NCBI GenBank assembly: GCA_937951485.1
Contig: CALEDJ010000058.1
Span: 23,294-87,293, forward strand
DNA: 64,000 nucleotides
Origin: an uncultured bacterium
Lineage (GTDB): Bacteria; Hydrogenedentota; Hydrogenedentia; Hydrogenedentales; CAILVY01
Direction of reading: 5' to 3'
A program made the translations under genes and the position numbers. The notes under the pieces were generated by a model. That model worked only from the letters and a program-made list of their open reading frames with translations. It ran no database searches and was not told the origin of the DNA. Below, piece after piece: positions 1 to 64,000 of this stretch; within the stretch, counting starts at the first letter, position 1, and each line of letters begins with the position of its first letter.

Positions 1-357
1 TCCGCGGGCATGGACTACCAGGAAATCATCGCGGGCACCGTCGGCAAGCAGAACACCTACGGCACCATCGTGGGCCGCATCGCGCCGGGGCCGTTCACCT
101 TCGCGCGCGTCAGCACCTTCGACAACGAAGGCGTCATCGGCGCGTATGTGGGCGAGGGCCGTTTCACGGACGACAAGATGCAGACTTTCGGCGGCTACGG
201 CGTGGTCGAAATCCCCGATTTGCAGGAACTCCTCCGGCATATTTGTGAAAACGGCTTTGAACACCACGTTGCGATGAACAAGAGCCGCGTCGCGCGGTCG
301 GTCTATGAAGCCTTCGACACCTATCTTGGATGGGATGTTTACTGGCACGGAGGCTGA
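1..357 (+). CDS. L-fucose/L-arabinose isomerase family protein, C-terminal part (5' truncated by window edge)
   Basis: The reading frame is open from base 1, so the gene begins before the window and only about 118 C-terminal residues are present. The fragment has the C-terminal pattern of L-fucose isomerase-like proteins: FTFARVST, the TFGGYGVVEIP stretch, the NGFEHHVA motif with paired histidines, and the ending YLGWDVYWH. Such enzymes interconvert aldose and ketose sugars with a divalent metal. The gene is followed by a secreted ThuA protein and an RbsC-type sugar permease on the same strand, which fits a sugar uptake and catabolism cluster. The substrate cannot be read from the fragment. 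Confidence 0.8.
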   Translation, partial: SAGMDYQEIIAGTVGKQNTYGTIVGRIAPGPFTFARVSTFDNEGVIGAYVGEGRFTDDKMQTFGGYGVVEIPDLQELLRHICENGFEHHVAMNKSRVARSVYEAFDTYLGWDVYWHGG

Positions 358-417
358 AGAGCCGCTGCCTGACGCCGAGGCGCTGACTATTCCGATCCAG
401 AGGAGACGTATCAGATC

Positions 418-1662
418 ATGCATTCCATTCGGTTTTGTTTGTTCATGCTGCTCTTGCCCGCAGGCGGCGTGATGAGCCAAGAGATCATCAGGACATCGGC
501 GATTGCGCCGGATGATCCCCTGTTGCCCGACGGATTTCGTATCGCGGCGCATCTCGATTGCGGCAATCAGACGCAGATCGCGCAAGAAACAGGACCGCGC
601 ATCGCGGTGGTCTCCGGCGAGGCTTATCACTTTCCGGGAATCGAGGGACCGCTGGCTGCGGCAGCCTGTTCCAAAGATCAGGTGGTGATCGCCGTGAGCG
701 GAATGGCTCCGGATACGGAATACGTGCTTGGGTTCACCTGGTGGGATGCGAACGAGCAAGGACGCGTTCAGTCCGTGCGTTTTCAGGCGGGCGAGGGGGA
801 CGGATGGCAGACGGTGCTGCCGCCGGTGCGCGCCTGCGCATATCTAATGGACAAATCCACCTGGGCGCGGGTGTTGCTGCCCATTACGGAGGAATATCGC
901 GAAGATGGCCAGGCGCAGGTTGCGTTTGTGCGCGAAGCGGGACCCGATGCGGTCGTCAACGAGATCTGGCTGTTGGAAAGGGCCGAATCTTCCACGCGCA
1001 AGCGCGTGCTGATTGTTACCGGCGACGACTATGTGGGGCACCGTTGGCGTGAAACCGCCCCGTATCTGGCCAATCTGATCCGCGAAGATGAACGCCTGGA
1101 GGTTTCCATCACGGAATGCCCCGCCATTTATGGTTCGCCGTTGCTCGATTACTACGACGCCACCGTGATTCATTTTAAGGACTATGCCGAGCGCCTGCCG
1201 TTGGGATCGGAAACACGAACGGGCCTGGAACGCCATATCGCCGGCGGACGCGGCCTGGTCATCACGCATTTCGGGTGCGGCGCGTTTCAGGAGTGGGATG
1301 GTTTCGTGAAGATTGCCGGGCGCGTCTGGAATCCCGCAATGCGCGCCCATGACCCCCACGGCCTTTTTGAAGTGCGCATCGCCGACGCAACGCATCCCAT
1401 CACCCGTGACATGGAGGCCTTCACGGTGGAGGATGAACTGTACACCTGCCTCGACGGCGAGACGCCCATCCGCGTATTGTTCGAGGCGACCTCTGTCGTG
1501 GACCAGCAGGTTTATCCGATTGGTTTCGTGGTGGAAGGAACGCCGGGGCGCGTTTTTCACGGCACCCTCGGTCACGATGTCCGCGCGTTCAGCGCGCCCG
1601 GCGCGCGCGCCATGTACTGTCGCGCCGCGGCGTGGACGGCGGGCCTTGACCCCGCACCGTGA
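418..1662 (+). CDS. Secreted ThuA-like domain protein
   Basis: 414 aa. A signal peptide (basic MHSIR, hydrophobic FCLFMLLLPAGG) ends near residue 20. Residues about 25-190 form an unassigned, probably beta-rich region. Residues about 193-405 match ThuA-like domains (class I glutamine-amidotransferase fold): RVLIVTGDD at the start, GRGLVITHFGCGAFQEWDGF in the middle, AHDPHG, DATHPITRDM, DELYTCL and GTLGHD. ThuA proteins accompany disaccharide oxidation and turnover genes, but their biochemistry is poorly defined. The gene lies between an isomerase and an ABC permease with an 18-bp gap to the latter, suggesting co-transcription. The domain call is firm, the reaction is not. Confidence 0.85.
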   Translation: MHSIRFCLFMLLLPAGGVMSQEIIRTSAIAPDDPLLPDGFRIAAHLDCGNQTQIAQETGPRIAVVSGEAYHFPGIEGPLAAAACSKDQVVIAVSGMAPDTEYVLGFTWWDANEQGRVQSVRFQAGEGDGWQTVLPPVRACAYLMDKSTWARVLLPITEEYREDGQAQVAFVREAGPDAVVNEIWLLERAESSTRKRVLIVTGDDYVGHRWRETAPYLANLIREDERLEVSITECPAIYGSPLLDYYDATVIHFKDYAERLPLGSETRTGLERHIAGGRGLVITHFGCGAFQEWDGFVKIAGRVWNPAMRAHDPHGLFEVRIADATHPITRDMEAFTVEDELYTCLDGETPIRVLFEATSVVDQQVYPIGFVVEGTPGRVFHGTLGHDVRAFSAPGARAMYCRAAAWTAGLDPAP

Positions 1663-1680
1663 CCAAATGAAAGAGAATGT

Positions 1681-2619
1681 ATGAAACGATTCATCGCAAA
1701 GCATTCCCCGCTGTTCATTCTGGCTGCGTTGTGCCTGCTGCTTGCCGTCATGTCACCGCAATTCCGCAGTTGGGCCAATCTGCAGGATGTCAGCGGCCGC
1801 ACCGCCGTCATCGGCATTATCGCGGTGGGGGAATTGCTGGTCATCCTCACGGCCAACATTGACCTGTCCGTCGGCAGCGTCGCGGCCGTCAGCAGCGTGG
1901 TGGGCTGCATGGCGATGAAAGAATGGGACTTCCCGGTGCCGTTGGGCGTGGCGGCGGGCATGCTCACCGGCCTGCTCTGCGGGTGCATCAACGGCTTCTT
2001 CGTCACCAAGGGCCGCATCCCCGCATTCATTGTCACTCTGGGCATGATGATGGCCGCGCGCGGCGCAACGTTGATTCTCTCCGGCGGCAAGCCCGTATTC
2101 GGCCTGCCGGCCTCTTTCGGCTGGTTGGGCGGTTCGGTGGTCTGGTGGATGCCGGTTTGCATCACGCTGGCCGTCGTCATCCTCTTTGCGGTCGTGTTGA
2201 ACATGACGCGCTTCGGGCGCGCCCTCTACGCAACCGGCGGCAGCCTGCAGGCCGCCCGCCTCTCCGGCATCAACGTGGACCGCGTGCGCGCCGGCGCGTT
2301 TGCGCTGTGCGGACTTCTGGCGGGCGCGGCGGGCATGATACTCGCCTCGCGCACCAGCGTCGCCTCGCCCAATGCCGCAGAAATGTATGAATTGGACGCC
2401 ATCGCCGCCTGTGTCATCGGCGGCGCAAGCCTGATGGGCGGCGAAGGGGGCGCATTCGCCGCGCTTGCGGGCGCGCTGATCATGATGGTGCTCCGCAATT
2501 TCTGCACCCTCGAAGACATCAACTTCTATTGGCAGCAGGTCTTGGTGGGCAGCCTTGTCATCGCCCTCGTTTTCTACGACAACCGCCGCAAACGCAAAGC
2601 GGGACTTCTGAGGGATTGA
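1681..2619 (+). CDS. ABC transporter permease, ribose/xylose (RbsC) type
   Basis: 312 aa, very hydrophobic, with about eight to ten membrane segments. It matches the BPD_transp_2 (RbsC/XylH/AraH) family: LTANIDLSVGSV near residue 60, the GRIPAFIVTLG stretch, TRFGRALYATGG in the cytoplasmic loop that contacts the ATPase, and CVIGGASLMGGEGG near residue 245. It forms the inner-membrane channel of a CUT2-type monosaccharide importer. No ATPase or binding protein is encoded downstream, so they probably lie upstream of the window. The start follows AAAGAGAATGT, and the 18-bp gap to the ThuA gene supports an operon. Confidence 0.92.
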   Translation: MKRFIAKHSPLFILAALCLLLAVMSPQFRSWANLQDVSGRTAVIGIIAVGELLVILTANIDLSVGSVAAVSSVVGCMAMKEWDFPVPLGVAAGMLTGLLCGCINGFFVTKGRIPAFIVTLGMMMAARGATLILSGGKPVFGLPASFGWLGGSVVWWMPVCITLAVVILFAVVLNMTRFGRALYATGGSLQAARLSGINVDRVRAGAFALCGLLAGAAGMILASRTSVASPNAAEMYELDAIAACVIGGASLMGGEGGAFAALAGALIMMVLRNFCTLEDINFYWQQVLVGSLVIALVFYDNRRKRKAGLLRD

Positions 2620-2649
2620 TTGACCTGAACCGGCAGGCGGGGAGGAGGA

Positions 2650-3072
2650 ATGAACATGGTGTTTCAGGAATCGTTGACCTTTGACACAAAAAACTCCGGC
2701 GACATGCGCGACATTACCCGGCAGGTGCAGGCCATACTCGACCGGTCAGGCATCCGCACAGGAATTGCCCATGTCTTCAATGTCGGCAGTACGGCCGCTG
2801 TCGGCACGATTGAATTTGAACCAGGGTTGGAAAAGGACCTGCCCCGCGAATTGGGCCGGCTTTTCCCCCCCGGGCGGCATTACGGCCATGAAGCCGCCTG
2901 GCATGACGGCAACGGCCATTCCCACTTGCAGGCGACATTGCTGGGACCCGATTGCACCGTGCCCGTTCAGGACGGCCGCCTCAAACTCGGCGTCTGGCAA
3001 CAACTCTTCCATTTGGAGTGCGATATCAAGCCTCGCCGCCGCGAAGTCATGGTGACGATTGTCGGCGAATAG
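2650..3072 (+). CDS. YjbQ/UPF0047 family protein (secondary thiamine-phosphate synthase-like)
   Basis: 140 aa, the usual length of the YjbQ family. Visible signatures are HDGNGHSHLQATLLGP with the conserved histidines, VPVQDGRLKLGVWQQLF, and the C-terminal CDIKPRRREVMVTIVG. Family members form trimers, and some can condense HMP-PP and HET-P to thiamine phosphate when overproduced, although the physiological role is unclear. A GGAGGAGGA ribosome site precedes ATG 2650 and the permease gene ends 30 bp upstream. The convergent neighbour is a ThiS-ThiF fusion, so a thiamine link is possible but unproven. Confidence 0.88.
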   Translation: MNMVFQESLTFDTKNSGDMRDITRQVQAILDRSGIRTGIAHVFNVGSTAAVGTIEFEPGLEKDLPRELGRLFPPGRHYGHEAAWHDGNGHSHLQATLLGPDCTVPVQDGRLKLGVWQQLFHLECDIKPRRREVMVTIVGE

Positions 3073-3104
3073 TCGGCGCCACCAATCTGGCGTCCTAAGA
3101 ATTG

Positions 3105-3926
3105 TTATTTTTCCGGGTCATCCCCCAGCAGCAGGCGCAGCACGGCGTTGGCCTGGTGGTGCGCGGCCACGCCGACACGCGGCGCCATCAGACCAGTACC
3201 GGGCGCGGCCGCCGTATTCAGGTCGCCCACCACCACCATCGCTTTTCCCATGCGCCGCGTTATCACCGTGTTCGCGGGAAGATGTCCCGCCAGCCCCGAC
3301 GCGAGTACGATGGGCCGGTCCGGAAAGGCGCGCCCATAACTCTCCGCTATCATTGCCTTCACCTCCGCAGTGTCGAAAGCCTCGACCACTACATCCACAT
3401 CGCCGAAAATCTGCGGCACGTTTTCGGCGGTCAGCCGTACGCAGTGGGTTTCGATGCGGACATAGGGGTTGATTCGGCGCAGATTGACGGCGCAGGCTTC
3501 CGTTTTAAGCATTCCGATCTGATCAACAAAGTATTGCTGCCGGTTCAAATTGCTCGGCTCTACCACGTCAAAATCCGCCAGGACCAATCGTCCCACCCCG
3601 ATGCGCGCCAGCGCCACCGCGACGGCGGAACCCAAGCCGCCCAATCCAGCGATGCCCACCGCGGCTTTTTTCAACACGGCGTGTATGCCGGGCGTATGCC
3701 GCGCCGCCATCAACGCCTCCAACTCCGCTTCGCCGGGCATCTCCCCCCGCCGGATCAGCACCACGGCATCGCCGGGTGACAAGGCACGGTCTTCGTTGAT
3801 GGGATATCCGTTCACGACCATGACATCCGCGTCGGGTTTGTACTGTTGACGCAACGCATACAATGTGCAATGCGCCGGCACGCGGACGGCCTGTTCGCAA
3901 AGCATTATCTCCATTTCATCCGACAT
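3105..3926 (-). CDS. ThiS-ThiF fusion, sulfur-carrier adenylyltransferase-like protein
   Basis: 273 aa. Residues 1-62 resemble a ThiS ubiquitin-fold carrier (VNGYPINEDRALSPGDAVVLIRRGE). Residues 85-270 are a ThiF/MoeB E1-like domain with the nucleotide-binding GIAGLGGLGSAVAVALAR, DFDVVEPSNLNRQQYF and KTEACAVNLRRINP. This matches the short ThiF 'family 2' in which a ThiS domain is fused in front of the adenylyltransferase. The carrier lacks a C-terminal GG and its end is buried in the fusion, so it cannot be thiocarboxylated at a free tail. E1-type CxxC zinc motifs are absent. No other thi gene is seen nearby except yjbQ, convergent with a 32-bp gap. Confidence 0.82.
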   Translation of the reverse strand: MSDEMEIMLCEQAVRVPAHCTLYALRQQYKPDADVMVVNGYPINEDRALSPGDAVVLIRRGEMPGEAELEALMAARHTPGIHAVLKKAAVGIAGLGGLGSAVAVALARIGVGRLVLADFDVVEPSNLNRQQYFVDQIGMLKTEACAVNLRRINPYVRIETHCVRLTAENVPQIFGDVDVVVEAFDTAEVKAMIAESYGRAFPDRPIVLASGLAGHLPANTVITRRMGKAMVVVGDLNTAAAPGTGLMAPRVGVAAHHQANAVLRLLLGDDPEK

Positions 3927-4205
3927 CCGCGAACTCCTTCAAGATCAAGGGACGCAGCCTTTCGTCCCAGAGAGAGAGACAACAGCATACAGGATTCTAC
4001 GCCGGGCTGGACAAATTGTGTTGTTCGAGGGACTGTGCTTGTTGTCCTTTTCGTCTTTTCCCTGTGAATTTGTCCCTGCCCTGCATGTATGGTAAAGTTT
4101 CCCCAAAAAATGCGTCGGGGGCATTTATCAAAACATACGATTACCGGCGCGCAGATGCCGGTTCGGGTTATTCTCAACCGAAAACGGACACAGGAGGAAA
4201 CACAT

Positions 4206-5216
4206 ATGGTTCGCATTGCGGGTATTGTGGCGTTGTCTTTGGCGTTGCTGGCGGGATACGCCGTCGCCGATGACGATGATTTTATCATGGGCAATTATCA
4301 CGGCCGGTTCGATACAGACGCCCGGCAGGCGCGCACCGTGCGCGCCGAGGTTGCCGCGACCGCAAAATTGCGCTATCGCGCCGTGTTCCATATCGGAGGC
4401 GAGGGGCTGGACACCCGGCGGGTGGAAATCACCGGCAAGCGTGACCGGGAGGAAGACAAACACGCCGCGTTCTCCGGGGAAGTGGACCTCGGCGAAGCGT
4501 TGGGCGGTTTGTATGCCATAGAGGGACGCATTGAAAATGAAACCTTCGCTGGAACCCTCAAGGGCAAGGGTCGCCGTGCCGAAACGGCGGCATTCACCCT
4601 GAAGCGCGTCTTTCTGGAACCGCCCACGCGGGGCATGGCGCCCCCGGAAGGGGCCGTTGTCCTCATGGACGGCCAGAGCATGGACGCCTGGCATACGCTG
4701 CCGCATTGGCAACTGCTGGGCGACGGCAGCGCCCAAGTCGTGCCGACCAATCTGGTCAGTAAACAGGAATTCGGCGACGCATTGATTCATGTCGAATTCC
4801 TTATCCCCTTCATGCCCAACGCAACCGGCCAAGCGCGCGGAAACAGCGGCGTTTATGTGCAGGGTCGCTATGAGGTTCAGGTGCTCGACAGTTTCGCGGA
4901 CCTGCCTGCAGACAATCTCTGCGGCGGCATCTACAAGAAGGCTGTGCCTTTGGTCTGCGCCTCGCTGCCGCCATTGCAATGGCAGACCTACGACATCACC
5001 TTCCGCGCGCCGCGCTTCGACGCCAACGGCAACAAGATTCAGCACGCGGAAATCACCGTCGTGCACAACGGCATCACCATCCATGACAATGTGGTTCTTG
5101 ACGGAGTGACTGCCGGCGGTGTCAGTGCGGAGGAAGCCCCCGCGGGTCCGCTGATGTTGCAGGATCACGGTGATCCTGTCCGTTTCCGCAATATCTGGGT
5201 GAAGCCGCTGGACTAA
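4206..5216 (+). CDS. Secreted DUF1080 (3-keto-disaccharide hydrolase-like) protein
   Basis: 336 aa from ATG 4206, chosen over the ORF start 4089 because ACAGGAGGAAA lies directly upstream and the protein then begins with a signal peptide (MVRIAGIVALSLALLAGYAVA). Residues about 25-140 are a small beta domain. Residues about 145-335 are DUF1080, a concanavalin-like fold, with GNSGVYVQGRYEVQVLDS, QWQTYDITFRAPRFD and DHGDPVRFRNIWVK. DUF1080 proteins include hydrolases of 3-keto-glycosides, and the family is hugely expanded in PVC-type bacteria. The gene is transcribed alone, divergent from the thiF-like gene. Export to periplasm or surface is predicted; substrate unknown. Confidence 0.88.
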   Translation: MVRIAGIVALSLALLAGYAVADDDDFIMGNYHGRFDTDARQARTVRAEVAATAKLRYRAVFHIGGEGLDTRRVEITGKRDREEDKHAAFSGEVDLGEALGGLYAIEGRIENETFAGTLKGKGRRAETAAFTLKRVFLEPPTRGMAPPEGAVVLMDGQSMDAWHTLPHWQLLGDGSAQVVPTNLVSKQEFGDALIHVEFLIPFMPNATGQARGNSGVYVQGRYEVQVLDSFADLPADNLCGGIYKKAVPLVCASLPPLQWQTYDITFRAPRFDANGNKIQHAEITVVHNGITIHDNVVLDGVTAGGVSAEEAPAGPLMLQDHGDPVRFRNIWVKPLD

Positions 5217-5300
5217 TCAAAGGTGCCAGTCGCGCCCGGCGGGTATGCGGCGCATGCCGCATGCTTCGCCCAAGCCCGGAGACAGGAAAAAGGGTTGCCC

Positions 5301-6029
5301 GTGCATTTGTCTTTAATCATTCCCGCGTACAACGAAGAAGACAGGGTCGGTTACACGCTTCAGGTGGTAACGGCCTATCTGGACGCGCAGCCCTATGACG
5401 CGGAGGTCATCGTCGTGGACGACGGGAGCACGGACGCAACCGGCGCGGTGGTGCGCCCGTTCATCGAACGCCAGGGGAAGACGCCGGTACGTTATGTCCG
5501 CTACGAGAAGAACAGGGGCAAGGGCTACGCCGTGCGTTTGGCGATGCTGGAGCATGCCGGGGGGCAATACCGGGTATACTACGACGCCGACGCTTCCACC
5601 CCCATCACGGAATTGGAGCAAATGTGGCCATATTTTGAAAACGGGGTGGACATTGTCATCGGTTCCCGGGCGTTGCCAGGGTCCGAAATCGCTGTGCGTC
5701 AGGCGCGATACCGCGAACTGATGGGGCGCACGTACAACCTTATCCTGAGATTGCTCCGGCTTACCCGGTTCAGGGATACGCAATGCGGTTTCAAAGGCTT
5801 CACCGCCGAAGCCTGCGCGGTCGTTTTTCCCCGGCAAACGATCAATCGGTTCAGTTTTGATGCCGAACTGTTGTTCATTGCCTGGAAACACGGACTGCGT
5901 ATCGTGGAAATTCCCGTGAAATGGATCAACAGCCCTCGGTCCCGCGTGCGGGTCATCCAGGATTCCGCGAAGATGTTTCTGGACCTCATCACCATCCGTA
6001 TCAAGGACTGGCGGGGCCGTTACGCATAG
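5301..6029 (+). CDS. Glycosyltransferase family 2, polyprenyl-phosphate sugar synthase (DPM1/GtrB-like)
   Basis: 242 aa from GTG 5301. That start follows AGGAAAAAGGG and gives the usual N terminus of the family; the longer GTG start at 5223 adds an unrelated 26-residue lead. The GT-A fold is clear: LSLIIPAYNEEDR, VIVVDDGSTDAT, NRGKGYAVRLAML, the DADAS metal motif and RDTQCGFKGF. Members transfer a sugar from a nucleotide donor to a polyprenyl phosphate at the cytoplasmic membrane face. No C-terminal membrane helices are present, so it is the short soluble-catalytic type. It overlaps tail to tail by 29 bp with a PMT-like transferase that would use such a lipid-linked sugar. Confidence 0.88.
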   Translation: MHLSLIIPAYNEEDRVGYTLQVVTAYLDAQPYDAEVIVVDDGSTDATGAVVRPFIERQGKTPVRYVRYEKNRGKGYAVRLAMLEHAGGQYRVYYDADASTPITELEQMWPYFENGVDIVIGSRALPGSEIAVRQARYRELMGRTYNLILRLLRLTRFRDTQCGFKGFTAEACAVVFPRQTINRFSFDAELLFIAWKHGLRIVEIPVKWINSPRSRVRVIQDSAKMFLDLITIRIKDWRGRYA

Positions 6030-7644
6030 TCCCCCTCCTGGATGCCATGAATGCCTCCCATAAATCCTGCCGGATGTATGCGAGCAGCAGCACACTGGGG
6101 CGCAGCGCATGGTATTCGACCATGTATTCCGATTTCAGCGCGGTGTCCAGCCGTTCCTGCAGCGCCGGATCGGCGATGATAAACGGCGCATCCGGCGGCT
6201 CCGGAAAGCGTGTCCAATATCCCACCCGGCGATAGCCCCGGAGATACCAGGGCAACGGCCAATAGTCGCCATCGGGACGGATGATATTGATGTGCATCGC
6301 GCGCCCGTCGGGATGAATCGCGGCTATCTCGTCCACCCGCCGCACCAGCCGCATCAGCGCGGTACTCGTGTGCGCATAGACATAGGGGTTGCGCGGGTCC
6401 GCCGCATAGTGCGTGATTCCGAGCATCGTCTGCTGTGCCAACTGCGCCGCACCCGCCAGCATCAGGACCGCAATCACGACCTTCACGGAAAAGGTTCTGC
6501 CCAGCCCCACCAATGCCGCCGCGCCCACCCCGGCCACAATGGTCATCGCATGCAGAAAGACCAGCAAATTCCACGGGGTCTTGTAAGGAATTGCGGAAAA
6601 TAAAAATACAAGAAAAAGCATATATACAGATAAAAAACGAATAAAATGAATGCTTCCTGCCAACCGAGATATCCCTCCCGCTTCACCCGAATCAAGGGGG
6701 CAATCTTGGAAATTCGCCCGTTTCAGGAGCGACGCGATCACCCCGATTGCCGCCAATCCGACAATGATTCCCTCACTCCATCGGGGGCCGGCGCTGCGAT
6801 AGGTGAAGAGCAGCAGATGCAGGTAGTAGTGCCAGGGTTTGTCGTGAATGCCGGAACTGCCCGTGCCGTCCGCGCGGGCGAGGTAGGTGCTGAACGCAAG
6901 GATGGAGTCAATCGGACCGCGGGCATGGGTGAAAAAGGACGAGAACAGCGTGACGGAGACGGCGGCACCCACGGCCAGGCCAACCGCCATGTGCGCCGGG
7001 CGAATGCCTCGGAGGCTTTCGCGCAGGGAAGCCCCTTCCAAAAAGCATGCCAACAGCCATGTGACGACCAGCGCGCCGCCCATCGCTGCGTAAAGAATGA
7101 CACAGGTTTCCTTGGTGGCGTGCATCAGCCCGAGGGCCGCACCGCAGGCGGCCGCCCAGCCGAAGCCGGGCCGCTGTACATATCGCCAGCCTGTGACCAC
7201 TGCCGCGGTGCCAAAAAAGACCAGCATCGGCTCTTGGATATAGTATCGGCTGTAGAAAACCAGTCCATGCGAAACCGCTGCGAAAAGCGCCGCCCAAAGC
7301 GTTGCGGCGATACCCAGTTCCCGGCGCATCAGCCAGATCAACAGCACCATGCCGAATCCGAAAACCACGGGTATAGTCCGAAAATCGGTTTCGGTGCTTT
7401 CCGCCAACGTTCGCGCACCGCTCAAGCGGAGGATCGGCAGGGCGCAGTAATATAGCGTCGGCCCGTGATGCTCATGGGGATCGTATTGGTAAATCCCTTT
7501 CTCAAGCAGGATGCCCGTGCGCACGGCCTGGTTGGCTTCGTCGCCGTGCATGGGCCGCGCACCCAACTGTGTCACCCGCAACCACAGTCCCATGGCAGCG
7601 ATGACTGCAAAAGTCAGCAAAAAAATAAGGTTGCGCAAATTCAC
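6001..7644 (-). CDS. Agl23/TIGR03663-type membrane glycosyltransferase (PMT/GT-C like)
   Basis: 547 aa with about ten or more membrane helices. The N terminus has the GT-C pattern: a helix, then LGARPMHGDEANQ with the acidic residue after HG, followed by YDPHEHHGPTLYY. These are marks of the TIGR03663 / 'flippase activity-associated Agl23' group, related to protein O-mannosyltransferases. Other marks are FYSRYYIQEPML and the C-terminal soluble part with PLPWYLRGYRRVGYW. It probably moves a sugar from a polyprenyl-phosphate donor on the outer face of the membrane. It follows the receiver-GGDEF gene by 12 bp on the same strand and is convergent with the GT2. Confidence 0.85.
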   Translation of the reverse strand: MNLRNLIFLLTFAVIAAMGLWLRVTQLGARPMHGDEANQAVRTGILLEKGIYQYDPHEHHGPTLYYCALPILRLSGARTLAESTETDFRTIPVVFGFGMVLLIWLMRRELGIAATLWAALFAAVSHGLVFYSRYYIQEPMLVFFGTAAVVTGWRYVQRPGFGWAAACGAALGLMHATKETCVILYAAMGGALVVTWLLACFLEGASLRESLRGIRPAHMAVGLAVGAAVSVTLFSSFFTHARGPIDSILAFSTYLARADGTGSSGIHDKPWHYYLHLLLFTYRSAGPRWSEGIIVGLAAIGVIASLLKRANFQDCPLDSGEAGGISRLAGSIHFIRFLSVYMLFLVFLFSAIPYKTPWNLLVFLHAMTIVAGVGAAALVGLGRTFSVKVVIAVLMLAGAAQLAQQTMLGITHYAADPRNPYVYAHTSTALMRLVRRVDEIAAIHPDGRAMHINIIRPDGDYWPLPWYLRGYRRVGYWTRFPEPPDAPFIIADPALQERLDTALKSEYMVEYHALRPSVLLLAYIRQDLWEAFMASRRGTMRNGPASP

Positions 7645-7656
7645 GAACGGGCATCC

Positions 7657-8592
7657 CTATATTTCCGTCAACACATCATTGGCTTTCAGGGTTTGCCCGA
7701 TGTCCCGGCTCCAGACGCAAATCGCACCCTTTTGGTGCTGTGCGGCGTGGCGCATGGCATGCTCCAGGCGCGATAGGAGCACGTCCATCTCTGCGCCGTC
7801 CTTGGGCGCGGACACCATGCCGCAACTGAATGTAAGCGACATTCCCGCCACGGCATCGGCCACCAGCGTAATCTTTTTCTGAATGCGTTTTATGAAAGAT
7901 TCTGCGCCGTTTTCATCGGTTTCCGGAAGGAAAACCAGGAAACAATCGCCACGGTATCGCCCTGCAATGTCCATGGACCTCATCCCGTTGAGGATGATAC
8001 CGGCCAGGCAGGTCAGCAGCAAGTCACCCATGGGTGCGCCGTTCTCGGTATTGGCCCGCACAAAGTCGTTCAGATGTATCAATATCATGGTTGCCGGACG
8101 CCGATACCGCGTCACCCTGTCCAGTTCCTGTTTCAGGTCTCTCATGAGGGCGCTGCGGTTGAGCAGATGCGTCATGGGATCCAGGCGCACCAGTTGCTCC
8201 AACGCGCCGCGCCGCGCAAGCACGGCCTGCACCCGGGTTGTCAGCACGACGGGATCAAAAGGTTTGCTGATGCAGTCGTCCACGCCGCCGCGCAAGGCCT
8301 CCACCAGGACATCCGTTTTGTTTTCCGGGGTGAGATAAAAGAACGGGATGTCGCGCGTTGTCGGATTCATCAGCAGTTTTTCCCGCAGGCTGGCGCCGTC
8401 CGTCTCGGCAATATCCAGATCGGCAATGATGGCATCCACCGGCCCTTCCTTGATGCGTTTCAGGGCCTCCCAGCCGTTGCCCGCCGAATGCACGGAAAAG
8501 CCCGCCCGGTTCAGGTAATCCCGAATAATATTCAGCGTGTTGGCGTCATCTTCCACCACAAGAATAGATACAGTCTCTTCATTCCGGTGCAT
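7657..8592 (-). CDS. Response regulator with degenerate GGDEF domain
   Basis: 311 aa from ATG 8592; the ORF-track start 8649 adds 19 residues with no family match. Residues 8-120 are a receiver domain with acidic ILVVEDD, phospho-acceptor Asp in IIADLDI and the K of CISKPFD. Residues about 140-305 are a GGDEF domain (DPMTHLLNRSALMRDL start). The signature reads RGDCF instead of GGDEF, losing the catalytic glutamate. The inhibitory-site RxxD (RSMD) is kept exactly five residues ahead. This suggests a c-di-GMP-binding or allosteric role rather than synthesis. The gene precedes the Agl23-like transferase, so it may control envelope glycosylation. Confidence 0.88.
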   Translation of the reverse strand: MHRNEETVSILVVEDDANTLNIIRDYLNRAGFSVHSAGNGWEALKRIKEGPVDAIIADLDIAETDGASLREKLLMNPTTRDIPFFYLTPENKTDVLVEALRGGVDDCISKPFDPVVLTTRVQAVLARRGALEQLVRLDPMTHLLNRSALMRDLKQELDRVTRYRRPATMILIHLNDFVRANTENGAPMGDLLLTCLAGIILNGMRSMDIAGRYRGDCFLVFLPETDENGAESFIKRIQKKITLVADAVAGMSLTFSCGMVSAPKDGAEMDVLLSRLEHAMRHAAQHQKGAICVWSRDIGQTLKANDVLTEI

Positions 8593-8820
8593 GGCGCTTC
8601 CCCAAGGGTTACTGGCGACGGTTCTGATGTGCGCAAAGCCTGAGCGCATTCACTCTAATGGACCTCTGCGCCGGGATGCAAGATCACGGCACAAACACTG
8701 TAATCCGGGCCGGAAAGCGCGCCCCTTTCACCGTGAATGGTGTTGATTACCGCTGGAAACGCGGTTAAGATGATCGCAATCGTCAACAGCCTGTCATCGC
8801 ATAACAGAGGGAATCATCGA

Positions 8821-10503
8821 ATGGGAATGGGTGTCCAATGCGCAGCCATGTTGATCGCTGCGGGGACTTGCCTCCATGCATACGGGGAAACCGGTCTGCA
8901 GGGGTTCTGGAAACTGGTGGAGAACGCCCGGGATTTTACCGGCCATGCCCGGCATGCGGAGAACCACGGAGTCGTTTTTGACGCAAGCGCGCCGGATGGT
9001 CGCCCGGCAGCCCGTTTTGACGGGCGTTCTGCGTACATGGAAGTGCCGCCGCCGCTGGCGCCGCGACTCGGAACAGGTGATTTTACGCTTTCGCTGTGGA
9101 TTTGCACGGAACCGGCGCTGGATGACGCCCTCGGCGATTTGCTGAGCCAATATGATCCCGACACCCGCCGGGGCTTCAATCTCGGCGTGACCCATTGTTC
9201 CGGCGTGGCGAATTCCCAGCCCAATTATCGAAACCTGCACTTCGGCATTGACAATGCCCGCCAGGACGCCGAGTGGACCGATTGCGGTCGTCCCGGCAAC
9301 GCCATCCTCGTCTTCGGATTTGCCGTGCATGAAGGCAATCTCTACGCGGCCACATGCGAGCCGGGTGAAAATGAGTCCGGCCGTGTGTACCGCTACGAGA
9401 GCAATGGCGTCTGGGCGGATTGCGGCAGTCCCGATGCAAGCAACGCAGTCGCGGCGCTTGCCGTTCATGACGGACAACTTTACGCCGGCACATCGTTTTA
9501 CGACACCACCGGATCGGCGTTGCCGCCTTCGCCCAACACCACGCCCGGCGGGAAGGTCTATCGGTATGCCGGGGACAGGGAATGGGTTTTCTGTGGCGGG
9601 CTGGAGAATCCGGAAACCGGCGCGGCGGCGACGATGGGCGGTCTTGCGGTGTTCCGCGGAAACCTCTACGCGACCACGCTCAAGCAGGATGGATTCGGGC
9701 TGTACCGTTACGAAGGGGGCACAAAATGGACCTATTGCGGGCATCCGGGGCGGCGCGTGCTGAATCCCTGCGCGTTTAACGGCCATCTCTACATGGTTTC
9801 CTACGACATGCCCGGCGGGCCATTCCGTTACGATGGAACCGAATGGGCTTATGTGGGCGGCACGATTGACCCGCCCATCCACCAGGACTATTCCTTTGCG
9901 GTCTACGGCGGGCGGCTGCATGTCTCGACCTGGCCGCAGGCCTATGTGTATCGCATGGAGCCGGACGGCCGTTGGACGGCGTGCGGCAAACCCGAAGACG
10001 AGTTGGAAACGATGGGCATGATGGCCTACAACGGCAAACTCTATGTCGGAGCGCTGCCCTCGTCCCACGTCTATCGTTACGACGGCGGCGAGGTCTGGAC
10101 GCGTTTCGGGCAGCAACTGGACACCGCCGAAGGAAAATACCGCCGGGCATGGTCCATGGCCATTTACCGGGGTAACCTGTTCTGCGGCACACTGCCTTCG
10201 GGGCGGGTTTTCAGCATCGAGGCGGGCCGGAATGTTACGCATGATCATGCATTGCAGCCCGGCTGGCGGCATGTGGCCGCCGTCCGTGATGCTGCTTACC
10301 TGCGGCTTTATGTGGATGGCAACCTCGTGGGCGAAAGCGCCGCGTTTGACCCCGCGGATTTTGACCTCACCAACGATCAGCCCCTGCGGATCGGATTCGG
10401 CGCAGGCGACTACTTCAACGGCTGGATGCGGAATCTGCGTATCTACGACCGAGCGCTCTCCAAAGATGAGATCTGCCGCCAGTGCGCTGAAGAACTGCGT
10501 TGA
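8821..10503 (+). CDS. Secreted LamG-domain protein with inserted seven-repeat propeller
   Basis: 560 aa from ATG 8821, which has GAGGGAATC upstream and yields a signal peptide (MGMGVQCAAMLIAAGTCLHAYG). Residues about 25-135 are the first half of a LamG/concanavalin fold (ARFDGRSAYMEVP, GDFTLSLWI). Then come seven repeats of the form AV-x-GxLYAGT each followed by YRY and W..CG (FAVHEGNLYAAT, LAVHDGQLYAGT, LAVFRGNLYATT, CAFNGHLYMVS, FAVYGGRLHVST, MAYNGKLYVGA, MAIYRGNLFCGT). The C-terminal LamG half follows (GWRHVAAVRDAAYLRLYVDG, NGWMRNLRIYDRALS). So a probable seven-bladed beta-propeller is inserted inside the lectin-like domain. No catalytic motif was seen; a carbohydrate-binding surface or secreted protein is likely. 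Confidence 0.85.
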   Translation: MGMGVQCAAMLIAAGTCLHAYGETGLQGFWKLVENARDFTGHARHAENHGVVFDASAPDGRPAARFDGRSAYMEVPPPLAPRLGTGDFTLSLWICTEPALDDALGDLLSQYDPDTRRGFNLGVTHCSGVANSQPNYRNLHFGIDNARQDAEWTDCGRPGNAILVFGFAVHEGNLYAATCEPGENESGRVYRYESNGVWADCGSPDASNAVAALAVHDGQLYAGTSFYDTTGSALPPSPNTTPGGKVYRYAGDREWVFCGGLENPETGAAATMGGLAVFRGNLYATTLKQDGFGLYRYEGGTKWTYCGHPGRRVLNPCAFNGHLYMVSYDMPGGPFRYDGTEWAYVGGTIDPPIHQDYSFAVYGGRLHVSTWPQAYVYRMEPDGRWTACGKPEDELETMGMMAYNGKLYVGALPSSHVYRYDGGEVWTRFGQQLDTAEGKYRRAWSMAIYRGNLFCGTLPSGRVFSIEAGRNVTHDHALQPGWRHVAAVRDAAYLRLYVDGNLVGESAAFDPADFDLTNDQPLRIGFGAGDYFNGWMRNLRIYDRALSKDEICRQCAEELR

Positions 10504-10583
10504 CAACATGATGTGCCCGTGTCGTGCAGATGCGTCATTCCCGCGCAACCCTTTGATCGGCAAATAGCCCGGCAACTATCCAT

Positions 10584-12773
10584 TCACAAGCCCAGAAGAG
10601 TAAAGCCCTGATAGGTGATCAACGCCCCCAGGTATGCCAGGGTTGTCATATAACTGAAGGTCAAAATAGACCAGCGCCATTGCGCGGTTTCGCGCCGGAT
10701 GACGAAAAGCGTGGCGGCGCACTGACAGCATAACGCGAAGAACACAATGATGGAGAGTCCGACCGGGATATTGAACAGTTTCTCGCCATCGCTGCGTTCC
10801 ACAGCCTTCAGGCGTTGTGACAAGACCTGATAGGCGCTGTCGTCTTCATATTCCAGGTTGAGGATGGTGGCGAGGGTCGCGATGAAGACTTCGCGCGCGG
10901 GGAAACTGGCGATGACGGCGGTGGCGATACGCCAATCCCAACCCATCGGGCGGAAAACCGGCTCCACCATGCGTCCGAGGCGCCCCAGAAAACTGTTGCG
11001 GAGGTGCGCCCCCGCTTCCTTGTGATCAATTTCCTGGAGCGCCTTGTCGCGCTCGGGGCCTTCCGGCATATGCGCCATGGTTTCGGCGCGCTGCACCTCG
11101 AATTCTTCCTCGATTGTTGCGGAATGCGGGAAATACGCCAGCGCCCAGACGATGACCGCCACCGAGAAAATCAGCGTGCCGGCGCGCACAAGGAATTCAC
11201 GACCCTCCCGGTACAGTTTTCGTATCACGGAACGGGGCTGCGGCATTTTGTAACTGGGCATTTCCATAATGAACGGAGATTTCTGGCCCCTGAAAATGGT
11301 GCGCTTGAATATCCAGGCCGCCGGTCCCGTCACGGCAATGCCCAGAATGTACGCGCAAAACAGCGTCAACCCCTGAAGCCCGATGATGCCGCCCAGAAAG
11401 CGGCGTTCCGGAATCAGGGCGGCGATCATGACGGTATAGACCAAAAGACGCGCGGAACAACTCATCAGCGGCGCAACGAGAATGGTGGCGAAACGATCGC
11501 GCTGGTTGTGAATCACGCGGGTGGCGGTGATGCCGGGCACGGCGCAGGCAAAACAGGAGAGCATGGGGATGAAAGACTGCCCGCTGAGTCCGCACCAACT
11601 CATGATCTTGTCCATGAGAAAGGCGGCGCGCGCCATGTAGCCGCAGTCTTCAAGGATGGCGATAAAAAGGCTCAGCAGCAGAATCTGCGGCAAAAACACC
11701 ACCACGCTGCCCACCCCCCCGATGATGCCGTCCACCACGAGGCTTCTAAGCATGCCGGAGGGCAATGTACCGCCGACGGCAGTGCCCACCCAGCCGACCA
11801 TGGCCTCCACGGCGTGCATTGCAGGCAGCGCGCCCGAATATATGGACTGGAAGACCAGCATCATGATCCCCAGAAAACATAAGGTGCCAAGGACGCGATG
11901 CGTCAGGACGTCATCAAGGCGGTCAGACCCTGTGACGGGGCGTTCGGAAGGGAGACGGAGCGTCCGGCGCGTGACCTCCTCCGCCCAACGGTAGCGCTCC
12001 CGCGCTTCTGTGGCGGCAAGCGTGATTTCTCCGGATTGCGCCTCCCGCCGCCGTGCGCGGATTAGATTTGCGCATTGCTCCCCCAGCGTCCGCACCAGCC
12101 GTTCTTCGGCATACCCTTCCTCATCCACCAGCACGCGGAAGGCTTCCGCCCTGGGCACTGTGCGGCCGAGCGTTGTCTTGAATTGTTCCAAGTCCGCCGT
12201 CAGCGAATCCACCGCTTTGGAGAGGCATTCGGGAAAACGGCACACCGGCTGCGCCGGGGGAATGTGGCCTTCCACCATGCGGCGAATCTCACGAAGAAGC
12301 GCATCCACCCCTTTTCCTATGTGGGCGCACAACGGAACCACGGGTGCGCCGATTTCCCTGGAAAGCGCCTCCAGATCAATGATCACCCCCAGGCGCGCCG
12401 CCACATCCATCATGTTCAGGGCGATAATAATTGGTTTGCCGAGTTCCAGCAACTGGGATACAAAATACAGATTGCGCTCAAGATTGGAAGCGTCCACCAC
12501 CACCACCAGCCCGATGACCGGATGTTCGTGCGGCACCTGGTTCAGCAGGATATCCGCGACAATCATCTCGTCAGGCGAACGGGCGGCGAGGCTGTAGGCC
12601 CCCGGCATGTCAACGATTTCAGCGTCAATGCCGTGCTCGCGCAATTCACCGTGTTTGCGTTCCACAGTGACGCCGGGATAATTCCCCGTGCTGTGTGAGA
12701 GGCCGGTCAGGTCGTTGAATACCGCCGTTTTTCCCACATTGGGATTGCCCACAAGGGCCAGCGCTTTTATCAT
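10584..12773 (-). CDS. feoB: Ferrous iron transport protein B
   Basis: 729 aa, normal for FeoB. Residues 1-160 are the GTPase with G1 GNPNVGKT, the G2 region TGNYPGVTVE, G3 DMPG and G4 NMMD. A linker and about eight to ten membrane helices follow, with the two gate regions (SVVVFLPQILLLSLFIAILEDCGYMARAAF and MLSCFACAVPGI) and the late SFPAREVFIATLATI. It imports Fe(II) through the inner membrane. The start overlaps the feoA stop by four bases (ATGA), giving the operon dtxR-feoA-feoB. A cysteine in the C-terminal ALCCQCAATLFV segment is typical of bacterial FeoB. Confidence 0.97.
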   Translation of the reverse strand: MIKALALVGNPNVGKTAVFNDLTGLSHSTGNYPGVTVERKHGELREHGIDAEIVDMPGAYSLAARSPDEMIVADILLNQVPHEHPVIGLVVVVDASNLERNLYFVSQLLELGKPIIIALNMMDVAARLGVIIDLEALSREIGAPVVPLCAHIGKGVDALLREIRRMVEGHIPPAQPVCRFPECLSKAVDSLTADLEQFKTTLGRTVPRAEAFRVLVDEEGYAEERLVRTLGEQCANLIRARRREAQSGEITLAATEARERYRWAEEVTRRTLRLPSERPVTGSDRLDDVLTHRVLGTLCFLGIMMLVFQSIYSGALPAMHAVEAMVGWVGTAVGGTLPSGMLRSLVVDGIIGGVGSVVVFLPQILLLSLFIAILEDCGYMARAAFLMDKIMSWCGLSGQSFIPMLSCFACAVPGITATRVIHNQRDRFATILVAPLMSCSARLLVYTVMIAALIPERRFLGGIIGLQGLTLFCAYILGIAVTGPAAWIFKRTIFRGQKSPFIMEMPSYKMPQPRSVIRKLYREGREFLVRAGTLIFSVAVIVWALAYFPHSATIEEEFEVQRAETMAHMPEGPERDKALQEIDHKEAGAHLRNSFLGRLGRMVEPVFRPMGWDWRIATAVIASFPAREVFIATLATILNLEYEDDSAYQVLSQRLKAVERSDGEKLFNIPVGLSIIVFFALCCQCAATLFVIRRETAQWRWSILTFSYMTTLAYLGALITYQGFTLLGL

Positions 12774-13039
12774 GCGCCAGGCTCCAGTTCAACCAGCGCC
12801 GCCTCCGATTTGCGCATGGTCAGATACGACCCCCGCACCTGGACCACCATTGGATCACCCAGCGGCGCAAAGCGAACGACCGAGACCTCCGCGCCCCGGC
12901 ACACGCCCATCTCCAAAAGGCGTTGCTGAATGGCGCCTGCGCCGGTCACCCGCGCCACTACCCCCCGTTGCCCCCGAAGCAACTGATCCAGGCTTCTGCG
13001 TGATCCTGCTTTAGCGGTGTCTGATGGGGAACCTTGCAT
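12770..13039 (-). CDS. feoA: Ferrous iron transport protein A
   Basis: 89 aa from ATG 13039, which has CAGGAGCAGGA just upstream. The ORF-track version reaching 13345 is a read-through of the dtxR complement and is not used. The SH3-like FeoA fold is visible: GQRGVVARVTGAGAIQQRLLEMGVCRGAEVSV, then PLGDPMVVQVRGSYLTMRKSEAALVEL. FeoA is a small cytoplasmic partner of FeoB. It overlaps feoB by ATGA and starts 23 bp after the dtxR stop, so the three genes are translated from one transcript. Confidence 0.93.
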   Translation of the reverse strand: MQGSPSDTAKAGSRRSLDQLLRGQRGVVARVTGAGAIQQRLLEMGVCRGAEVSVVRFAPLGDPMVVQVRGSYLTMRKSEAALVELEPGA

Positions 13040-13062
13040 TCCTGCTCCTGCTTCATGGCGGC

Positions 13063-13563
13063 TCACAAAGAAGCGCCTTGGTGATTCCGCATCTGTTCCC
13101 GAACCTTTTCCGCCAAAGCCGTGTCGCTTAACAGGCAACGCATCAACGCCATCAGGCGGCGCCCGGTGTCCATGCTCATCAGATGCTCCATTTTGCAGGC
13201 ATCCGCCATCGCCATATCGCGGTCCACACCCAACACCTGCTCGAAGAAGCGCGCCAGAATGGAAAAATTCTCCTCCACCAGCGTGGCAATCCGTTTGCCC
13301 TCCTCCGTCAACAACAGGAACCGATGCGGGTCCTCGCCAACCCATCCACGCTTCTTCAACTGGCTCAGGGCCATTGATGCGGCCCCCCGCGATATCTCCA
13401 GCATCTCCGCCACATCCGTCGAACGCGCGTACCCCAACTCACTGCGCAGATGGTCAATCGCCATCAGGTAATGCGCCATGGAATGCGACGGCTTGTTGCG
13501 GTCAAATTCCCGCCAATAACTGCCGTCGTTCTTCGGTTTGGGAGCAGCGGATTTCGTTGGCAT
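13063..13563 (-). CDS. DtxR/IdeR/MntR-family metal-dependent repressor
   Basis: 166 aa. An N-terminal winged helix (residues about 30-95: YLMAIDHL, STDVAEMLEISRGAASMALSQLKKRGWV) is followed by the dimerisation and metal-binding domain with DACKMEHLMS, the DACxxEH pattern carrying metal-ligand residues. The SH3-like third domain is absent, as in MntR-type short members. As first gene of the feoAB operon it most likely senses Fe(II) and represses its own transcript. A sigma-70 promoter with an overlapping dyad lies directly upstream. Whether it senses iron or manganese cannot be settled, but the feo context favours iron. Confidence 0.93.
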   Translation of the reverse strand: MPTKSAAPKPKNDGSYWREFDRNKPSHSMAHYLMAIDHLRSELGYARSTDVAEMLEISRGAASMALSQLKKRGWVGEDPHRFLLLTEEGKRIATLVEENFSILARFFEQVLGVDRDMAMADACKMEHLMSMDTGRRLMALMRCLLSDTALAEKVREQMRNHQGASL

Positions 13564-13598
13564 GGGGGCTTCCGTTAATGCGGCTGAACAACACTTCT

Positions 13599-13633
13599 AC
13601 TTGTATTATAACAGGTTCTGGCTGTTGATCCAA
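13599..13633 (-). promoter_or_regulatory. Promoter and candidate operator of the dtxR-feoAB operon
   Basis: On the minus strand TTGGAT and TATAAT are separated by 17 bases (complement of 13605-13633), a good sigma-70 promoter 40 bp ahead of the dtxR start. An imperfect dyad ACYTGT-N6-ACARGT (13599-13616) is centred on the -10 box. A second dyad, AACAG-N7-CTGTT, fills the spacer. Either could be the autoregulatory site of the DtxR-type repressor; this is inference. Confidence 0.6.
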
Positions 13634-13753
13634 AAAGCGGCGGGGGATTGCGGAACAGCATGTGAAAATGACTCGGCAAGCCATGATTTGACTATGGCCT
13701 TCCGGAGACCCTAGGCTGGCGTGGTCCCGTGGATGCGCAACGAGAGGGAACGA

Positions 13754-14515
13754 ATGAACGACAGGGATCATGCCTCCGGCGGACAGAAAGCGGCGATGTC
13801 CCGCGAATCAGCGCCCGCATTTACGCACGATGAAGTCTTTCGCCTCATATCCTTGGCATCGCCGGGGGCGCGAATTCTGGATATTCCCGCCGGGTCCGGG
13901 GCCTTCACCAACCGTCTGCAGGCTGCGGGATATGACGTGATCGCTTCGGATATTGTTGCGCACCCTGCGGTGCCGCCATCGCGCTTCCGGCAGGCCGACA
14001 TGAATCTGCCGCTGCCGTTTGACGATGCCTCCTTCGATGCCGTGGCATCCATCGAAGGACTGGAGCACATTCAACGGCCATTCGATTTTATCCGGGAATG
14101 CCGCCGCATTCTGCGTTCCGACGGGTTTCTGGTGCTTTCCACACCGAATGTCTCATCCCTGCGATCGCGGTGGCGCTGGTTCCTGACGGGATTCCACAAC
14201 AAGTGTAAATATCCCCTGGATGAAACTTTTCCGCAGCCGCGCCATCACATCAACATGCGGTCCTATCCGGAACTGCGCTATATGTTCCACACCAGCGGTT
14301 TTCGCATCGAATGCGTGCGCACCAACCGGATAAAGCCGGTGAATTGGCTTTATTTGCCTTGGGTACCGCCGGCTTATGCGATCACCCGCCTCGCCATGCG
14401 ACGGGCGGCGCGCACGTCGGAACACCGCCGCGTGGTGGGGGAGACCATCGGCCAGATGTTTTCCCGGGCGGTGTTGTTCGGAGAGACGCTGATCGTGGTG
14501 GCGCGACCGAAATGA
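13754..14515 (+). CDS. Class I SAM-dependent methyltransferase
   Basis: 253 aa from ATG 13754 (GAGAGGGAACG upstream). The Rossmann motif I reads ILDIPAGSGAFTNRL, with DVIASDI after strand 2, DMNLPLPFDDASFDAVASIEGLEHI (motif II region) and FLVLSTPNVSSLRSR. This is the Methyltransf_11/23 pattern of enzymes acting on small molecules or lipids. The C-terminal part (residues about 150-253) has a hydrophobic segment (NWLYLPWVPPAYAITRL) that could contact the membrane or a lipid substrate. Substrate unknown. A BNR-repeat protein follows 71 bp downstream. Confidence 0.88.
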   Translation: MNDRDHASGGQKAAMSRESAPAFTHDEVFRLISLASPGARILDIPAGSGAFTNRLQAAGYDVIASDIVAHPAVPPSRFRQADMNLPLPFDDASFDAVASIEGLEHIQRPFDFIRECRRILRSDGFLVLSTPNVSSLRSRWRWFLTGFHNKCKYPLDETFPQPRHHINMRSYPELRYMFHTSGFRIECVRTNRIKPVNWLYLPWVPPAYAITRLAMRRAARTSEHRRVVGETIGQMFSRAVLFGETLIVVARPK

Positions 14516-14586
14516 ACACGGCCCAACACAGACCGACACGGACCATTATGGACAGATGCGAAACGATATGGAGAGGAGCGCTTGAG

Positions 14587-15774
14587 ATGAGAGCGGCTAT
14601 GGGGTGTTTTTTCTGGCTTCTCCTGGGCCCGGCGGCGTGGGGCGAAACAGCGGTCGCCCCGCCGGGCGTAGTGATTCATCACAGTCCGCAAGCCACCGGC
14701 TTGTACATCGGATCGCCGAGCATTACGGTGTTGCCCAACGGCGATTACCTCGCTTCTCACGATTACTTCGGCCCGGAGAGCAATGAGCACGAATGCGCCA
14801 CGGCGCGGGTGTACAGGTCCGACGACCGCGGCGAAACCTGGCGGCATATTGCGGAACTGCAATGTCTGTTCTGGCCCAAACTCTTCACGCACCGCGGTGC
14901 GGTCTATATTCTGGGCGTGGAAAAGCATCACGGGCGCATCGTCATCCGGCGTTCCACAGACGACGGCATGACATGGACCGCGCCCGCCGATGCCGACAGC
15001 GGACTTCTTACGCCCGAAGGGGAATTCCACACCGCGCCGATGCCCGTCATCGAACATGACGGCAGGTTGTGGCGCGCATTTGAGGACGCCATGGGCGGCA
15101 CGCGGTGGGGCGAACGTTACCGCGCTTTCATGATGTCCATCCCCGTTGATGCCGACCTGCTCCGCGCGGACAACTGGACCTTCAGCAACGTCGTTGCGCG
15201 CCACCCGGAATGGCTGGGCGGTGATTTCCGGGGCTGGCTGGAAGGCAATGCCGTCGTCACGCGCGACGGCCGGATGGTCAATATCCTGCGCGTGGATACG
15301 CCCGCCTGCCCGGAAAAAGCCGCCATCGTCACCATCAGCGACGATGGCAAAACGGCATCCTTCGACCCTGACACGGGATTCGTTGATTTCCCCGGCGGCG
15401 CGAAGAAATTCACCATCCGCTACGACAAGGAAAGCGGCCTCTACTGGTCCATCGCCACCATCGTCCCCCAAAAACATCAGGACGCCGGGCGGCCGGGCGG
15501 CATCCGCAACACCCTCGCCCTGACCGCCTCCGCCGACTTGCGCATCTGGGTTGTCCGGTGCATTCTGCTGTACCATCCCGATGTCGCCGCCCACGGTTTT
15601 CAATATGTGGACTGGCAATTCGACGGCGATGATCTCATCGCCGTGTGTCGCACCGCGCACGACGACGGCATCGGCGGCGCACGCAATAACCATGATGCCA
15701 ACTTTCTTACCTTCCACCGCATCAAGGATTTTCGCATCCTGACCGGCAAGGATTCCGTGGCGGACTGGCGCTGA
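14587..15774 (+). CDS. Secreted BNR-repeat (sialidase-like propeller) protein
   Basis: 395 aa from ATG 14587, which has GAGAGGAGCG upstream and gives a signal peptide (MRAAMGCFFWLLLGPAAWG). The ORF-track start 14311 overlaps the methyltransferase and is not supported. Two Asp-box/BNR motifs are clear (SDDRGETW, STDDGMTW), with the propeller-like SPSITVLPNGDYLASHDYFG at the start. This is the exo-alpha-sialidase-like six-bladed fold. The full sialidase Arg triad and Tyr/Glu pair cannot be confirmed by eye, so enzymatic activity on sialic acid is doubtful. Many PVC-group proteins of this type have unknown glycan targets. Confidence 0.82.
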   Translation: MRAAMGCFFWLLLGPAAWGETAVAPPGVVIHHSPQATGLYIGSPSITVLPNGDYLASHDYFGPESNEHECATARVYRSDDRGETWRHIAELQCLFWPKLFTHRGAVYILGVEKHHGRIVIRRSTDDGMTWTAPADADSGLLTPEGEFHTAPMPVIEHDGRLWRAFEDAMGGTRWGERYRAFMMSIPVDADLLRADNWTFSNVVARHPEWLGGDFRGWLEGNAVVTRDGRMVNILRVDTPACPEKAAIVTISDDGKTASFDPDTGFVDFPGGAKKFTIRYDKESGLYWSIATIVPQKHQDAGRPGGIRNTLALTASADLRIWVVRCILLYHPDVAAHGFQYVDWQFDGDDLIAVCRTAHDDGIGGARNNHDANFLTFHRIKDFRILTGKDSVADWR

Positions 15775-15962
15775 CCTGGAGTGCGCTGTCTGCTCAGCGC
15801 TTTTTGCCGGGCTTTCCAAGTCTCGTTCAATTCAGCCAAAGCGCCGAACAATCGGCGCGCCCCAGATGGTTTTTGAAAACGGTTTTTGTGATGCAGGGGA
15901 AAACAATCATGCTGATCGAACCGTGTACCGAGGCGTGGGAGAAGAGGGGCGCTTCAAGACGA

Positions 15963-15992
15963 TTGCGGGGCGGGAATAGTGTTGCCTATAAT
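15963..15992 (+). promoter_or_regulatory. Sigma-70 promoter ahead of trxB
   Basis: TTGCGG, an 18-base spacer, then a perfect TATAAT. The predicted transcription start is near 15999, about 47 bases before the trxB ATG. The rest of the 270-bp gap 15775-16045 shows no gene. Confidence 0.6.
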
Positions 15993-16045
15993 CGCGTTCC
16001 CATGGGGATAAAACCGAAACACAGCATCAATAGGGAGTTGCAGGA

Positions 16046-16993
16046 ATGGAAAATGTGTTGATTATTGGTTCCGGGCCGGCGGGCTATACGGCGGCTTTGT
16101 ACACGGCGCGGGCGAATCTGTCGCCGTTATGCCTGGAAGGTGAACCCAGCCAGGACATGCTGCCCGGCGGGCAGTTGATGACGACAACGGAGGTCGAGAA
16201 TTATCCAGGCTATCCAGAGGGCGTAAGCGGTCCGAAAATGATGGAGGACTTCAAAAAGCAGGCGGAACGTTTCGGTGCGCGCTTCGAATACAAGACTGCC
16301 ACCAAAGTGGACTTTTCCACGCGACCGTTCAAGGTATGGGCAGGGGAAGAGTTATTTGAGGCGAAGACCGTGATCATCGCCACCGGCGCGTCCGCGAAAT
16401 ATCTGGGGCTGGAATCCGAGCAGCATTTCCTGAATCGCGGGGTCTCCGCATGCGCCACATGCGACGGCGCGCTGCCGCGTTTCCGGAACAAGCCGCTCGT
16501 TGTGGTGGGCGGCGGCGACACGGCGATGGAAGAAGCGCTGTTCCTGGCGAATTTCGCCTCCAAAGTGCATGTGGTGCATCGGCGCGATCAATTCCGCGCA
16601 AGCAAGATCATGGGCGACCGTGTGCTGAAGCACCCCAAGATTACTGTGGAATGGAACAGCGTGGTGGAGGAAATCCTGGGAAACGATCAGGACGGCGTGA
16701 CGGGGGTGCGGCTGAAGGATGTCCAGACGGGGGAGACGCGGGAGATCGCCTGCGCGGGCTATTTCGCGGCCATCGGCCACAAACCCAACACGGATATTTT
16801 CAAAGGCATATTGGAAATGCGCGAGAACGGCTATCTCATCACAAAGCCCGACAGCACCTGCACCAATATCGAAGGCGTCTTCGCCTGCGGCGATGTGCGA
16901 GACCCCGTATATCGGCAAGCCGTCACCGCCGCGGGCAACGGCTGCATGGCGGCCATTGACGCCACCCGCTGGCTGGAAGCCCAGGAAGGCTGA
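16046..16993 (+). CDS. trxB: Thioredoxin reductase
   Basis: 315 aa. FAD-binding [18 protein letters not shown] is near the N terminus, [20 protein letters not shown] follows, and the redox-active dithiol is CATCDG at about residues 137-142. The NADPH motif [26 protein letters not shown] and a C-terminal [22 protein letters not shown] also match. It reduces thioredoxin with NADPH in the cytoplasm. GGGAGTTGCAGGA precedes the ATG. It appears monocistronic; no thioredoxin gene is adjacent. Confidence 0.96.
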
Positions 16994-17008
16994 TTCGCTC
17001 CGACCTCG

Positions 17009-17167
17009 TCAGCAGCACTCGAAATGCGTCTGGAAAAACTGAATGATCTGATTGATCAGGCTGAAGATCGCTGAAATCGTGGCGACCACCTGTTGTATGG
17101 CGTACAACAGGAATTCGTAATCGGCTGCGAGAGCCGGCGTGCCGGTGAAACGTGGGGCGTGTTGCAT
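17009..17167 (-). CDS. Small ORF, 52 aa, unknown
   Basis: ATG 17167 is preceded by AAGGAGA with a 7-base spacer, a near-ideal ribosome site; ATG 17185 is in frame but lies before that site. The product starts MQHAPRFTGTPALAADYEF, then has an amphipathic/hydrophobic helix (LLYAIQQVVATISAIFSLINQIIQFF) and ends THFECC. No family is recognised. The two C-terminal cysteines and the helix could suit a membrane peptide, a toxin-like peptide or a peptide precursor, but no modifying enzyme is adjacent. A perfect 8-bp stem-loop lies in its 5' leader. It sits between trxB and aceA, downstream of the aceA hairpin. Confidence 0.5.
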   Translation of the reverse strand: MQHAPRFTGTPALAADYEFLLYAIQQVVATISAIFSLINQIIQFFQTHFECC

Positions 17168-17214
17168 CGTTTTCTTCTCCTTCATGACGGTGTCACTCCG
17201 TTTTCTCTTGCTTT

Positions 17215-17234
17215 GCCCGGCAGCAATGCCGGGC
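17215..17234 (-). promoter_or_regulatory. Stem-loop in the leader of the small ORF
   Basis: GCCCGGCA and TGCCGGGC form a perfect 8-bp stem with a 4-base loop, 48 bp ahead of the small-ORF start. It is not followed by a T-run on either strand, so a leader structure is more likely than a terminator. Confidence 0.45.
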
Positions 17235-17377
17235 CAGAACCGTCTCAAGTATAGCAAATGGGGGTGGCTCAATGTGTCCAAATGGTCCGGGCGGACTGAC
17301 AGAAAATCCTCCAATCGGCCCGACCGGGCCAGTCTGGGGGGGGCCTCCATTGGAATCACCGTCAAGGTATATAACCA

Positions 17378-17406
17378 GGCGGGCGCCACGCGCTGCGGCG
17401 CCCGCC
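17378..17406 (-). terminator. Hairpin downstream of aceA
   Basis: A perfect 10-bp stem (GGCGGGCGCC / GGCGCCCGCC) with a 9-base loop lies 22 bp past the aceA stop, followed on the minus strand by TGGTTATAT. It probably ends the aceBA transcript, although the T-tract is weak. Confidence 0.6.
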
Positions 17407-17427
17407 CATTTTCAAGTCTGAAAGGTT

Positions 17428-18789
17428 TTATTTGACGGCGAATTGGGCCTCTTCGGTGGAGCCTTCCATAGCGGTAACGGAAGTGGTGCCGCCGGTGATG
17501 ACGTTCAGCACGCGGTCGAAGTAGCCGGTGCCCACGAATTTCTGGTGGCTGATCGCACGGTAGCCTTTGTCGGTTTCGTGGGCGAATTCCTCCTCCTGGA
17601 AGGAGGAATACGCAGCCATGCCTTCCGTCCGGTAGCGATAGGCCAGGTTGAACATGCCCATGTTGAGGGTGTGGAATCCGGCAAGGGTGACGAACTGGAA
17701 CTTGTACCCCATGGCGGCGAGTTCGCGCTGGAATTTCGCGATCACGTCGTCGGGCAGGTTGCGTTTCCAGTTGAAGGACGGGGAGCAGTTGTAACTCAGC
17801 AACTTGTTGGGATAGACCCGCTTGATGCCCTCGGCGAAACGTTTGGCCTCTTCCAGGCTGGGATAGGAGGTTTCGCACCAGATCATGTCGGCATACGGCG
17901 CATAGGAGAGGCCGCGCGCGATGGCGGACTCAACGCCGGGCCGGACCCGATAGAATCCCTCTGGGGTGCGCTCATTGGAAATGATGAAGGGGTGGTCCCG
18001 CTCGTCAATGTCGCTGGTGATGAAGGTGGCGGCGTCGGCGTCGGTGCGCGCGATAAGCACGGTGGGCACGGCGCAGACGTCGGCCGCGAACCGGGCCGCA
18101 ATCAGTTTGGTGATAAACTCCTGTGTGGGAACCAGCACCTTGCCGCCGAGATGTCCGCATTTCTTGGCGGAGGCCAACTGGTCTTCGAAATGCACGCCCG
18201 CCGCGCCCGCGTCAATCATCTGCTTCATGAGTTCATAGGCGTTGAGCGGACCGCCGAAGCCCGCTTCGGCGTCGGCGACTATCGGGGCGAACCAGTAGGG
18301 GCCTTCCTTGCGGCCATCAAGCACCTGCACCTGGTCGGCGCGGCGCAGGGCGTTGTTGATCTTGCGCACCACGGCAGGAACGCTGTTGCTGGGATACAGG
18401 CTCTGATCGGGGTACATCTCATCGGCGAGGTTGGCGTCGGCGGCGACCTGCCACCCGCTGACGTAAATCGCCTTCAGTCCCGCCTCCACCTGCTGAATCG
18501 CCTGATTGCCGGTCAGTGCGCCGAGCGCGGCGATGAAAGGCTCGGTCTGGAGAAGGTACCAGAGGCGGTCCGCGCCGACCTGGGCGAAGGTGTATTCAAT
18601 CTTCAGCGTGCCGCGCGCGCGGAGTACGTCTTCGGGGGTGTAGGGCCGGGTGATGCCGTCCCAACGGGGGTCGTTTGCCCACAGGTCCCGGAGCACGTCC
18701 AGGCGATCCGGGTCAATGTCGTGGCTCAGGATGATTCTGGCCAGCGCTTTCGCGCGCTCATCCACGGTGCGTCGTTCAATGTATGGCAT
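17428..18789 (-). CDS. aceA: Isocitrate lyase
   Basis: 453 aa from ATG 18789 (GGAGGGAAAAGAAAC upstream; the ORF-track start 18810 lies before that site). The catalytic signature KKCGHLGGK is present, with [27 protein letters not shown] and [14 protein letters not shown]. It splits isocitrate to glyoxylate and succinate, the first step of the glyoxylate shunt. It lies 42 bp behind malate synthase on the same strand, so both are probably transcribed as aceB-aceA. Presence of the shunt implies growth on acetate, fatty acids or other C2 units. Confidence 0.97.
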
Positions 18790-18831
18790 GTTTCTTTTCC
18801 CTCCATCCAAGGTGTTTCAGTTCACACAGAT

Positions 18832-20454
18832 TCAGTCCAGATATTCATAGGCGTACAGCGTAAGAAATTCCGCGAGTTCCTCGGATTCCACAAGACAGGT
18901 GAAAATTGCTGCGGCATCCGGGAAACGCCCTCCACTAAAGCGCTCCCGGCCGATTTCTCCCGCGATGCGTTCCAGTTCCTCTTCGATCAGTCCGCGCACC
19001 ATCGCTGTGGTCACCTTTTCGCCGGTGTTCAGCACGCCGCGCGGGTGGTGAATCCACTGCCAGACCTGGGTGCGCGAGATTTCCGCCGTGGCGGCGTCTT
19101 CCATGAGGTTGTAGAGCGGCACGCAGCCAAGCCCGCGAATCCACGCCTCGATGTACTGAATGGCGACGCGGATGTTGGTGCGCAGCCCGTCTTCGGTGAT
19201 TTGCCCGGTAGGCGGGGTGAGCAGGTCCTGCGCGGTGACCTGGACATCGTCGCGCTGGCGGTCAATTTGATTGGGGGTGGGCATGGCCCGGTCGAACTCT
19301 TCGCGGGCGATGGCCACGAGTCCCGGATGCGCGACCCAGGTGCCGTCGTGGCCGTCGGTCGCCTCCCGGCGCTTGTCGGCGCGGACCTTTTCCATCGCGG
19401 CGGCATTCGCCTCCGGGTCGTTCTTGATGGGGATTTGCGCGGCCATGCCGCCCATGGCGGGCGCGCCGCGCCGGTGACAGGTTTTGATGGTCAGCAGCGA
19501 GTAACTGCGCATGCAGTGCGTGGTCATGGTGACCTGGGCGCGGTCGGGCAGGATGAATTCCGGGTGGCGGCGCATCCGCTTGATCATGCTGAAGATGTAG
19601 TCCCAGCGCCCGCAGTTCAGTCCCGCGGAGTGGTCGCGCAGTTCGTAGAGGATTTCGTCCATCTCGAAGGCGGCGGGCAGGGTTTCAATCAGAACGGTCG
19701 CCTTGATCGTGCCGCGCGGGATGCCCAGCGCTTCCTGCGCCGCGACAAAAACGTCGTTCCACAGCCGCGCCTCGAGATGACTCTCCATTTTGGGGAGGTA
19801 AAAATAGGGTCCCGAACCCTTTTCAATCAACGCCTTGGCGTTGTGGAAAAAGTACAGGCCGAAATCGAAAAGGCTGCCGGAAATGGGCGCGCCGTCCACA
19901 AGCACGTGCTTTTCAGGCAGATGCCAGCCACGCGGGCGCACGATCAACACGGCCGTTTTCTCGTTCAGCCGGTATTGTTTGCCTTCAGGCGTGGTCAATT
20001 CGATTGTGCCCCGTACCGCATCGCGCAGGTTGATCTGGCCTTCGATCGTGCCCTCCCAAGTCGGGGAATGAGCATCCTCGAAATCGGCCATGAAACAGGA
20101 GGTTCCTGCATTGAGCGCATTAATCACCATTTTCCGGTCCACGGGGCCGGTGATCTCGGTGCGCCTGTCCTGCAAGTCATTGGGCAGCGGCGCGATGCGC
20201 CAGTCCGATTCCCGGATTTCGCGGGTTTCGGGCAGAAAATCGAGCCGTTCCCCGGCATCCAGGGCGCGCTGTCGCTCCTCGCGGCGCGCAAGCAGTTCCT
20301 GGCGGCGGCCTTCAAACCGCTGTGCCAGATTTGCCACAAACCCCAATGCCTGCGGCGTGAGAATTTCCATAAAGGCCGGGGGGGTCGCGCCTGTAACGTG
20401 AACTTGCCCCGATGCGCCCGAGTCTTTCGCAATAAATGTCGGTGCTATGGCCAT
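18832..20454 (-). CDS. aceB: Malate synthase A
   Basis: 540 aa from ATG 20454 (GAGGAAAGGAAG upstream; the longer ORF start 20541 lies in the regulatory region). Signatures of the A-type enzyme are seen: [82 protein letters not shown], and [10 protein letters not shown]. It condenses glyoxylate with acetyl-CoA to malate. It is the first gene of the aceBA pair and divergent from a LysR regulator, the arrangement expected for direct control of the shunt. Confidence 0.97.
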
Positions 20455-20541
20455 GACTTCCTTTCCTCTCTGTGCCCTTGTTTCCGATGGAGGTTCGTTA
20501 CTCCCACTCCCTTGAACACAGATAAGGTGCAGCATATTCAT

Positions 20542-20564
20542 ATTGAAACCGGGAATATTTCAAT
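20542..20564. promoter_or_regulatory. Inverted repeat between aceB and the LysR gene (candidate operator)
   Basis: ATTGAAA-N9-TTTCAAT is a perfect 7-bp dyad in the divergent aceB/lysR intergenic region (20455-20601). The TTGAAA arms can also serve as -35 elements in both directions. A LysR-type activator would be expected to bind such a site; the specific assignment is inference. Confidence 0.55.
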
Positions 20565-20601
20565 GGACATTATTGATTTCATTAATAACAGGAGGATCAC
20601 G

Positions 20602-21534
20602 ATGCCCACAGGAAAACTTCCATACAGCCACAATCAATTGCAGCAGTTGCGGGGCTTTTGCCAGACGGCCCGCTGCGGCAGTGTGTCCAAGGCGGCGGCG
20701 CAGTTGTATTTGAGCCAGCCGAGCGTGTCGCAACAGATCAAGGCGCTGGAGCGGGACTTCGGGGTGAAGTTGTTCGAGCGGCGGAGCACACAGATGGTGT
20801 TGACGCGGGAGGGGGAATTGCTGTTTGATATGGTGGCGCCCATTCTGGACCGTCTGGAAGTCATCAAGGAGGAGTTCAAGAGTCAGCGCGATTCGGCGGA
20901 TTGGGGGCGGGTGGACATCGCCGCCGGCGGTTCCACCTTATTGTATGTGCTGCCGGAATACGTCAAACAATTTGTGGCGCAGCATCCCAGGGTGGAATTG
21001 AAATTGCACAACGTGACGGGCAAGGCCGGATTGGAGCGATTGCGCGCGGGCGAGGCGGATTTTGCCGTGGGACCGTTGCTCGATACGCCGGAAGACCTCA
21101 ATTTCTTCCCCATCGTGGCCTACGAGCCGATGTTGATCACCTGTCTCGGGCATCCCCTGGCGAAAAAGAAGCGTATCACCCTCGAAGATATCAGCCGCTA
21201 TCCCTTGATTCTGCCTCCGAGGCACTTGAGCACCTGGCGGGTGGTGGAGTCGGTCTTTGCGGAACACCGACTATCCTATGATGTGTGCCTGGAAGTGGGG
21301 GGGTGGCCGGTGATCAAGAAATACGTCGGGCTGGGTCTCGGCATCTCCATCGTGATGAGCATCTGCCTCCGTGAGAAGGGCGACGAATACCTTGAGGCGC
21401 GTCCCGTCGGCAAATGGTTTCCCAAGCGCACCTACGGCGTCGTGGCCCGCCGCAACAAGAAACTCTCGCGTCATGCCATCCACTTCATCCACATGATGGA
21501 TCCCAATATCCGGGGTCTGGAGGCGGAGGATTAG
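20602..21534 (+). CDS. LysR-family transcriptional regulator
   Basis: 310 aa from ATG 20602 with AGGAGGA upstream. The 1363-aa ORF in the track is an antisense run over aceAB that happens to join this gene and is not real. The N-terminal winged helix reads QLRGFCQTARCGSVSKAAAQLYLSQPSVSQQIKALERDFGVKLFERR. The type-2 periplasmic-binding-like effector domain follows (LYVLPEYVKQFVAQHPRVELKL, GEADFAVGPLL, GLGLGISIVMS), with a CysB-like look. Divergent orientation makes aceBA the likely target. The effector is unknown. Confidence 0.93.
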   Translation: MPTGKLPYSHNQLQQLRGFCQTARCGSVSKAAAQLYLSQPSVSQQIKALERDFGVKLFERRSTQMVLTREGELLFDMVAPILDRLEVIKEEFKSQRDSADWGRVDIAAGGSTLLYVLPEYVKQFVAQHPRVELKLHNVTGKAGLERLRAGEADFAVGPLLDTPEDLNFFPIVAYEPMLITCLGHPLAKKKRITLEDISRYPLILPPRHLSTWRVVESVFAEHRLSYDVCLEVGGWPVIKKYVGLGLGISIVMSICLREKGDEYLEARPVGKWFPKRTYGVVARRNKKLSRHAIHFIHMMDPNIRGLEAED

Positions 21535-21738
21535 TTCCCGGCGGCATGACCGCCGGCACGGAATTGGTATTTTCGGCAAGACTACATCTATCCATCCTGG
21601 ATTTCGCAAAGACCTTCTTCATCGTTTGGTGTTCGATATTCTGGACTCCTTCGGCAGGAATGCGCTATTCTTCCTTTCCCCGGGAAATGAAATCGGGGGG
21701 TATTGTTTCTCCAGTAAAACACCCAAGGTTGATTAGAG

Positions 21739-22797
21739 ATGGGCGAAAAGAAAGAAGTCATATTGTCGGGCATCCGGCCGACAGGCCGTCTGCATTACGG
21801 GAATTATTTCGGCGCGATCCGCCATTTTCTGCGTCTGCAGGAAACCGATGCGCGGTGTTTTTATTTTATTGCGGACTACCATGCGCTCACGACCATTTCC
21901 GAGCCTGAGAATGTCTTTGAAGAGACCATCAACATGCTGCGCACCTATGTGGCATGTGGACTGGACCCCAACCGTGCCATCATCTACCGACAGAGCGATC
22001 TGCCCTGCACCGCCGAGTTGGCGCTGCTGCTGGGCATGATCACCAATATCGGCCATCTCGAACGCGGCACCACCTACAAAGACAAATTGTCGAAACTGCA
22101 GGAGGACCCCAAAGCGGAAGGCAATCCGCTGTCCTACGGCCTGCTGGGGTATCCGGTGTTGATGGCTGCGGACATCCTGATTGTCCGTGCCGACCAGGTG
22201 CCGGTGGGCGATGATCAGCGGCAGCATGTGGAAATGGCCATAGACATTGCCCAGAAATTCAATCACCGCTTCGGGGAGACCCTCCACATTCCCCGCGCCG
22301 TCGGGCGCGATGCGTTGCGCCTGCCGGGGTTGGATGGCGCGGAGAAGATGGGAAAAAGCGAACACAATACGCTTGACCTGCTGGACGACAGGGAAACGGT
22401 GCTGAAGAAAATACGCGCCGTGGAAACTTCAACGGATCCGCTGCCGCTGCATAGCGACAGCGACGACCCGGACGTGGTTATTCCCCAGATGCCCGCGGGC
22501 GTGGGGGTGCTCTACCGACTTCTGCATCTGCTCGCTCCGGAAGAGGTTTATCGGGATTTCCTGGGAAAATACCGCCGGCGCGAAAAATTCTACGGGATGC
22601 TGAAAAACACCCTCGCGGAACATGTCTCGCAGTTTAATGCGCCCATTATTGAGCGCTACAATGATCCTGCCAACAGCCGTGAATTCGTGTTGGCTTTTCT
22701 GCGTGAAAACGCCCGGCGCGTCACACCCATTGCCTTGGAAACTGTCGAAGCGTGCCGGGAGGCCATGGGCATCGGGCACAGCCTTTACCGGGCTTGA
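21739..22797 (+). CDS. trpS: Tryptophanyl-tRNA synthetase
   Basis: 352 aa. It starts VILSGIRPTGRLHYGNYFGA, where LHYGN is the class I HIGH signature, and carries DYHALTT, the NMLRTYVACGLDP region and the second signature as KMGKS (residues about 196-200) instead of KMSKS. Full-length for TrpRS. It charges tRNA-Trp with tryptophan. It appears to be transcribed alone. No T-box leader elements were recognised in the 200-bp upstream gap, only a CCGGCGG/CCGCCGG hairpin (21538-21558) that may end the lysR transcript. Confidence 0.96.
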   Translation: MGEKKEVILSGIRPTGRLHYGNYFGAIRHFLRLQETDARCFYFIADYHALTTISEPENVFEETINMLRTYVACGLDPNRAIIYRQSDLPCTAELALLLGMITNIGHLERGTTYKDKLSKLQEDPKAEGNPLSYGLLGYPVLMAADILIVRADQVPVGDDQRQHVEMAIDIAQKFNHRFGETLHIPRAVGRDALRLPGLDGAEKMGKSEHNTLDLLDDRETVLKKIRAVETSTDPLPLHSDSDDPDVVIPQMPAGVGVLYRLLHLLAPEEVYRDFLGKYRRREKFYGMLKNTLAEHVSQFNAPIIERYNDPANSREFVLAFLRENARRVTPIALETVEACREAMGIGHSLYRA

Positions 22798-22942
22798 TGG
22801 GTAAAGTCCGTCACCGGGGTCGCCACAGCGGACAAAAGCGTTCGCGGGGAGATCAGGGAATAACGCCGGCCTTCCCGTCTCGCATCGAGCGGCGGTCGGC
22901 AATCAACGCATAAAACCGTGAACAAAAAAGGATTATGCAGCC

Positions 22943-24718
22943 ATGTTCACATCATTCGTGACCCATCTTTTGCTGATCGCCGCTTCTGCCGCTCCCATGG
23001 GGGATTATTTCGTTTCCCCATCCGGTGATGATGCGAATCCCGGCAGTGAAGAAGCGCCTTTTGCCACGTTGGAGCGCGCCCGCGACGCTGTTCGTGAGCG
23101 CATTCGCCTGGGCCTGCAAAAAGACCTGACCGTGGTGCTTCGGGGCGGCGAGTATGTTCTGGAGGCACCGCTGGTTTTCGGCCCCGAGGATTCCCCGCCG
23201 GCGCCATTCTTCGTCACCTATGCGGCGTATCCGGGGGAAGAGGCAGTAATGAGCGGGGGGCGCGCCATTACGGGATGGCAGTCCGCGGGAGAGAACCGGT
23301 GGACGGTAACGTTGCCGGACGTGGCGGCGGGTTCCTGGTATTTTCGGCAACTTTTCGCGGATGGGGAACGCCTCCCGAGGGCGCGCTATCCCGACAACGA
23401 CCAATTGCTGCGGGTCACTGCCGTGAACGATGCTGTAACGGAGATTGTCTTGAGCGAAGCATTGCCCGTGGAAAATCTGGCTGGCCAGGACGCCGAACTG
23501 GTGGTCTATCAGAACTGGTCCATTTCGCGGGTCAAAATACAGTCTTCCCAGGGCGCCACGCTCCACATGCAAAACCCCGTGGGATGGATCGGCCACGGCG
23601 ATGCGACGACGGCGAGTCCCGACAAGCCCGCCTATGTCGAAAACGCGTTGGCGTTTCTGAACGTGCCCGGCGAATGGTATCTTGACCGCCACACGGGCGT
23701 GCTGACCTACCAGGGGAAACCCGGCGAAGACCCATCCGCCCGGCGATTCATCGCCCCGAAGTTGGAGCAACTCCTGGTGGCAGCAGGAACACCGGACGCG
23801 CCGGTCGCCAATCTGCGCTTTCGGGGCATTCAGTTTCTGCATACGGAATGGGCGCTGCCGCCTTTCGGGTATCTGGGCATACAGGCGGGGCACCATGGCA
23901 CCCGCATGGACGAAGCCGCCCATGTGCTCCCCGCGGCCCTGCTGTTCACCTATGCCGGAAATTGTTCCCTGGAACGGTGTCGTTTGGCCCACCTCGGGGC
24001 GTGCGGCGTGGCGTTCGGCGCAGGATGCCGGGACAACGCCGTTCTCGGAAGTCTCTTTGAAGACATCGGCGGCAACGGTATCATGAATGGCTGGCGCGGC
24101 GACCATCGTAGTTACCGGATTAATCTGTCCGGAGACGCCTCGCTTTCCGCCGATTGGAAAAATCCCGACGATGTCCCCCGCAACCAGCGCATCGAAGACA
24201 ACACCCTGAGACGGTGCGGCGCGGTCAACCATGGATGCGTCGCCATCTTTGATGCCTTTGCGGCGGGCACGAAAATCCGCCACAACCACGTGTACAATAT
24301 GCCCTATACCGGCATTTCCATTGGCTTCCGGTGGGATACGTCGCCGACCAGTCAGCGGGAGTGTCTGGTGGAATACAATCACATCCACGATGTCATGAAA
24401 ATGCTTGCCGACGGCGGGGGGATTTATACCCTGGGATTGCAGCCCGGCACCGTGCTTCGCGGCAACCACATTCATGATGTGCACCGCAGTGCCTATGCCC
24501 ACGGCGGCGCCCCCAACAACGGCATCTTTTTCGACGAGGGCAGCAAGGGATTCCTGGTGGAAGGCAACATCATTTACAGAACCAGCGGCGAGGCCATTCG
24601 TTTCAATCAAACCGACGAGAGGAATATGACGTGGCAAGACAACCATTTTGGTGTTTCTCCGGAAGCCCCGGATTTTCCACATGACGCCGCGCGGCGGGCC
24701 GGGCGCCTGACGCCATAG
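22943..24718 (+). CDS. Secreted right-handed beta-helix repeat protein
   Basis: 591 aa with a signal peptide (MFTSFVTHLLLIAASAAP). The mature start DYFVSPSGDDANPGSEEAPFATLERARD is the canonical entry of bacterial parallel beta-helix proteins (pectate lyase-like). Later coils show NGIMNG, RIEDNTLRRCGAVNHGCVAIFDA, IRHNHVYNMPYTGISIG, EYNHIHDVM, RGNHIHDVHRSAY and EGNIIYRTSGEAIRFN, each a repeat with a histidine/asparagine ladder. Such proteins are often polysaccharide lyases or epimerases; the catalytic residues are not certain. It is convergent with a glycosidase-like gene, with MITE copy 1 between them. Confidence 0.85.
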   Translation: MFTSFVTHLLLIAASAAPMGDYFVSPSGDDANPGSEEAPFATLERARDAVRERIRLGLQKDLTVVLRGGEYVLEAPLVFGPEDSPPAPFFVTYAAYPGEEAVMSGGRAITGWQSAGENRWTVTLPDVAAGSWYFRQLFADGERLPRARYPDNDQLLRVTAVNDAVTEIVLSEALPVENLAGQDAELVVYQNWSISRVKIQSSQGATLHMQNPVGWIGHGDATTASPDKPAYVENALAFLNVPGEWYLDRHTGVLTYQGKPGEDPSARRFIAPKLEQLLVAAGTPDAPVANLRFRGIQFLHTEWALPPFGYLGIQAGHHGTRMDEAAHVLPAALLFTYAGNCSLERCRLAHLGACGVAFGAGCRDNAVLGSLFEDIGGNGIMNGWRGDHRSYRINLSGDASLSADWKNPDDVPRNQRIEDNTLRRCGAVNHGCVAIFDAFAAGTKIRHNHVYNMPYTGISIGFRWDTSPTSQRECLVEYNHIHDVMKMLADGGGIYTLGLQPGTVLRGNHIHDVHRSAYAHGGAPNNGIFFDEGSKGFLVEGNIIYRTSGEAIRFNQTDERNMTWQDNHFGVSPEAPDFPHDAARRAGRLTP

Positions 24719-24736
24719 CCTGCCGCATCTGACGAT

Positions 24737-25060
24737 CAGTGTTGTCCAAAACAGATTGTCAAGGGAATGAAGGGCTATGCCCGGAACCCTTGAGAATCCT
24801 GTGGAATCAGGATGATGTGGCGGGCTTATCCTATGCGTAAACCGCTCGGTGGGTATTCCTGAGATATCATTGACCCCGTTACCAAGGTGTCCCGTGTTAT
24901 CTCCCCTCACCCCACCCCTCTCCCCGTGGGAGAGGGGGTATATGGCGAAACCTGCGGCATGTTTGTGCTCCCTCTCCCTCCGGGAGAGGGGTGGGGTGAG
25001 GGGAAAGGTTACCATAATAGAAGGCTTTTCCCGGCAATCAGAATATTTTGGACAGCACTG
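24737..25060. mobile_element. MITE-like element, copy 1 (324 bp, 9-bp target duplication)
   Basis: The ends are CAGTGTTGTCCAAAA and, inverted, CAGTGCTGTCCAAAA (14 of 15 identical). They are flanked by a perfect direct repeat TCTGACGAT at 24728-24736 and 25061-25069, the footprint of transposition. The interior has a conserved left arm and an inverted CCCTCACCCCACCCCTCTCCC-type palindrome able to fold into a long hairpin. There is no transposase gene, and open frames inside are by-products. Copies 2 and 3 lie at 46852 and 55474 in the same orientation. It occupies the whole 24719-25171 gap between two convergent genes. Confidence 0.88.
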
Positions 25061-25171
25061 TCTGACGATGTTTCCTGCCGGGTTCAGAGTCGGCAACACG
25101 ATGACAGGGGGACAAATCCCGGTCAAAGGGCATGACCGGCAATGGTTGCGGTGATTGTCGGAGACGCCGCG

Positions 25172-27184
25172 CTATTCCTGCACCCAGCGGATGACCCGCA
25201 CGTCATGGGGGGGAATGGACAGGCTGAGATGAACCTCGGATTGTGACCGTTCAAACGGCACCGCTGTCCCCTGCCGAAGGTCGAAACATCCGGTGAGTGT
25301 TTCCGCGACGTTCCGGACGGTTACACGCCCTTCCCATGTGCCGGTGTCGTTGTTGGATATGACCACGGTGCGCTGCGTGTCGCCTGCCGTGCTCAACCAT
25401 GCGGCGGGGGGGCCTTCGACGCGCACGGGTTGCACGGCGCCGACGACCTCGTCGAACAGGCGCAGGGCCACACCGCACAGCGGAGCATGTCCTGCTTCAT
25501 ACCAGGGCGCAAGGCAGGTATAGACCACACCCTTGTCCAAAGCATGACGCAGAACCAGCGGGTCCCCTGCGGATGTTGTTGCGAGGACCGCCACGTTCGG
25601 ATTGTCTGCGGCATGCACCGGAACGAAACGGAACGCCTCATGCGTCATGGGCGCGTTGCGCCACCGCCAGGCGCGTCCGACACGGAGTTCCGGTTGGATG
25701 ACTGCGCCGCAGATCCCCGTATCTTCGGGGGTCGCCGTCCCCGCCGCCATGACCAAAGCGCCCCCGTTGCGCACATACGCCATCAGCCGTTCGCGCAAAT
25801 CCGCGTCGAGTTGCACCGGCCCCGCGAGTATCAGCACGGGATAGGGAGACAACGCATCAAGACCGGCTGTTGTGGTCAGCACGTCCACAATATCCCCCCA
25901 GCGGGAATCGCCCATGGCGCGGTAGGGGGACGGGTCCATGCCGGTTTCGTGCATGGCGGCGCGGGCGGTTTGGCGGTCGGTGAAGCGCCCAAAAGGAATG
26001 GGGGGAGGTGCGTAGTATCTGTCCCTGGGTGTGGGAGCGAACTCCGGGGTGATGCATGCCAGCGAAAAGGGGCTGGCGGGCGGGTCGTTTTCCGCGCAGG
26101 CGCCGAATGGAAAGGGGTCCATCGCAAAAACGCTCCCTGGAAACGCCGCGCCGAACAGCCCGTCCAGACCCCGATCGCCCGGGCGGCAGGGCACCCGCGC
26201 GTAGTTCCAGGCCTCGCCGGTGGTTCGCCAATAGGGCGGCGTCATCCAGCCGTGGTCGTCCGGAAGCAGGAACGCCACAGGCCGGTCGGTTTCGCCGGAA
26301 ACAATGTGTTTGACGGTATTCGCAAAAGCATCCACGGCCTGCGCAACAAGCGAGGGCCCTTTGTCGGCGTCCACGAGCAGGTCGCCGCCTTCAATGCGGA
26401 AAACCTGCGCGCCGCTGAAGAAGGACATAAAAAGATGGCGGGTGTACAACGAGGCGGGCAGGTGTTGGACACAACCATGGATAACGCCCCACCAAAGGGA
26501 AAGGTCAATGCCCCACATGCCCCCGTATTGGCGCGCTGCGCCGCGCGCGAAGGCTATGGCGGTCTGCAAATCCTCGACATCATCGTTGCAACGCTCCACG
26601 ATGACGCATTCCACGCCGTGGGCGGCGTAGTGATGGGCGCTGCCGGCGTATCCGACCATCCCCCAGCGACCCACGCCAGGATAAAGCCGTGACAGGGCCA
26701 ACGCTTCGTTCAGATATGCGTCAAAGAGCGCTTTGGCTTCCGCATGGGTGCGCGGTTTGCGGCGAAGCAATTCCTGGGGGAAAGCCACTCCCGCCGAATC
26801 ATCTTCAATCAGATAAAATGCAATGGCATGACCGTCCGTTGCTTCCAACAACCGGCACAGGCTCTGGTCCGGGTCGGGAATCCCCCCGTGGCGGCGCTCC
26901 CAATGCCGGCGGCGGGTTTCGGGATGGCCGGGAATGTCCATAATCGGAACCCATCCGCGACGGCGCAGCGCGCGCATGGTGTCTGCCGTCGCATAGGGCG
27001 ACACCTCCACAGCCCAGCACCATCCGCGCGCCGCCAGCCAGTCCAGCACATGCATGTTGGCCGGGGCCGGGTCCATGTCCCAGACAATCCGGAGCGTTTT
27101 TTCCATGGAATCAGACACCCCGGGCGCAACAGTTTCTGAGGCGGTCAGCGTTGCTGTCGGCAGCAGCGTGGAAATGACTGTCAT
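25172..27184 (-). CDS. Large hypothetical protein, glycosidase-like (TIM-barrel plus amidotransferase-like region)
   Basis: 670 aa, not assigned to a named family. Residues about 35-330 have a barrel-like pattern (IVWDMDPAPANMHVLDWLAARGW, WVPIMDIPGHPETR, AIAFYLIEDDSAG, GRWGMVGYAGSAHHYAAHG, MWGIDLSLWWGVIHG, FMSFFSGAQVFRIEGG) with acidic residues at strand ends, as in glycoside hydrolases. Residues about 420-500 resemble the beta-galactosidase trimerisation/amidotransferase fold (YPVLILAGPVQLD, AYVRNGGALVMAAG). A small beta domain ends the protein. No secretion signal is clear. ATG 27106 is an alternative start. It follows DAHP synthase by 29 bp. Function is inferred only from fold resemblance. 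Confidence 0.6.
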   Translation of the reverse strand: MTVISTLLPTATLTASETVAPGVSDSMEKTLRIVWDMDPAPANMHVLDWLAARGWCWAVEVSPYATADTMRALRRRGWVPIMDIPGHPETRRRHWERRHGGIPDPDQSLCRLLEATDGHAIAFYLIEDDSAGVAFPQELLRRKPRTHAEAKALFDAYLNEALALSRLYPGVGRWGMVGYAGSAHHYAAHGVECVIVERCNDDVEDLQTAIAFARGAARQYGGMWGIDLSLWWGVIHGCVQHLPASLYTRHLFMSFFSGAQVFRIEGGDLLVDADKGPSLVAQAVDAFANTVKHIVSGETDRPVAFLLPDDHGWMTPPYWRTTGEAWNYARVPCRPGDRGLDGLFGAAFPGSVFAMDPFPFGACAENDPPASPFSLACITPEFAPTPRDRYYAPPPIPFGRFTDRQTARAAMHETGMDPSPYRAMGDSRWGDIVDVLTTTAGLDALSPYPVLILAGPVQLDADLRERLMAYVRNGGALVMAAGTATPEDTGICGAVIQPELRVGRAWRWRNAPMTHEAFRFVPVHAADNPNVAVLATTSAGDPLVLRHALDKGVVYTCLAPWYEAGHAPLCGVALRLFDEVVGAVQPVRVEGPPAAWLSTAGDTQRTVVISNNDTGTWEGRVTVRNVAETLTGCFDLRQGTAVPFERSQSEVHLSLSIPPHDVRVIRWVQE

Positions 27185-27213
27185 TGGAAAAGCCCTTTGG
27201 CGTTCCGGCGTCT

Positions 27214-28266
27214 TCAGAACAATTCCGCGATCCGTTCATGGGTTTCGCGGAGGAGGGCTTCGGTGTTGTCCCAATCGAGGCACGGGTCGGTGATGCTGAG
27301 ACCGTACTCAAGTTTCGTCGGGTCATCAAGCAGTTTCTGATTACCCGCCTTGATGTTGCTTTCCAGCATGGCGCCGATGATGGACTGTGTGCCTTCCAGG
27401 CGCTGCGCGATGACATCGCGCAGCACATGCCCCTGGAGCATATGGCGTTTGCCGCAGTTGGCATGGCTGCAATCCACCATGATCAACGGCGTCATCCCGG
27501 CGCGCCGGAGACATTCCTCCGTTTCAAAGACACTCACTGGGTCATAGTTCGGGCGGCCGCGCCCGCCGCGCAGGATGATGTGCACGGCGGGGTTGCCGCG
27601 CGTTGCCACGACGCCGGTGTGGCCATCCTCGTCAATGCCGAGGAAATGATGCGGCTGCTGCGCCGAGAGCATGGCGTCCACGGCCACTTGCAGATTGCCG
27701 TCCGTGCTGTTCTTGAATCCGATGGGCATGGACAGGCCGCTTGCCATTTCCCGGTGCTTCTGCGATTCCGAGGTGCGCGCGCCGATGGACGCCCACGTGA
27801 TGAGGTCGGCAATGTACTGCGGCACGATGGGGTCAAGCAGTTCGGTGCCGGCGGGCAGACCGATTTCCGCAATGCGCAGCAGGATTTCCCGCGCCTTGCG
27901 CAACCCCGCGGACACATCGTGGCTGCCATCGAGGAATGGATCGCTGATCAATCCTTTCCAACCGACAGTGGTGCGCGGCTTTTCAAAATAGGTCCGCATG
28001 ACGATAAAAATGCGGTCTTTCAATTCCTCGCTGAGCGCCTTGAGCCGTCCCGCGTAATCGAAGGCGACATCGGCATCATGGATGGAACACGGTCCCACCA
28101 CCACCAATAGTCGCGGGTCCTTCCGCCCCAGAATATCCAGGACAGCCTGACGCCCCCCGGCCACCGTGTCGGCGGCGGTCTGCGTCATAGGGATATCCGC
28201 CTTCAGCGTGCGCGGCGTGATAAGCGGGGTAATCGCCGTTACGTTAAGATTTTCAAGTCGTATCAT
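27214..28266 (-). CDS. 3-deoxy-7-phosphoheptulonate (DAHP) synthase, type I
   Basis: 350 aa from ATG 28266; the ORF-track start 28428 adds 54 residues without family match. The AroF/G/H-type signatures are clear: RLLVVVGPCSIHD, IVMRTYFEKPRTTVGWKGLISDP, LPAGTELLDPIVPQYIADLITWASIGARTSESQ, GFKNSTDG, RGG-x-PNYD and MVDCSHANCGK with the metal-binding residues. It condenses PEP with erythrose-4-phosphate, the entry to the shikimate pathway. The length and N terminus fit the feedback-regulated Escherichia-type subfamily, but which amino acid inhibits it cannot be read. The ribosome site is weak (GGAG 18 bp away). Confidence 0.95.
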   Translation of the reverse strand: MIRLENLNVTAITPLITPRTLKADIPMTQTAADTVAGGRQAVLDILGRKDPRLLVVVGPCSIHDADVAFDYAGRLKALSEELKDRIFIVMRTYFEKPRTTVGWKGLISDPFLDGSHDVSAGLRKAREILLRIAEIGLPAGTELLDPIVPQYIADLITWASIGARTSESQKHREMASGLSMPIGFKNSTDGNLQVAVDAMLSAQQPHHFLGIDEDGHTGVVATRGNPAVHIILRGGRGRPNYDPVSVFETEECLRRAGMTPLIMVDCSHANCGKRHMLQGHVLRDVIAQRLEGTQSIIGAMLESNIKAGNQKLLDDPTKLEYGLSITDPCLDWDNTEALLRETHERIAELF

Positions 28267-28449
28267 GGTTTTATGAAACTTACTCCAAAGATGAAATGCC
28301 GCCGAGATCACGTCCCCGCGACCCTTCCGGACCTCATTCTTGGAGGATGCGCGCCGCCCTCTCGCTCGATCAGGGCAATATATCCTACCCTGATGGGGCG
28401 CGCGGGGAATGATGAAGAAGTATATCACATCGGCCGCAGGGCGGTCGCA

Positions 28450-28950
28450 TCAGGCGCCGGTGAAATGCTGCCAATGGATCACATCTTCGAGCGGACGCTT
28501 GACGGGATTCGGCGTCTCGGATGAATAGCCCAAAGCGATCAGACTGACCAGTTTGTACCCCGCGGGCACGCCCAACAGGGCGCACACCTTTTCCGCATAA
28601 GGCTTCTTGTCACCGGCAACCCAGCAACTCGCGAGACCCAGGGCACGCGCCGCCACCAGAATATTCTGTGTCGCGGCGCAGCCGTCTTCCAGATAGTAGT
28701 CCGAATCTTCGCAGAATACCCCAATGCACGCGGCCGCGTCCGCGATAAACTTGCCGTTGTCCGCAAGTTTCGCCAGACCGCGCAGACCGTCCTCCTCTGT
28801 CACCACGATGAATTCCCAGGGCTGGGCATTGCGCGCGGTTGCGGCAAGACGGCCACAGTCCACCAAAGTCTCCAAGTCCTCCTTGCTCACCGGGCGTTCT
28901 TCATAGGTGCGCACCGACCGCCGTGTTCGCAGGGCCTCCAAAGCGTCCAT
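28450..28950 (-). CDS. Nitroreductase-family FMN oxidoreductase
   Basis: 166 aa, the short end of the family. FMN-contacting RTRRSVRTYEERPV is at the N terminus, followed by DCGRLAATARNAQPWEFIVVTE. DGCAATQNILVAARALGLASCWVAGD and SLIALGYSSE are the core signatures. Such homodimeric enzymes use NAD(P)H to reduce nitro groups, quinones or flavins. The short length and missing C-terminal extension suggest the minimal subgroup; substrate not predictable. No clear operon partner. Confidence 0.9.
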   Translation of the reverse strand: MDALEALRTRRSVRTYEERPVSKEDLETLVDCGRLAATARNAQPWEFIVVTEEDGLRGLAKLADNGKFIADAAACIGVFCEDSDYYLEDGCAATQNILVAARALGLASCWVAGDKKPYAEKVCALLGVPAGYKLVSLIALGYSSETPNPVKRPLEDVIHWQHFTGA

Positions 28951-29081
28951 GAAACACTCTCCTTGTCCATTCGGGCGTGGCCCGTCTCCCCGGAAACAAT
29001 CTCAAAGCAGTATAACATCTTGCGGGTGCACAAGGTGAAAATCGCGCGGCCATGGTGTTTTCGACGCCCGCCTTGTGTGTC

Positions 29082-30164
29082 TTATTGAGGCGCCGATATG
29101 GGCAGGCGCATTTCAAAGCGCGCACCGACGGGGTCCCGGTTGGCTGCCTTGACCGTGCCACCGTGGGCCGTAACGATACGATGCACGATGGAAAGCCCCA
29201 GCCCGGTGCCACCCTCCTTCCTGCTGAAAAAAGGCGCGAAAATATCCGCGCCGGGTTCAAGGTGAATCCCCGGTCCCTCGTCTTCCACCACAAAACAAAT
29301 CCAATCACGATCCTGGCGAATGATGATGTGGACCGTCGTGTTCGCGCTGGAGATTTCCACCGCATTGCGGATGAGATTCGCCAGCGCCTGCGCAAGCCTG
29401 CCGGGATCGGCCTCTATGGTCGGCGGCGCTTCTTCGTACACGGATTTCACTTCAACCTGCTTTTCCACAGCGATACGCTCGCACAATTGGACGGCGCGCT
29501 CCACGATTTCCTCCGGATCACAGCGGATGCGGTCAATAGCGAAGGGTCTGGCAAAGCCGAGAAACTGGCCGACCAGTTTCTCCAGATGCCCGGCTTCGTG
29601 AAAAATGGATTCCGCGCGCCGACGCAGGGCTTCCTGCTCCGTCAATTGGCGCATGAGCAGTTCCGCCATGCCGCTGATGACGCCGAGCGGATTGCGGAGT
29701 TCGTGCACGATGCCCGCGGTGAGTTCGCCGATTTGCGCCAGTTGCCGGCTCAGTTCCGCGGCGCGTTCCAGCCGCCGCACCTCCGTGAGGTCCGCGAACA
29801 GCAGGATGAGTCCTTCCAGCCCCGACGGCCCCGTGACCGGCGAGGCGGTCATGCCGATGACCCGCTTTTCCGCATCGCGCTCCAAAGTGAGTTCACGCCG
29901 CGACATGGGCTGTCCTGTACGCATCATTTCGGTGATTTCCTCAGCGAATTGCCGAAGCCCCGGCGCATCGCGGTAGGGAATGCCGGGCCGCAGCGCTTCA
30001 GTGTCCACGCCCAGATGCCGGGCCGCGGCGGGATTGACGGCAACGATGCTGCCGTCTCGATCCAGCGCGACCACGCCGCTGGTGAGGTGCGCGATAATCT
30101 GTTCATACCATCGAAGGACTTCGGCGGACATCGTGTCCTTGTGATTCCCGCGGGGTGAGGTCAT
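29082..30164 (-). CDS. PAS-domain sensor histidine kinase (NtrB-like)
   Basis: 360 aa from ATG 30164, with CGGAGGATTTGTCC upstream; the 651-aa ORF is an antisense extension over rsmA. Residues about 15-125 form a PAS domain (YEQIIAHLTSGVVALDRDGSIVAVNPAAARHLG). HisKA has the phospho-acceptor in IVHELRNPLGVISGMAELL, and HATPase has N-box NLIRNAVE, G1 EDEGPGI and G2 GTGLGLSIVHRIVTAHGG. There is no membrane segment, so it senses a cytoplasmic signal or partner. It follows rsmA by 38 bp on the same strand. No response regulator is adjacent; the partner could be elsewhere. Confidence 0.93.
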   Translation of the reverse strand: MTSPRGNHKDTMSAEVLRWYEQIIAHLTSGVVALDRDGSIVAVNPAAARHLGVDTEALRPGIPYRDAPGLRQFAEEITEMMRTGQPMSRRELTLERDAEKRVIGMTASPVTGPSGLEGLILLFADLTEVRRLERAAELSRQLAQIGELTAGIVHELRNPLGVISGMAELLMRQLTEQEALRRRAESIFHEAGHLEKLVGQFLGFARPFAIDRIRCDPEEIVERAVQLCERIAVEKQVEVKSVYEEAPPTIEADPGRLAQALANLIRNAVEISSANTTVHIIIRQDRDWICFVVEDEGPGIHLEPGADIFAPFFSRKEGGTGLGLSIVHRIVTAHGGTVKAANRDPVGARFEMRLPISAPQ

Positions 30165-30202
30165 GGACAAATCCTCCGTGCGCTGCGCCGGGACGCGAAC
30201 CT

Positions 30203-31093
30203 TTATTCTATACGGGACCGAATCTCTTTGGCGAGCCGTGCGAATTCCTGCAAAGTCACCGTCTGCGCGCGCCGTTCGGGATCCACACCCGCCGCCACCA
30301 TTGCTTCCAGCACGGCATCTTGCGGTGCGCCGAAGTTTCCAGAGCGGGTCAGCGCGTTGCGCAGCGTTTTGCGGCGCTGCGCAAACGCCGCACGCACCAC
30401 TTTCATCAAGAACGGCGTGGCCACATCGGGGAATGGCGGCGCTTCGTGGCGCCGGAACCGGACGATGCAACTGTCCACCTTGGGGCGCGGCACGAAACAG
30501 GACGCAGGCACCCGGTGCACGATATCCACTTCCGCATGACATTGCGCTGCCAGCGTCAATACCCCATAATCCGGCGAACCTGCAGGCGCGGTCAGGCGCT
30601 GCCCCACTTCCTCCTGCAACATTACCACCAGCCGGGAAAAACGCACCGGCGCCTCCAGAAAATGGAAAAGAATGGGCGTGGTGATGTAATACGGCAGGTT
30701 GGAAACCATCTTGAAGACGGTTCCGCCCGGCAGGTGCTCTTCCAGCAAATGCGCGAGGCTGTGATTGAGAATGTCCCCGCGAAAGAGGCGGACATGCGGC
30801 ATGGCCCCGAACTGGTCCTCCAGACACGGCATGAACGACGCGTCTATCTCCACCGCCAGCACGCGCCCGGCCTTTGCCGCGAGACGGCGCGTCAACGCGC
30901 CCAGTCCCGCGCCCACCTCTACCACATCGTCCGAAGCAGACAGGGCCGCCGCATCCACCATGATCCGGTTGATGTTGTCGTCGAGCAACAGATTCTGCCC
31001 CAGGGCCTTCTTGAAGCGGATACCGTAGCGGGCGCACATCTCGCGCAACGGCATGGCCGCGTTGGGGCTTGATTTCGGCGCTTCAGCGGGCAT
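30203..31093 (-). CDS. rsmA: 16S rRNA dimethyladenosine transferase (KsgA)
   Basis: 296 aa from ATG 31093 (31054 is a possible internal start; no strong ribosome site supports either). Signatures: KKALGQNLLLDDN, the SAM loop VVEVGAGLGALTRRLA, AVEID, RGDILN and the NLPYYITTPILF catalytic motif of adenine-N6 dimethylases, then VPRPKVDSCIVRF and AAFAQRRKTLRNAL. It dimethylates two adenosines at the 3' end of 16S rRNA during ribosome assembly. A PAS kinase gene follows 38 bp downstream. Confidence 0.95.
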   Translation of the reverse strand: MPAEAPKSSPNAAMPLREMCARYGIRFKKALGQNLLLDDNINRIMVDAAALSASDDVVEVGAGLGALTRRLAAKAGRVLAVEIDASFMPCLEDQFGAMPHVRLFRGDILNHSLAHLLEEHLPGGTVFKMVSNLPYYITTPILFHFLEAPVRFSRLVVMLQEEVGQRLTAPAGSPDYGVLTLAAQCHAEVDIVHRVPASCFVPRPKVDSCIVRFRRHEAPPFPDVATPFLMKVVRAAFAQRRKTLRNALTRSGNFGAPQDAVLEAMVAAGVDPERRAQTVTLQEFARLAKEIRSRIE

Positions 31094-31233
31094 TGGCGTC
31101 AACCCCGGCTTTCCGGCAGGCGGGCGTTCCCGTATACGCAGGATGCACTGAATTTTTTCGCATGCGTTCATGGTACGTCGAGATTCCCGGAATTTTCCAG
31201 TTACTGGTTGTCTTGTTCCCCTCGGCACTTCTC

Positions 31234-31305
31234 CTGTCCTTGCTGTCCTCGTGGTCCTTGCCGCCTTTGCCGTCCCTGCCGTCCCTGCCGTTCTGGCGGT
31301 TCTCT
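31234..31305. repeat. Intergenic 9-bp tandem repeat, 8 degenerate units
   Basis: Eight contiguous 9-base units (CTGTCCTTG, CTGTCCTCG, TGGTCCTTG, CCGCCTTTG, CCGTCCCTG twice, CCGTTCTGG, CGGTTCTCT) lie between rsmA and the peptidase gene. Because the period is 9, all frames stay open and generate collagen-like false ORFs. No gene is supported in 31094-31357. Confidence 0.75.
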
Positions 31306-31357
31306 TTGAAATACCTGCCCGTTCGCGCTTTTCCCCCGTTTTCGCTATGATGCATCC

Positions 31358-32314
31358 ATGCGTTTCCTTATCATCGCACTGCTTGGCGCAGCCGGCGCTG
31401 CCGCGCCCGTATCTCCGAGCGAACTGCTGATTGTCGAACATCACCCCGACGACGCGGCGCTCGCGGCGCGGAGCCGCACGATTATGGAGGACGCGCTGCG
31501 GGAGTTTGCGCCGCGCCTGCCGCCGGGCGATGCGCCCATCCGGCTGATCATCGCGCACACGTTCCAGGACTTCATGCAACATGCGGGCCGATTTGCCCTG
31601 GGCAATGTGAACGGCATCGCGTATCCGGAGCGGGGGCTGATCGTCGTCAAATCGCCGCGCCTGCGCGCGCGCGGCGACTATGCGGGTACGCTGCGCCATG
31701 AACTCGTGCACATTCTGCTGCACCGCAACACCGACACCGATGCGCTGCCCCGGTGGCTGAACGAGGGCATCGCCATGAGCCTCGCCAATGAGTACTACTG
31801 GGCGAGCATTATCACCGTGGCGCATATGTTCGTGCGCGGGCGCATCATCGAATACCGCAACCTGGACCTGGCGTTCCTGCGGCCCGGCGAGGAGATGGTC
31901 TTCGGCGACGCCTACGCGCAGGCGCTGTCCATGACCCGCTACATGCGCAACTGGTTGGGGGAGGACGTGTTCTGGGCCGTGGTGCTCGGCACCCGCGAGA
32001 TGTCATTCGGCGACGCGCTCCGCACGTTCGCGGGCAAGTCGCCGCGCGATTTGTGGGACGGCTACCGCCGCTCGCTCTGGCTGGTCGCCATCATCGGCAT
32101 CATGGCCTCCGGTTCCTTCTTCACACCGGCGGCCTTCCTGCTGATTGCGGCGTATATCCGGCGGCGGCACAAAGACAAAAAGATCATGCGGCGCTGGGCC
32201 GCCGAAGAGGCCGAGGACGCCGCCGCAGGCATCCGGGTGTTTTCCTGGGATGAGGTGATCGAAGACCCGGATGCATGGAAACAGGGGAGGGGGGAGGAGG
32301 AAGACCGGCCATGA
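31358..32314 (+). CDS. Membrane-anchored HExxH peptidase (peptidase MA-like)
   Basis: 318 aa. Signal peptide MRFLIIALLGAAGAAAP. The zinc metalloprotease core reads GTLRHELVHILLHR (HExxH) followed at the usual distance by LPRWLNEGIA, which supplies the third, glutamate ligand as in gluzincins of the peptidase MA family. Residues about 250-268 form a C-terminal transmembrane helix (LVAIIGIMASGSFFTPAAFLLIAAYI), followed by a basic and then acidic cytoplasmic tail. The catalytic domain should face the periplasm. The stop overlaps the next gene's start (ATGA), indicating translational coupling with an oxidoreductase. Substrate unknown. Confidence 0.85.
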   Translation: MRFLIIALLGAAGAAAPVSPSELLIVEHHPDDAALAARSRTIMEDALREFAPRLPPGDAPIRLIIAHTFQDFMQHAGRFALGNVNGIAYPERGLIVVKSPRLRARGDYAGTLRHELVHILLHRNTDTDALPRWLNEGIAMSLANEYYWASIITVAHMFVRGRIIEYRNLDLAFLRPGEEMVFGDAYAQALSMTRYMRNWLGEDVFWAVVLGTREMSFGDALRTFAGKSPRDLWDGYRRSLWLVAIIGIMASGSFFTPAAFLLIAAYIRRRHKDKKIMRRWAAEEAEDAAAGIRVFSWDEVIEDPDAWKQGRGEEEDRP

Positions 32315-33267
32315 CCCGCGTGCGTGTGGCGATCATCGGGGCGCGCGGCATCGGCCGCCACCACGGCAACTGGTGGACCCTGGAAGGCGCGGAAGTCTGC
32401 GCCTTTGCGGGCACAAGTGCCGAATCCGTCGCGGGCACCCGCGAAACCCTGCAAACACTCTTCGGATTCCGGGGCGCGGGTTACGTAGATGTGCGCGAGA
32501 TGATGCGGCGGGAATCGCCGGACATCGTGGACGTGTGCTCGCCGCCGGCGTGTCACGCGGATCACGTCCGCGCGGCGCTGGAGGCGGGCTGCGATGTGCT
32601 CTGCGAGAAGCCGCTGGTGTACGACCCGCAGATGACGCCAAAGGCAATGCTGGAAACGGCGCGCGCATTGGCGCAATTGGCCCGCGATAAGGGGCGTCGC
32701 CTCGAACTTTGCGCGCAATATGCCGTGGGTGCGCGCCATTTCCTGGAACTGTATGCGGCGCACCGAAAAAACGCGCCCATCACGCGCTACATGGGCCGCC
32801 TCGAAGCGCCCGCGCGCGGGCGCGGCCCGGACCCGGTCCGCGTCTGGGTGGACCTCGGCCCCCATCTCATCAGCGTGGCGCTGGCGGCCTTCCCCGGCGC
32901 GACGGTGGATTGGCAGTCCCTGCAGACGCGCTTTGCAGGGTACGAAGCCGAGGCCATGTTTGACCTGATCTTTCCCGACGCCCGGCGCGTGGCCTGCACC
33001 CTCTTCACCCGCAACCGCACCGAAGACCCGCCCAATATCCGCCATTTCGCCTTCAACGATTTCAGCATTGACGTGGAGGGCCATGCCGATGCGCAGGGCG
33101 CATTCGCGGCCCGGCTGATCACGCCCGGGGAAACCCGCGAATCCCCCGACATGATGCGCCTGCTCATCCGCGATTACCTGCGCGGCGCTGCCGCCGTCTC
33201 CGCCAATGACGCCGTCACAAATCTGGACATCATGCTCCGCATCCTCGCCGCTGCGCGGCGCGGCTGA
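32311..33267 (+). CDS. Gfo/Idh/MocA-family NAD(P)-dependent oxidoreductase
   Basis: 318 aa from ATG 32311, overlapping the peptidase stop by ATGA and preceded by GAGGAGGAAGA. N-terminal Rossmann motif [14 protein letters not shown], then [33 protein letters not shown], the EKP signature with the catalytic-region lysine. The C-terminal alpha/beta domain is degraded in its usual HxxD motif (the [14 protein letters not shown] region carries the histidine). No export signal, so cytoplasmic. It probably oxidises or reduces a sugar or inositol derivative; substrate unknown. Confidence 0.88.
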
Positions 33268-33449
33268 CAAGTGGAATCCGGGGGGAAGGTTGCTGTACTA
33301 TTCTTGCTGCGTCGTTCGCCCGGATATGTTTGCGGGAGGGGGGCCATCATGTCTCGCGGGCGTGTCCCGGATTCGGGATGCATGGCGGCGCGTGGGTGTG
33401 GAGGGAACGAAGTCTCAACGCGGCGGGAATGCCGCCCGGGAAAGGGACC

Positions 33450-34817
33450 ATGATGCGCAATTACAACATTTTGCTCGATGCCTCGAAAATGCCGGATGCC
33501 TGGTACAACATCGCGCCCGACCTGCCGTCGCCCCCTCCGCCGCCGTTGCATCCGGGCACCCATCAACCCGTCTCTCCGGACGACTTGGCGGTGTTGTTTC
33601 CGCCGGGGCTGATCGAACAGGAAGCGTCGCAGGAACGGTGGATTTCGATTCCCGGCGAGATCATGGACGCCTACCGGCTCTATCGGCCCACGCCGCTGCG
33701 GCGCGCCTACCGTCTGGAGGAGGCGCTGAAAACCCCCGCAAAAATATTCTATAAAAACGAAAGCGTCAGTCCGTCCGGCAGCCACAAACTCAATACGTCT
33801 ATTGCGCAGGCGTACTACAACAAGATTGCCGGAATCAAGGCGTTGACGACGGAAACGGGTGCGGGACAGTGGGGTACGGCGCTGTCCATCGCATGCAGCA
33901 TGTTTGACATGAAATGCACGGTGTACATGGTGCGCGTGAGTTTCGACCAGAAGCCGTACCGTCGCGGCCTGATGCAGACCTACGGCGCGACGGTGCTGCC
34001 CAGTCCCAGCGACACCACCGACTTCGGCAGAAAAATGCTCGCGGAACATCCGGATACCACGGGCAGCCTTGGCATCGCCATTTCGGAGGCGATCGAAGTG
34101 GCCGCGAAGAGCGGCGGGACCGTCAAGTACAGTCTGGGCAGCGTGCTCAATCATGTGCTGCTGCACCAGACAATCATCGGCGAAGAGGCCAAAATCCAGA
34201 TGGAAAGCGTGGGCGAGTATCCGGACATCGTCATCGGCTGCGTGGGCGGCGGCTCGAACTACGCCGGCATTGCTTTCCCCTTCGCCCACGACATGCTGGT
34301 CAACGGCAAGAAAATTGATTTCATCGCCGTGGAGCCGACGGCCTGTCCCACGCTCACACGCGGCCCCTACGCCTACGATTTCGGTGACACCGCGGGCATG
34401 ACGCCTCTGCTCAAGCAGTACACGCTCGGTCACAACTTCATGCCGCCCGGCATCCACGCGGGCGGGCTGCGTTATCACGGCGTCGCCGTGCTGGTGGCGC
34501 ATCTGGTGAAATCGGGGCACATGCGCGCGGCAGCCGTCCGTCAGAATCCCGTGTTTGAGGCGAACACGCTTTTCGCCCGGTGCGAAGGCATTCTGCCCGC
34601 GCCCGAATCCGGCCACGCCATCCGGGTCGCCATTGACGAGGCGATCAAGTGCCGAGAATCCGGCGAAGCCAAGACTATTCTGTTCAACATGAGCGGACAC
34701 GGTCATTTCGACATGACCGCCTACGACGCCTATCTGCGCGGAGAACTCGTTGACTATGAACTTGAAGACGCCATCCTGCAGGAGGGCATCGCCAGCATCC
34801 CGAAGGTCAATGCCTGA
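33450..34817 (+). CDS. TrpB2-type tryptophan synthase beta-like protein
   Basis: 455 aa from ATG 33450 (GGGAAAGGGACC upstream). Longer than TrpB1, with the N-terminal extension typical of TrpB2 ([35 protein letters not shown]). The PLP lysine is in [22 protein letters not shown] and [14 protein letters not shown] bind cofactor phosphate, and GLRYHGVA follows. TrpB2 enzymes make tryptophan from indole and serine, usually without a standard TrpA partner, and may salvage indole. No other trp biosynthesis gene is near; trpS is 11 kb away. A strong terminator follows. Confidence 0.93.
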
Positions 34818-34842
34818 AACATATGCCGCTGACGCGGATTCC

Positions 34843-34873
34843 GGCCGGGCCTGTGCGCCCGGCCCTTTCTTTC
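34843..34873 (+). terminator. Rho-independent terminator after trpB2
   Basis: GGCCGGGC and GCCCGGCC form a perfect 8-bp stem around a 6-base loop, followed by CTTTCTTTC, 26 bp beyond the trpB2 stop. Confidence 0.85.
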
Positions 34874-34898
34874 GGCAATCTCTCCAGACAGGGCTTTA

Positions 34899-36080
34899 TC
34901 ATGGGAGTGGGTGGGATGCGTTGCTTTGCTCTTCCTGATGCCGGCGGTCGGAAAGATGCCCATCTGAGCCGTTATGATGGTCTTCAGGGGTGCTTGCTTT
35001 GTCAAGCGCTGCTTTGTCGGAGTTCGCCGACAGCCAGTCTTTGTAATAGGCGTCAATGGCGTTCTGGAGCATTGCCGCGTGGGAGGCGTCGTTGGGGTGG
35101 ATGCCGTCGGGTGATATGCCGGACGGCATGGGCGCGGCCGGGTCGCCGCCGGGATAGGGGTCATATTCCGGGGGAAAGCCGGGATAGGGCACGGATTCCG
35201 GCGGATTGCCAAAGCGGTATTGGAGTGTGCCCCAGTTCTGTACATAACCCACGCGGTTCCGGTATGCTGATTGCCGACTTAGTGCTTGCGTGAGCGCCAG
35301 TTTGGCTGCGCCCAGTTCGGTAATCCATGTGTTGAGTTCGAGCGTGCTCGCACCCTGGAAGTCCATCCCCCAGAATGCGGTCGCCGCCGCGTAATCCAGA
35401 TAATCATAATCGGCGAGGACCACCCTGATTTCGGGGCGCACCGCGAGGCAGGCGGTGATAATGGTTTCGATGTTATTCACAATGGGCTGCCAGTAGTCGG
35501 CGAGTCGTTGTTCAGAGGTGCGGCCGCGGAGGTTTGCCAAGGGTTCCGTGCGCACCACGTTGAGAAAATCGTTGCCGCCGATGATGAGATGGACCGCATC
35601 AATGGTGGGATAGGCCGTCAATTCGCCGACAATAGTGGCCAGGTGCTCCGGTTTGGCCCAGTCGGATGCTTTCCGGCCGCCCCAGGCGGTCAACGCGCCC
35701 TGGGTGTCGTTGTGTCCCAATCCGTTGGCCGCCAGCACCGCATCGAAAACGTCATTGGAGGGGAAACCGTCACGGTTTTCCGCGGTAATGGACATGGCCC
35801 AACTGTCGCCCACGATGAGGATGCGCTTGACCTTTTCTGCGGTTCCATCGCTCTTGCTTTCGTCTTTTGCGTCGGTCTTGTTTTTCAGCGCCGGTGTTAC
35901 GGTGTCGGCAACGCCCTCCTGATTGCTGGAAAGCGGATCAGTGGTGGCGGCGGGGGCTTGCCTCGGCTCCCGTGCGGGCCTTCCCGCGTCCGCGAATAAT
36001 ATCCCACCAGCCAGTGCAATGAACAGAACAACGGACAATGCCCGGCGTCCGTTCGCTCTTCCAGGGAAGGTGCCTGTCAT
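34899..36080 (-). CDS. Secreted SGNH/GDSL-family hydrolase
   Basis: 393 aa from ATG 36080 (TTGGAGTTCATCAA upstream). Signal-anchor/signal peptide: GRRALSVVLFIALAGGILFADA. After a low-complexity linker (residues about 35-85, rich in Ala, Thr, Lys, Asp), block I reads ILIVGDSWA with the nucleophile serine, block III GGNDF and block V DGIHPND with the Asp/His pair. This is the SGNH esterase/lipase fold, often deacetylating glycans. The C terminus is unusually rich in His, Asp and Ser (STPEDHHNGSDGHLSDRRH). The gene lies behind the (GE)n anchored protein, separated by a terminator hairpin. Confidence 0.88.
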   Translation of the reverse strand: MTGTFPGRANGRRALSVVLFIALAGGILFADAGRPAREPRQAPAATTDPLSSNQEGVADTVTPALKNKTDAKDESKSDGTAEKVKRILIVGDSWAMSITAENRDGFPSNDVFDAVLAANGLGHNDTQGALTAWGGRKASDWAKPEHLATIVGELTAYPTIDAVHLIIGGNDFLNVVRTEPLANLRGRTSEQRLADYWQPIVNNIETIITACLAVRPEIRVVLADYDYLDYAAATAFWGMDFQGASTLELNTWITELGAAKLALTQALSRQSAYRNRVGYVQNWGTLQYRFGNPPESVPYPGFPPEYDPYPGGDPAAPMPSGISPDGIHPNDASHAAMLQNAIDAYYKDWLSANSDKAALDKASTPEDHHNGSDGHLSDRRHQEEQSNASHPLP

Positions 36081-36134
36081 TTGATGAACTCCAAAGCATG
36101 ATTGTTCGAGACACTCGGAAAGATTGCTTTGATA

Positions 36135-36168
36135 AAGCAAGGGCGCGGCACCCGTCAGCGCCGCGCCC
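36135..36168 (-). terminator. Hairpin between the (GE)n protein and SGNH hydrolase genes
   Basis: GGGCGCGGC pairs with GCCGCGCCC (9 bp, 10-base loop at 36150-36159), followed on the minus strand by TTGCTTTAT. It lies 41 bp past the stop of the upstream gene. Confidence 0.75.
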
Positions 36169-36209
36169 TCGACATGAATCAACTTTCACTACGCAACACC
36201 GATAACGTT

Positions 36210-37643
36210 TTATTTCCTGCGCCGGTAGGCCAGTGCGCCGGCCCCGGCAATCACGCCGACCAGCAGTCCAAGGCCGATGGCCCCTGCGGCGGGCATCTTC
36301 TCACCACTGCCGCTCTGGAAAGGATTCAGCACCGCTTCAACGTATTGGGCTCGTGTGCGACCCGCGTTTATCGTGTTGTCGTATTCAACCAGATTTGTAA
36401 ACGTGTCGCCATCGGGGTCGCCGGCGGCCGATAAAGGTTCACCTACTGTCGTCAGGGTGGTGTAGGCGCCTGTCAGACCGGCCCCCGCCAGGGCGGCGCG
36501 CAACGTGCTGCTGATGGTCGCAAAGCCTGCAAGCACATGTTCATAGGCTGCCATCCCGAATGGAACATATAATGGCTCGGCGCGGACAATTGCCAGATTG
36601 GCCTCAAAGGTGCACACCGCATCATGCGACAGCGGGTGGTTGCGGTTGCAGATGATCTCTGCAAGCACCGCCAGTTCCCAACTGTCCGGAATACCGGAAC
36701 CGTCCACATCGTGGGTATCCCAATTCCACCCGAACAGCCCATAGAAGAACGCGCCTTCGGCATCAAAATTGGGGCAAGGCTGCAACAAATCACCACTGCA
36801 GGGTTCGCCTTCCCCTTCGCCTTCCCCTTCGCCCTCCCCTTCGCCCTCCCCTTCTCCTTCGCCTTCCCCTTCGCCTCCGCCCTGGTTCACATCGGGGACA
36901 CCATCGCCGGTAATCACCACTGCGTAAATGACATCCCAAGGCCCGCGCACGCTCCACATTGGATAGTCATCTCCGGCATCTGCCGCAATAAGCGCCAAGG
37001 TTGCAGCAGACAATGGGTTGCCATAGGGTCCGGGATAATATGTCCACGCACCGCCATTGACACGATACTCAACAGCGACCGAGCCATCCCCGCCCTTTGT
37101 CGAACGCGTCTCGAACAAATCACCAGGGCTGAGTGCAATCGGAACGTTGCCACCAATAACACCGTTATTGTCGCTTGCCAGCACCCACGTACCCCCGCCG
37201 ATATCCTCACGGTATTCGATCCCCGCAATCGCCAGTTGTCCTCCGCCTGAACCCGGCGTGGCATCCATGTCAATCCCGAGATAAAAGCGCTTGCGTTGGA
37301 GCGTGGGTGGGTCTCCGCCAAGGTAGTTGCCATCTGTCGGGACGATACAGCCGCCCTGCACCACATATCCATTTGGTTGCTGTGTGGCATCCGGAATGGC
37401 CATGTGTGTCACGCCACCGTCCAGGGTGAAGACGCCCTTGACGCGACCCGCATTCTGGATTTCGGTGCGCCAGGTTCCATCCCCATTCGGAACCCAGTTG
37501 AAATAGTCCGGCGGCGTCGGAACATTAACAACGCCTACCATGATCCCTGTTTCTCCGGGGAGGCCGGAGTAAACAGCCGTTCCGCCCCACGATGCGCCGG
37601 CGATGACAAGCATGCCTGCCAGAATCGTCAGTGTCTGCCTCAT
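36210..37643 (-). CDS. Secreted protein with (GE)n linker and C-terminal TM-RRRK sorting tail
   Basis: 477 aa from ATG 37643 (GAAGGAGACGGTATT upstream). Signal peptide MRQTLTILAGMLVIAGASWGG. Residues about 25-270 are a beta-rich domain of unknown family (VYSGLPGETGIMVG, KRFYLGIDMDATPG, YRVNGGAWTYYPGPYG). A GEGEGE linker of about 24 residues follows, encoded by a 6-bp tandem repeat. A calcium-loop-like DTHDVDGSGIPDSWEL segment and GDPDGDTFTNLVEY, both EF-hand/thrombospondin-3-like, come next. The tail MPAAGAIGLGLLVGVIAGAGALAYRRRK is a small-residue motif, a helix and basic residues, the layout of PEP-CTERM-like sorting signals. No sortase partner is in the window. Confidence 0.82.
   Translation of the reverse strand: MRQTLTILAGMLVIAGASWGGTAVYSGLPGETGIMVGVVNVPTPPDYFNWVPNGDGTWRTEIQNAGRVKGVFTLDGGVTHMAIPDATQQPNGYVVQGGCIVPTDGNYLGGDPPTLQRKRFYLGIDMDATPGSGGGQLAIAGIEYREDIGGGTWVLASDNNGVIGGNVPIALSPGDLFETRSTKGGDGSVAVEYRVNGGAWTYYPGPYGNPLSAATLALIAADAGDDYPMWSVRGPWDVIYAVVITGDGVPDVNQGGGEGEGEGEGEGEGEGEGEGEGEGEPCSGDLLQPCPNFDAEGAFFYGLFGWNWDTHDVDGSGIPDSWELAVLAEIICNRNHPLSHDAVCTFEANLAIVRAEPLYVPFGMAAYEHVLAGFATISSTLRAALAGAGLTGAYTTLTTVGEPLSAAGDPDGDTFTNLVEYDNTINAGRTRAQYVEAVLNPFQSGSGEKMPAAGAIGLGLLVGVIAGAGALAYRRRK
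36804..36880. repeat. Coding tandem repeat (6/12 bp) for the GE linker
   Basis: On the plus strand TTCGCC/CTCCCC hexamers alternate over about 75 bp. Read on the minus strand they encode alternating Gly-Glu. The interrupted pattern (CCTTCCCCTTCG versus CCCTCCCCTTCG) shows recent unit shuffling, so the length is probably variable between strains. Confidence 0.85.
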
Positions 37644-37970
37644 AATACCGTCTCCTTCGTTGGTGTTAAACGCCGGACAACAGGTTCTTGCCCCACTGTC
37701 CAATCAAACAACCTGCATTTCAGAATCATGATCTTGCGAAACCCAAATCGCAAGGCATAACCCCTCAGCACAAATACCCTTTGCACCCAGAAACCGCAAC
37801 CCATTGGGACTGCAGCTTCCCGATTGCGCCGACGTGACATCTGTTTCAATTGCACATATCTCTTCTTTATCACAAGCAATGATAATGCCAATCGTCGTGC
37901 CGCAACTATCATTTTTTCCAGCAAAGACTTAGCATAGGCAAGGTGCGGTGGCGGCGTGTCGCAGCATCAC

Positions 37971-38029
37971 AAGAGTGACTCAGAGGTGTCTCAAGAGTGT
38001 TGCAATCGCGACGGACTATGAAGTATAAT
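37971..38029 (+). promoter_or_regulatory. Sigma-70 promoter and repeated GAGWCA motif ahead of pseudopilin 1
   Basis: TTGCAA (38000-38005), 18 bases, then a perfect TATAAT (38024-38029), about 90 bp ahead of the pilin 1 ATG. Just upstream and touching the -35, the minus strand reads GAGACAC-N4-GAGTCAC, two half-sites one helical turn apart. The same GAGACAC-N4-GAGACA arrangement occurs ahead of pilin 2 (43040). The rest of the 474-bp gap 37644-38117 holds no gene. Confidence 0.6.
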
Positions 38030-38117
38030 TATCGCGAAAAAAGCACTTTGGGTCACACGGTAAGTGCAGCATTAAACGGGCAAACACGCGAGGCAGGCTG
38101 CTTTTTTTGAGGTCACA

Positions 38118-39167
<1,050 letters not shown>

Positions 39168-39232
39168 GCGGTCAGCGGCCCGTTGTGCAATCACGCGGCA
39201 GGATTTTCCTCCGGCCGCTATCGAAGGATGCC

Positions 39233-41269
39233 ATGGAAAAAATGCGCTTGGCGGAGGAAGATCAGGGGTGGCGTCGTCTGCTTGTCTATCTGCCGGTATC
39301 TGTTGTTCTCGTAGTGGGGCTGCTGTTCTCCGCGCTTCTCTATATCGATCTGCATCAAAGGCATGTCCAGCGCACACAATTGGGCTTCGAAGGCGACGTC
39401 AGCGCCTATATTCTGGCATTCGAACTCAAAGTGCAGGCCACCTTGCGGGAACTTGTCCCGATTGCCTTTCAAATCAGTGATTCACCGCCGCAATCTGCGG
39501 AACGATTCGCCGCAATGATGCAACCGTATTTCGCGCGCAATGTCGGCATTCAAGCCCTGCTGTGGGCGCCCGCCACGAAGAATCCCATTGGGGAATCGCA
39601 GACACGGCCGTTGTCATCGGCAGAGGACCCTCCCGGAGGCGGAACCAGACCACCAGGGGATGGCGCCGCGATGACGGCGGCCAGGGAAGAATGGCGTTTT
39701 CCCATCCAATACATCACGCCCGAAGGGCTGGGAGGGATGGTTGCCGGTTTCGATCTGGCGTCTGATCCCGATATCCAACGGGCGATATGGAACGCTGCGC
39801 GTCGCCGGGAAATGTTTCCTATCTCTGGCGCGGCTGCGTTGCGGCATGCGGCAGGAACCGGCAACGTTATGGGTATTATGCCGGTTTATGACGACTTGAC
39901 ATCGGATGCATTCTCCACCGAAGCGGTCGGCAATTTCCGCGGTGTCGTGGCAGGTATTTTTGATGTGGGGAAAATCCTGGACGCGGCGGTCAGACGAGTC
40001 AAACCCAGCGGGGTCAACATCCATATCTTCGATACATACGCGCCCTACGGTTTTCAGTTGCTTGCCGTTCGCCGCGACCCCACCAGCACCCTGCCGGCGG
40101 TTGATGTGCGCGAAGACGATATCATTGCATCCGGATACATCCATTTTCGGCACCTGATAGAATTTGGCACCCGACGCTGGACCGTCTTCTGCACGCCTAC
40201 AGGCGAGTATCTGGCGGCAACTCAGTCCTGGTGGCCGTGGGTGGGGGTGGCGGTTGTGCTCTATTTCACCGGCCTGCTCGCTCTGTATCTGATAAAGAAC
40301 ATTGGACGAACACGCGAAATCGAAGCCCTGGTGCGACGCCGCACTGCTGAATTGCGTTCGGCCAATGACCGGTTGCGCTGGGAAATCACTGAGCGCAAAC
40401 GCTTCGAACAGGAACGCGACGATCTCCTGCGTCTGCTCGAGGATTCCAACGCGTCGCTTGAACGGCTCAATCACCGGTTGGTCCGCAGCAATGAGGACTT
40501 GCAGGATTTTGCTTTTGTGGTGTCGCATGACTTGAAAGAGCCGCTGCGAAAAATCCGTGTGTTTGCAGAACGCCTCAAGAGCCGGAGCGAAGAAATGCCG
40601 GATGACCGCCGCGCGGAGTATCTGGAACTTATTCTGGATTCCACGAAACGCATGCAGAGCTTGATTGCCGCCATCCTCGATATCTCGCGGGTCGTAACGC
40701 ATGGCCAACCCTTCCGCATGGCCGATTTGGGCGCGGTGGCGCAGGAAGTGCTCGCCGATCTTGCCGTCCGCCTGGAAGAAACCGGTGGCCAGGTGATGGT
40801 TGCAGACCTTCCGGCCATCGAATGCGATCCCACGCAAATACGGCAGGTGCTGCAGAATCTGATAGATAATGCGCTCAAGTTCCACCGCCCGGGGGTGGCG
40901 CCCCAAATCACCGTAACCGGAGCGATCCTGAGTCCCGAAGAAGCCGCCACGATGGACGCCCTGTCAGACATGTGCCGAATAGAAGTGAGAGACAATGGTA
41001 TCGGATTCGATGAGAGCGCCTCCCAGAAGATATTTTCACTGTTCCAACGTCTTTACCCACAAGAGCCCATCGAAGGCAGCGGCATCGGCCTGGCTGTTTG
41101 CCGGAAAATCGTAGAACGGCACGGAGGAACCATCACGGTGTCCAGCACCCCCGGACAGGGCAGCATTTTCACCATACTGCTGCCCCTGCGACATGTCGCC
41201 GCGCAGCACTCCGATCTTCCGCTGGAACCCGCTCCGATGGCGGAGGCCGCTGGAAGCGAGGTGCACTGA
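39233..41269 (+). CDS. CHASE-type membrane sensor histidine kinase
   Basis: 678 aa from ATG 39233 (CGAAGGATGCC upstream). TM1 is LLVYLPVSVVLVVGLLFSALLYI. An extracytoplasmic domain of about 290 residues resembles CHASE (VGIQALLWAPA, PIQYITPEGLGGMVAGFDLASDP, FRGVVAGIFDVGKIL). TM2 is GVAVVLYFTGLLALYLI, followed by a coiled coil (ALVRRRTAELRSANDRLRWEITERKRFEQE). HisKA has the His in FVVSHDLKEPLRKIRVFAERL, and HATPase has QNLIDNALKFHRPG, RDNGIGFDE and EGSGIGLAVCRKIVERHGG. Stop and next start overlap by one base (TGATG). It signals to the adjacent NtrC-like regulator. Confidence 0.94.
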   Translation: MEKMRLAEEDQGWRRLLVYLPVSVVLVVGLLFSALLYIDLHQRHVQRTQLGFEGDVSAYILAFELKVQATLRELVPIAFQISDSPPQSAERFAAMMQPYFARNVGIQALLWAPATKNPIGESQTRPLSSAEDPPGGGTRPPGDGAAMTAAREEWRFPIQYITPEGLGGMVAGFDLASDPDIQRAIWNAARRREMFPISGAAALRHAAGTGNVMGIMPVYDDLTSDAFSTEAVGNFRGVVAGIFDVGKILDAAVRRVKPSGVNIHIFDTYAPYGFQLLAVRRDPTSTLPAVDVREDDIIASGYIHFRHLIEFGTRRWTVFCTPTGEYLAATQSWWPWVGVAVVLYFTGLLALYLIKNIGRTREIEALVRRRTAELRSANDRLRWEITERKRFEQERDDLLRLLEDSNASLERLNHRLVRSNEDLQDFAFVVSHDLKEPLRKIRVFAERLKSRSEEMPDDRRAEYLELILDSTKRMQSLIAAILDISRVVTHGQPFRMADLGAVAQEVLADLAVRLEETGGQVMVADLPAIECDPTQIRQVLQNLIDNALKFHRPGVAPQITVTGAILSPEEAATMDALSDMCRIEVRDNGIGFDESASQKIFSLFQRLYPQEPIEGSGIGLAVCRKIVERHGGTITVSSTPGQGSIFTILLPLRHVAAQHSDLPLEPAPMAEAAGSEVH

Positions 41270-42981
41270 TGGAAACAAAGCACATCCATGTCCTGCTGGT
41301 GGACGATCAGCGAGCCGATTATGTCATTACCAGGGATTTGCTTGAAGAAAGCCCGCTGCGTGGCTGCACGCTCGATTGGAGCCCCGACTATGACAAGAGC
41401 CTCGAGGCATGCCTTTCGGGAAAATATGACGTGGTCCTGCTCGATTACATGTTGAACGGCCATACCGGCCTGGAGTTTTTGAGCAAAGCGCGCGCCGCAG
41501 GCGTCAAGACGCCGTTCATCATGCTCACCGCCTACGGTGAACGCGATCTGGACATCAACGCCATGAAGGCAGGCGTGGCGGAGTTTCTGATCAAAGCCGA
41601 ACTCAGCGCACCCCTTCTGGAAAGAACCATTCGCTACGCCATCAAGCATGATCAGATGCGCCGGCAGATAGAGCGCAGCCGTGATGACATGCTGTCCATT
41701 CTCGACGGACTTCGGATTGGCACAGCCATGTCGGACGAGGCAGGGAGAATCACCTTTGTAAGCCGCACTTTCGAACACCTGATCGGTCGCAGCCACACAC
41801 GCCTGGTGGGGCGCCCGTGGCAGGAGTTGTTTCCGGTAACCAAGGCGGAAACCGCTCCCATCCGGGGAATGATGGACCGTGCCCCCAGTCAACGCGCCAA
41901 AATCCAACTGGAGTGGGACCTTCCCACGGGGCAACACTATTGTGTCGAGGTGGAAATTCAAGACGATCCCCGCAGCGAAGATCGAAAAATCTTTGTAGTG
42001 TATGACATCTCAGATGTACACGGCCTGCGCCGTATGCTCGACGAAAAAGCGCGTTTTCGCGACATCATCGGGCGAAGTGAGGCGATGCGCCTGGTCTATC
42101 GGCAAATCGAAGAACTTGCCCGCTTTGACTCCACCGTGCTCATCGAGGGGGAGACCGGTACCGGCAAGGAACTGGTGGCGCGGGCCATTCATTTCTCCAG
42201 CCACCGAAAAGACAACCCGTTCATCGCCGTAAACTGCGCCGGCCTGACGGATTCCCTCCTTGCCAGCCAACTGTTCGGACATCGCCGGGGGGCCTTCACC
42301 GGCGCGGTAGAGGATCACAAAGGCTTTTTTGAAGCCGCCCAGGGGGGAACAGTTTTTCTGGATGAAATTGCCGACATCCCCATGAATGTCCAAAAATCCC
42401 TTTTGAGAGTGCTGCAGGAAAAAGAAGTCGTGCGCGTGGGAGAAGCCATTCCACGCAAGATAGACGTGCGGGTGCTCGTGGCTACCAATCAGGACCTCGC
42501 GATACTTGTAAACGAGTCTCGGTTGCGTCCGGACCTTCTCTACCGCATTCGGGTGGCGCGCATCGCCCTGCCGCCTTTGCGTTCCCGTCGCGAAGACATC
42601 CCCCTGCTCGTTGACTGGTTCCTCCGTCAATTCCGCGCCAGAACGGACAAGGTGGTCGAAGCCGTGGACAGCGCCGCCATGCGCACCCTGATGGAATACG
42701 ATTGGCCCGGCAACGTCAGGGAACTTCAAAACGCAATCGAGGCGGCAGCCATCGCCTGTCGCGGTCGGGTTATCGAGCATGCCGATATGCCCCCCGAAAT
42801 CCTTCGTTCCGAATCGCCCGTGGAAATGACCGATTATTGGGAGCGTGAGCGCGCCAATCTCCAGCAGGCGCTGGCCTACACCGGCGGCAATCGCGCCAAG
42901 GCCGCCCGGATGCTCGGCATCAGCCGCGCCACCCTCTACCGCAGACTCGCCGCATTGGAAGCACAGGACAACACCTCGTGA
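41269..42981 (+). CDS. NtrC-like response regulator, sigma-54 activator (receiver-PAS-AAA+-Fis HTH)
   Basis: 570 aa. Receiver (residues 6-125): HVLLVDDQRADYV, phospho-acceptor Asp in VVLLDYML, and K in FLIKAEL. PAS-like region at about 140-250 (MLSILDGLRIGTAMSDEAG). Sigma-54 AAA+ at about 258-490: Walker A EGETGTGKE, the sigma-54 contact loop GAFTGA, Walker B GGTVFLDEIAD and R-finger RPDLLYRI. Fis-type HTH near the end: GNRAKAARMLGISRATLYRRLA. It remodels RNA polymerase-sigma-54 closed complexes. It is translationally coupled to the kinase and precedes pilin 2, whose promoter is of the sigma-54 type. Confidence 0.97.
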   Translation: METKHIHVLLVDDQRADYVITRDLLEESPLRGCTLDWSPDYDKSLEACLSGKYDVVLLDYMLNGHTGLEFLSKARAAGVKTPFIMLTAYGERDLDINAMKAGVAEFLIKAELSAPLLERTIRYAIKHDQMRRQIERSRDDMLSILDGLRIGTAMSDEAGRITFVSRTFEHLIGRSHTRLVGRPWQELFPVTKAETAPIRGMMDRAPSQRAKIQLEWDLPTGQHYCVEVEIQDDPRSEDRKIFVVYDISDVHGLRRMLDEKARFRDIIGRSEAMRLVYRQIEELARFDSTVLIEGETGTGKELVARAIHFSSHRKDNPFIAVNCAGLTDSLLASQLFGHRRGAFTGAVEDHKGFFEAAQGGTVFLDEIADIPMNVQKSLLRVLQEKEVVRVGEAIPRKIDVRVLVATNQDLAILVNESRLRPDLLYRIRVARIALPPLRSRREDIPLLVDWFLRQFRARTDKVVEAVDSAAMRTLMEYDWPGNVRELQNAIEAAAIACRGRVIEHADMPPEILRSESPVEMTDYWERERANLQQALAYTGGNRAKAARMLGISRATLYRRLAALEAQDNTS

Positions 42982-43036
42982 TCGTGCCTGAAACAGTGCA
43001 TTGGTCTCGCTCCCCGGATTGTACCATCTCACCCCA

Positions 43037-43059
43037 GGAGAGACACTTTTGAGACAACC
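43037..43059 (+). promoter_or_regulatory. Candidate activator-binding motif upstream of pilin 2
   Basis: GAGACACTTTTGAGACA contains two GAGACA half-sites 11 bases apart. The core ACACTYTTGAGACA also occurs, inverted, at 37986-38001 ahead of pilin 1. It lies about 117 bp upstream of the sigma-54 promoter, a normal distance for an enhancer site. Confidence 0.5.
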
Positions 43060-43153
43060 ACAACACACTCTCCGGATTAACGCATTGCATCACAGAGGAC
43101 AAACTGGAAAAATAACTCCTTGATACATAATGACTTAGCAAAATATCTCATGT

Positions 43154-43169
43154 TGGCATCTCAATTGCA
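43154..43169 (+). promoter_or_regulatory. Sigma-54 (-24/-12) promoter of pseudopilin 2
   Basis: TGGCATCTCAATTGCA matches TGGCACG-N4-TTGCA with the invariant GG and GC separated by exactly 10 bases. The predicted start is near 43180, 41 bases before the pilin 2 ATG. An NtrC-type activator is encoded immediately upstream. Confidence 0.85.
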
Positions 43170-43220
43170 TTGCTTGGATGCGACGGGGTGAAAAATTTAA
43201 TAACTCAAGGAGTAGACACA

Positions 43221-44216
43221 ATGAAAAGTCGGAAATGCGGATTCACATTGATTGAACTGTTGGTTGTCATTGCCATCATCGGCATCCTGGCGGCAATACT
43301 TCTTCCGGCACTTGCGCGGGCGCGCGAAGCGGCGCGCCGATCCTCCTGCCAGAACAATCTCAAGCAATGGGGGTTGGTTTTCAAGATGTATGCCAATGAA
43401 TCTCCAGGGGGCGCATTTCCGCCGAGTCAATATTGGCATCTGAATGGCACCCCGACCCTTCTGGGGGTGCGCGGTTTGTCGCTGTATCCTGAATATTGGA
43501 CCGATCCGAATATCGCACTGTGTCCATCCGATCCCCGGATAACGGACTTTATTGATTTGGCGGGCAAAAGTTTGTCGGAGTGGGTCAGCGATGCAGTCGC
43601 CTTGGGCGCGTCTCAGCGGTGTCTGGACTGCATTTTGTCGCTTCCGGTCTCGTATGCCTACACCGCGTATGCGGTCAACAGCAGTTCGTGGCTGAAGAAT
43701 CTTATCTTTTCCCGTTTCAAAGTCGCCATGCAGAATCAGGTTGCAGGCAACTACGAGACGGTCGCCGCCGCCCAACTGCAGGCGGAAGGATGTCCCCGAA
43801 GGGCGTTCACCGCCTATGGCGATCTGGGCCATAAAGACATTCCGGAATCCCAGCAAGACGCCTCCGGGCAACCGAACGACGACGGGCGGCCCATGACCGG
43901 TTCGATTATGCGGCTGCGCGAGGGAATCGAACGCTTTTTCATTACTGATATCAACAATCCTGCCGGGGCTACCGTCGCCCAGAGCACATTGCCTATCATG
44001 TTGGACGCATGGGCGGACCGGGGCATGTTTTCAGATTTCGGCGACAATGCAGTGACTCGTTTTAACCATATTCCCGGCGGCTGCAATGTGCTGTACATGG
44101 ACGGACACGTAGAGTTCCTGCGTCTGCATTCACAATTCCCCGTAGCCAACTCGCCGCAAGGCACGTATGGGGCGGACCTCTCCACAGTCATGTCCGCGAC
44201 GGCCGGGACCAGTTGA
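43221..44216 (+). CDS. Pseudopilin-like protein 2
   Basis: 331 aa from ATG 43221 (CAAGGAGTAGACACA upstream). Short leader MKSRKCG then [43 protein letters not shown], a classic prepilin signature. The middle is closely related to pilin 1 ([29 protein letters not shown]). The C-terminal motif [20 protein letters not shown] carries H-X9-DG. Unlike pilin 1 it has a sigma-54 promoter and strong ribosome site, so it may be the inducible major subunit. A terminator hairpin separates it from pilin 3. Confidence 0.94.
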
Positions 44217-44260
44217 GAACAGTTCGATCGTCGAAGCAAAGACGGCGAAAGCAGCACGGA

Positions 44261-44290
44261 AGCCCGGCCCGCACAGCGGGTCGGGCTTTG
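44261..44290 (+). terminator. Terminator hairpin between pilin 2 and pilin 3
   Basis: AGCCCGGCCCGC and GCGGGTCGGGCT pair with one mismatch around a 3-base loop, followed by TTTGGCCTGTTTG. It should reduce read-through from pilin 2 into pilin 3. Confidence 0.7.
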
Positions 44291-44355
44291 GCCTGTTTGT
44301 CCAAAATCAACAGAACACAGTGAATACTATGGGGAACATACCTGGGAGCGGGGCC

Positions 44356-45423
44356 ATGAGCAAAGGTCAGGGATTCACGCTGATTGAGCTTCTAGTTGTC
44401 GTTGCGATTATCGGAATTCTTGCGGCAATATTGCTGCCCGCCCTGTCGCGGGCGCGCGAAGCCGCGCGGCGGTCTTCATGTCAGAACAACCTGAAACAAT
44501 GGGGGCTTATTTTCAAAATGTATTCCGGGGAAAATCGGGACCTGTTCCCTGGAGGCGCTCAGGCCGGAAATACGGTGCTCGAAATGGGGCTGAACGGCGC
44601 AAGTCTCTACCCCGAATACTGGACAGACCCATCCATTGCCATTTGCCCATCGGATTCCCATGGCGACCCCGTGGCCACCAATCTGGAGGGCACGACTACC
44701 GTTGAGGCTTATACGAAGGCTCTGCAAACGGCCGCAAGCCGCCGTGACGGCAGCCTCTTTGGCGAGGTCTGTTTCATGGGGCTGAGTTCCGTGCCGATTT
44801 CCTACTTCTATGTACCGTATGCCACCCGGTCGGCATGCCAATTGACCGACGTCATCGCCTCGAAACTGAACTGGGCGATTGCAATAGTAACGAATCCGTC
44901 AGCGTTGCCGCCGGGTTTTCCGCCCCTGGGGCAATTCACGGAAAGCCAGTTGGAGCCTTACGGCTGTGAGGCGGGTTTCCAGTATGCCCCGGGGCTGTTT
45001 CAGGGAGACATGCCCATCCTGCCCGCCAGCGCGGGTTCTTCCGGCGTGGACGACAACGGCGTGCCCATGCCCTCGCGATACTATTTTTTGCGTGAGGGCA
45101 TCGAGCGGTTCCTGATCACGGATATCAATGACCCCGCCGCAAGCGCCCGGGCGCAGAGCGAAATCCCGGTGATGCTGGACGTATGGGCGAATGCGGGGGT
45201 GCTGGGTGCTGGGATTGCGCTGTTCAACCACGCGCCCGGCGGGAGCAATGTGCTGTACATGGACGGGCATGTGACGTTTGTTCGCTACAACACCGTGTTC
45301 CCGGTGGCCAATCAGCCGGTCGAGGTCAACGGACTTCCCACCTACAAGGCGACGGGGCCGATATTCGGTTCGGCCGCCGTGCTGCTGAGCGAAGCGCTGT
45401 TTCTTGCCGGCGGCGGCGGGTGA
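44356..45423 (+). CDS. Pseudopilin-like protein 3
   Basis: 355 aa from ATG 44356 (GGGAGCGGGGCC upstream; ATG 44329 is in frame without a ribosome site). Leader MSKGQG then [43 protein letters not shown]. The middle shares [18 protein letters not shown] with its paralogues but has its own insert. The C-terminal motif is [21 protein letters not shown] Gly-rich end (LFLAGGGG) follows. It is the third paralogue of the locus, probably arising by tandem duplication of pilin 2, and its stop is 4 bp from the stop of the convergent gene. Confidence 0.93.
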
Positions 45424-45427
45424 CGCG

Positions 45428-46822
45428 TTATGGAGCCGGTATTACACCCGCAACGCGGCCCATCCAATACGGCAGAAACAGGTCAATGCCGGGGAATTCA
45501 AAAGGCAAATCCCACGATCCATGGCTGACGCACGGAGACCGCTGCCACATGAAATCGGTGGGCACCCGCTCGCGCGGCAACTGCGCGTATCGGGTGTAGT
45601 CGTCGTGCTCCAGTTCGATGCCGGGCACCTGCCTGAGATCGACCGCACGGCCGAATTTCGGCGGGTCGGGGAAATCAATGAGCAATCCCTCGATGGCGGC
45701 GCGGGCCTTGGGATGCTCGTTGTCGCCAGTGGCGAGCACAAAAATTGCCGCAAAATGCGCGTTGAGATGCGGCGCCACCGCCTCGTGCATCCGGCGCATC
45801 ACCGCGAGAAGCGCTTCCTTCCGGTCCGGGTCCCGTTCCAGCACGCACAGGGTGAACATGCGGATGAAGTTCAGGTTGTTGGCGAAATACTCCCTGTATC
45901 GGATGTCATAGACCCGGCCGCCGCGGTCGGAAAGTCTCCTGCAGAGGTCGGCATAGGGTGCTTCCAGATGGGCGTATTGCCCGGGACATGCGCTGAGGAT
46001 AAGGCGCATCCAAGCCATCTTGAAGAAATCGTTACCCCTTGTGCGGTTGCCTTTGCCGTCCAGAATGTCCCAATCGTCGGCAATAAGCCGGTCGGCCACG
46101 GCGGAGACAATCGTCGCGATGCGCCCCCGGACCTCGTCATCCTCCACATATTTCAAGGCGGCGGCCAACCCGTACTGCGTGCCGTCGTAGATGTCCCTCG
46201 AACTGTAGCCGAGCCAGACCAGTTCTTCATACGGCGGCGCGCCGCGGTAGGCGCGCAGGCCCAGTCCGGGCCTTTCCGGGTCTTCGCCGCGCCCGTAAAC
46301 GCTGTAGTAGCCCTGATATCCGGGATCAGTGGCCGGCCCTGCATACCGCGCGATATAGCCCCGCCGCCCGCTGACGGTGATCAGCAAATCAAACTTGTCC
46401 AATACGCCCACGATGCGCTGACGCAGTTCCGGCCCGGGTTCCACGTGGTGGCGCATGGCGAGCGCCGCCAGGTAATGCCCTGTCCATGTGGCGCTGTCGC
46501 CCAGGCCTTCCAGGCGATAGACCGACGTGCGGTCGTAGTCATGCCACCACACATCCGCACTCAGGCCGTGCGGAAGATGATAGCGATGATACGCGTCAAG
46601 ATAGGCCTCGGCCTTCGCATGCAGGGCGCGGGCCTGTGCCGCATTCATTGCCGGCCAGTCGAAAGCCGTATCGCGCGCCATGGCGCGGAGCGCCTCCTCC
46701 TGCTGCGACGACAATCCCGTCGTCTCCTCGGCTGATGCAGCATTGGAAACCGTCATGAAGGCGAAAATTCCCAACCAATGGGCGGCGATTATCGGAAGAA
46801 GTTGAATTTTTTGCACTACCAT
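45428..46822 (-). CDS. Secreted hypothetical protein, probable alpha/alpha-barrel
   Basis: 464 aa, not assigned to a named family. N-terminal signal peptide with a hydrophobic core (LLPIIAAHWLGIFAFMTVSNAASA). The mature part is helix-rich with repeated aromatic and acidic motifs (ADVWWHDYDRTSVYRLEGLGDSATWTGHYLAALAM, GNDFFKMAWMRLILSA, NNLNFIRMFTLCVLERD), resembling (alpha/alpha)6 toroid enzymes or lyases. AAAGGAACATGCCAA precedes the ATG. It may act on polysaccharide in the periplasm; no catalytic residues can be named. MITE copy 2 lies directly upstream. Confidence 0.65.
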   Translation of the reverse strand: MVVQKIQLLPIIAAHWLGIFAFMTVSNAASAEETTGLSSQQEEALRAMARDTAFDWPAMNAAQARALHAKAEAYLDAYHRYHLPHGLSADVWWHDYDRTSVYRLEGLGDSATWTGHYLAALAMRHHVEPGPELRQRIVGVLDKFDLLITVSGRRGYIARYAGPATDPGYQGYYSVYGRGEDPERPGLGLRAYRGAPPYEELVWLGYSSRDIYDGTQYGLAAALKYVEDDEVRGRIATIVSAVADRLIADDWDILDGKGNRTRGNDFFKMAWMRLILSACPGQYAHLEAPYADLCRRLSDRGGRVYDIRYREYFANNLNFIRMFTLCVLERDPDRKEALLAVMRRMHEAVAPHLNAHFAAIFVLATGDNEHPKARAAIEGLLIDFPDPPKFGRAVDLRQVPGIELEHDDYTRYAQLPRERVPTDFMWQRSPCVSHGSWDLPFEFPGIDLFLPYWMGRVAGVIPAP

Positions 46823-46851
46823 TTGGCATGTTCCTTTCCTGCACTGATGGT

Positions 46852-47297
46852 AAGTGTTGTCCGGAATACATTGTTAAGGAAATGAAAGGCTATGGCCGGA
46901 ACCCTTTGAGAATCCTGTGGAATCAAGATGATGTGGCGGGTTTGTCCTATGTGGAAACCACTCCTTGGGGATTCCTGAGATATCATTGACCCCTTTACCA
47001 GGGTGTCCCGTGGGGTTTTCCCTCACCCCACCCCTCTCCCGGAGGGAGAGGGTGCGACGGCATGCCTCAGGTATCGCCATACACACCCTCTCCCGGAGGG
47101 AGAGGGAGCGACGGCATGCCTCGGGTTTCGCCATAAACACCTCGGAAACGACGTTCGTCTGCGAAAACGCCGGAGCGACAATAAGCCTCAGGTATCGCCA
47201 TACACACCCTCTCCCACGGGGAGAGGGGTGGGGTGAGGGAAAAGGTTACTATGAACGAAGGCTTTTCTCGGCACTCAGAATATTTTGGACACAACTG
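46852..47297. mobile_element. MITE-like element, copy 2 (446 bp)
   Basis: The left end AAGTGTTGTCCGGAA and the right end, inverted, CAGTTGTGTCCAAAA match the copy 1 ends with a few substitutions. The left arm (GAATCCTGTGGAATCA..GATGATGTGGCGGG, TTCCTGAGATATCATTGACCC) is collinear with copies 1 and 3. The interior has several CTCTCCC/GGGAGAGG palindromes and units containing CGGCATGCCTC and GTTTCGCC/GTATCGCC. No clear target duplication is visible, so this copy is older or altered. It fills the gap 46823-47346 upstream of the hypothetical secreted protein. Confidence 0.85.
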
Positions 47298-47346
47298 ACG
47301 ATTGACCATTTTTTTCTCCACGCCTGCCGGGGACATGCGGGGGTCA

Positions 47347-48906
47347 TCATTCCTGGATGGCCGCCGCAAGCCGTGTGTACAGGTCCTTGACGGCCGGGTA
47401 CAGGTCGCGGTAAATGGCATATAGTTTTCTGTATCGGGCGTGATTGTCAGTATTCGGGGTGGCATGTGCGTCGAGTTGCACCCAGTCCCGGACGACTTCG
47501 TAGTTCTTGTAGATACCCACGCCGACTCCCGCGACCACGGCATTGCCGACCGGGGCGCCTTTGCTTGAAACCGCAAGGGCGCATTCAACATTAAGAATGT
47601 CTGCAATGATTTGCCGCCACATGGCGCTGTTGGCGCCGCCTTCGCTGAGGATGATGGGAAGGTCCATCTTGATGCCGCTGGCCTGCATCAACTCGAAATT
47701 GTGGAGCAATCCAAAACCGGCGCCTTCCATCAGGGAGCGAATGACATGGCCGCGGCCGTGGTCAAGGCTCAGACCGAATAGAACGCCGCGCGCATGGGTG
47801 TCCCAGATGGGGGTGCGTTCGCCCATGAAATACGGCAGCGTGATCAGTCCCGCGCTGCCCGGCGGCACATGTTTCGCCTCTTCATTAATCAGATCGTAGG
47901 CGTTGACGCCCGCCATCTGCTGCGCGGCCATTTCAAGGTGGCCGAAGGTGTCGCGGAAGTAGCGCACGAGCGCCCCGCACGAAACCAACGCGGCCAGCGT
48001 CGTGTAGAGTCGCCGTGAATCGGCCGTGTGAACGATGGTGATCATGTCCTTGGTGAATTTGGGTTCATCATGGACGACGCCGAGCACGCCCGCCGTGCCC
48101 ATCACCAGTTGGGTGGACCCCGACGCGACCGCGCCGCCCGCCACCCATGCCGCGTTGCAATCCACGGTGCCGGCCACCACCGGCGTTCCCGGGGCAAGCC
48201 CGGTTCGCTCCGCAGCCTCACGCGTCACTTCGCCAATCACTTCATCACATGCGTATGCCTCGGGAAACTTGTCCGGATCAAGCCCCAATTCCTCTATCAG
48301 GTCCTTGTCCCAACGGCGATTCACGATGTCGAAAGCGATGCCGATAAGCGAGGCGTTGGAAAAATCCGTCACGGGTTTTCCGGTCAGTTTCATGCATGGG
48401 TAGTCGGCCGCCGTCTGGAACTTGTAGGTGTTGCGGTACAGGTCCGGCCGGTTGTTGCGTTCCCACATCAACTTTGCAGTGGCGTAGTAGGGGTCCACGG
48501 GATTGGCGCTGAGATTGAACACCCGTTCCTCGCCGACATGTTGGCGAATCCAGTCACATTCGGCCGTTGCGCGGCGATCCATCCAGATGTGGGCGTTCTG
48601 CAGCGGCCGCAGATCCTGGTCCACCAGGATACAGGCAGGCGAAAGCGCGCTGATCGAAACGCCCTTGATATCCCGGGGGTTTGCCTTGGCGTTGCGAATG
48701 GAAACCTGAATCGTATCCGCAACTGCGTTCCAGTACCATTCGGGGTCATGTTCCGCTTTTGCCCCGGGATAATTCTCCCCCGGACCCTTCTTTGTTATCA
48801 GCGGATACTCGATGTAATGCGTACCCAGCACTTCACCATCCACCGACATCACCACGGCCTTTGTGCCTCCTGTTCCAACATCGCAACCAACAAGCAAATC
48901 AGCCAT
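47347..48906 (-). CDS. FGGY-family carbohydrate kinase (xylulokinase-like)
   Basis: 519 aa from ATG 48906 (CAGGAGAAACGAA upstream); the longer ORF runs into the mini-element. The N-terminal phosphate motif LVGCDVGTGGTKAVV, the sugar-binding IWMDRRATAE, the second domain GTPVVAGTVDCNAAWVAGGAV, PYFMGERTPIWD, and the adenosine-motif SEGGANSAMWRQIIADIL are typical of FGGY kinases. It phosphorylates a pentose, pentulose or related polyol; xylulose is the default guess, not proven. It is transcribed alone, between two mobile-element remnants. Confidence 0.93.
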   Translation of the reverse strand: MADLLVGCDVGTGGTKAVVMSVDGEVLGTHYIEYPLITKKGPGENYPGAKAEHDPEWYWNAVADTIQVSIRNAKANPRDIKGVSISALSPACILVDQDLRPLQNAHIWMDRRATAECDWIRQHVGEERVFNLSANPVDPYYATAKLMWERNNRPDLYRNTYKFQTAADYPCMKLTGKPVTDFSNASLIGIAFDIVNRRWDKDLIEELGLDPDKFPEAYACDEVIGEVTREAAERTGLAPGTPVVAGTVDCNAAWVAGGAVASGSTQLVMGTAGVLGVVHDEPKFTKDMITIVHTADSRRLYTTLAALVSCGALVRYFRDTFGHLEMAAQQMAGVNAYDLINEEAKHVPPGSAGLITLPYFMGERTPIWDTHARGVLFGLSLDHGRGHVIRSLMEGAGFGLLHNFELMQASGIKMDLPIILSEGGANSAMWRQIIADILNVECALAVSSKGAPVGNAVVAGVGVGIYKNYEVVRDWVQLDAHATPNTDNHARYRKLYAIYRDLYPAVKDLYTRLAAAIQE

Positions 48907-49017
48907 TTCGTTTCTCCTGATCCTGTAATTGCATTCCTTGACCAGGTGGGCCAAGTGTTCACCGGGGCATTCTACATGGTGCGCATCCCCAATAACATGC
49001 ACACCGAAAGAATTCTC

Positions 49018-49094
49018 AATCACAGCCATCCCACAGGATCGATCCACAAATGGCTTGACATGGAAGAATCAACCCCAACAGGATGGCTGTGATT
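49018..49094. mobile_element. Mini-element with IS4-type ends (77 bp including both repeats)
   Basis: AATCACAGCCATCC at 49018-49031 is inverted perfectly as GGATGGCTGTGATT at 49081-49094, leaving only 49 bp inside. The ends resemble those of the IS4-like remnant at 51743-52502 (CACAG-C-TCCCAT). Flanks show an imperfect repeat ATTCT(C/T)A (49012 and 49092). Too short to encode anything; probably an extreme deletion derivative moved in trans. It lies 112 bp upstream of the FGGY kinase start. Confidence 0.7.
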
Positions 49095-49191
49095 CTTATG
49101 TTTTTCCGCTACCATCACCACTGCCGGGTTTTGTTGCGCCGATGGCGCATCGTGTCGGCAAGGATCATATCCAGGACCACACGGTGTCTTC

Positions 49192-51648
49192 CTATTCGTC
49201 GTTTTTGCGGGGGTTGGGCGTATAGGGAGCATCATTATCAATACCGGGCTGAAGTTTCATATGCGTTTGGTCGGAGCCGCGGTGGGCGTACATAATCTCC
49301 GCCATGTTGGGAAAGGCGGGGTCCGTGCGGATGATCCGCCACTTTCCATCCGTCTCTCTACGCCAGGTATAAACGACTTCCTCATCCGCGTGCCGTGGGA
49401 TGCGCATTGTGCCGTCATAGCCGTAACCGAATGGCTGATCGTCATAGCGGATTGCGCGACAAAGGGAGAACAGCCGCACGCGAACATGGGCGTTTGTCTC
49501 GTATTCTGAAAAATCCCAGTATCGAATCTGACGGAGCATGACGCCGTCGGCATTGCGAATGAACCACCACTTCCACGCCCATTCTACATACTCGCGGTGG
49601 TGCCCGTTGGGGTCTTCATAATCCTCGGAATAGAACGATACGACCCCCTTGAAATCCCAGCCGTCGTAGGCCGCCTTGAAGGCGTCAAGCGCCGCAACGA
49701 TCGCATCGGCCACGGCCCGATGGTGCGATTCCACTCCGTCAAACGTGGGATAGACCGTCTGTTTTTCGGGGCGGTCGTCCATTGGGTCGAAAACGCGACG
49801 GACAAGGATTTCGCCGGAGGGTTGCACAATGGCCTCTTCCCCGGGGATGCTTTCCGTTTCGCTGAAAACCAGATAGTCGAGATAGTTGACGGTTCCCTCC
49901 TTGGGGGCGCGTGTGGTGGTAATGGCGGTTACGGTATAGGTGTATGGCAGGGCGGGGTCGCGGGAGGTGTCGAGAAAGAACGCATCCACGGTGGCACCGA
50001 CAATCGGAAGGGGATCGGCAAACGGCACAATGGGCGTCGTGACGGCGGCCTTCAGTCCCGGCGACGCCTCCGACATCATTTCCGGGTCGGTCTTCGGCGT
50101 TGTCGCCCGCCGCCACCGGCACTTGGAATATCCCCGCGGCGTGGGCAGGCTGTTCCCTTCGACCCGTCGCACGCGGTATTCCACGGCGCCCGGGTCCGCG
50201 GTCCACGAAAGGCGCACCCCGCCGTCCACGATTTCGGCCGACAGGCCCGATACGGGTCGGGGCAGCATCACCCGGTAGCGCTGCCGGTCATACAGGTTCT
50301 CATGGGTCTGCATCACATAGGTGCGGTCCTTGACGCTTGCCACAAAGGCCTCGTTTTCATCCGGGGGATAGTGCTGTGCCAGCAACGCCTCGTATGCCTC
50401 CACCGAATCACAGCGGCCGGGGCGGACAACGTCTTCGAACAGGTCGAGAACCTCCCGGCCTGCCGTGGGCGCCAGAATCGGGATGAAAAAGTGACGGCCC
50501 TTGTTCGGGATCAACTCGTGTTCGAGATACCGGCTCCACAACCCATAGGCCGCGCGTGCGAACAACCCCTTGTCGCCTATCCAGTCCACATCGCGCAGAT
50601 TCTCGTGAAATTCCGTGATGCTCGCGGCCGGCTTCAGTTGGAATGCCACTTTTAATTTGCCCAGAATTTCATCGCGTTCAGGAATATAGCGGCCCGTAAT
50701 CACTTCCATCAGCGTGGGATAAATGACATCGCGCCAGCAATGGGAATTGTCGTAATCGAACAAGTCCCAGAACGGTTCAAAATTATAGACGGTCGCCCCC
50801 AGCATCGCGCCCAGCAGAATCATCGCCCGGTACAGGTCCGGCGGCATGATGCGCGTGTTGTCCGGTTCAGATTGGCCGAATATCCCCGGCTCGATCATCC
50901 GGCCGTTCTCATACCACCAGGACTGCGGCTCTACGCCCCAATGCCGAACATCCCCGGCCACCCACGAACCCCACACCGACGTCGTTCGCTGAATCAGCCG
51001 CGGCCCGATGTGCTCCGAGATGGGAATGCACCGGTCGCCGTTCCGGCGGATCGCCTCCGCCAGCGGTTCATTGAGGCGGTCCGTCCAGATGTGCATCCAT
51101 TTAAGGTCCTGCAAGGAAATTGTCATGAATTTGTCATGACGGCACGCCATATCAAGCATGTCCATCGCGTACCGCGTATTCGGCGGCGTCGCATAGCGCG
51201 GCACATTGAAATCGGAATAGAACTCAAAGCGGTTTTCCGTGATGGCCAGCACCTTGATGCAGGAAAACTCTTCGAGAAGTTTCTCCACATAAACCGGGTC
51301 AAACACAAACCTGTCATGCGGGTCCGCGATTTGGATGTCCGCCGGAATGCCCGCATTCTCGAGGTGTTCGAGGACCCGCCGAAATGCCTCATAGCGGAGA
51401 ACATGGTCACTTCGCCGCACCTCTATCTGCAGGTGGCAATAAGGCTTGATGTCATCCGGGACGGCCTCGCGCCATGCGCGCACCGCTTCGCGGCCATGCT
51501 TCACCGCCTCTTCCATGATGTCGCCGGGCGACGGCACCTCCTCCGAATCACCAAAGCGGGGAGATGTTTGCAGCGTAATCATTGGGGACCGGGCCGTAAT
51601 GATTTGTGCGGGGCTGTTCTTGGGCGGCAGGAATGTACTCTCGATCAT
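49192..51648 (-). CDS. GH98-like glycoside hydrolase fused to an NTF2-like C-terminal domain
   Basis: 818 aa from ATG 51648 (ATGGAGTTCCG upstream; the ORF-track start 51735 lies close to the IS end). Residues about 20-420 have the GH98 catalytic pattern: LQIEVRRSDHVLRYEAF, GDRCIPISEHIGPR, QSWWYENGRMIEPGIFGQSE, MPPDLYRAMILLGAMLGATVYNFEPFWDLF, and IYPTLMEVI. A beta-sandwich/Fn3-like region follows (VRLSWTADPGAVEYRVRRVEG). Residues about 655-790 look like an NTF2/SnoaL-fold domain (FKAAYDGWDFKGVVSFYSEDYEDPNG). GH98 enzymes are endo-beta-galactosidases on blood-group or xylan-like glycans. No signal peptide is seen, unusual for a GH98. Confidence 0.8.
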   Translation of the reverse strand: MIESTFLPPKNSPAQIITARSPMITLQTSPRFGDSEEVPSPGDIMEEAVKHGREAVRAWREAVPDDIKPYCHLQIEVRRSDHVLRYEAFRRVLEHLENAGIPADIQIADPHDRFVFDPVYVEKLLEEFSCIKVLAITENRFEFYSDFNVPRYATPPNTRYAMDMLDMACRHDKFMTISLQDLKWMHIWTDRLNEPLAEAIRRNGDRCIPISEHIGPRLIQRTTSVWGSWVAGDVRHWGVEPQSWWYENGRMIEPGIFGQSEPDNTRIMPPDLYRAMILLGAMLGATVYNFEPFWDLFDYDNSHCWRDVIYPTLMEVITGRYIPERDEILGKLKVAFQLKPAASITEFHENLRDVDWIGDKGLFARAAYGLWSRYLEHELIPNKGRHFFIPILAPTAGREVLDLFEDVVRPGRCDSVEAYEALLAQHYPPDENEAFVASVKDRTYVMQTHENLYDRQRYRVMLPRPVSGLSAEIVDGGVRLSWTADPGAVEYRVRRVEGNSLPTPRGYSKCRWRRATTPKTDPEMMSEASPGLKAAVTTPIVPFADPLPIVGATVDAFFLDTSRDPALPYTYTVTAITTTRAPKEGTVNYLDYLVFSETESIPGEEAIVQPSGEILVRRVFDPMDDRPEKQTVYPTFDGVESHHRAVADAIVAALDAFKAAYDGWDFKGVVSFYSEDYEDPNGHHREYVEWAWKWWFIRNADGVMLRQIRYWDFSEYETNAHVRVRLFSLCRAIRYDDQPFGYGYDGTMRIPRHADEEVVYTWRRETDGKWRIIRTDPAFPNMAEIMYAHRGSDQTHMKLQPGIDNDAPYTPNPRKNDE

Positions 51649-51742
51649 CGGAACTCCATTGATCTCTGATACCGTCTCAAATGACCCTCTTCTATATGCT
51701 AACGGGCGCTTTCCACCCCATGAACATTTTATCAAATGAAAA

Positions 51743-52502
51743 CACAGTCATCCCATAGGTTTTGATTTTCCATTGCAAGACCGTTGTTTTCATTTCCTGA
51801 GTGCCGTTTCAAGGACATTGGGTGTTCATGATTTTCTCTAACTTGCGTGTGGGCTTTGTCAAGAACGGCCATGTGCTGTCCCACAGCGTTGTGAAGTGAG
51901 GGGAGAGCATCTATGTAAATCCCGGCAAACAGGCTTGCGTCGGCCCCCGGAGCAGTTTCGGCATGCCGCCTGCCGTCCCACAGGTTTGGAGAAGAAACAG
52001 CATATCGCGTCCGTCCCGGAGCAGGGCGCGCAGGAGGATGAAAAGACGGGTGAAACTGTGGGGCCATTGACTGCACCACGCCAGAAAACGCGGCAGGATA
52101 TAGACCGGGAGCGCCCTCCAGATTTGCCATTGGATCGCGTTTTCGTTGTGACCGAGGAAATTGCCGCGCTTGAGGGTCTGCTTGCTCTGTTTGAAGAAGG
52201 CTTCGATGCTCGAGCGGCGCTGTCGCACACATCATTGAGGCCGATGGCGTGCGTGAGTTGCGGCGGAAGCGGCAACACCACATGGATCCACGAACTGATC
52301 TTCCGCTCCTGCCGGTCCGCCCCGTACGCCCGAGCCGACTTAGGAACAAGGTGCGGGGAAATGGTTTCACAAATCTGCCGCAATACGGCAAACTGCCTGT
52401 CGGTCCGCTTGGCCATGACGCATCTCCTGCTGGGTTAGAACCACCTCCAGGACAAGCGATGGTCAAGCGGATGTCATTCTGTCAGTCCATGGGAGGGCTG
52501 TG
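51743..52502. mobile_element. Deleted IS4-family element (760 bp) with inverted ends
   Basis: CACAGTCATCCCATAG (51743-51758) and the inverted CACAGCCCTCCCATGG (52487-52502) match at 13 of 16 positions and bracket an internally deleted transposase gene. No convincing target duplication was found (TCAAATGAAAA versus ATTATATTCTG). The element separates the GH98 gene from the heme-kinase gene and lies 94 bp upstream of the GH98 start. Confidence 0.8.
51911..52416 (-). pseudogene. IS4-family transposase remnant lacking the catalytic core
   Basis: Two frames hold the two ends of one gene. The N-terminal part (ATG 52416) reads MAKRTDRQFAVLRQICETI and HAIGLNDVCD, the DUF4372 start of this IS4 subgroup. 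The C-terminal part (frame ending at 51911) reads RRSSIEAFFKQSKQTLKRGNFLGHNENAI and FLAWCSQWPHSFTRLF, then a CGTAGG stretch and PGFT, the normal end. The junction near 52222 removes roughly the middle half, including all DDE residues, and also shifts the frame. The gene cannot make an active transposase, but the ends could be mobilised in trans. Confidence 0.85.
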
Positions 52503-52766
52503 ATTATATTCTGAGAATTGAAATCGTTATACTTTTTATGGAATATACGCTTTGTCGTGGAGTGAACGCAAGCGGCAGAGATTTCTGTAAATTTGAGCAA
52601 AGTCAGGGGTTTGCAGGAACGACCTTCGCGGCGTTCATAACGCAAGGATTGGTGATACGAATGCTTTTCCCCAGCGATTGTTTCCGCAAGTGCGGGCAAT
52701 TATCAGGCGCACGATGTAGCAGGACTGTGGACGAACTTTATGGGTGAGTCACGGAAGAGGATGGCT

Positions 52767-54269
52767 ATGGCTGTCCGCGAGGCGGCATGGAAGATTTTTT
52801 CTGTGCCGATTTATATCAAGATACTCGGCATCGGGCTATTGGTGACCCTGCTGTTCGGGGTGGTGACTTTTTACCAACTGCGTGTGGGGGTGTACCGGAC
52901 CTATTACCAGGTCTATGGGGAGACGGCCGCAAGTTTGGCGACGGCCTTGGCCTCACGCATTGAAGGCATGGTCCGCGAATCCGATATCAGCGCTATTGAC
53001 CATGAACTTGAACTTACGATGGAAGCGTTTTCAGGTGTGCGCTATGTTGTAGTCCAAGCGCCGAACGGTGCGATTCTGTCGCATGGATTTACCTTTCCCC
53101 AGGAAGCGCCGCCTGACCTGGTGCCGTCACGGGAGGACCTGTGCGCCTCCTGCCATGCCTCGCTGCAGCCCCACGAATTGCCGGTGGACCTGAAGGAGGT
53201 TTCGCATGGGCTGTCGCTGTCGCGGGGACAACTCCGCACCTACCGGCGCGATGCAGGCTTGATCCTGGAGATAACCGTTCCGATTGGCCTGGGTGATTTG
53301 GGGCATGTACGGCTCGGTGTCGGCGACCGAATGATTATCCCGGTCATCGAGACAACTACCATTTCATTATTGTGGAGTCTGGCGTTGTGCACGGTGGCGG
53401 GGCTTTCCCTTGCGCTCGTGCTTGCGTATATAATCGTCAAGCCCATTCATAACCTGGTAAATGCCACCGAACAAGTGCGCCACGGGGACTTCGGCGCGCG
53501 TGCCTGTGTATTTTCCGGGGATGAAGTGGGGCAACTGTCCGAGTCCTTCAACCAGATGACCCAGGCGCTGCGGATATACAGTGAAGAAGTCCGGATAAAA
53601 GAGGCCGCACGAGCGTCGTTGATAGGGCGGATTGTTCAAGCCCAGGAGGAAGAACGCGCGGTGATCGCCCGCGAACTGCATGACCGGCTGGGGCAATCAT
53701 TGTCAAAGACGTTGCTGACAATCGAATCCTCGTGCAGGAGTTGCCTCCACCGCAAGGACAATTGCGCGTTGATCAAGGACGATATCCGCAGCATGATTGA
53801 CGAAGTGCGGCAACTCGCATGGGATACGCGCCCGTCCATTCTCGATGACTACGGGGTGGACCAGGCCCTGCGCCGTTATGTGGAGGAGATGTCGAAGCGG
53901 GTGGATTTTCCCATTGATTACCAGTGCGTCAATCAACCCAATCTGCCGCGTATGCCGAACCGGATCGAGATCACGCTCTATCGCATTGCCCAGGAAGCCA
54001 TGACGAACATCATCCGCCACGCCCAGGCCAGCCGCGTCAGCGTCATCCTGATTCAGAATCCGGAGGAGGCGTGCCTGATTGTGGAAGACAACGGCAGGGG
54101 ATTCGAGGTAGCCGCTGTGGAAAAGAGCGCCAAGCCGCCGCTGGGCCTGATGGGTATGAAAGAGCGCGCGGCGCTGGTAGGGGCGGAGTTCGCCCTCTAT
54201 TCCCGCCTGCATGAAGGGACCACGGTCCGGGTGCGCGTGCCGCTGAATGGATCATCCTATGGCGATTAG
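52767..54269 (+). CDS. NarX-like histidine kinase with heme-c (CxxCH) sensor region
   Basis: 500 aa from ATG 52767 (GAAGAGG 6 bp upstream; ATG 52740 and 52761 are alternatives). TM1 is ILGIGLLVTLLFGVVTFYQL. The extracytoplasmic region of about 150 residues contains RYVVVQAPNGAIL, a PAS/CHASE-like strand, and LCASCHASL, a CxxCH covalent heme site. TM2 is LLWSLALCTVAGLSLALVLAYIIV, then HAMP (KPIHNLVNATEQV), HisKA_3 with the His in IARELHDRLGQSLS, and HATPase (AQEAMTNIIRHA, EDNGRGFE, PLGLMGMKERAALVGAEF). A cytoplasmic CRSC-x6-C cluster follows the phospho-His. It overlaps the NarL-like regulator. Heme suggests sensing of O2, NO or redox state. Confidence 0.93.
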   Translation: MAVREAAWKIFSVPIYIKILGIGLLVTLLFGVVTFYQLRVGVYRTYYQVYGETAASLATALASRIEGMVRESDISAIDHELELTMEAFSGVRYVVVQAPNGAILSHGFTFPQEAPPDLVPSREDLCASCHASLQPHELPVDLKEVSHGLSLSRGQLRTYRRDAGLILEITVPIGLGDLGHVRLGVGDRMIIPVIETTTISLLWSLALCTVAGLSLALVLAYIIVKPIHNLVNATEQVRHGDFGARACVFSGDEVGQLSESFNQMTQALRIYSEEVRIKEAARASLIGRIVQAQEEERAVIARELHDRLGQSLSKTLLTIESSCRSCLHRKDNCALIKDDIRSMIDEVRQLAWDTRPSILDDYGVDQALRRYVEEMSKRVDFPIDYQCVNQPNLPRMPNRIEITLYRIAQEAMTNIIRHAQASRVSVILIQNPEEACLIVEDNGRGFEVAAVEKSAKPPLGLMGMKERAALVGAEFALYSRLHEGTTVRVRVPLNGSSYGD

Positions 54270-54909
54270 CGTATTCATTGTGGACGATCACGCCGTTTTT
54301 CGCAGCGGCATCCGCGCCCTGCTGGAGAAGGAAGAGGATATCCAGGTCGCCGGGGAGTGCGGCTCCGGCTTGGACATGCTTCAGGCCATGAGCAGCGTCA
54401 AATTTGATGTCCTGCTGCTTGACCTCACGATGCCGGGGTTGCCAGGACCCAAAGTGGCCGAGGAGGCCCTGCGCCGCCGGCCCAGCCTCGCCATCGTCGT
54501 GCTGACCATGCATGAAGACGAGTACTATCTCCAGGAATTGTTCCGGATTGGGGCGCGGGGGTATGTGCTCAAAAAATCCACCGGGACAGAACTGGTTCAA
54601 GCCATCCGCGCCGTCTATCGGGGGGATAATTATATTGATCCCGCCATGGCCAAGCATGTCATCTCCCCCTACGTGGGCCGCCCCACCACCAAGACCGCCA
54701 CCCAACTGGACGTGTTGACGGCGAGGGAACAGGAAGTATGCCGACTGCTGGCCTACGGCTATACCAATGCCGAAGTCGCGGCGAAACTGTTTATTTCGGA
54801 CAGGACGGTGGAAACTCACCGCAATAACATCATGAGCAAACTGGATTTGCGAAGCCGGGCGCAACTGGTGCGATTCGCCATTGATAATGGCCTGCTGAAA
54901 ACCGACTGA
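54259..54909 (+). CDS. NarL/FixJ-family response regulator
   Basis: 216 aa from ATG 54259, overlapping the kinase gene by 11 bp (translational coupling). Receiver: SVFIVDDHAVFRSGIRALLEKE, phospho-acceptor Asp in VLLLDLTMPG, T in VVLTMHED and K in GYVLKKS. LuxR-type HTH: LTAREQEVCRLLAYGYTNAEVAAKLFISDRTVETHRNNIMSKLDL. It is the cognate output of the heme-containing kinase. Targets are unknown; the octaheme cytochrome operon 3-9 kb downstream is the obvious candidate. Confidence 0.96.
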   Translation: MAISVFIVDDHAVFRSGIRALLEKEEDIQVAGECGSGLDMLQAMSSVKFDVLLLDLTMPGLPGPKVAEEALRRRPSLAIVVLTMHEDEYYLQELFRIGARGYVLKKSTGTELVQAIRAVYRGDNYIDPAMAKHVISPYVGRPTTKTATQLDVLTAREQEVCRLLAYGYTNAEVAAKLFISDRTVETHRNNIMSKLDLRSRAQLVRFAIDNGLLKTD

Positions 54910-55473
54910 ACCACCCCGTCTTCCGGACCTTTCACCCGCGTTTTCAACGGGTTGCCCCGGGAAATACCTGCGCGTCTTACAAAAGCAAGATAGATGCCAG
55001 GCGCGGGGTATGCCGTGTGCGCCGTGAGACAAGGTGTTCCGTCCCTCATGCACGGGAGTGAAGATGGCAGCCGATGCTGACGACAGGCGGCCAGGCGGCA
55101 TTTCAGGGCGCCTGAGTAATCGAAAACACGGAGCGAGGCGCGGTGCAGTTGCTTTTGTGTTTCCGGCGCTCGCGCCGCCCCCCGCGAGGCCGTTTTAGTG
55201 CGGCCCTATTCTTCGGGTATGTACCGGCGCCTGACAATGATTCTGAGACAGACCCTTTGAATACACAGAGCCACAGTTCGACTCCGGTTTTTCAATTTGT
55301 TGCGCCATTCGCGCGGGAGTTTACTATTGCATTTGGGACTGTCGGTCCGATGTGCTCTCAAGAAGGAGTGGGGCGATTGCTCGGCCTGCGTTGCTGAACA
55401 ACTGGACCACACAAAGGCATCGTAGCACGTTTTTTCCCAGCAGACAATTTGGAATGCTGAATATAGTTAAGAT
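54910..55473. other. Gene-poor intergenic stretch
   Basis: 564 bp between the NarL-like gene and MITE copy 3. Several short frames are open on both strands (for example 55143-55397), but none has a ribosome site, a recognisable family or a conserved neighbour. I see no RNA gene in it. It may be decayed sequence. Confidence 0.5.
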
Positions 55474-55903
55474 CAGTGTTGTCCAAAATGGGTTATTAAG
55501 AAAATGAAAGGATATGACCAAAACCCTTGGAAAATCCGGTTGAATCAAGATGATGTGGCGGGCCTTTCCTATACGTAAACCTCTCCGTGGGAATTCCTGA
55601 GACATCATTGATCCGTGTACCAAGGTGTCCCGTTTTGTTTTCCCCTCACCCCACCCCTCTCCCTTTGGGAGAGGGCGTTTACCGCGCCACCAGCGGCATG
55701 CCGTTGCCCCCTCACTCTTTGGGAGAGGGCGTTTACCGCGCCACCAGCGGCATGCCGTTGCCCCCTCACTCTTTGGGAGAGGGCGTTTACCGCGTCACCA
55801 GCGGCATGCCGTTGCTCCCTCTCCCCCCGGGAGAGGGGTGGGGTGAGGGGGAGGTCAATATATAAGGCTTTTCTCAGCGCTCAGAATATTTTGGACAGCA
55901 CTG
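55474..55903. mobile_element. MITE-like element, copy 3 (430 bp)
   Basis: The ends CAGTGTTGTCCAAAA and, inverted, CAGTGCTGTCCAAAA are identical to those of copy 1. Flanks show an imperfect duplication (GTTAAGAT at 55466, GTTAATCT at 55904). The left arm is collinear with copies 1 and 2, and the CCCTCACCCCACCCCTCTCCC palindrome frames three tandem 54-bp units. It lies between the NarL-like gene and two tRNA genes read toward it, so it could act as a bidirectional terminator. Confidence 0.88.
55664..55825. repeat. Three tandem 54-bp units inside MITE copy 3
   Basis: Each unit starts TTTGGGAGAGGGCGTTTACC and contains CGCCACCAGCGGCATGCCG. Units 1 and 2 are identical and unit 3 has a few changes, mainly at its end. 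Because 54 is a multiple of three, all frames remain open and false repeat ORFs appear in the track. Confidence 0.92.
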
Positions 55904-55930
55904 GTTAATCTATTTATCATTAATTTAGAA

Positions 55931-56006
55931 TGGTGGGCCGTGCAGGAATCGAACCTGCGACCTTGTGATTAAGAGTCACCTGCTCTACCAGCTGAGCTAA
56001 CGGCCC
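55931..56006 (-). tRNA. tRNA-Lys (CTT)
   Basis: The cloverleaf begins GGGCCGTTAGCTCAGC and the T-arm is CAGGTTCGATTCCTG. The anticodon loop CUCUUAA gives anticodon CUU, which reads AAG. The 3' CCA is encoded (TGG at 55931-55933). 73 nt plus CCA. Confidence 0.97.
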
Positions 56007-56021
56007 CGCTGAAAAGAAAAA

Positions 56022-56096
<75 letters not shown>

Positions 56097-56180
56097 TCAA
56101 CTGGTGAAACATATGGTAACAGAGGCTGTCCAGCGCTGTCAAGAATGCAATGGCGTTTGCGGAAATCCCATGAATGGGGT

Positions 56181-57035
56181 TTATGGCGTGGTCTTGGCCA
56201 TGGCGGCGCGCAGCGCTGCGATGCCCTTGGTGATATCACCGATGCGGTCGGCACCGGCTTCGCGCTCAAAAATGTAGTAGCCGTCGAAGTTGGCGTCGGC
56301 CAGAATGCGGACGAAAGCGTCCCAGTCCACTTCGCCTGTTCCGACCACGACTTCCTCGCCCCATTGGCCTTTGACGGTGGTGCGCCGGGCGTCTTTGACG
56401 TGGACCTGCCGCACATGCGGCGCGAGCATCCGCAGCGCCTCAATGGGGTCGTCCATGTCGTAGAGGATCATGTTGGCGGGGTCGAAATTTACCGCTACAT
56501 TGGCGGCGTCGCGCCGCTTCATTTCGTCCAGAAATGCCAGAAGGGTTTCCGCCGTTTCCTGTCCGGTCTCCAGCAGCATTTCCACGCCGTTCGCGGCGAA
56601 AATCCCGGCGAGTTGGGCCACGCGTCCGCTGAGTTTGTCGAAGGCGGGGTCCTTCGGGTCATGCGGCAGAAAGCCCGCGTGCGCGCTCACCCATTGCAGC
56701 CCCATCGCCTTGGCCAGCGCCGCAGCGTCCTGCGCCATCTTCATGTTCTCCTCCCAGTATTCGTCAAGCACCACGCCGCCGGTCCGCCGGATGGTCTCCG
56801 GCGTTGTGTAGTCCTCGCCGAGGGTCGAGAACATGCCCGAAACGATACGGATGCCCGATGCCGCCAGGATTTCCTGCACACCCTGCCATGCCCCCGGGTC
56901 ATCCCGGTGCGGCGTCAATCCCAGCTGCACGTTCTTCAATCCCAACGCCGCGACCTTCTCCGCCAGGTCCTGCGGTCCCGTCGCCAGCAATGACCAACTG
57001 CACACGCCCATCTTTTCCGCCGTCTGCGTCTTCAT
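56181..57035 (-). CDS. Sugar phosphate isomerase/epimerase (xylose isomerase-like TIM barrel)
   Basis: 284 aa. AP-endonuclease-2 type TIM barrel: VCSWSLLATGPQDLAEKVAALGLKNVQLGL at strand 1, IRIVSGMFSTLGEDY, WVSAHAGFLPHD, VEMLLETGQE with the metal-ligand Glu, VAVNFDPANMIL with Asp, HVRQVHVKDARR with His, and GTGEVDWDAFVRIL before YYIFERE. These are the usual metal-binding positions of the IolE/IolI/DTE family. AAGGGAGGTACCTCACG precedes the ATG. It probably epimerises or isomerises a (keto-)sugar; 3-keto-sugar pathways often pair this fold with Gfo/Idh/MocA enzymes, one of which lies 1.7 kb away on the other strand. Confidence 0.9.
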   Translation of the reverse strand: MKTQTAEKMGVCSWSLLATGPQDLAEKVAALGLKNVQLGLTPHRDDPGAWQGVQEILAASGIRIVSGMFSTLGEDYTTPETIRRTGGVVLDEYWEENMKMAQDAAALAKAMGLQWVSAHAGFLPHDPKDPAFDKLSGRVAQLAGIFAANGVEMLLETGQETAETLLAFLDEMKRRDAANVAVNFDPANMILYDMDDPIEALRMLAPHVRQVHVKDARRTTVKGQWGEEVVVGTGEVDWDAFVRILADANFDGYYIFEREAGADRIGDITKGIAALRAAMAKTTP

Positions 57036-57119
57036 CGTGAGGTACCTCCCTTGTGGTGTCTATTTTATACTCGGTGTTCGGCTTCACCGCACCCCGCAGC
57101 ATGCGGCCTAAAAAGTTTC

Positions 57120-57397
57120 TCAGCATTTTCGCCGATTGTAGTGAACGTTGTTCATTACCCCGTCATTAAGATCAACGGGCGGTCCGAAGCGATTCTCCAA
57201 TTCCTCTATCATCGTGAACAGGTCAAATAAATCCCAGCCCAGCCTGCTTCCGGCTCAAAACTGACCAGAAAATCCAGGTCGCTGTCGGTACCGAAATCAT
57301 CGCGCGGTGCGCTGCAGAAGAGGGACAATTCCCGTATGCGCCACTTGGCGCAGAATGCGGTGATCGCGTTCAGGTCCAGTTGCAGACTTGGGTTCAT
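57120..57397 (-). pseudogene. MNT-type nucleotidyltransferase, frameshifted
   Basis: The frame from ATG 57397 reads FCSAPRDDFGTDSDLDFLVSFEPEAG (GSx-SDLD nucleotidyltransferase core, with Cys replacing the usual Gly of FGS) and then stops after 62 aa. The next frame continues with the expected family end, GWDLFDLFTMIEELENRFGPPVDLND, to a stop at 57120. One missing base near 57240-57247 explains this. Intact relatives are MntA-like antitoxins of HEPN/MNT modules or short stand-alone transferases; no HEPN gene is nearby. Likely inactive unless frameshifting occurs. Confidence 0.75.
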
Positions 57398-57621
57398 GTT
57401 TTTTCACTCATGCGTTCTTATATATCTTTCGCAAGCCATGGTTCGCTGTAGTGCGTGAGCGGTGCAACGGGGAAAAAAGTCCTGTCTATAGTGTGCACCG
57501 CCCGCGCCGGCATTTCAATCAGGGCTGTGGTCGTGTTTGTGTCTATTTCGCCACATACGTTATAAGGGGATTGAATATGGCTTCCCATTTTATCGTCTGA
57601 ATGTCCTGGAGCGAGTATGCC

Positions 57622-58701
57622 ATGATGAGAAGTGCATGGGCGCATAATGGCTGTAACGTTGCCGGGGCGGGCTGTGCGCTGCTGGCGCTGTTGTTGTGCA
57701 TCACGGGCTTTGGTGCGCGGGCGGCGGAACTGCAGGAGGCGCGCCCGGGTTTCGTCACGGCGCGGCACATGGCGATGGGAACGGAGTTTGTGTTCACGCT
57801 GTTGCCACCGTCTCCGGAGATGGGGTTGGACGATGTGCGCCGGCTGGCGGAGACGGCGTTTGAAATGATAGACGGGCTGGAGCGGCGCATCAGCAATTGG
57901 ATACCGGAAAGCCATATTTCGCGCATCAATCAGTTTGCGGGGCAGCGCCCTGTGGAAACGACGCAGGAAATGATTGCTCTGCTGCAGACGTGCAGGCGCT
58001 TCCATCGTGAGTCGGGCGGCGCGTTTGATGTGACGGTGGGGCCGCTGCTGGACCTGTGGGGCTTTTATCGGAATGAGGGGGTAATACCGGACGATGCGGC
58101 CATCCAGGAGGCGCTGGTGAAGGTGGGAATGGACAAGGTGGAAATTGACGAGGAGCAGCAACTGGTGCGCTTTGCCGCGCCGGGCATGCGCATTGATTTC
58201 GGCGGGATCGGCAAGGGGTTGGCCTTGGACCGCGCGGCGTATATTCTTCGCGAGCAAGGGGTTAAATCGGCTATTTTGCATGGAGGCACCAGCACGGTGG
58301 TGGTGATTGGCGCGCCGCCGGATGGGTCCAACTGGAAAGTGCGGGTGCGTTCGCCGTATAATGAGATTAGCGAGTATCTCGATGAAGTCTTGATTCGCAA
58401 TGAATCTTTGTCCACCTCATCGGGGTCCGAGAAGTTTTTTGAGATAGAAGGCCAAAGATACTGCCATATCTTTGATCCCCACACCGGGCGTCCGGTGGAG
58501 GGGGTGTTGAGCGTGACGGCGATCGCCCCGACGGGGGTGGAGAGCGACGCGTTGAGCACGGCCTTCTTTGTGATGGGTTTGGAAAAAACAAAGGCGTATT
58601 GCAGGGCGCATCCTGAAGTCCGGGCCGTGTTCGTGGTGTCGGATGGCGATGCGCTGAAACCGGTGCGAATCAATTTCCCAGACGAAGAGGAGCGATCATG
58701 A
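57622..58701 (+). CDS. apbE: FAD:protein FMN transferase (ApbE)
   Basis: 359 aa from ATG 57622 (GGAGCGAGTATGCC upstream; ATG 57601 lacks a ribosome site). Signal peptide with hydrophobic core GCALLALLLCITGFGARA. Core motifs: HMAMGTEFVFTL, FDVTVGPLLDLWGF, IDFGGIGKGLALDRA, LHGGTSTVVVIG and HIFDPHTGRPVEGVLSVTAIAP. It links FMN to a Ser/Thr of periplasmic or membrane flavoproteins such as RnfG/NqrC, FMN-bind or extracellular electron-transfer carriers. The stop overlaps the next start (ATGA). I see no obvious DgxTGAT-like acceptor in the two downstream proteins, so its client is probably elsewhere. Confidence 0.94.
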   Translation: MMRSAWAHNGCNVAGAGCALLALLLCITGFGARAAELQEARPGFVTARHMAMGTEFVFTLLPPSPEMGLDDVRRLAETAFEMIDGLERRISNWIPESHISRINQFAGQRPVETTQEMIALLQTCRRFHRESGGAFDVTVGPLLDLWGFYRNEGVIPDDAAIQEALVKVGMDKVEIDEEQQLVRFAAPGMRIDFGGIGKGLALDRAAYILREQGVKSAILHGGTSTVVVIGAPPDGSNWKVRVRSPYNEISEYLDEVLIRNESLSTSSGSEKFFEIEGQRYCHIFDPHTGRPVEGVLSVTAIAPTGVESDALSTAFFVMGLEKTKAYCRAHPEVRAVFVVSDGDALKPVRINFPDEEERS

Positions 58702-60161
58702 GCGAGAATGTGACCCGGAGAAATTTCATGAAGACGGCTGGGATCGCCACGGGCGTGGCGATTGCGGCGGGGCGAGCGCCCTTTTCGTATGCGCAAAACG
58801 AGAAGGTGCGGGTAGGCTGCATCGGCACGGGCGGACAGGGCAGTTATCACATCCGCGATGGGCTGATGGGCGCAAAGGACATCGAGATTGTGGCGGTCTG
58901 CGATGTGTACGCGCCGCATCAGCGGCTGGGCCAGCAATTGGCCCAGTTGTCGAATGCGGGCATCGAACTACAGCCGGGCCAAGGACTCACAGACGCGCAG
59001 AAAGAGCGGGTCAGTCAGGTGCCGCGCCCCAAAGGCTATTACGACTATCGCGAGATGCTCGACAAGGAACAGATGGATGCGGTGGTCATTTCCACGCCCC
59101 TGCATACGCATTACCAGACCACCATGGATTGCCTCGATGCCGGCAAGTATGTCTTTTGTGAGAAAACACTGGGCTATACCATTGAAGAAGCCCGTAACAT
59201 GGTGAAGAAATGCCATGAAACGGGCAAGTTTCTGCAGGTCGGCCACCAGCGGCGTTACAATCCGCTCTACAACAAGGCGCTGATGCTCGCGCGTGAGGAA
59301 GGCATTATCGGGCGTATCGTGCACATAGACGCGCAATGGCACCGCAACAACGACTGGCGGCGTCCGATCAACAAAGATCACCGCTTGAATTCACAGGAGG
59401 CGCGTTTCATCAAGGACCTTGACCGTCATATGAACTGGCGCTTGTATAAGGAAACCTCGCGCGGTTTGATGACGGAATTGGCCACTCACCAACTCGACAT
59501 CGCTGCATGGTATCTGGACGCCATGCCCAAGCGGGTTTTTGGGACGGGCGGCATTGATTACTGGCGCGACGGGCGCGAAGTGGATGACAATGTGAATCTT
59601 ATTTTCGAGTTCGAGATCACGCCGGCATGCAGGGGTTATCGCGCCATCAATGCGCGCAGCAGTTATCAGGACAAAATCGCCATCAATCAGCCCTACAAAG
59701 TGCAGGTGATGTATTCCAGCATTACGGCAAACGCCAAGAAAGGCTGTACGGAACTGATACTGGGGGATGAAGGCAGTCTGGAACTGACTGAAGAAGGCGG
59801 CTATCACTTCCAGGAGCCGACCTCCAAAGTGACCTGGGCGCAGGGCGGGCAGGCCACGGCGGAACAGGCCGCCACCGTGGTCACTTCCGGCGGAACGCTG
59901 CAACTCAGCAACAAGGCCCTGCGCGGGGGCACGCCCATCGTTGTGGACAACGACAAATCCATTGACCAGTTGCAGTTCATCCGTTTCGCCAAGGATATCC
60001 GCGAAGGCGGGATGCCCAAAGCAAACCAAATGGTCGGTCTTAATGCGACGATTATGGCGCTGGCGGGTTATCAGGCCATTGAAGAGCAGCGTGTGGTCGA
60101 AATCGATCCAGCCCTTTACACCTTCGATTTCCCCACGCCTGATCCCGGCGTCGTCAGTTAA
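58698..60161 (+). CDS. Tat-exported Gfo/Idh/MocA-family oxidoreductase
   Basis: 487 aa. Twin-arginine signal TRRNFMKTAGIATGVAIAAG at residues 6-25, so the folded, cofactor-bound enzyme is exported. Rossmann motif VGCIGTGGQGSYHIRDG, then DIEIVAVCDVY, ISTPLHTHYQTTMDCLDAGKYVFCEKTLGYTIEEA (EKT in place of the usual EKP), VGHQRRYNPLYN and the catalytic-region TELATHQLDIAAWYLDAMP with the HQxD motif. Similar secreted PVC proteins probably act on sugars or glycosides with tightly bound NAD(P). It is coupled to apbE (ATGA overlap, GAGGAGCGATC ribosome site). Confidence 0.93.
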   Translation: MSENVTRRNFMKTAGIATGVAIAAGRAPFSYAQNEKVRVGCIGTGGQGSYHIRDGLMGAKDIEIVAVCDVYAPHQRLGQQLAQLSNAGIELQPGQGLTDAQKERVSQVPRPKGYYDYREMLDKEQMDAVVISTPLHTHYQTTMDCLDAGKYVFCEKTLGYTIEEARNMVKKCHETGKFLQVGHQRRYNPLYNKALMLAREEGIIGRIVHIDAQWHRNNDWRRPINKDHRLNSQEARFIKDLDRHMNWRLYKETSRGLMTELATHQLDIAAWYLDAMPKRVFGTGGIDYWRDGREVDDNVNLIFEFEITPACRGYRAINARSSYQDKIAINQPYKVQVMYSSITANAKKGCTELILGDEGSLELTEEGGYHFQEPTSKVTWAQGGQATAEQAATVVTSGGTLQLSNKALRGGTPIVVDNDKSIDQLQFIRFAKDIREGGMPKANQMVGLNATIMALAGYQAIEEQRVVEIDPALYTFDFPTPDPGVVS

Positions 60162-60179
60162 TCGGTCCGGAGCGTTTCC

Positions 60180-60211
60180 CCAGGGCGCGGGTGCGGGTCC
60201 CCGCGCCCTGG
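60180..60211 (+). promoter_or_regulatory. Strong intergenic hairpin between the Gfo/Idh/MocA and octaheme genes
   Basis: CCAGGGCGCGGG pairs with CCCGCGCCCTGG (12 bp, 8-base loop). No T-run follows, so it is more likely an mRNA-stability or partial attenuation element than a full terminator. It lies 37 bp ahead of the cytochrome gene. Confidence 0.6.
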
Positions 60212-60247
60212 TTGGCCCAACCCGTGCGGAAGGAATAAGCGAACTCC

Positions 60248-63200
60248 ATGAAAAGCCGTTTGTGTGCCGTCACCACGTTTGCCGTCGTCGGAGTTTTTCT
60301 CGCCGGATTTGCCTGCGCAGACATCGTTCCCGATCCCAAGATCGAAACATACGAAACGTTTATCGGACGGGACCTGGTGGTGGAGAAACGCGCCATCAAC
60401 GCAGGATTGCATCGGACGCTCCCGCTCTCGTGTCCGCCATTTCATCTGCGCGATGAACACGGTGACATCATCAATCCCACGGTGGATGCGAACGGCAATC
60501 CGGTGGACCCCAACCTGCCCCTGACCGAGCGGGGGATTCCACGTGCTGTCAGCACCCGGCAGACCTGCGGCGCGTGCCATGACTATGACACCGTCACCCA
60601 CGGCTACCATTTTCAGACGGGCCGTGACGAAATGTTTCCTGAAGTCGCCCCCGGTGACGGACAATCCCCCCATCGGAGTCCGGGTTTTTTCGGCAAGTGG
60701 CAATTGCTATACCAGCGCGAACTCGCCCCCAAGCATTTCGAGGATCCCGCCGATATTGACATGACCCCCTTTGAATGGGTCATCAGTTGCGGCGTATGCC
60801 ACCCCGGGGGCGGCCCGGCAGAATTTGACCGCGCTTGGCAGCGCTATGACCGCGTCATCGCCCGAGACCGGGGCATTACCATGCTCGGCGACAGCGATTA
60901 TCACGAATCCCCGTGGGACAAGAGCGGCGTCATGGAAGCCGACTGCTTCATCTGCCACCTGGAATCATACGAATATTCCATTCGCGCCCAGCAAATCAAA
61001 AAACTCAACTTCAAATGGGCCGCCACCGCCGCTGCGGGCATCGGCTACATATGGGGTTCCGTCGCCGAAGGACAGTCCCCGAAGGTCTATTACGATATGA
61101 GTCTGTTCCGTGCCGACGGCACGGTGCACATGCACATCCGCCGCCCCACCGACCGCCAGTGCATGTTCTGCCACGACATGTCCAGCGTGCAAAAACGCGG
61201 CAGCACATGGCACAGCCCCTACATGCAGGATGTGCATACCGAGCAGGGCATTCGCTGCATTGACTGTCACCACGGAGACATCCGCCACAACTTCGCCAAG
61301 GGCGCTTCCTCCAGCCAGACCGTCCGTGAAGACCTCGACAACACCGCCCTCTCCTGCGCGGAATGCCATGAACGCCAGGAACGCGGCGCACCCAATTACC
61401 CGCACCCTGGATTGCCGCCGCTGCACCTGGAGCGCATCAGTTGCGAAGCGTGCCACATCACCCGCCGGCCCTTCGTGCCCACCGCCGTGGTGGACACCAC
61501 CACCGGCAAAGCCATTCAACTTCCCGAACAAATCGATCCCAAGGCGTTCGATTCCCACCTCTTCGGCGCAAACTGGGGGCGCGTTGTCGCCTATGACCCA
61601 AAGAATATTCTTTACCCCTACACCGCCGCCGAACTCGACGCCGCCGCGAATCTCATCGTCCCGCCGGGCGACGCGTTGCGAGAGTATTTCGGCAATGCCG
61701 ACGGCACGTCCAGACTGCCCCAGGGCCCGTTCCGGGTCCGCGATTTCATCGAAACGCGCGGCGGCATGGAATCCGAAGACGCGATCAGCCTGATGCTCTT
61801 CGCGCTTGAGGCCACGGCCCCGCACCGCGAAAACATGTTCCCCGTCGGGGTATTCCGTGGGCAGGCATGGAAACTCGAAGATGGCTGGGTCAAAGAAATC
61901 CCCGCCACGCTCCAGCCCAAGCGTCCCGGCGCCACCATCGCCGAAACCCCCTTTATCTTCGCTCGCAACAAAGGCGACGGCATCATTTATCCCGAAGGTC
62001 AGCAACTCGGCGCGTTCTGGGCCTATCTCGAAGGCCCCGTGGCGCGGCCTGTCTTTCTGCATGACATGGACGCCGCGTGGCAGTTCCTGACCTCCGAAGA
62101 ATACCGCTTCTATCAATATCCGGATCAACCCGCCGCCGGCGGCGTTTCCCCCGGTTTGCCCCGCGAAGGGGAATCCGGCGAACAGGAAGCCGGGGAACAG
62201 GAGAGCGCCCAAGCCGCTCCCGCAGAACCTGCCGAAGAAGCCAAGACCGAAGAAGACCCCCGCGCGGCGCGCGAAGCGGCCCAAGCCGCCGCGCGCAAAC
62301 TGCAAGAAGCGGTTCAGGCGAAACTCGCGCCTTACGGCGCCGCCGACAGACGCCGCATCGCCATCTACGACGACAACAACGACAGTTTTCCCGAAATCAA
62401 CACAGAGGCGGAAATGGCCGTCATGGCCTGGGCGATAAGCGAAGCCGCGCCGCGCTTCAAAGGGCGCGACCTCTACTACATCAAAGGCGTTAATGCCTGG
62501 CGCGTCCGCGTCGAGGATTGGGAAAACCCCTACGATGCCGACTATCTCCAGATGGACCGCATTGGAGAGAACGAAGCCTTTATCGCCGCCGAACGTTATG
62601 AACAGGCAGAAACCCCCAGCGCGTTCAGTTGGGACCCGCCGGTCATGGAATGGAAACTGGCCGAAACCCGGCTCGTGCGCCCCTGCAAAGCCGCCGTCGA
62701 AGAGGTGGACGCTGCCCTCAGCCCCGCCATCGCCGAACTCGCCCGGCGCCTGCCCTGGACCGTTTCCCACGGCGTCGAACCCGCCGCATCCGCGCTCGGT
62801 GCCAAAGGCTGCGCCGACTGCCACAGCGCAGATTCCCATTTCTTCTTCGGCCCCGTCGTCATTGACCCCTTCGGTGCCGACGCCAAGCCCGTCACTGTGC
62901 CCATGTACGAACTCCTGGGCTATGACCCGCTCGCCATTCGCATCGGCGCATTCCGAGAGCAAATACTCAAGCCCGTTTCTCCCTGGATTGTGCTCGCAGT
63001 GCTGCTGATCATGCTGCTCCACTTCGCGCTGTTCGGACGCAAAAACGGCGTCGCCTATCCCGAACTCAACGTGATCCGCTTCCGCGCCCACGAACGCCTC
63101 GGCCACCTCATCGCCATGACCACCGTCGTCGTGCTCGCCGTCACCGGGTTCTTCTTCCTGCTCGGCCGCCACGACCCCCTCGGACCTTGGGCGCGCATCG

Positions 63201-63670
63201 TCCACACCTACGTCGGCTACGCCTCCATCGTCGGCATCACCGCCATCTTCCTGTCATGGGTGTGCACGATGCTGCCCGCCAGGGGCGACCTCCGGTGGCT
63301 CCTCAAGGCCGGCGGATATCTCGGCGGCGTCAAAGAACACCTCCCCGCCGGAAAATTCAACGCCGGCCAGAAAATTCTTTTCTGGATCGCCATCGCCGCA
63401 TGCGGCGTCCTCGCCGCATCAGGCGTCCTGATGGGGCTCAACCGTGGCGCGCACTTCCCCCGCCAGGAACTTGTTTACACCGCGCACGACATCGCCGCAC
63501 TCATCATGATCCTCGTGCTCATGGCCCACGTATACCTCGCGACCATCGTCGTCCCCCACAGCCTCAACAGCCTCTTCGGCGGCAAAGTCAGCAGCAAATG
63601 GGCCGATGCGCACCACGCCAACTGGCAATACCCGGGAAAAACCGCCGATACACCACACGTCAAACACTAG
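60248..63670 (+). CDS. Octaheme cytochrome c fused to a C-terminal FdhI/cytochrome b561-like membrane domain
   Basis: 1140 aa. Signal peptide MKSRLCAVTTFAVVGVFLAGFACA. Seven CxxCH heme-c sites lie at about residues 107, 181, 233, 305, 337, 370 and 399 (CGACH, CGVCH, CFICH, CMFCH, CIDCH, CAECH, CEACH); an eighth, CADCH, lies near 855. An Ala/Glu-rich linker spans about 630-690. The C-terminal 230 residues carry a lead helix (PWIVLAVLLIMLLHFALFG) and a four-helix cytochrome b domain like formate dehydrogenase gamma: FRAHERLGHLIAMTTVVVLAVTGFFFL with a heme b His, HTYVGYASIVG, ASGVLMGLNRG and VYTAHDIAALIMILVLMAHVYLATI. It could carry electrons between the quinone pool and periplasmic hemes. The substrate is unknown. 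Confidence 0.9.
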   Translation: MKSRLCAVTTFAVVGVFLAGFACADIVPDPKIETYETFIGRDLVVEKRAINAGLHRTLPLSCPPFHLRDEHGDIINPTVDANGNPVDPNLPLTERGIPRAVSTRQTCGACHDYDTVTHGYHFQTGRDEMFPEVAPGDGQSPHRSPGFFGKWQLLYQRELAPKHFEDPADIDMTPFEWVISCGVCHPGGGPAEFDRAWQRYDRVIARDRGITMLGDSDYHESPWDKSGVMEADCFICHLESYEYSIRAQQIKKLNFKWAATAAAGIGYIWGSVAEGQSPKVYYDMSLFRADGTVHMHIRRPTDRQCMFCHDMSSVQKRGSTWHSPYMQDVHTEQGIRCIDCHHGDIRHNFAKGASSSQTVREDLDNTALSCAECHERQERGAPNYPHPGLPPLHLERISCEACHITRRPFVPTAVVDTTTGKAIQLPEQIDPKAFDSHLFGANWGRVVAYDPKNILYPYTAAELDAAANLIVPPGDALREYFGNADGTSRLPQGPFRVRDFIETRGGMESEDAISLMLFALEATAPHRENMFPVGVFRGQAWKLEDGWVKEIPATLQPKRPGATIAETPFIFARNKGDGIIYPEGQQLGAFWAYLEGPVARPVFLHDMDAAWQFLTSEEYRFYQYPDQPAAGGVSPGLPREGESGEQEAGEQESAQAAPAEPAEEAKTEEDPRAAREAAQAAARKLQEAVQAKLAPYGAADRRRIAIYDDNNDSFPEINTEAEMAVMAWAISEAAPRFKGRDLYYIKGVNAWRVRVEDWENPYDADYLQMDRIGENEAFIAAERYEQAETPSAFSWDPPVMEWKLAETRLVRPCKAAVEEVDAALSPAIAELARRLPWTVSHGVEPAASALGAKGCADCHSADSHFFFGPVVIDPFGADAKPVTVPMYELLGYDPLAIRIGAFREQILKPVSPWIVLAVLLIMLLHFALFGRKNGVAYPELNVIRFRAHERLGHLIAMTTVVVLAVTGFFFLLGRHDPLGPWARIVHTYVGYASIVGITAIFLSWVCTMLPARGDLRWLLKAGGYLGGVKEHLPAGKFNAGQKILFWIAIAACGVLAASGVLMGLNRGAHFPRQELVYTAHDIAALIMILVLMAHVYLATIVVPHSLNSLFGGKVSSKWADAHHANWQYPGKTADTPHVKH

Positions 63671-63750
63671 CCGACGCATCACCGAGCCACTTGACGCAAT
63701 AAGATTGACCTCCTCCCTGCCTCTTTGCTAGACTTTCCAAGGCACGGCGT

Positions 63751-63827
63751 GGGCGATTAGCTCAGGTGGTTAGAGTACTTGCTTGACATGCAAGGGGTCA
63801 CTGGTTCAAGTCCAGTATCGCCCACCA
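63751..63827 (+). tRNA. tRNA-Val (GAC)
   Basis: The acceptor GGGCGAT pairs with ATCGCCC, the D-arm is AGCTCAGGTGGTTAGAGT, the anticodon stem-loop CTTGC-TTGACAT-GCAAG gives anticodon GAC (reads GTC/GTT), and the T-arm is CTGGTTCAAGTCCAG. CCA is encoded at 63825-63827. It stands alone, 81 bp after the octaheme gene. Confidence 0.97.
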
Positions 63828-64000
63828 TTTTTGTTTTTCATAAGTTATTATCTTACATCAACTTGCGAATTTTTCTTCTCTCCTAAAAACCCTGTTTTTT
63901 CTTCCAAATATTCCATTCATTTTCTCCTATTTATTATTGCTCTTTCTCTGTGTAATTTGCTATAATAAAACAACTTAATTCCTTCCCTCGTAAGGATTTT
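63828..64000 (+). promoter_or_regulatory. AT-rich stretch with a strong promoter (gene starts beyond the window)
   Basis: Base composition falls sharply right after the tRNA-Val gene. TTGCTC (63937-63942), an 18-base spacer and an extended TGC-TATAAT (63961-63966) form a strong promoter. GTAAGGA at the window edge looks like the ribosome site of the next gene. No coding frame inside this stretch is supported. Confidence 0.55.

Follow-up and report, generated by a model that had tools for sequence, protein, structure and literature searches.

A predicted sigma-54-dependent promoter and adjoining sensor kinase/activator pair for a DUF1559 prepilin in an uncultured Hydrogenedentota bacterium

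It is proposed that the prepilin gene pilin 2 is transcribed from a sigma-54-dependent promoter, which would be switched by the adjoining kinase/activator pair through an upstream enhancer, and that a divergent operon is placed under the same control; judged from sequence comparison, we give this reading a probability of roughly 87%. The window, which is the whole stretch of 64,000 nucleotides analysed, contains the following features from pilin 1 to pilin 3:

38118..39167 (+), pilin 1, a DUF1559 prepilin directly 5' of the kinase, clustering with the corresponding pilins (P1) of relatives
39233..41269 (+), sensor kinase, CHASE-HisKA-HATPase, from domain matches and the His box
41269..42981 (+), activator, REC-PAS-sigma54 AAA+ (GAFTGA)-Fis HTH, from domain matches and alignment
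43153..43169 (+), sigma-54 -24/-12 box TTGGCATCTCAATTGCA of pilin 2, from pattern scans and the same position in G048, G052 and G063
43180 (+), predicted transcription start of pilin 2, placed by spacing from the GC of the box
43221..44216 (+), pilin 2, a DUF1559 / N_methyl / H-X9-DG prepilin, from family matches and an AF2 model
44356..45423 (+), pilin 3, a DUF1559 prepilin of uncertain membership in the circuit, from family matches and the tree

The observation of a sigma-54 box before pilin 2 is confirmed. The box TTGGCATCTCAATTGCA (43153-43169, +) is of a near-ideal sigma-54 type, lies between genes in the correct orientation and ends 52 nt ahead of the pilin 2 ATG; its core consists of GG (43155-43156), N10 and GC (43167-43168) in a TGGCA and TTGC context. 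A sequence-only reading of this DNA had claimed a -24/-12 fit with exact GG-N10-GC spacing, and the 16-mer at 43154-43169 (+) is as it was given; a T precedes it, and the YTGGCA... fit begins at 43153. The distances claimed there were also reproduced: the ATG at 43221 is 41 nt past a +1 put 12 nt from the GC, and the stop of the activator gene ends at 42981, 173 bp upstream of the 16-mer. Pilin 2 has a good ribosome-binding site (AAGGAG, 43207-43212).

The activator bears the GAFTGA motif ascribed to it earlier, together with all the expected activator domains. Its GAFTGA AAA+ domain (PF00158, 4.5e-65), REC domain (PF00072, 1.6e-14) and Fis-type HTH (PF02954, 2e-13) are those of an NtrC-family enhancer-binding protein; the GAFTGA motif is invariant in four activator orthologues, and the predicted phospho-acceptor, Asp59, is present. 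The CHASE domain of the kinase belongs to a type commonly regarded as sensing extracytoplasmic ligands. The absence of rpoN had been named beforehand as the finding that would overturn the promoter; the genome encodes it as an intact 477-residue frame with a glutamine-rich region I and the RpoN box ARRTVTKYR. Elsewhere the genome also has genes for type IV pilus/type II secretion ATPases and for PilM.

In the proposed mechanism, for which we infer the phosphotransfer, the binding of the activator to its site, the direction of regulation and the assembly route, while boxes, domains, rpoN, gene order and the relatives' enhancer are read from the DNA, the CHASE-type kinase would sense an envelope or external signal and phosphorylate the REC-PAS-AAA-Fis activator. 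Bound to an enhancer some 100-112 bp ahead of the box, the phosphorylated activator would then remodel the sigma-54 holoenzyme, turning pilin 2 on and, in the window's own genome, also the divergent operon for an anchored protein and an SGNH hydrolase. The genome has genes for type IV pilus/type II secretion machinery, and the products may be assembled by it.

The cassette was found in six of 68 genomes analysed from the phylum, counting that of the window, by matches to the REC-PAS part of the activator at E <= 1e-45; where the contigs reach far enough, the order is pilin 1-kinase-activator-pilin 2. Pilin 1-kinase-activator-[box]-pilin 2 recurs at L092 of G048 and L094 of G052, while G063 has kinase-activator-[box]-pilin 2 and pilin 1-kinase-activator is visible in G062. 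The sigma-54 boxes between activator and pilin 2 are TTGGCACTTCCGTTGCT in G048, TTGGCACTGGCATTGCT in G052 and TCGGTACAAAGCTTGCA, which departs from consensus, in G063; this recurrence at the orthologous place in three relatives makes a chance origin of the pilin 2 box unlikely and is the decisive support for it. At P2 and P3 of G048 and at P2 of G052 and G063, a palindrome of the TACACA-N11-TGTGTA type precedes the box, with its centre 111-112 bp upstream; G062 has the palindrome as well, on a contig that ends before the expected place of the box. YACACA-N11-TGTGTA occurs in the 7.8-Mb G048 genome only at its two DUF1559 pilin promoters (P2 and P3) and in the 6.9-Mb G052 genome only at P2. As read from these sequences, the fixed-distance palindrome and box of the relatives have the layout of a sigma-54 promoter that depends on an enhancer, and they travel with the activator. 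G021 has no pilin 3' of the activator; there the box CGGGCACCGAATTTGCT stands before a divergent gene for an anchored protein. The protein encoded by that gene (L093:2704-4719) has a bacterial Ig-like domain and holds the same divergent position as the anchored-protein gene of the window. The G048 cassette adjoins, and is divergent from, pilM and apparent pilNOPQ genes (L092:12252-17001), which ties the cassette to type IV pilus machinery. Two further candidates were set aside: an extra palindrome in contig C354 of G062, for which no box was found, looks like chance, and an occurrence of the cassette outside the phylum was rejected, as the four Deltaproteobacteria/Nitrospirota relatives found differ in their N-termini and lack a neighbouring prepilin.

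All three pilins of the window score above the cut-offs for PF07596, N_methyl, TIGR02532 and TIGR04294, and each has a prepilin N-terminus and an H-X9-DG motif. The AF2 model of pilin 2 is confident, with a mean pLDDT of 86.9. In a sequence search of the PDB, pilin 2 matched the N-terminal parts of pilins and of a GspG, and a fold search against the PDB gave no match at E <= 0.001; judging from the model, the C-terminal domain may represent an unsolved fold. The leader of pilin 1 (38118-38200) is 26 residues long, and Ala replaces Gly ahead of the mature Phe (RRGAFSLVE); long P1 leaders are also seen in G021 and G062.

The pilins do not all appear to share one mode of control. No sigma-54 box with a GG-N10-GC core in good context was found for pilin 1 or pilin 3, and no pilin 3 counterpart stands at the same place in the relatives. 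Ahead of pilin 1 lies a candidate promoter of a different type:

38000..38029 (+), sigma-70-like promoter TTGCAA-18-TATAAT, ahead of pilin 1-kinase-activator, from a consensus match only

Pilin 1, kinase and activator probably run from this promoter; six sigma-70-like consensus matches were found in the region against 4.1 expected. Expression of the three genes from a housekeeping promoter would put the sensor in place before the signal arrives. The idea of one pilin-kinase-activator-pilin-pilin unit is supported for pilin 2 and is refined for pilin 1, which apparently runs from the sigma-70-like promoter, and for pilin 3, which lacks a box of its own.

A variant compatible with the main reading is that the pair acts as a feedback sensor in which the kinase reads membrane-bound pilin 1, by analogy with PilS, which contacts PilA for autoregulation (PMC6058289). 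In every case where the contig shows the 5' side of the kinase (window, G048, G052, G062 and G021), pilin 1 is its direct neighbour there, and the P1 proteins cluster across genomes; the kinase, however, has a CHASE domain and not the six-helix sensor of PilS, and we regard the variant as unlikely. It is similarly doubtful that constitutive pilin 1 is the sensed part, whose state in the envelope would switch on a second pilin, a secreted hydrolase and an anchored surface protein. Were this so, the structure being built would report its own assembly or its contact with a polymer substrate.

Signal control of pilin 2 by the adjoining pair also appears to reach across the locus, where a second sigma-54 box faces away from pilin 1. 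The genes and sites concerned, with the candidate enhancers of both promoters, are:

34899..36080 (-), SGNH/GDSL-like hydrolase, below the Pfam cut-off, with G048 and G052 counterparts above it
36210..37643 (-), secreted protein with an (EG)n run, a C-terminal hydrophobic anchor and RRRK, from sequence features
37875..37891 (-), second sigma-54 box TTGGCATTATCATTGCT, facing the anchored-protein/SGNH operon, from pattern scans
37975..38001 (+), candidate enhancer of the divergent operon, GTGACTCAGAGGTGTCTCAAGAGTGTT, from the shared motif
37985-38000 (-), ACACTCTTGAGACACC, inside the divergent operon's candidate enhancer, from the shared motif
43042..43068 (-), candidate enhancer of pilin 2, GTGTGTTGTGGTTGTCTCAAAAGTGTC, with three GTGTC-like repeats of 11-bp period, from the shared motif
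43043-43058 (+), ACACTTTTGAGACAAC, inside the candidate enhancer of pilin 2, from the shared motif

The earlier picture of a self-contained, signal-controlled system is supported as far as the pair and the box are concerned, by virtue of synteny, the box with its fixed-distance enhancer and rpoN; it had missed this divergent operon. An SGNH hydrolase of the same kind is encoded 3' of pilin 2 in G048 and G052. The anchored protein gave no Pfam or NCBIfam match; its C-terminus (MPAAGAIGLGLLVGVIAGAGALAYRRRK) resembles a sorting signal, and its (EG)n run is long. The motif ACACTyTTGAGACAmC is common to both boxes of the window, at -110 and -109 bp, and its only two exact matches in the 4.55-Mb genome are at these boxes; it was derived from those two places, which makes its rarity and not its presence informative. 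Its opposite strand is a run of GTGTC-like repeats with an 11-bp period, and a description of these repeats, formulated post hoc, ranks the two places as the best two of 127,948 windows. The enhancer matrix of the relatives scores the same sites weakly (among about 128,000 windows they rank 13-30 and 126-155), and the window's candidate lies about one helical turn nearer the box than the relatives' enhancer. Since the relatives' matrix finds these sites unconvincingly, the window's enhancer is a candidate only.

Sigma-54 activators can act in trans, and another enhancer-binding protein might drive a real sigma-54 promoter at pilin 2 while the adjoining pair controls something else. The genome has many response-regulator-like matches, 17 of them to the N-terminal half, and the window's candidate enhancer is unlike that of the relatives. 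We nevertheless consider this quite improbable: in the relatives the activator is accompanied by both enhancer and box, the palindrome is essentially private to the locus in G048 and G052, and the motif common to the window's two boxes occurs at the window locus only.

The pilin 2 box has to be weighed against the frequency of sigma-54-like patterns in this DNA. The pattern TGGCAN6TTGCW has four matches in the window against 0.38 expected, a number reached in none of 100 shuffles. In genome-wide pattern searches it matched 26 times, while the reversed control pattern matched 11 times; with this background the pattern alone would not prove function, and context must decide. A loose 17-mer consensus with up to three mismatches was uninformative (26 found against 38 expected). 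The window match at 38245 (38244-38260) was considered as a promoter of pilin 1 and rejected, being the coding sequence for ILASLLLPA. Codons for the conserved pilin N-terminus (ILAAILLPA) mimic TGGCA-N6-TTGC, also in L020 and in the N-termini of the L092 pilins, and sigma-54 pattern scans consequently give false matches inside prepilin genes. A further intergenic sigma-54-like box, CTGGCATCTATCTTGCT (54984-55000, -), lies 3' of a response-regulator gene and points back into the same gene; no gene is found downstream of it. Other strong boxes in these genomes precede genes that, judged by eye from their N-termini, resemble PII (glnB), an ammonium transporter, a flagellar rod gene and a sigma-54 activator, as expected of a working sigma-54 regulon. 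Within the set L014, L118, L126, L015 and L124, drawn from several genomes of the order, boxes before flagellar rod-type genes recur in the window's own genome, G021 and G048, and boxes before PII-type glnB genes in the own genome and G048. That the pilin 2 box is a chance match and the gene is transcribed from another promoter is very hard to credit, given that, for all the 11 reversed-control matches in the genome and the mimicry by pilin coding sequence (38244-38260, L020), the box is intergenic, rightly oriented and 52 nt from the ATG, recurs at the orthologous position together with a fixed-distance enhancer, and is by far the best among 47 DUF1559 upstream regions.

The genome has 48 DUF1559 matches. 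A scan of other DUF1559 pilin promoters with a weight matrix had been suggested as a check, and its outcome speaks against a general sigma-54 link to these pilins, which we reject: with an approximate matrix based on the published sigma-54 consensus, a strong box was found in just one of the 47 upstream regions checked, that of pilin 2 (score 16.7), while the next best score, 12.3, is at chance level. In a tree of 55 pilins, P1 proteins from five genomes group together; nearly all the other paralogues of the genome belong to a group of 44 rows, and the cassette pilins are not part of it. The root of this tree is unsure, the row own_L110_42 being very long. The single strong box and the tree together indicate that sigma-54 control marks the cassette and not the DUF1559 family.

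DUF1559 is described as an expanded family without regulatory assignment; Rhodopirellula baltica has 74 such genes, some of which respond to salt and cold shock (PMC2754498). The sequence-only reading had held sigma-54 control to be undescribed for DUF1559-like pilins; literature searches among open-licence papers found no description of it and nothing that contradicts the statement. Compared with the DUF1559 (PF07596)/H-X9-DG family at large, we have here one subgroup with its own two-component system, and the pilin 2 circuit, as predicted from sequence, is probably the first on/off circuit proposed for the family. DUF1559 prepilins are numerous (48 in this genome, 74 in R. baltica), and there is no consensus on what they do. 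That one subgroup comes with a sensor, an activator, an enhancer and partner genes of its own suggests machines expressed under particular conditions, not surface proteins made in bulk. The SGNH hydrolase and the anchored protein are named as likely partners, and the promoter is suited to a reporter test.

The predicted circuit works like two known systems, PilS/PilR and the PEP-CTERM-associated PrsK/PrsR, and has the full defining features of neither. With PilS/PilR-pilA of Pseudomonas, Geobacter and others it shares the two-component pair, the NtrC-type activator, the predicted sigma-54 promoter and the adjacent pilin gene as a likely target. PilR sites are described as a TGT-N11-AGA sequence with GTCT elements (PMC6058289), and GTCT-containing repeats are present in the window's candidate enhancers too. 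However, PilS has a six-helix sensor where the kinase here has CHASE, and PilR is a REC-AAA-Fis protein without the PAS domain added in the present activator. The predicted targets differ as well, being DUF1559/H-X9-DG pseudopilins and an SGNH hydrolase, in the window's own genome also an anchored protein, and one pilin is encoded directly 5' of the kinase; by its sequence features the pair is not PilR/PilS proper. PrsK/PrsR comprises a histidine kinase and a Fis-type response regulator; the surface-protein genes have a sigma-54 box some 70 nt ahead of the start codon and, set off by a spacer of about 63 nt, a separate activator motif further upstream, and the motif was found only in Proteobacteria (PMC1569441, Haft et al. 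2006). The likeness lies in the kinase and Fis regulator, the sigma-54 box, the upstream motif and the surface-protein targets, whereas the window activator scores 310.1 bits against TIGR02915, below the cut-off of 502.6, and the relatives' enhancer differs in sequence and stands at 111-112 bp instead of behind a spacer of about 63 nt. No PEP-CTERM family match was found in the predicted targets, which are mainly pilins. In commensal Neisseria, RpoN and the response-regulator activator Npa are described as controlling pilE (PMC6528607); going by that description, the sigma-54/response-regulator logic would be the same, but pilE encodes a classical type IV pilin.

Elsewhere in the window, short stretches at about 24850-25130, 46965-47600 and 55590-55910 contain repeated chance translations like LTPPLSRRERVRRHASG and look like one dispersed family of intergenic repeats.

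Follow-up and report, generated by a model that had tools for sequence, protein, structure and literature searches.

A GH98-Fold Protein With an NTF2-Like Domain and an Altered Active Site Is a Phylum-Wide Architecture of Hydrogenedentota

The reverse-strand gene at 49192..51648 of the window, the whole 64,000-nucleotide stretch of DNA that was analysed, encodes an 818-aa protein (from its open reading frame and translation) that is a GH98 relative by fold and Pfam. Its domains follow one another as a GH98-type barrel, a GH98-C-like β region, an Fn3-like sandwich, and an NTF2-like domain. This GH98-fold/NTF2 fusion is a fixed architecture throughout the phylum Hydrogenedentota, and the 818-aa protein is a type I member of the family. 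Because one catalytic carboxylate is missing, the protein should not count as a canonical GH98. The function that we favor, with about an even chance of being correct, is that of a cytoplasmic GH98-related glycosidase that acts on imported oligosaccharides and uses its NTF2 pocket as an accessory ligand site.

The start codon is ATG 51648, with GGAG just 5′ of it. The (β/α)8 barrel of GH98 type spans residues 20–330 (50659..51591, reverse strand), as delimited by the Pfam match, by eight strands and helices in the predicted structure, and by Foldseek matches to GH98. The protein matches PF08306 (GH98M) at E = 2.2e-6, its score of 27.6 bits exceeding the cutoff of 23, and GH98M is matched at E ≤ 1 in 24 of 26 relatives. 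PDB GH98 chains are reached at E ~7e-4 in a single-sequence search with the 818-aa protein and at E = 1.5e-24 with a profile built from 26 relatives. With a profile limited to type I, no PDB GH98 chain is found at E ≤ 1, so it is the wider family and the fold that support the GH98 link. When the AlphaFold2 model (pLDDT 88.1, pTM 0.90; input alignment of 34 sequences) was searched in full with Foldseek, the GH98 (β/α)8 fold was recovered together with the following β domain: ranks 1–26 are all solved GH98 chains (best E 2.6e-24), and NTF2-like proteins are among the next matches. The β region that extends the GH98 match, similar to the GH98 C-terminal part, covers residues 331–463 (50260..50658, reverse strand), with the profile alignment to 2wmf continuing up to profile position 479 and Foldseek aligning ~500 columns. 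Next comes the Fn3-like β-sandwich at residues 464–598 (49855..50259, reverse strand), which is recognized by its strands, its pLDDT, and profile matches to 3mpc (E = 3e-7 for the profile of the whole family, 0.0046 for that of type I), and which contains an insert near residues 519–544 of low confidence in the model. A GH98-like catalytic part and a β-sandwich after it had both been proposed in an earlier note made from the sequence alone, and these results bear them out.

The NTF2-like domain occupies residues 632–790 (49279..49755, reverse strand), a placement based on Foldseek of the domain alone and on invariant residues. Folded alone, the domain (165 residues) is predicted with pLDDT 91; its best NTF2-like match is 3hx8 (E = 9.2e-7), and 3rob gives a target TM of 0.70–0.71. 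The predicted structure has the cone-shaped α+β fold of the NTF2-like superfamily. The Pfam search returned no SnoaL or NTF2 match in the 818-aa protein, and the best among relatives, SnoaL_2, falls below the cutoff (E = 0.22). Of the earlier description of the C terminus as SnoaL/NTF2-like, the NTF2 fold therefore stands as a prediction supported by structure, not by sequence, and the SnoaL family assignment does not. Aromatic and charged residues are among the domain's invariants (Y673, Y677, D679, Y687, Q707, R709, and W711), and their placement in the pocket is putative. Pgp2 is among the structural matches of the domain, as are ketosteroid isomerase-like and dehydratase proteins. The cell-wall carboxypeptidases Pgp2, Csd6, and Bd1075, all structural matches, resemble the 818-aa protein in that an NTF2-like accessory domain comes after the catalytic one, although their catalytic domain is an LD-carboxypeptidase instead of a glycosidase, and Pgp2 is a periplasmic enzyme. 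In Pgp2, the NTF2 accessory domain binds glycan-peptide ligands, with peptidoglycan fragments bound in its pocket (PMC8038945).

The family tree splits type I from type II with a support of 100, and active-site residues were counted in 15 type I and 27 type II proteins. E138, at the end of strand 4 (51235..51237, reverse strand), is the counterpart of the GH98 acid Glu158 and is present in 15/15 type I and 0/27 type II proteins, the latter having Gly (15), Asp (8), Asn (3), or Ala (1) at this position. Both an ungapped alignment and the strand position put E138 at the place of the GH98 general acid. The mixed profile leaves this pairing ambiguous, placing E142 at the acid site, and the ungapped alignment favors E138 in the 818-aa protein and in 11 of the 15 type I rows. 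E142 scores higher in a few relatives, but it was rejected as the acid given its lower score in the 818-aa protein and the Ala that four type I relatives have at this position. In the 2wmg chain, E158 is replaced by Ala. At the end of strand 8, E291 (50776..50778, reverse strand) aligns to 2wmf as the counterpart of Glu301, the second base-side carboxylate of GH98; it is found in 15/15 type I and 8/27 type II proteins, the position being variable in type II. The catalytic Asp of GH98 is not retained. In the alignment to 2wmf its site is taken by Q242 (50923..50925, reverse strand), which is Gln in 15/15 type I proteins and Asp in 13/27 type II proteins. The canonical residues of Sp4GH98, which we take to be E158, D251, and E301, thus correspond to E138, Q242, and E291. 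Further carboxylates mark type I, namely E212 at the end of strand 6 (51013..51015, reverse strand; all 14 type I proteins with a residue there, 1/27 type II) and E240 at the end of strand 7 (50929..50931, reverse strand; strand 238–240), which is invariant in type I and present in 3/27 type II proteins. D295 is likewise invariant in the 15 type I proteins. In divergent homologs from another phylum, Hinthialibacterota, which are ~40% identical, E138, E212, E240, Q242, E291, and D295 are all kept, as would be expected of a working site. The earlier reading of the protein as a GH98 enzyme is therefore sustained by the domain calls but not by the active site, which departs from GH98 through the change of Asp to Gln and the extra invariant Glu. 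GH98 activity is thus not secured, and with the Asp lost in type I, activity cannot be assumed.

The lack of a secretion signal, which had also been remarked on before, was confirmed. An in-frame extension from 51648 upstream to TTG 51735 contains no hydrophobic segment, and nine relatives of the same clade likewise start just before strand β1; a wrong start hiding a signal peptide was rejected on these grounds. Signal-like N-terminal segments are present in sister type I proteins and in all type II proteins. By a hydropathy window, which is a crude test and not a trained signal-peptide predictor, the maximum 12-residue mean in the first 45 residues is ≤1.44 in ten clade members and ≥1.89 in the others, the one exception being L029, which duplicates L063 with its start set too far upstream. 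A branch with SH-aLRT 93 separates the ten signal-less type I proteins from the rest of the tree. Judging by these N-termini, most relatives appear to be exported, and the signal peptide was probably lost once, in a single type I branch. Type II is also present in 9/10 genomes with a signal-less type I protein vs. 1/5 with a secreted one (Fisher p = 0.017). This is a lead only, since identity served to assign the types, the genomes are related to one another, and the ten include an incomplete one.

The GH98-fold/NTF2 family was found in 47/60 relatives and the NTF2 domain in 50 of the 68 Hydrogenedentota genomes searched, a degree of conservation that rules out a one-off or chance fusion. All NTF2-domain matches in the 68 genomes fall either in a long frame as large as the family's proteins or in a short one that would fit a gene truncated where its contig ends. 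These genomes showed no second architecture, and the NTF2 domain is apparently confined to the GH98-fold/NTF2 protein in Hydrogenedentota. A scan of 84,980 species, with one genome per species and three short patterns that may miss very divergent relatives, returned, apart from Hydrogenedentota, only a single record of Hinthialibacteria and one under the name Nitrospiraceae. The latter, OTbin.67 (L046), has matching contigs identical to those of G054, in the order of the window; its name is thus probably wrong, and a spread to Nitrospirota was discarded. Within Hinthialibacterota, the protein was found in 2 of 14 genomes. One Hinthialibacterota genome has two near-identical gene copies (L094 and L095) at the same position on two contigs, perhaps strain variants within the bin. 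Among the papers in the collection searched, none mentions GH98 together with SnoaL.

The GH98 endo-β-galactosidases Sp4GH98, Sp3GH98, and RgGH98 (PDB 2wmf/2wmh, 4d6c, and 7q20) share the barrel and the following β region with the 818-aa protein, and both their acid Glu and the Glu that ends strand 8 align with it. They differ in having the catalytic Asp where the 818-aa protein has Gln, and they bear Gal-binding-type modules, whereas the 818-aa protein has an NTF2-like C-terminal module and no signal peptide. The general acids that correspond to E138 are E158 in Sp4, E411 in RgGH98, and E361 in BACOVA. The model also matches the fold of the Bacteroides ovatus GH98 endoxylanase BACOVA_03433 (PDB 9h6g and 9h6h), a cell-surface enzyme, unlike the signal-less 818-aa protein. 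To our knowledge, BACOVA_03433 has no NTF2 domain. Its key residues are Glu361 and Asp467 (PMC4491172), and Asp467 probably corresponds to Gln242, as judged from spacing only.

We infer catalysis, residue roles, an oligosaccharide substrate, and a role of the NTF2 pocket as follows. Imported oligosaccharides would bind in the barrel, where E138, which ends strand 4, would act as the general acid, and E291 and/or E240 would provide the carboxylate activating water, a step in which canonical GH98 enzymes use the Asp whose place Gln242 has taken here. The NTF2-like pocket at the C terminus would serve as an accessory site for ligands, as in Pgp2, and would help to keep substrate or product in place. 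Action on imported oligosaccharides is plausible, and the FGGY sugar kinase directly downstream, at 47347–48906, fits sugar catabolism. An FGGY kinase was not found beside the genes of relatives, and operon logic was set aside, as no gene neighbor is common to the type I relatives, which counts against the glycosidase reading.

That the protein is instead a non-hydrolytic GH98 descendant, in which the barrel binds sugar as a sensor or scaffold without cutting it, is possible but doubtful. It would agree with the loss of the catalytic Asp and with the absence of the acid Glu from the sister type II proteins, which suggests that catalysis is easily lost in this family. However, type I never varies at the acid Glu or at three further strand-end carboxylates, and these also persist at ~40% identity, which is more than a mere scaffold would need. 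Type II proteins and the Hinthialibacterota homologs show reverse patterns, and both bear on the unlikely proposal that the NTF2-like domain is the catalyst (an isomerase, dehydratase, or similar) to which the barrel delivers sugar, making the protein bifunctional or the barrel auxiliary. Type II keeps the NTF2 invariants despite the lost barrel acid, and this proposal is also in line with the ketosteroid isomerase-like and dehydratase proteins among the structural relatives; against it, the Hinthialibacterota homologs have an altered R-Q-I-R motif in the NTF2 domain with the barrel residues unchanged, and NTF2 domains fused to cell-wall enzymes have been described as non-catalytic (PMC8038945). 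If the protein were nonetheless exported, through a pathway that needs no classical signal peptide or because translation starts elsewhere, it would agree with its sister type I and type II proteins, but this is very improbable, given that ten proteins of one clade begin right before strand β1 and that neither they nor the upstream extension offer a hydrophobic stretch.

It has also been considered, though this would be a rather long shot, that type I switched the inverting set of GH98 for a strand 4/strand 7 layout (E138 and E240) as in the retaining glycosidases of clan GH-A, with one branch moving to the cytoplasm beside a secreted paralog without the acid. Should the favored reading as a cytoplasmic glycosidase be true, GH98, known from enzymes that gut and airway bacteria export, would have an environmental intracellular branch with a different set of active-site residues and an NTF2 pocket. 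The family would then offer a compact natural example of how an active site can change while the fold stays the same, in which paralogs lost the acid and kept the NTF2 domain. Naming such proteins plain GH98 from a Pfam match overstates what is known of them.

Other features were observed in the window. A perfect 14-bp inverted repeat (AATCACAGCCATCC, with 49 nt between the arms) lies at 49018–49094, between the GH98/NTF2 gene and the FGGY kinase, and a terminator scan found no T run after it. A 670-aa protein at 25172–27184 (reverse strand) resembles a divergent glycosidase-type protein, its matches to the GLMA second domain and GH42M all being sub-threshold. For a 464-aa protein at 45428–46822 (reverse strand), which begins with a signal-like segment, neither Pfam nor NCBIfam gave a match. 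On the forward strand, three proteins that resemble one another and have pseudopilin-like N-termini are clustered at 38118–39167, 43170–44216, and 44167–45423.

Follow-up and report, generated by a model that had tools for sequence, protein, structure and literature searches.

A Hydrogenedentota sensor histidine kinase with a predicted, seemingly independently acquired heme-c loop in its Cache domain

The window, i.e. the entire 64,000-nucleotide stretch of Hydrogenedentota DNA analyzed here, codes for a sensor histidine kinase of 509 aa (52740..54269; this and all further features lie on the forward strand unless stated otherwise), the extracytoplasmic Cache domain of which bears a CxxCH heme-c attachment motif. 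The best overall explanation, to which we assign a probability of about two in three, is that this is a Cache kinase with an independently acquired heme-c loop, which likely regulates multiheme respiratory genes. Heme-motif Cache kinases of this type have so far been seen only in Hydrogenedentota, and it seems that a heme sensor of the Cache type was invented here a second time, separately. The kinase would place a heme-c insertion in another Cache family and at another position of the fold, and its sister kinases retain the domain in a form lacking the insert. Should heme binding hold true, the insertion of heme into Cache scaffolds would be a repeatable evolutionary route, for which this set of kinases offers a clean before-and-after comparison. 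The kinase and its regulator are also a testable candidate regulator of multiheme respiration in an uncultured phylum.

The kinase shows the domain order TM1, Cache with CxxCH, TM2, HAMP, HisKA_3 and HATPase_c. Its ORF begins at 52740, which is a candidate start only; 52767, where an earlier note on this DNA had begun the kinase, is the third in-frame ATG (Met10). Hydropathy analysis places TM1 at about residues 28-47 (52821..52880), preceded by an N-terminus rich in Lys/Arg, and TM2 at about residues 206-233 (53355..53438), the two framing a single Cache domain, probably of the sCache_3_2 type (about residues 48-205; 52881..53354). This arrangement puts the motif, of the form CASCH, outside the cytoplasm as had been supposed, and a cysteine cluster in the kinase part inside it. 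Pfam profiles detect HAMP (PF00672; residues 228-278; 53421..53573), the HisKA_3 phosphotransfer/dimerization domain (PF07730; residues 305-366; 53652..53837) and HATPase_c (PF02518; residues 410-503; 53967..54248); together with the phospho-acceptor His314 (53679-53681), which is invariant across the aligned orthologs, these mark a HisKA_3 histidine kinase. The gene of the response regulator (54247..54909) overlaps the 3' end of the kinase gene by 23 nt, and its product combines a receiver (Response_reg) with a GerE HTH (both by Pfam), the NarL/FixJ (NarL/LuxR) type. The initial description of the two as a NarX/NarL-like pair thus fits the output half, since NarX/NarL and NarQ/NarP likewise combine a core of HAMP, HisKA_3 and HATPase_c with a LuxR-type regulator, but not the input half: NarX and NarQ sense through a nitrate-binding helical bundle, whereas the window kinase has a Cache domain and no nitrate-sensor match. 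We accordingly rejected a NarX/NarQ identity of the sensor, the NCBIfam scores of 103-108 bits (against cut-offs of 553-578) stemming from the kinase core only; the P-box motif, as quoted in PMC8199190, was not seen by eye in the window kinase sequence.

The CASCH motif (residues 135-139; 53142..53156) is not a chance occurrence, because only 0.0037 CxxCH are expected in the window kinase from its composition and because C135, C138 and H139 are unchanged in all 13 aligned Hydrogenedentota orthologs. Orthologs from this phylum are 41-71% identical to the window kinase, and a fourteenth (L024) has the motif as well. The x residues vary among the members, with C-x-x-C-H itself exact in every one. 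Thus, the earlier note's covalent-heme motif in an extracytoplasmic sensor is borne out: it had offered a lack of conservation in orthologs as grounds for giving the idea up, and all 14 full-length orthologs found retain the motif. Full-length matches to a profile of the heme-motif sensor were recovered in 14 of 68 Hydrogenedentota genomes, as a single copy in each. Among the matches listed for about 1180 sampled genomes of three other phyla (taken as the Planctomycetota, Desulfobacterota and Acidobacteriota of the loci), with up to nine candidates scored per genome and rare members possibly missed, none was a full-length match with CxxCH; the motif, along with the 24-residue insertion described below, was also absent from all 30 inspected homologous sensors outside Hydrogenedentota. 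The suggestion that such a motif is rare in histidine kinases has to be qualified: the window kinase does fall outside DUF3365/Tll0287, but that heme-c Cache family is large and includes kinases (PMC12889525).

As modeled by AF2 (mean pLDDT 78, pTM 0.70), the sensor has the topology of a single Cache domain with the CxxCH between strands 2 and 3, and Foldseek recovered the sensor domains of CitA, WalK and PctA among its top PDB matches. The inserted loop is of low confidence in this model (pLDDT about 42-57), which therefore does not reveal how the heme would be held or by which distal ligand. The same architecture is found in sister kinases from Acidobacteria, Planctomycetota and FCPU426, but these lack exactly the CxxCH segment; the profile-profile alignment of the heme set with the sisters spans the whole domain (99.9%, E 2.4e-31) and is broken by a single 24-residue gap where the motif lies. 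Given that Cache domains are generally without it, this segment of about 24 residues (53145..53216, with alignment-dependent boundaries) is most simply understood as an insertion. Of nine sister domains, eight are recognized by the sCache_3_2 model (PF17203; best E 5.9e-12), with L031 scoring 31.7 bits against the cut-off of 28.4; the window sensor reaches 16.5 bits with this model, a sub-threshold hit that is the sole Pfam match in the sensor region. Sensors of the sCache_3_2 family, e.g. CitA, have the same fold and strand order and differ from the window kinase in lacking the 24-residue CxxCH insertion. From these sequence comparisons we infer that the window sensor is an sCache_3_2-type Cache with an independently acquired heme-c motif, apart from DUF3365/Tll0287. 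In the phylogenetic trees the rows with the heme motif require three changes, but a single clade is not rejected (p-AU 0.127); a single gain followed by losses would be compatible with the trees. L014, the sensor of which lies beyond the contig end, was excluded from the second tree.

The cytoplasmic cysteines form the cluster C332-x2-C335-x6-C342 (CRSC-x6-C; 53733..53765), which lies 18-28 residues past His314. The kinase part as modeled (pLDDT 84.6) has them at the end of helix 1, in the turn and at the start of helix 2, i.e. the tip of the HisKA_3 hairpin, and the earlier note was therefore right to place such a cluster after the phospho-accepting helix. At least three hairpin cysteines occur in 10 of 14 heme-motif kinases (nine with the exact CxxCx6C) and fewer than three in the other four, all of which keep the CxxCH; at least two are found in eight of 14 sister rows, counting L014 with its unseen sensor, and in two of 24 distant HisKA_3 kinases. 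Being missing in four of the heme-motif kinases and present in several kinases without the motif, the cluster is optional and separable. It is characteristic of the subfamily, being conserved where the surrounding residues vary, and is independent of the heme motif. Of the proposal of two redox inputs, what stands is the placement, with a heme motif outside and a Cys cluster inside; a single coupled device is unsupported, as the two vary independently.

These observations can be arranged into a tentative mechanism. A single Cache domain would have gained a cytochrome-like CxxCH loop of about 24 residues, independently of DUF3365/Tll0287, and the loop would be joined to heme c by the CcsA-type system of the cell, genes for which are present in the window genome. 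A change in the redox state or ligation of the heme, possibly by exchange of a distal ligand, could then alter the conformation of the Cache domain, and this signal would reach the phosphotransfer helices by way of TM2 and HAMP, with the phosphate going on to the overlapping LuxR-type regulator, as the domain order suggests. The best candidate for the distal ligand is His115 (53082..53084), which is invariant across the heme-motif set. We rejected it as a heme-specific residue and retain it as a ligand candidate only, since the equivalent histidine (in AHTF/SHTF) is found in many motif-less homologs; this commonness in non-heme homologs implies that it predates the insertion. In most orthologs, the three-Cys cluster at the hairpin tip may provide a further gate on the cytoplasmic side, based on a metal or on thiols. 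The predicted heme kinase probably reports the redox state or a small gas, with cytochrome genes being adjusted in response. A more far-reaching version, which we hold to be rather improbable, is that a heme-c Cache sensor of independent origin, connected to multihemes, compares the two sides of the membrane, its heme reading the redox state of the periplasmic cytochrome pool and its Cys cluster the cytoplasmic redox or metal state, before multiheme respiratory genes are switched.

The known heme-bearing Cache domains provide the closest precedent and the basis for a rival reading of the origin. In a 2026 preprint, DUF3365/Tll0287 proteins are described as Cache domains with CxxCH that constitute one family, arisen via insertion of a cytochrome fragment, with NO binding reported for a signaling-fused (HAMP-linked) member (PMC12889525). 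These sCache_heme domains (GSU0582, GSU0935, Tll0287; PMC12889525, PMC8396549) resemble the window sensor in being extracytoplasmic Cache domains with one CxxCH and often a HAMP and a kinase or chemoreceptor output, and are likewise explained by a cytochrome fragment put into a Cache scaffold. Hence, the window sensor might be a highly divergent DUF3365/Tll0287 member, sensing NO like the signaling-fused members, with no independent acquisition involved; the shared fold, single motif and HAMP-coupled kinase would suit this, as would the occurrence of true DUF3365 proteins in 15 of 60 related genomes. However, the very PF11845 profile that detects the latter matches none of 12 heme-set members, the window kinase included, and in a profile comparison with 13 DUF3365 domains only 11 columns around the CxxCH align (probability 15.6%). 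In DUF3365, as read from sequence rather than structure, the CxxCH follows the RYFRP strand just before the last strand, whereas the window-type motif lies two strands earlier, between strands 2 and 3. The window kinase further lacks the conserved Met/Cys ligand of sCache_heme, and the kinases most closely related to it, of the sCache_3_2 type and devoid of the motif, can be aligned with it end to end; four genomes (G001, G002, G003 and G033) encode DUF3365 proteins and the heme-motif kinase as separate genes. The lack of a PF11845 match, the likeness limited to the CxxCH and the different insertion site led us to reject membership in DUF3365/Tll0287 and argue for an independent acquisition, leaving common descent with that family improbable.

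With an independently acquired heme-c loop as the preferred reading, what it senses, and whether the heme is the input at all, can be weighed against three alternatives. It is possible, though we consider it the lesser option, that the signal is not redox potential but a gas (NO, CO or O2), met by the kinase at a five-coordinate or labile heme: there is no conserved Met/Cys distal ligand of the kind seen in GSU0935 (Met60) and Tll0287 (Cys), and the NO-binding heme-Cache domain is itself HAMP-linked, but the invariant His115 could fill the distal position, and the neighboring genes recognized so far belong to electron transfer. Extracytoplasmic sensing of redox or oxygen through heme c has a further parallel in DcrA of Desulfovibrio vulgaris (PMC8396549), which is a chemoreceptor where the window protein is a kinase. 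That the cysteines of the CxxCH instead form a disulfide or a metal site with no heme is quite unlikely; short Cys motifs can bind metals and the attachment of heme is itself an inference, but C-x-x-C-H is exact in all members around its variable residues and lies in an extracytoplasmic domain, the insertion weakly resembles multiheme cytochrome repeats (Paired_CXXCH_1 is matched by five of 12 heme-set members, best E 0.018), and Hydrogenedentota genomes are rich in multiheme cytochromes and c-type maturation genes. The Cys cluster might alternatively be the main redox input, merely tuned by the heme domain. It lies in the phosphotransfer domain, at the hairpin, and is found also without the heme motif, and redox-active cytosolic cysteines are known in the transmitter parts of other histidine kinases, namely RegB (of RegB/RegA; Cys265, PMC9147068) and SrrB (a pair in the catalytic domain, PMC8199190), differing from the three at the HisKA_3 hairpin seen here. 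The absence of the full cluster from four heme-motif orthologs that all keep their CxxCH makes this improbable.

The genomic neighborhoods favor a link to multiheme respiration. A multiheme ORF (at least 3 CxxCH) lies within 6 kb of nine of 14 heme-motif kinases, five of 11 non-heme sisters and one of 24 distant HisKA_3 kinases, with several of the contigs ending early. Given how often such genes adjoin the pair in relatives, respiratory genes for multiheme cytochromes are most likely part of the regulon. Since the non-heme sisters too are often near multiheme genes, linkage alone is silent on the contribution of the heme; it says 'cytochrome biology' and not a particular promoter. A homologous c554-like tetraheme adjoins six heme-motif loci. 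In a related genome (L139, 10396-13510) a c554-like tetraheme comes soon after the kinase, along with an OmcA/MtrC decaheme, and in L026 HmcB/HmcC-like (Fe-S/NrfD), multiheme, c554-like and ResB genes follow, with similar genes in L023 and L038. The window genome carries c554-like, OmcA/MtrC-like, NrfH-like and CcsA genes together on contig C7, away from the window pair. The stretch read there (L140:527-9561) comprises an OmcA/MtrC decaheme, an NrfH-like multiheme, a ResB/CcsA fusion and a c554-like tetraheme, with no heme-motif sensor kinase beside the cluster.

In the window itself, the candidate targets are the genes of an ApbE-type FAD:protein FMN transferase (57601..58701) and of a fusion protein (60248..63670) that joins an octaheme cytochrome with a membrane domain of the cytochrome b561/formate dehydrogenase gamma-like type; they start 2.7 kb and 5.3 kb past the regulator, respectively. 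The earlier note had pointed to the octaheme operon as a target: it does not directly follow the pair and has no NarL site, but multiheme genes are frequent neighbors in relatives. Its direct control is unproven because it lies 2.7 kb away behind a gene on the opposite strand (56181-57035, reverse strand). Unlike in NarX/NarL, NarL sites are absent near the candidate targets of the window; upstream of candidate targets across the loci we found two NarL heptamers, both in L025, and no dyad common to more than two loci, a number also reached by shuffles, and neither was accepted as a shared regulator-binding motif. The octaheme protein had no BLAST match at 1e-6 among the multiheme neighbors of other loci. 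The ApbE-type gene opens a compact cluster (57601-63670) that comprises, besides the octaheme-b561 fusion, a Gfo/Idh-type oxidoreductase bearing a Tat-like signal. In L025 (5731-7689) the divergent neighbor of the heme-motif kinase is an 11-heme cytochrome that carries a fused cytochrome b561-type domain; its layout is of the kind seen in the octaheme protein of the window, without BLAST similarity to it. Positions 55587-55908 of the window, in the gap separating the regulator from the following gene, hold a short repeated stretch (reading PLTLWERAFTAPPAACRC in one frame), which looks like a dispersed intergenic repeat.
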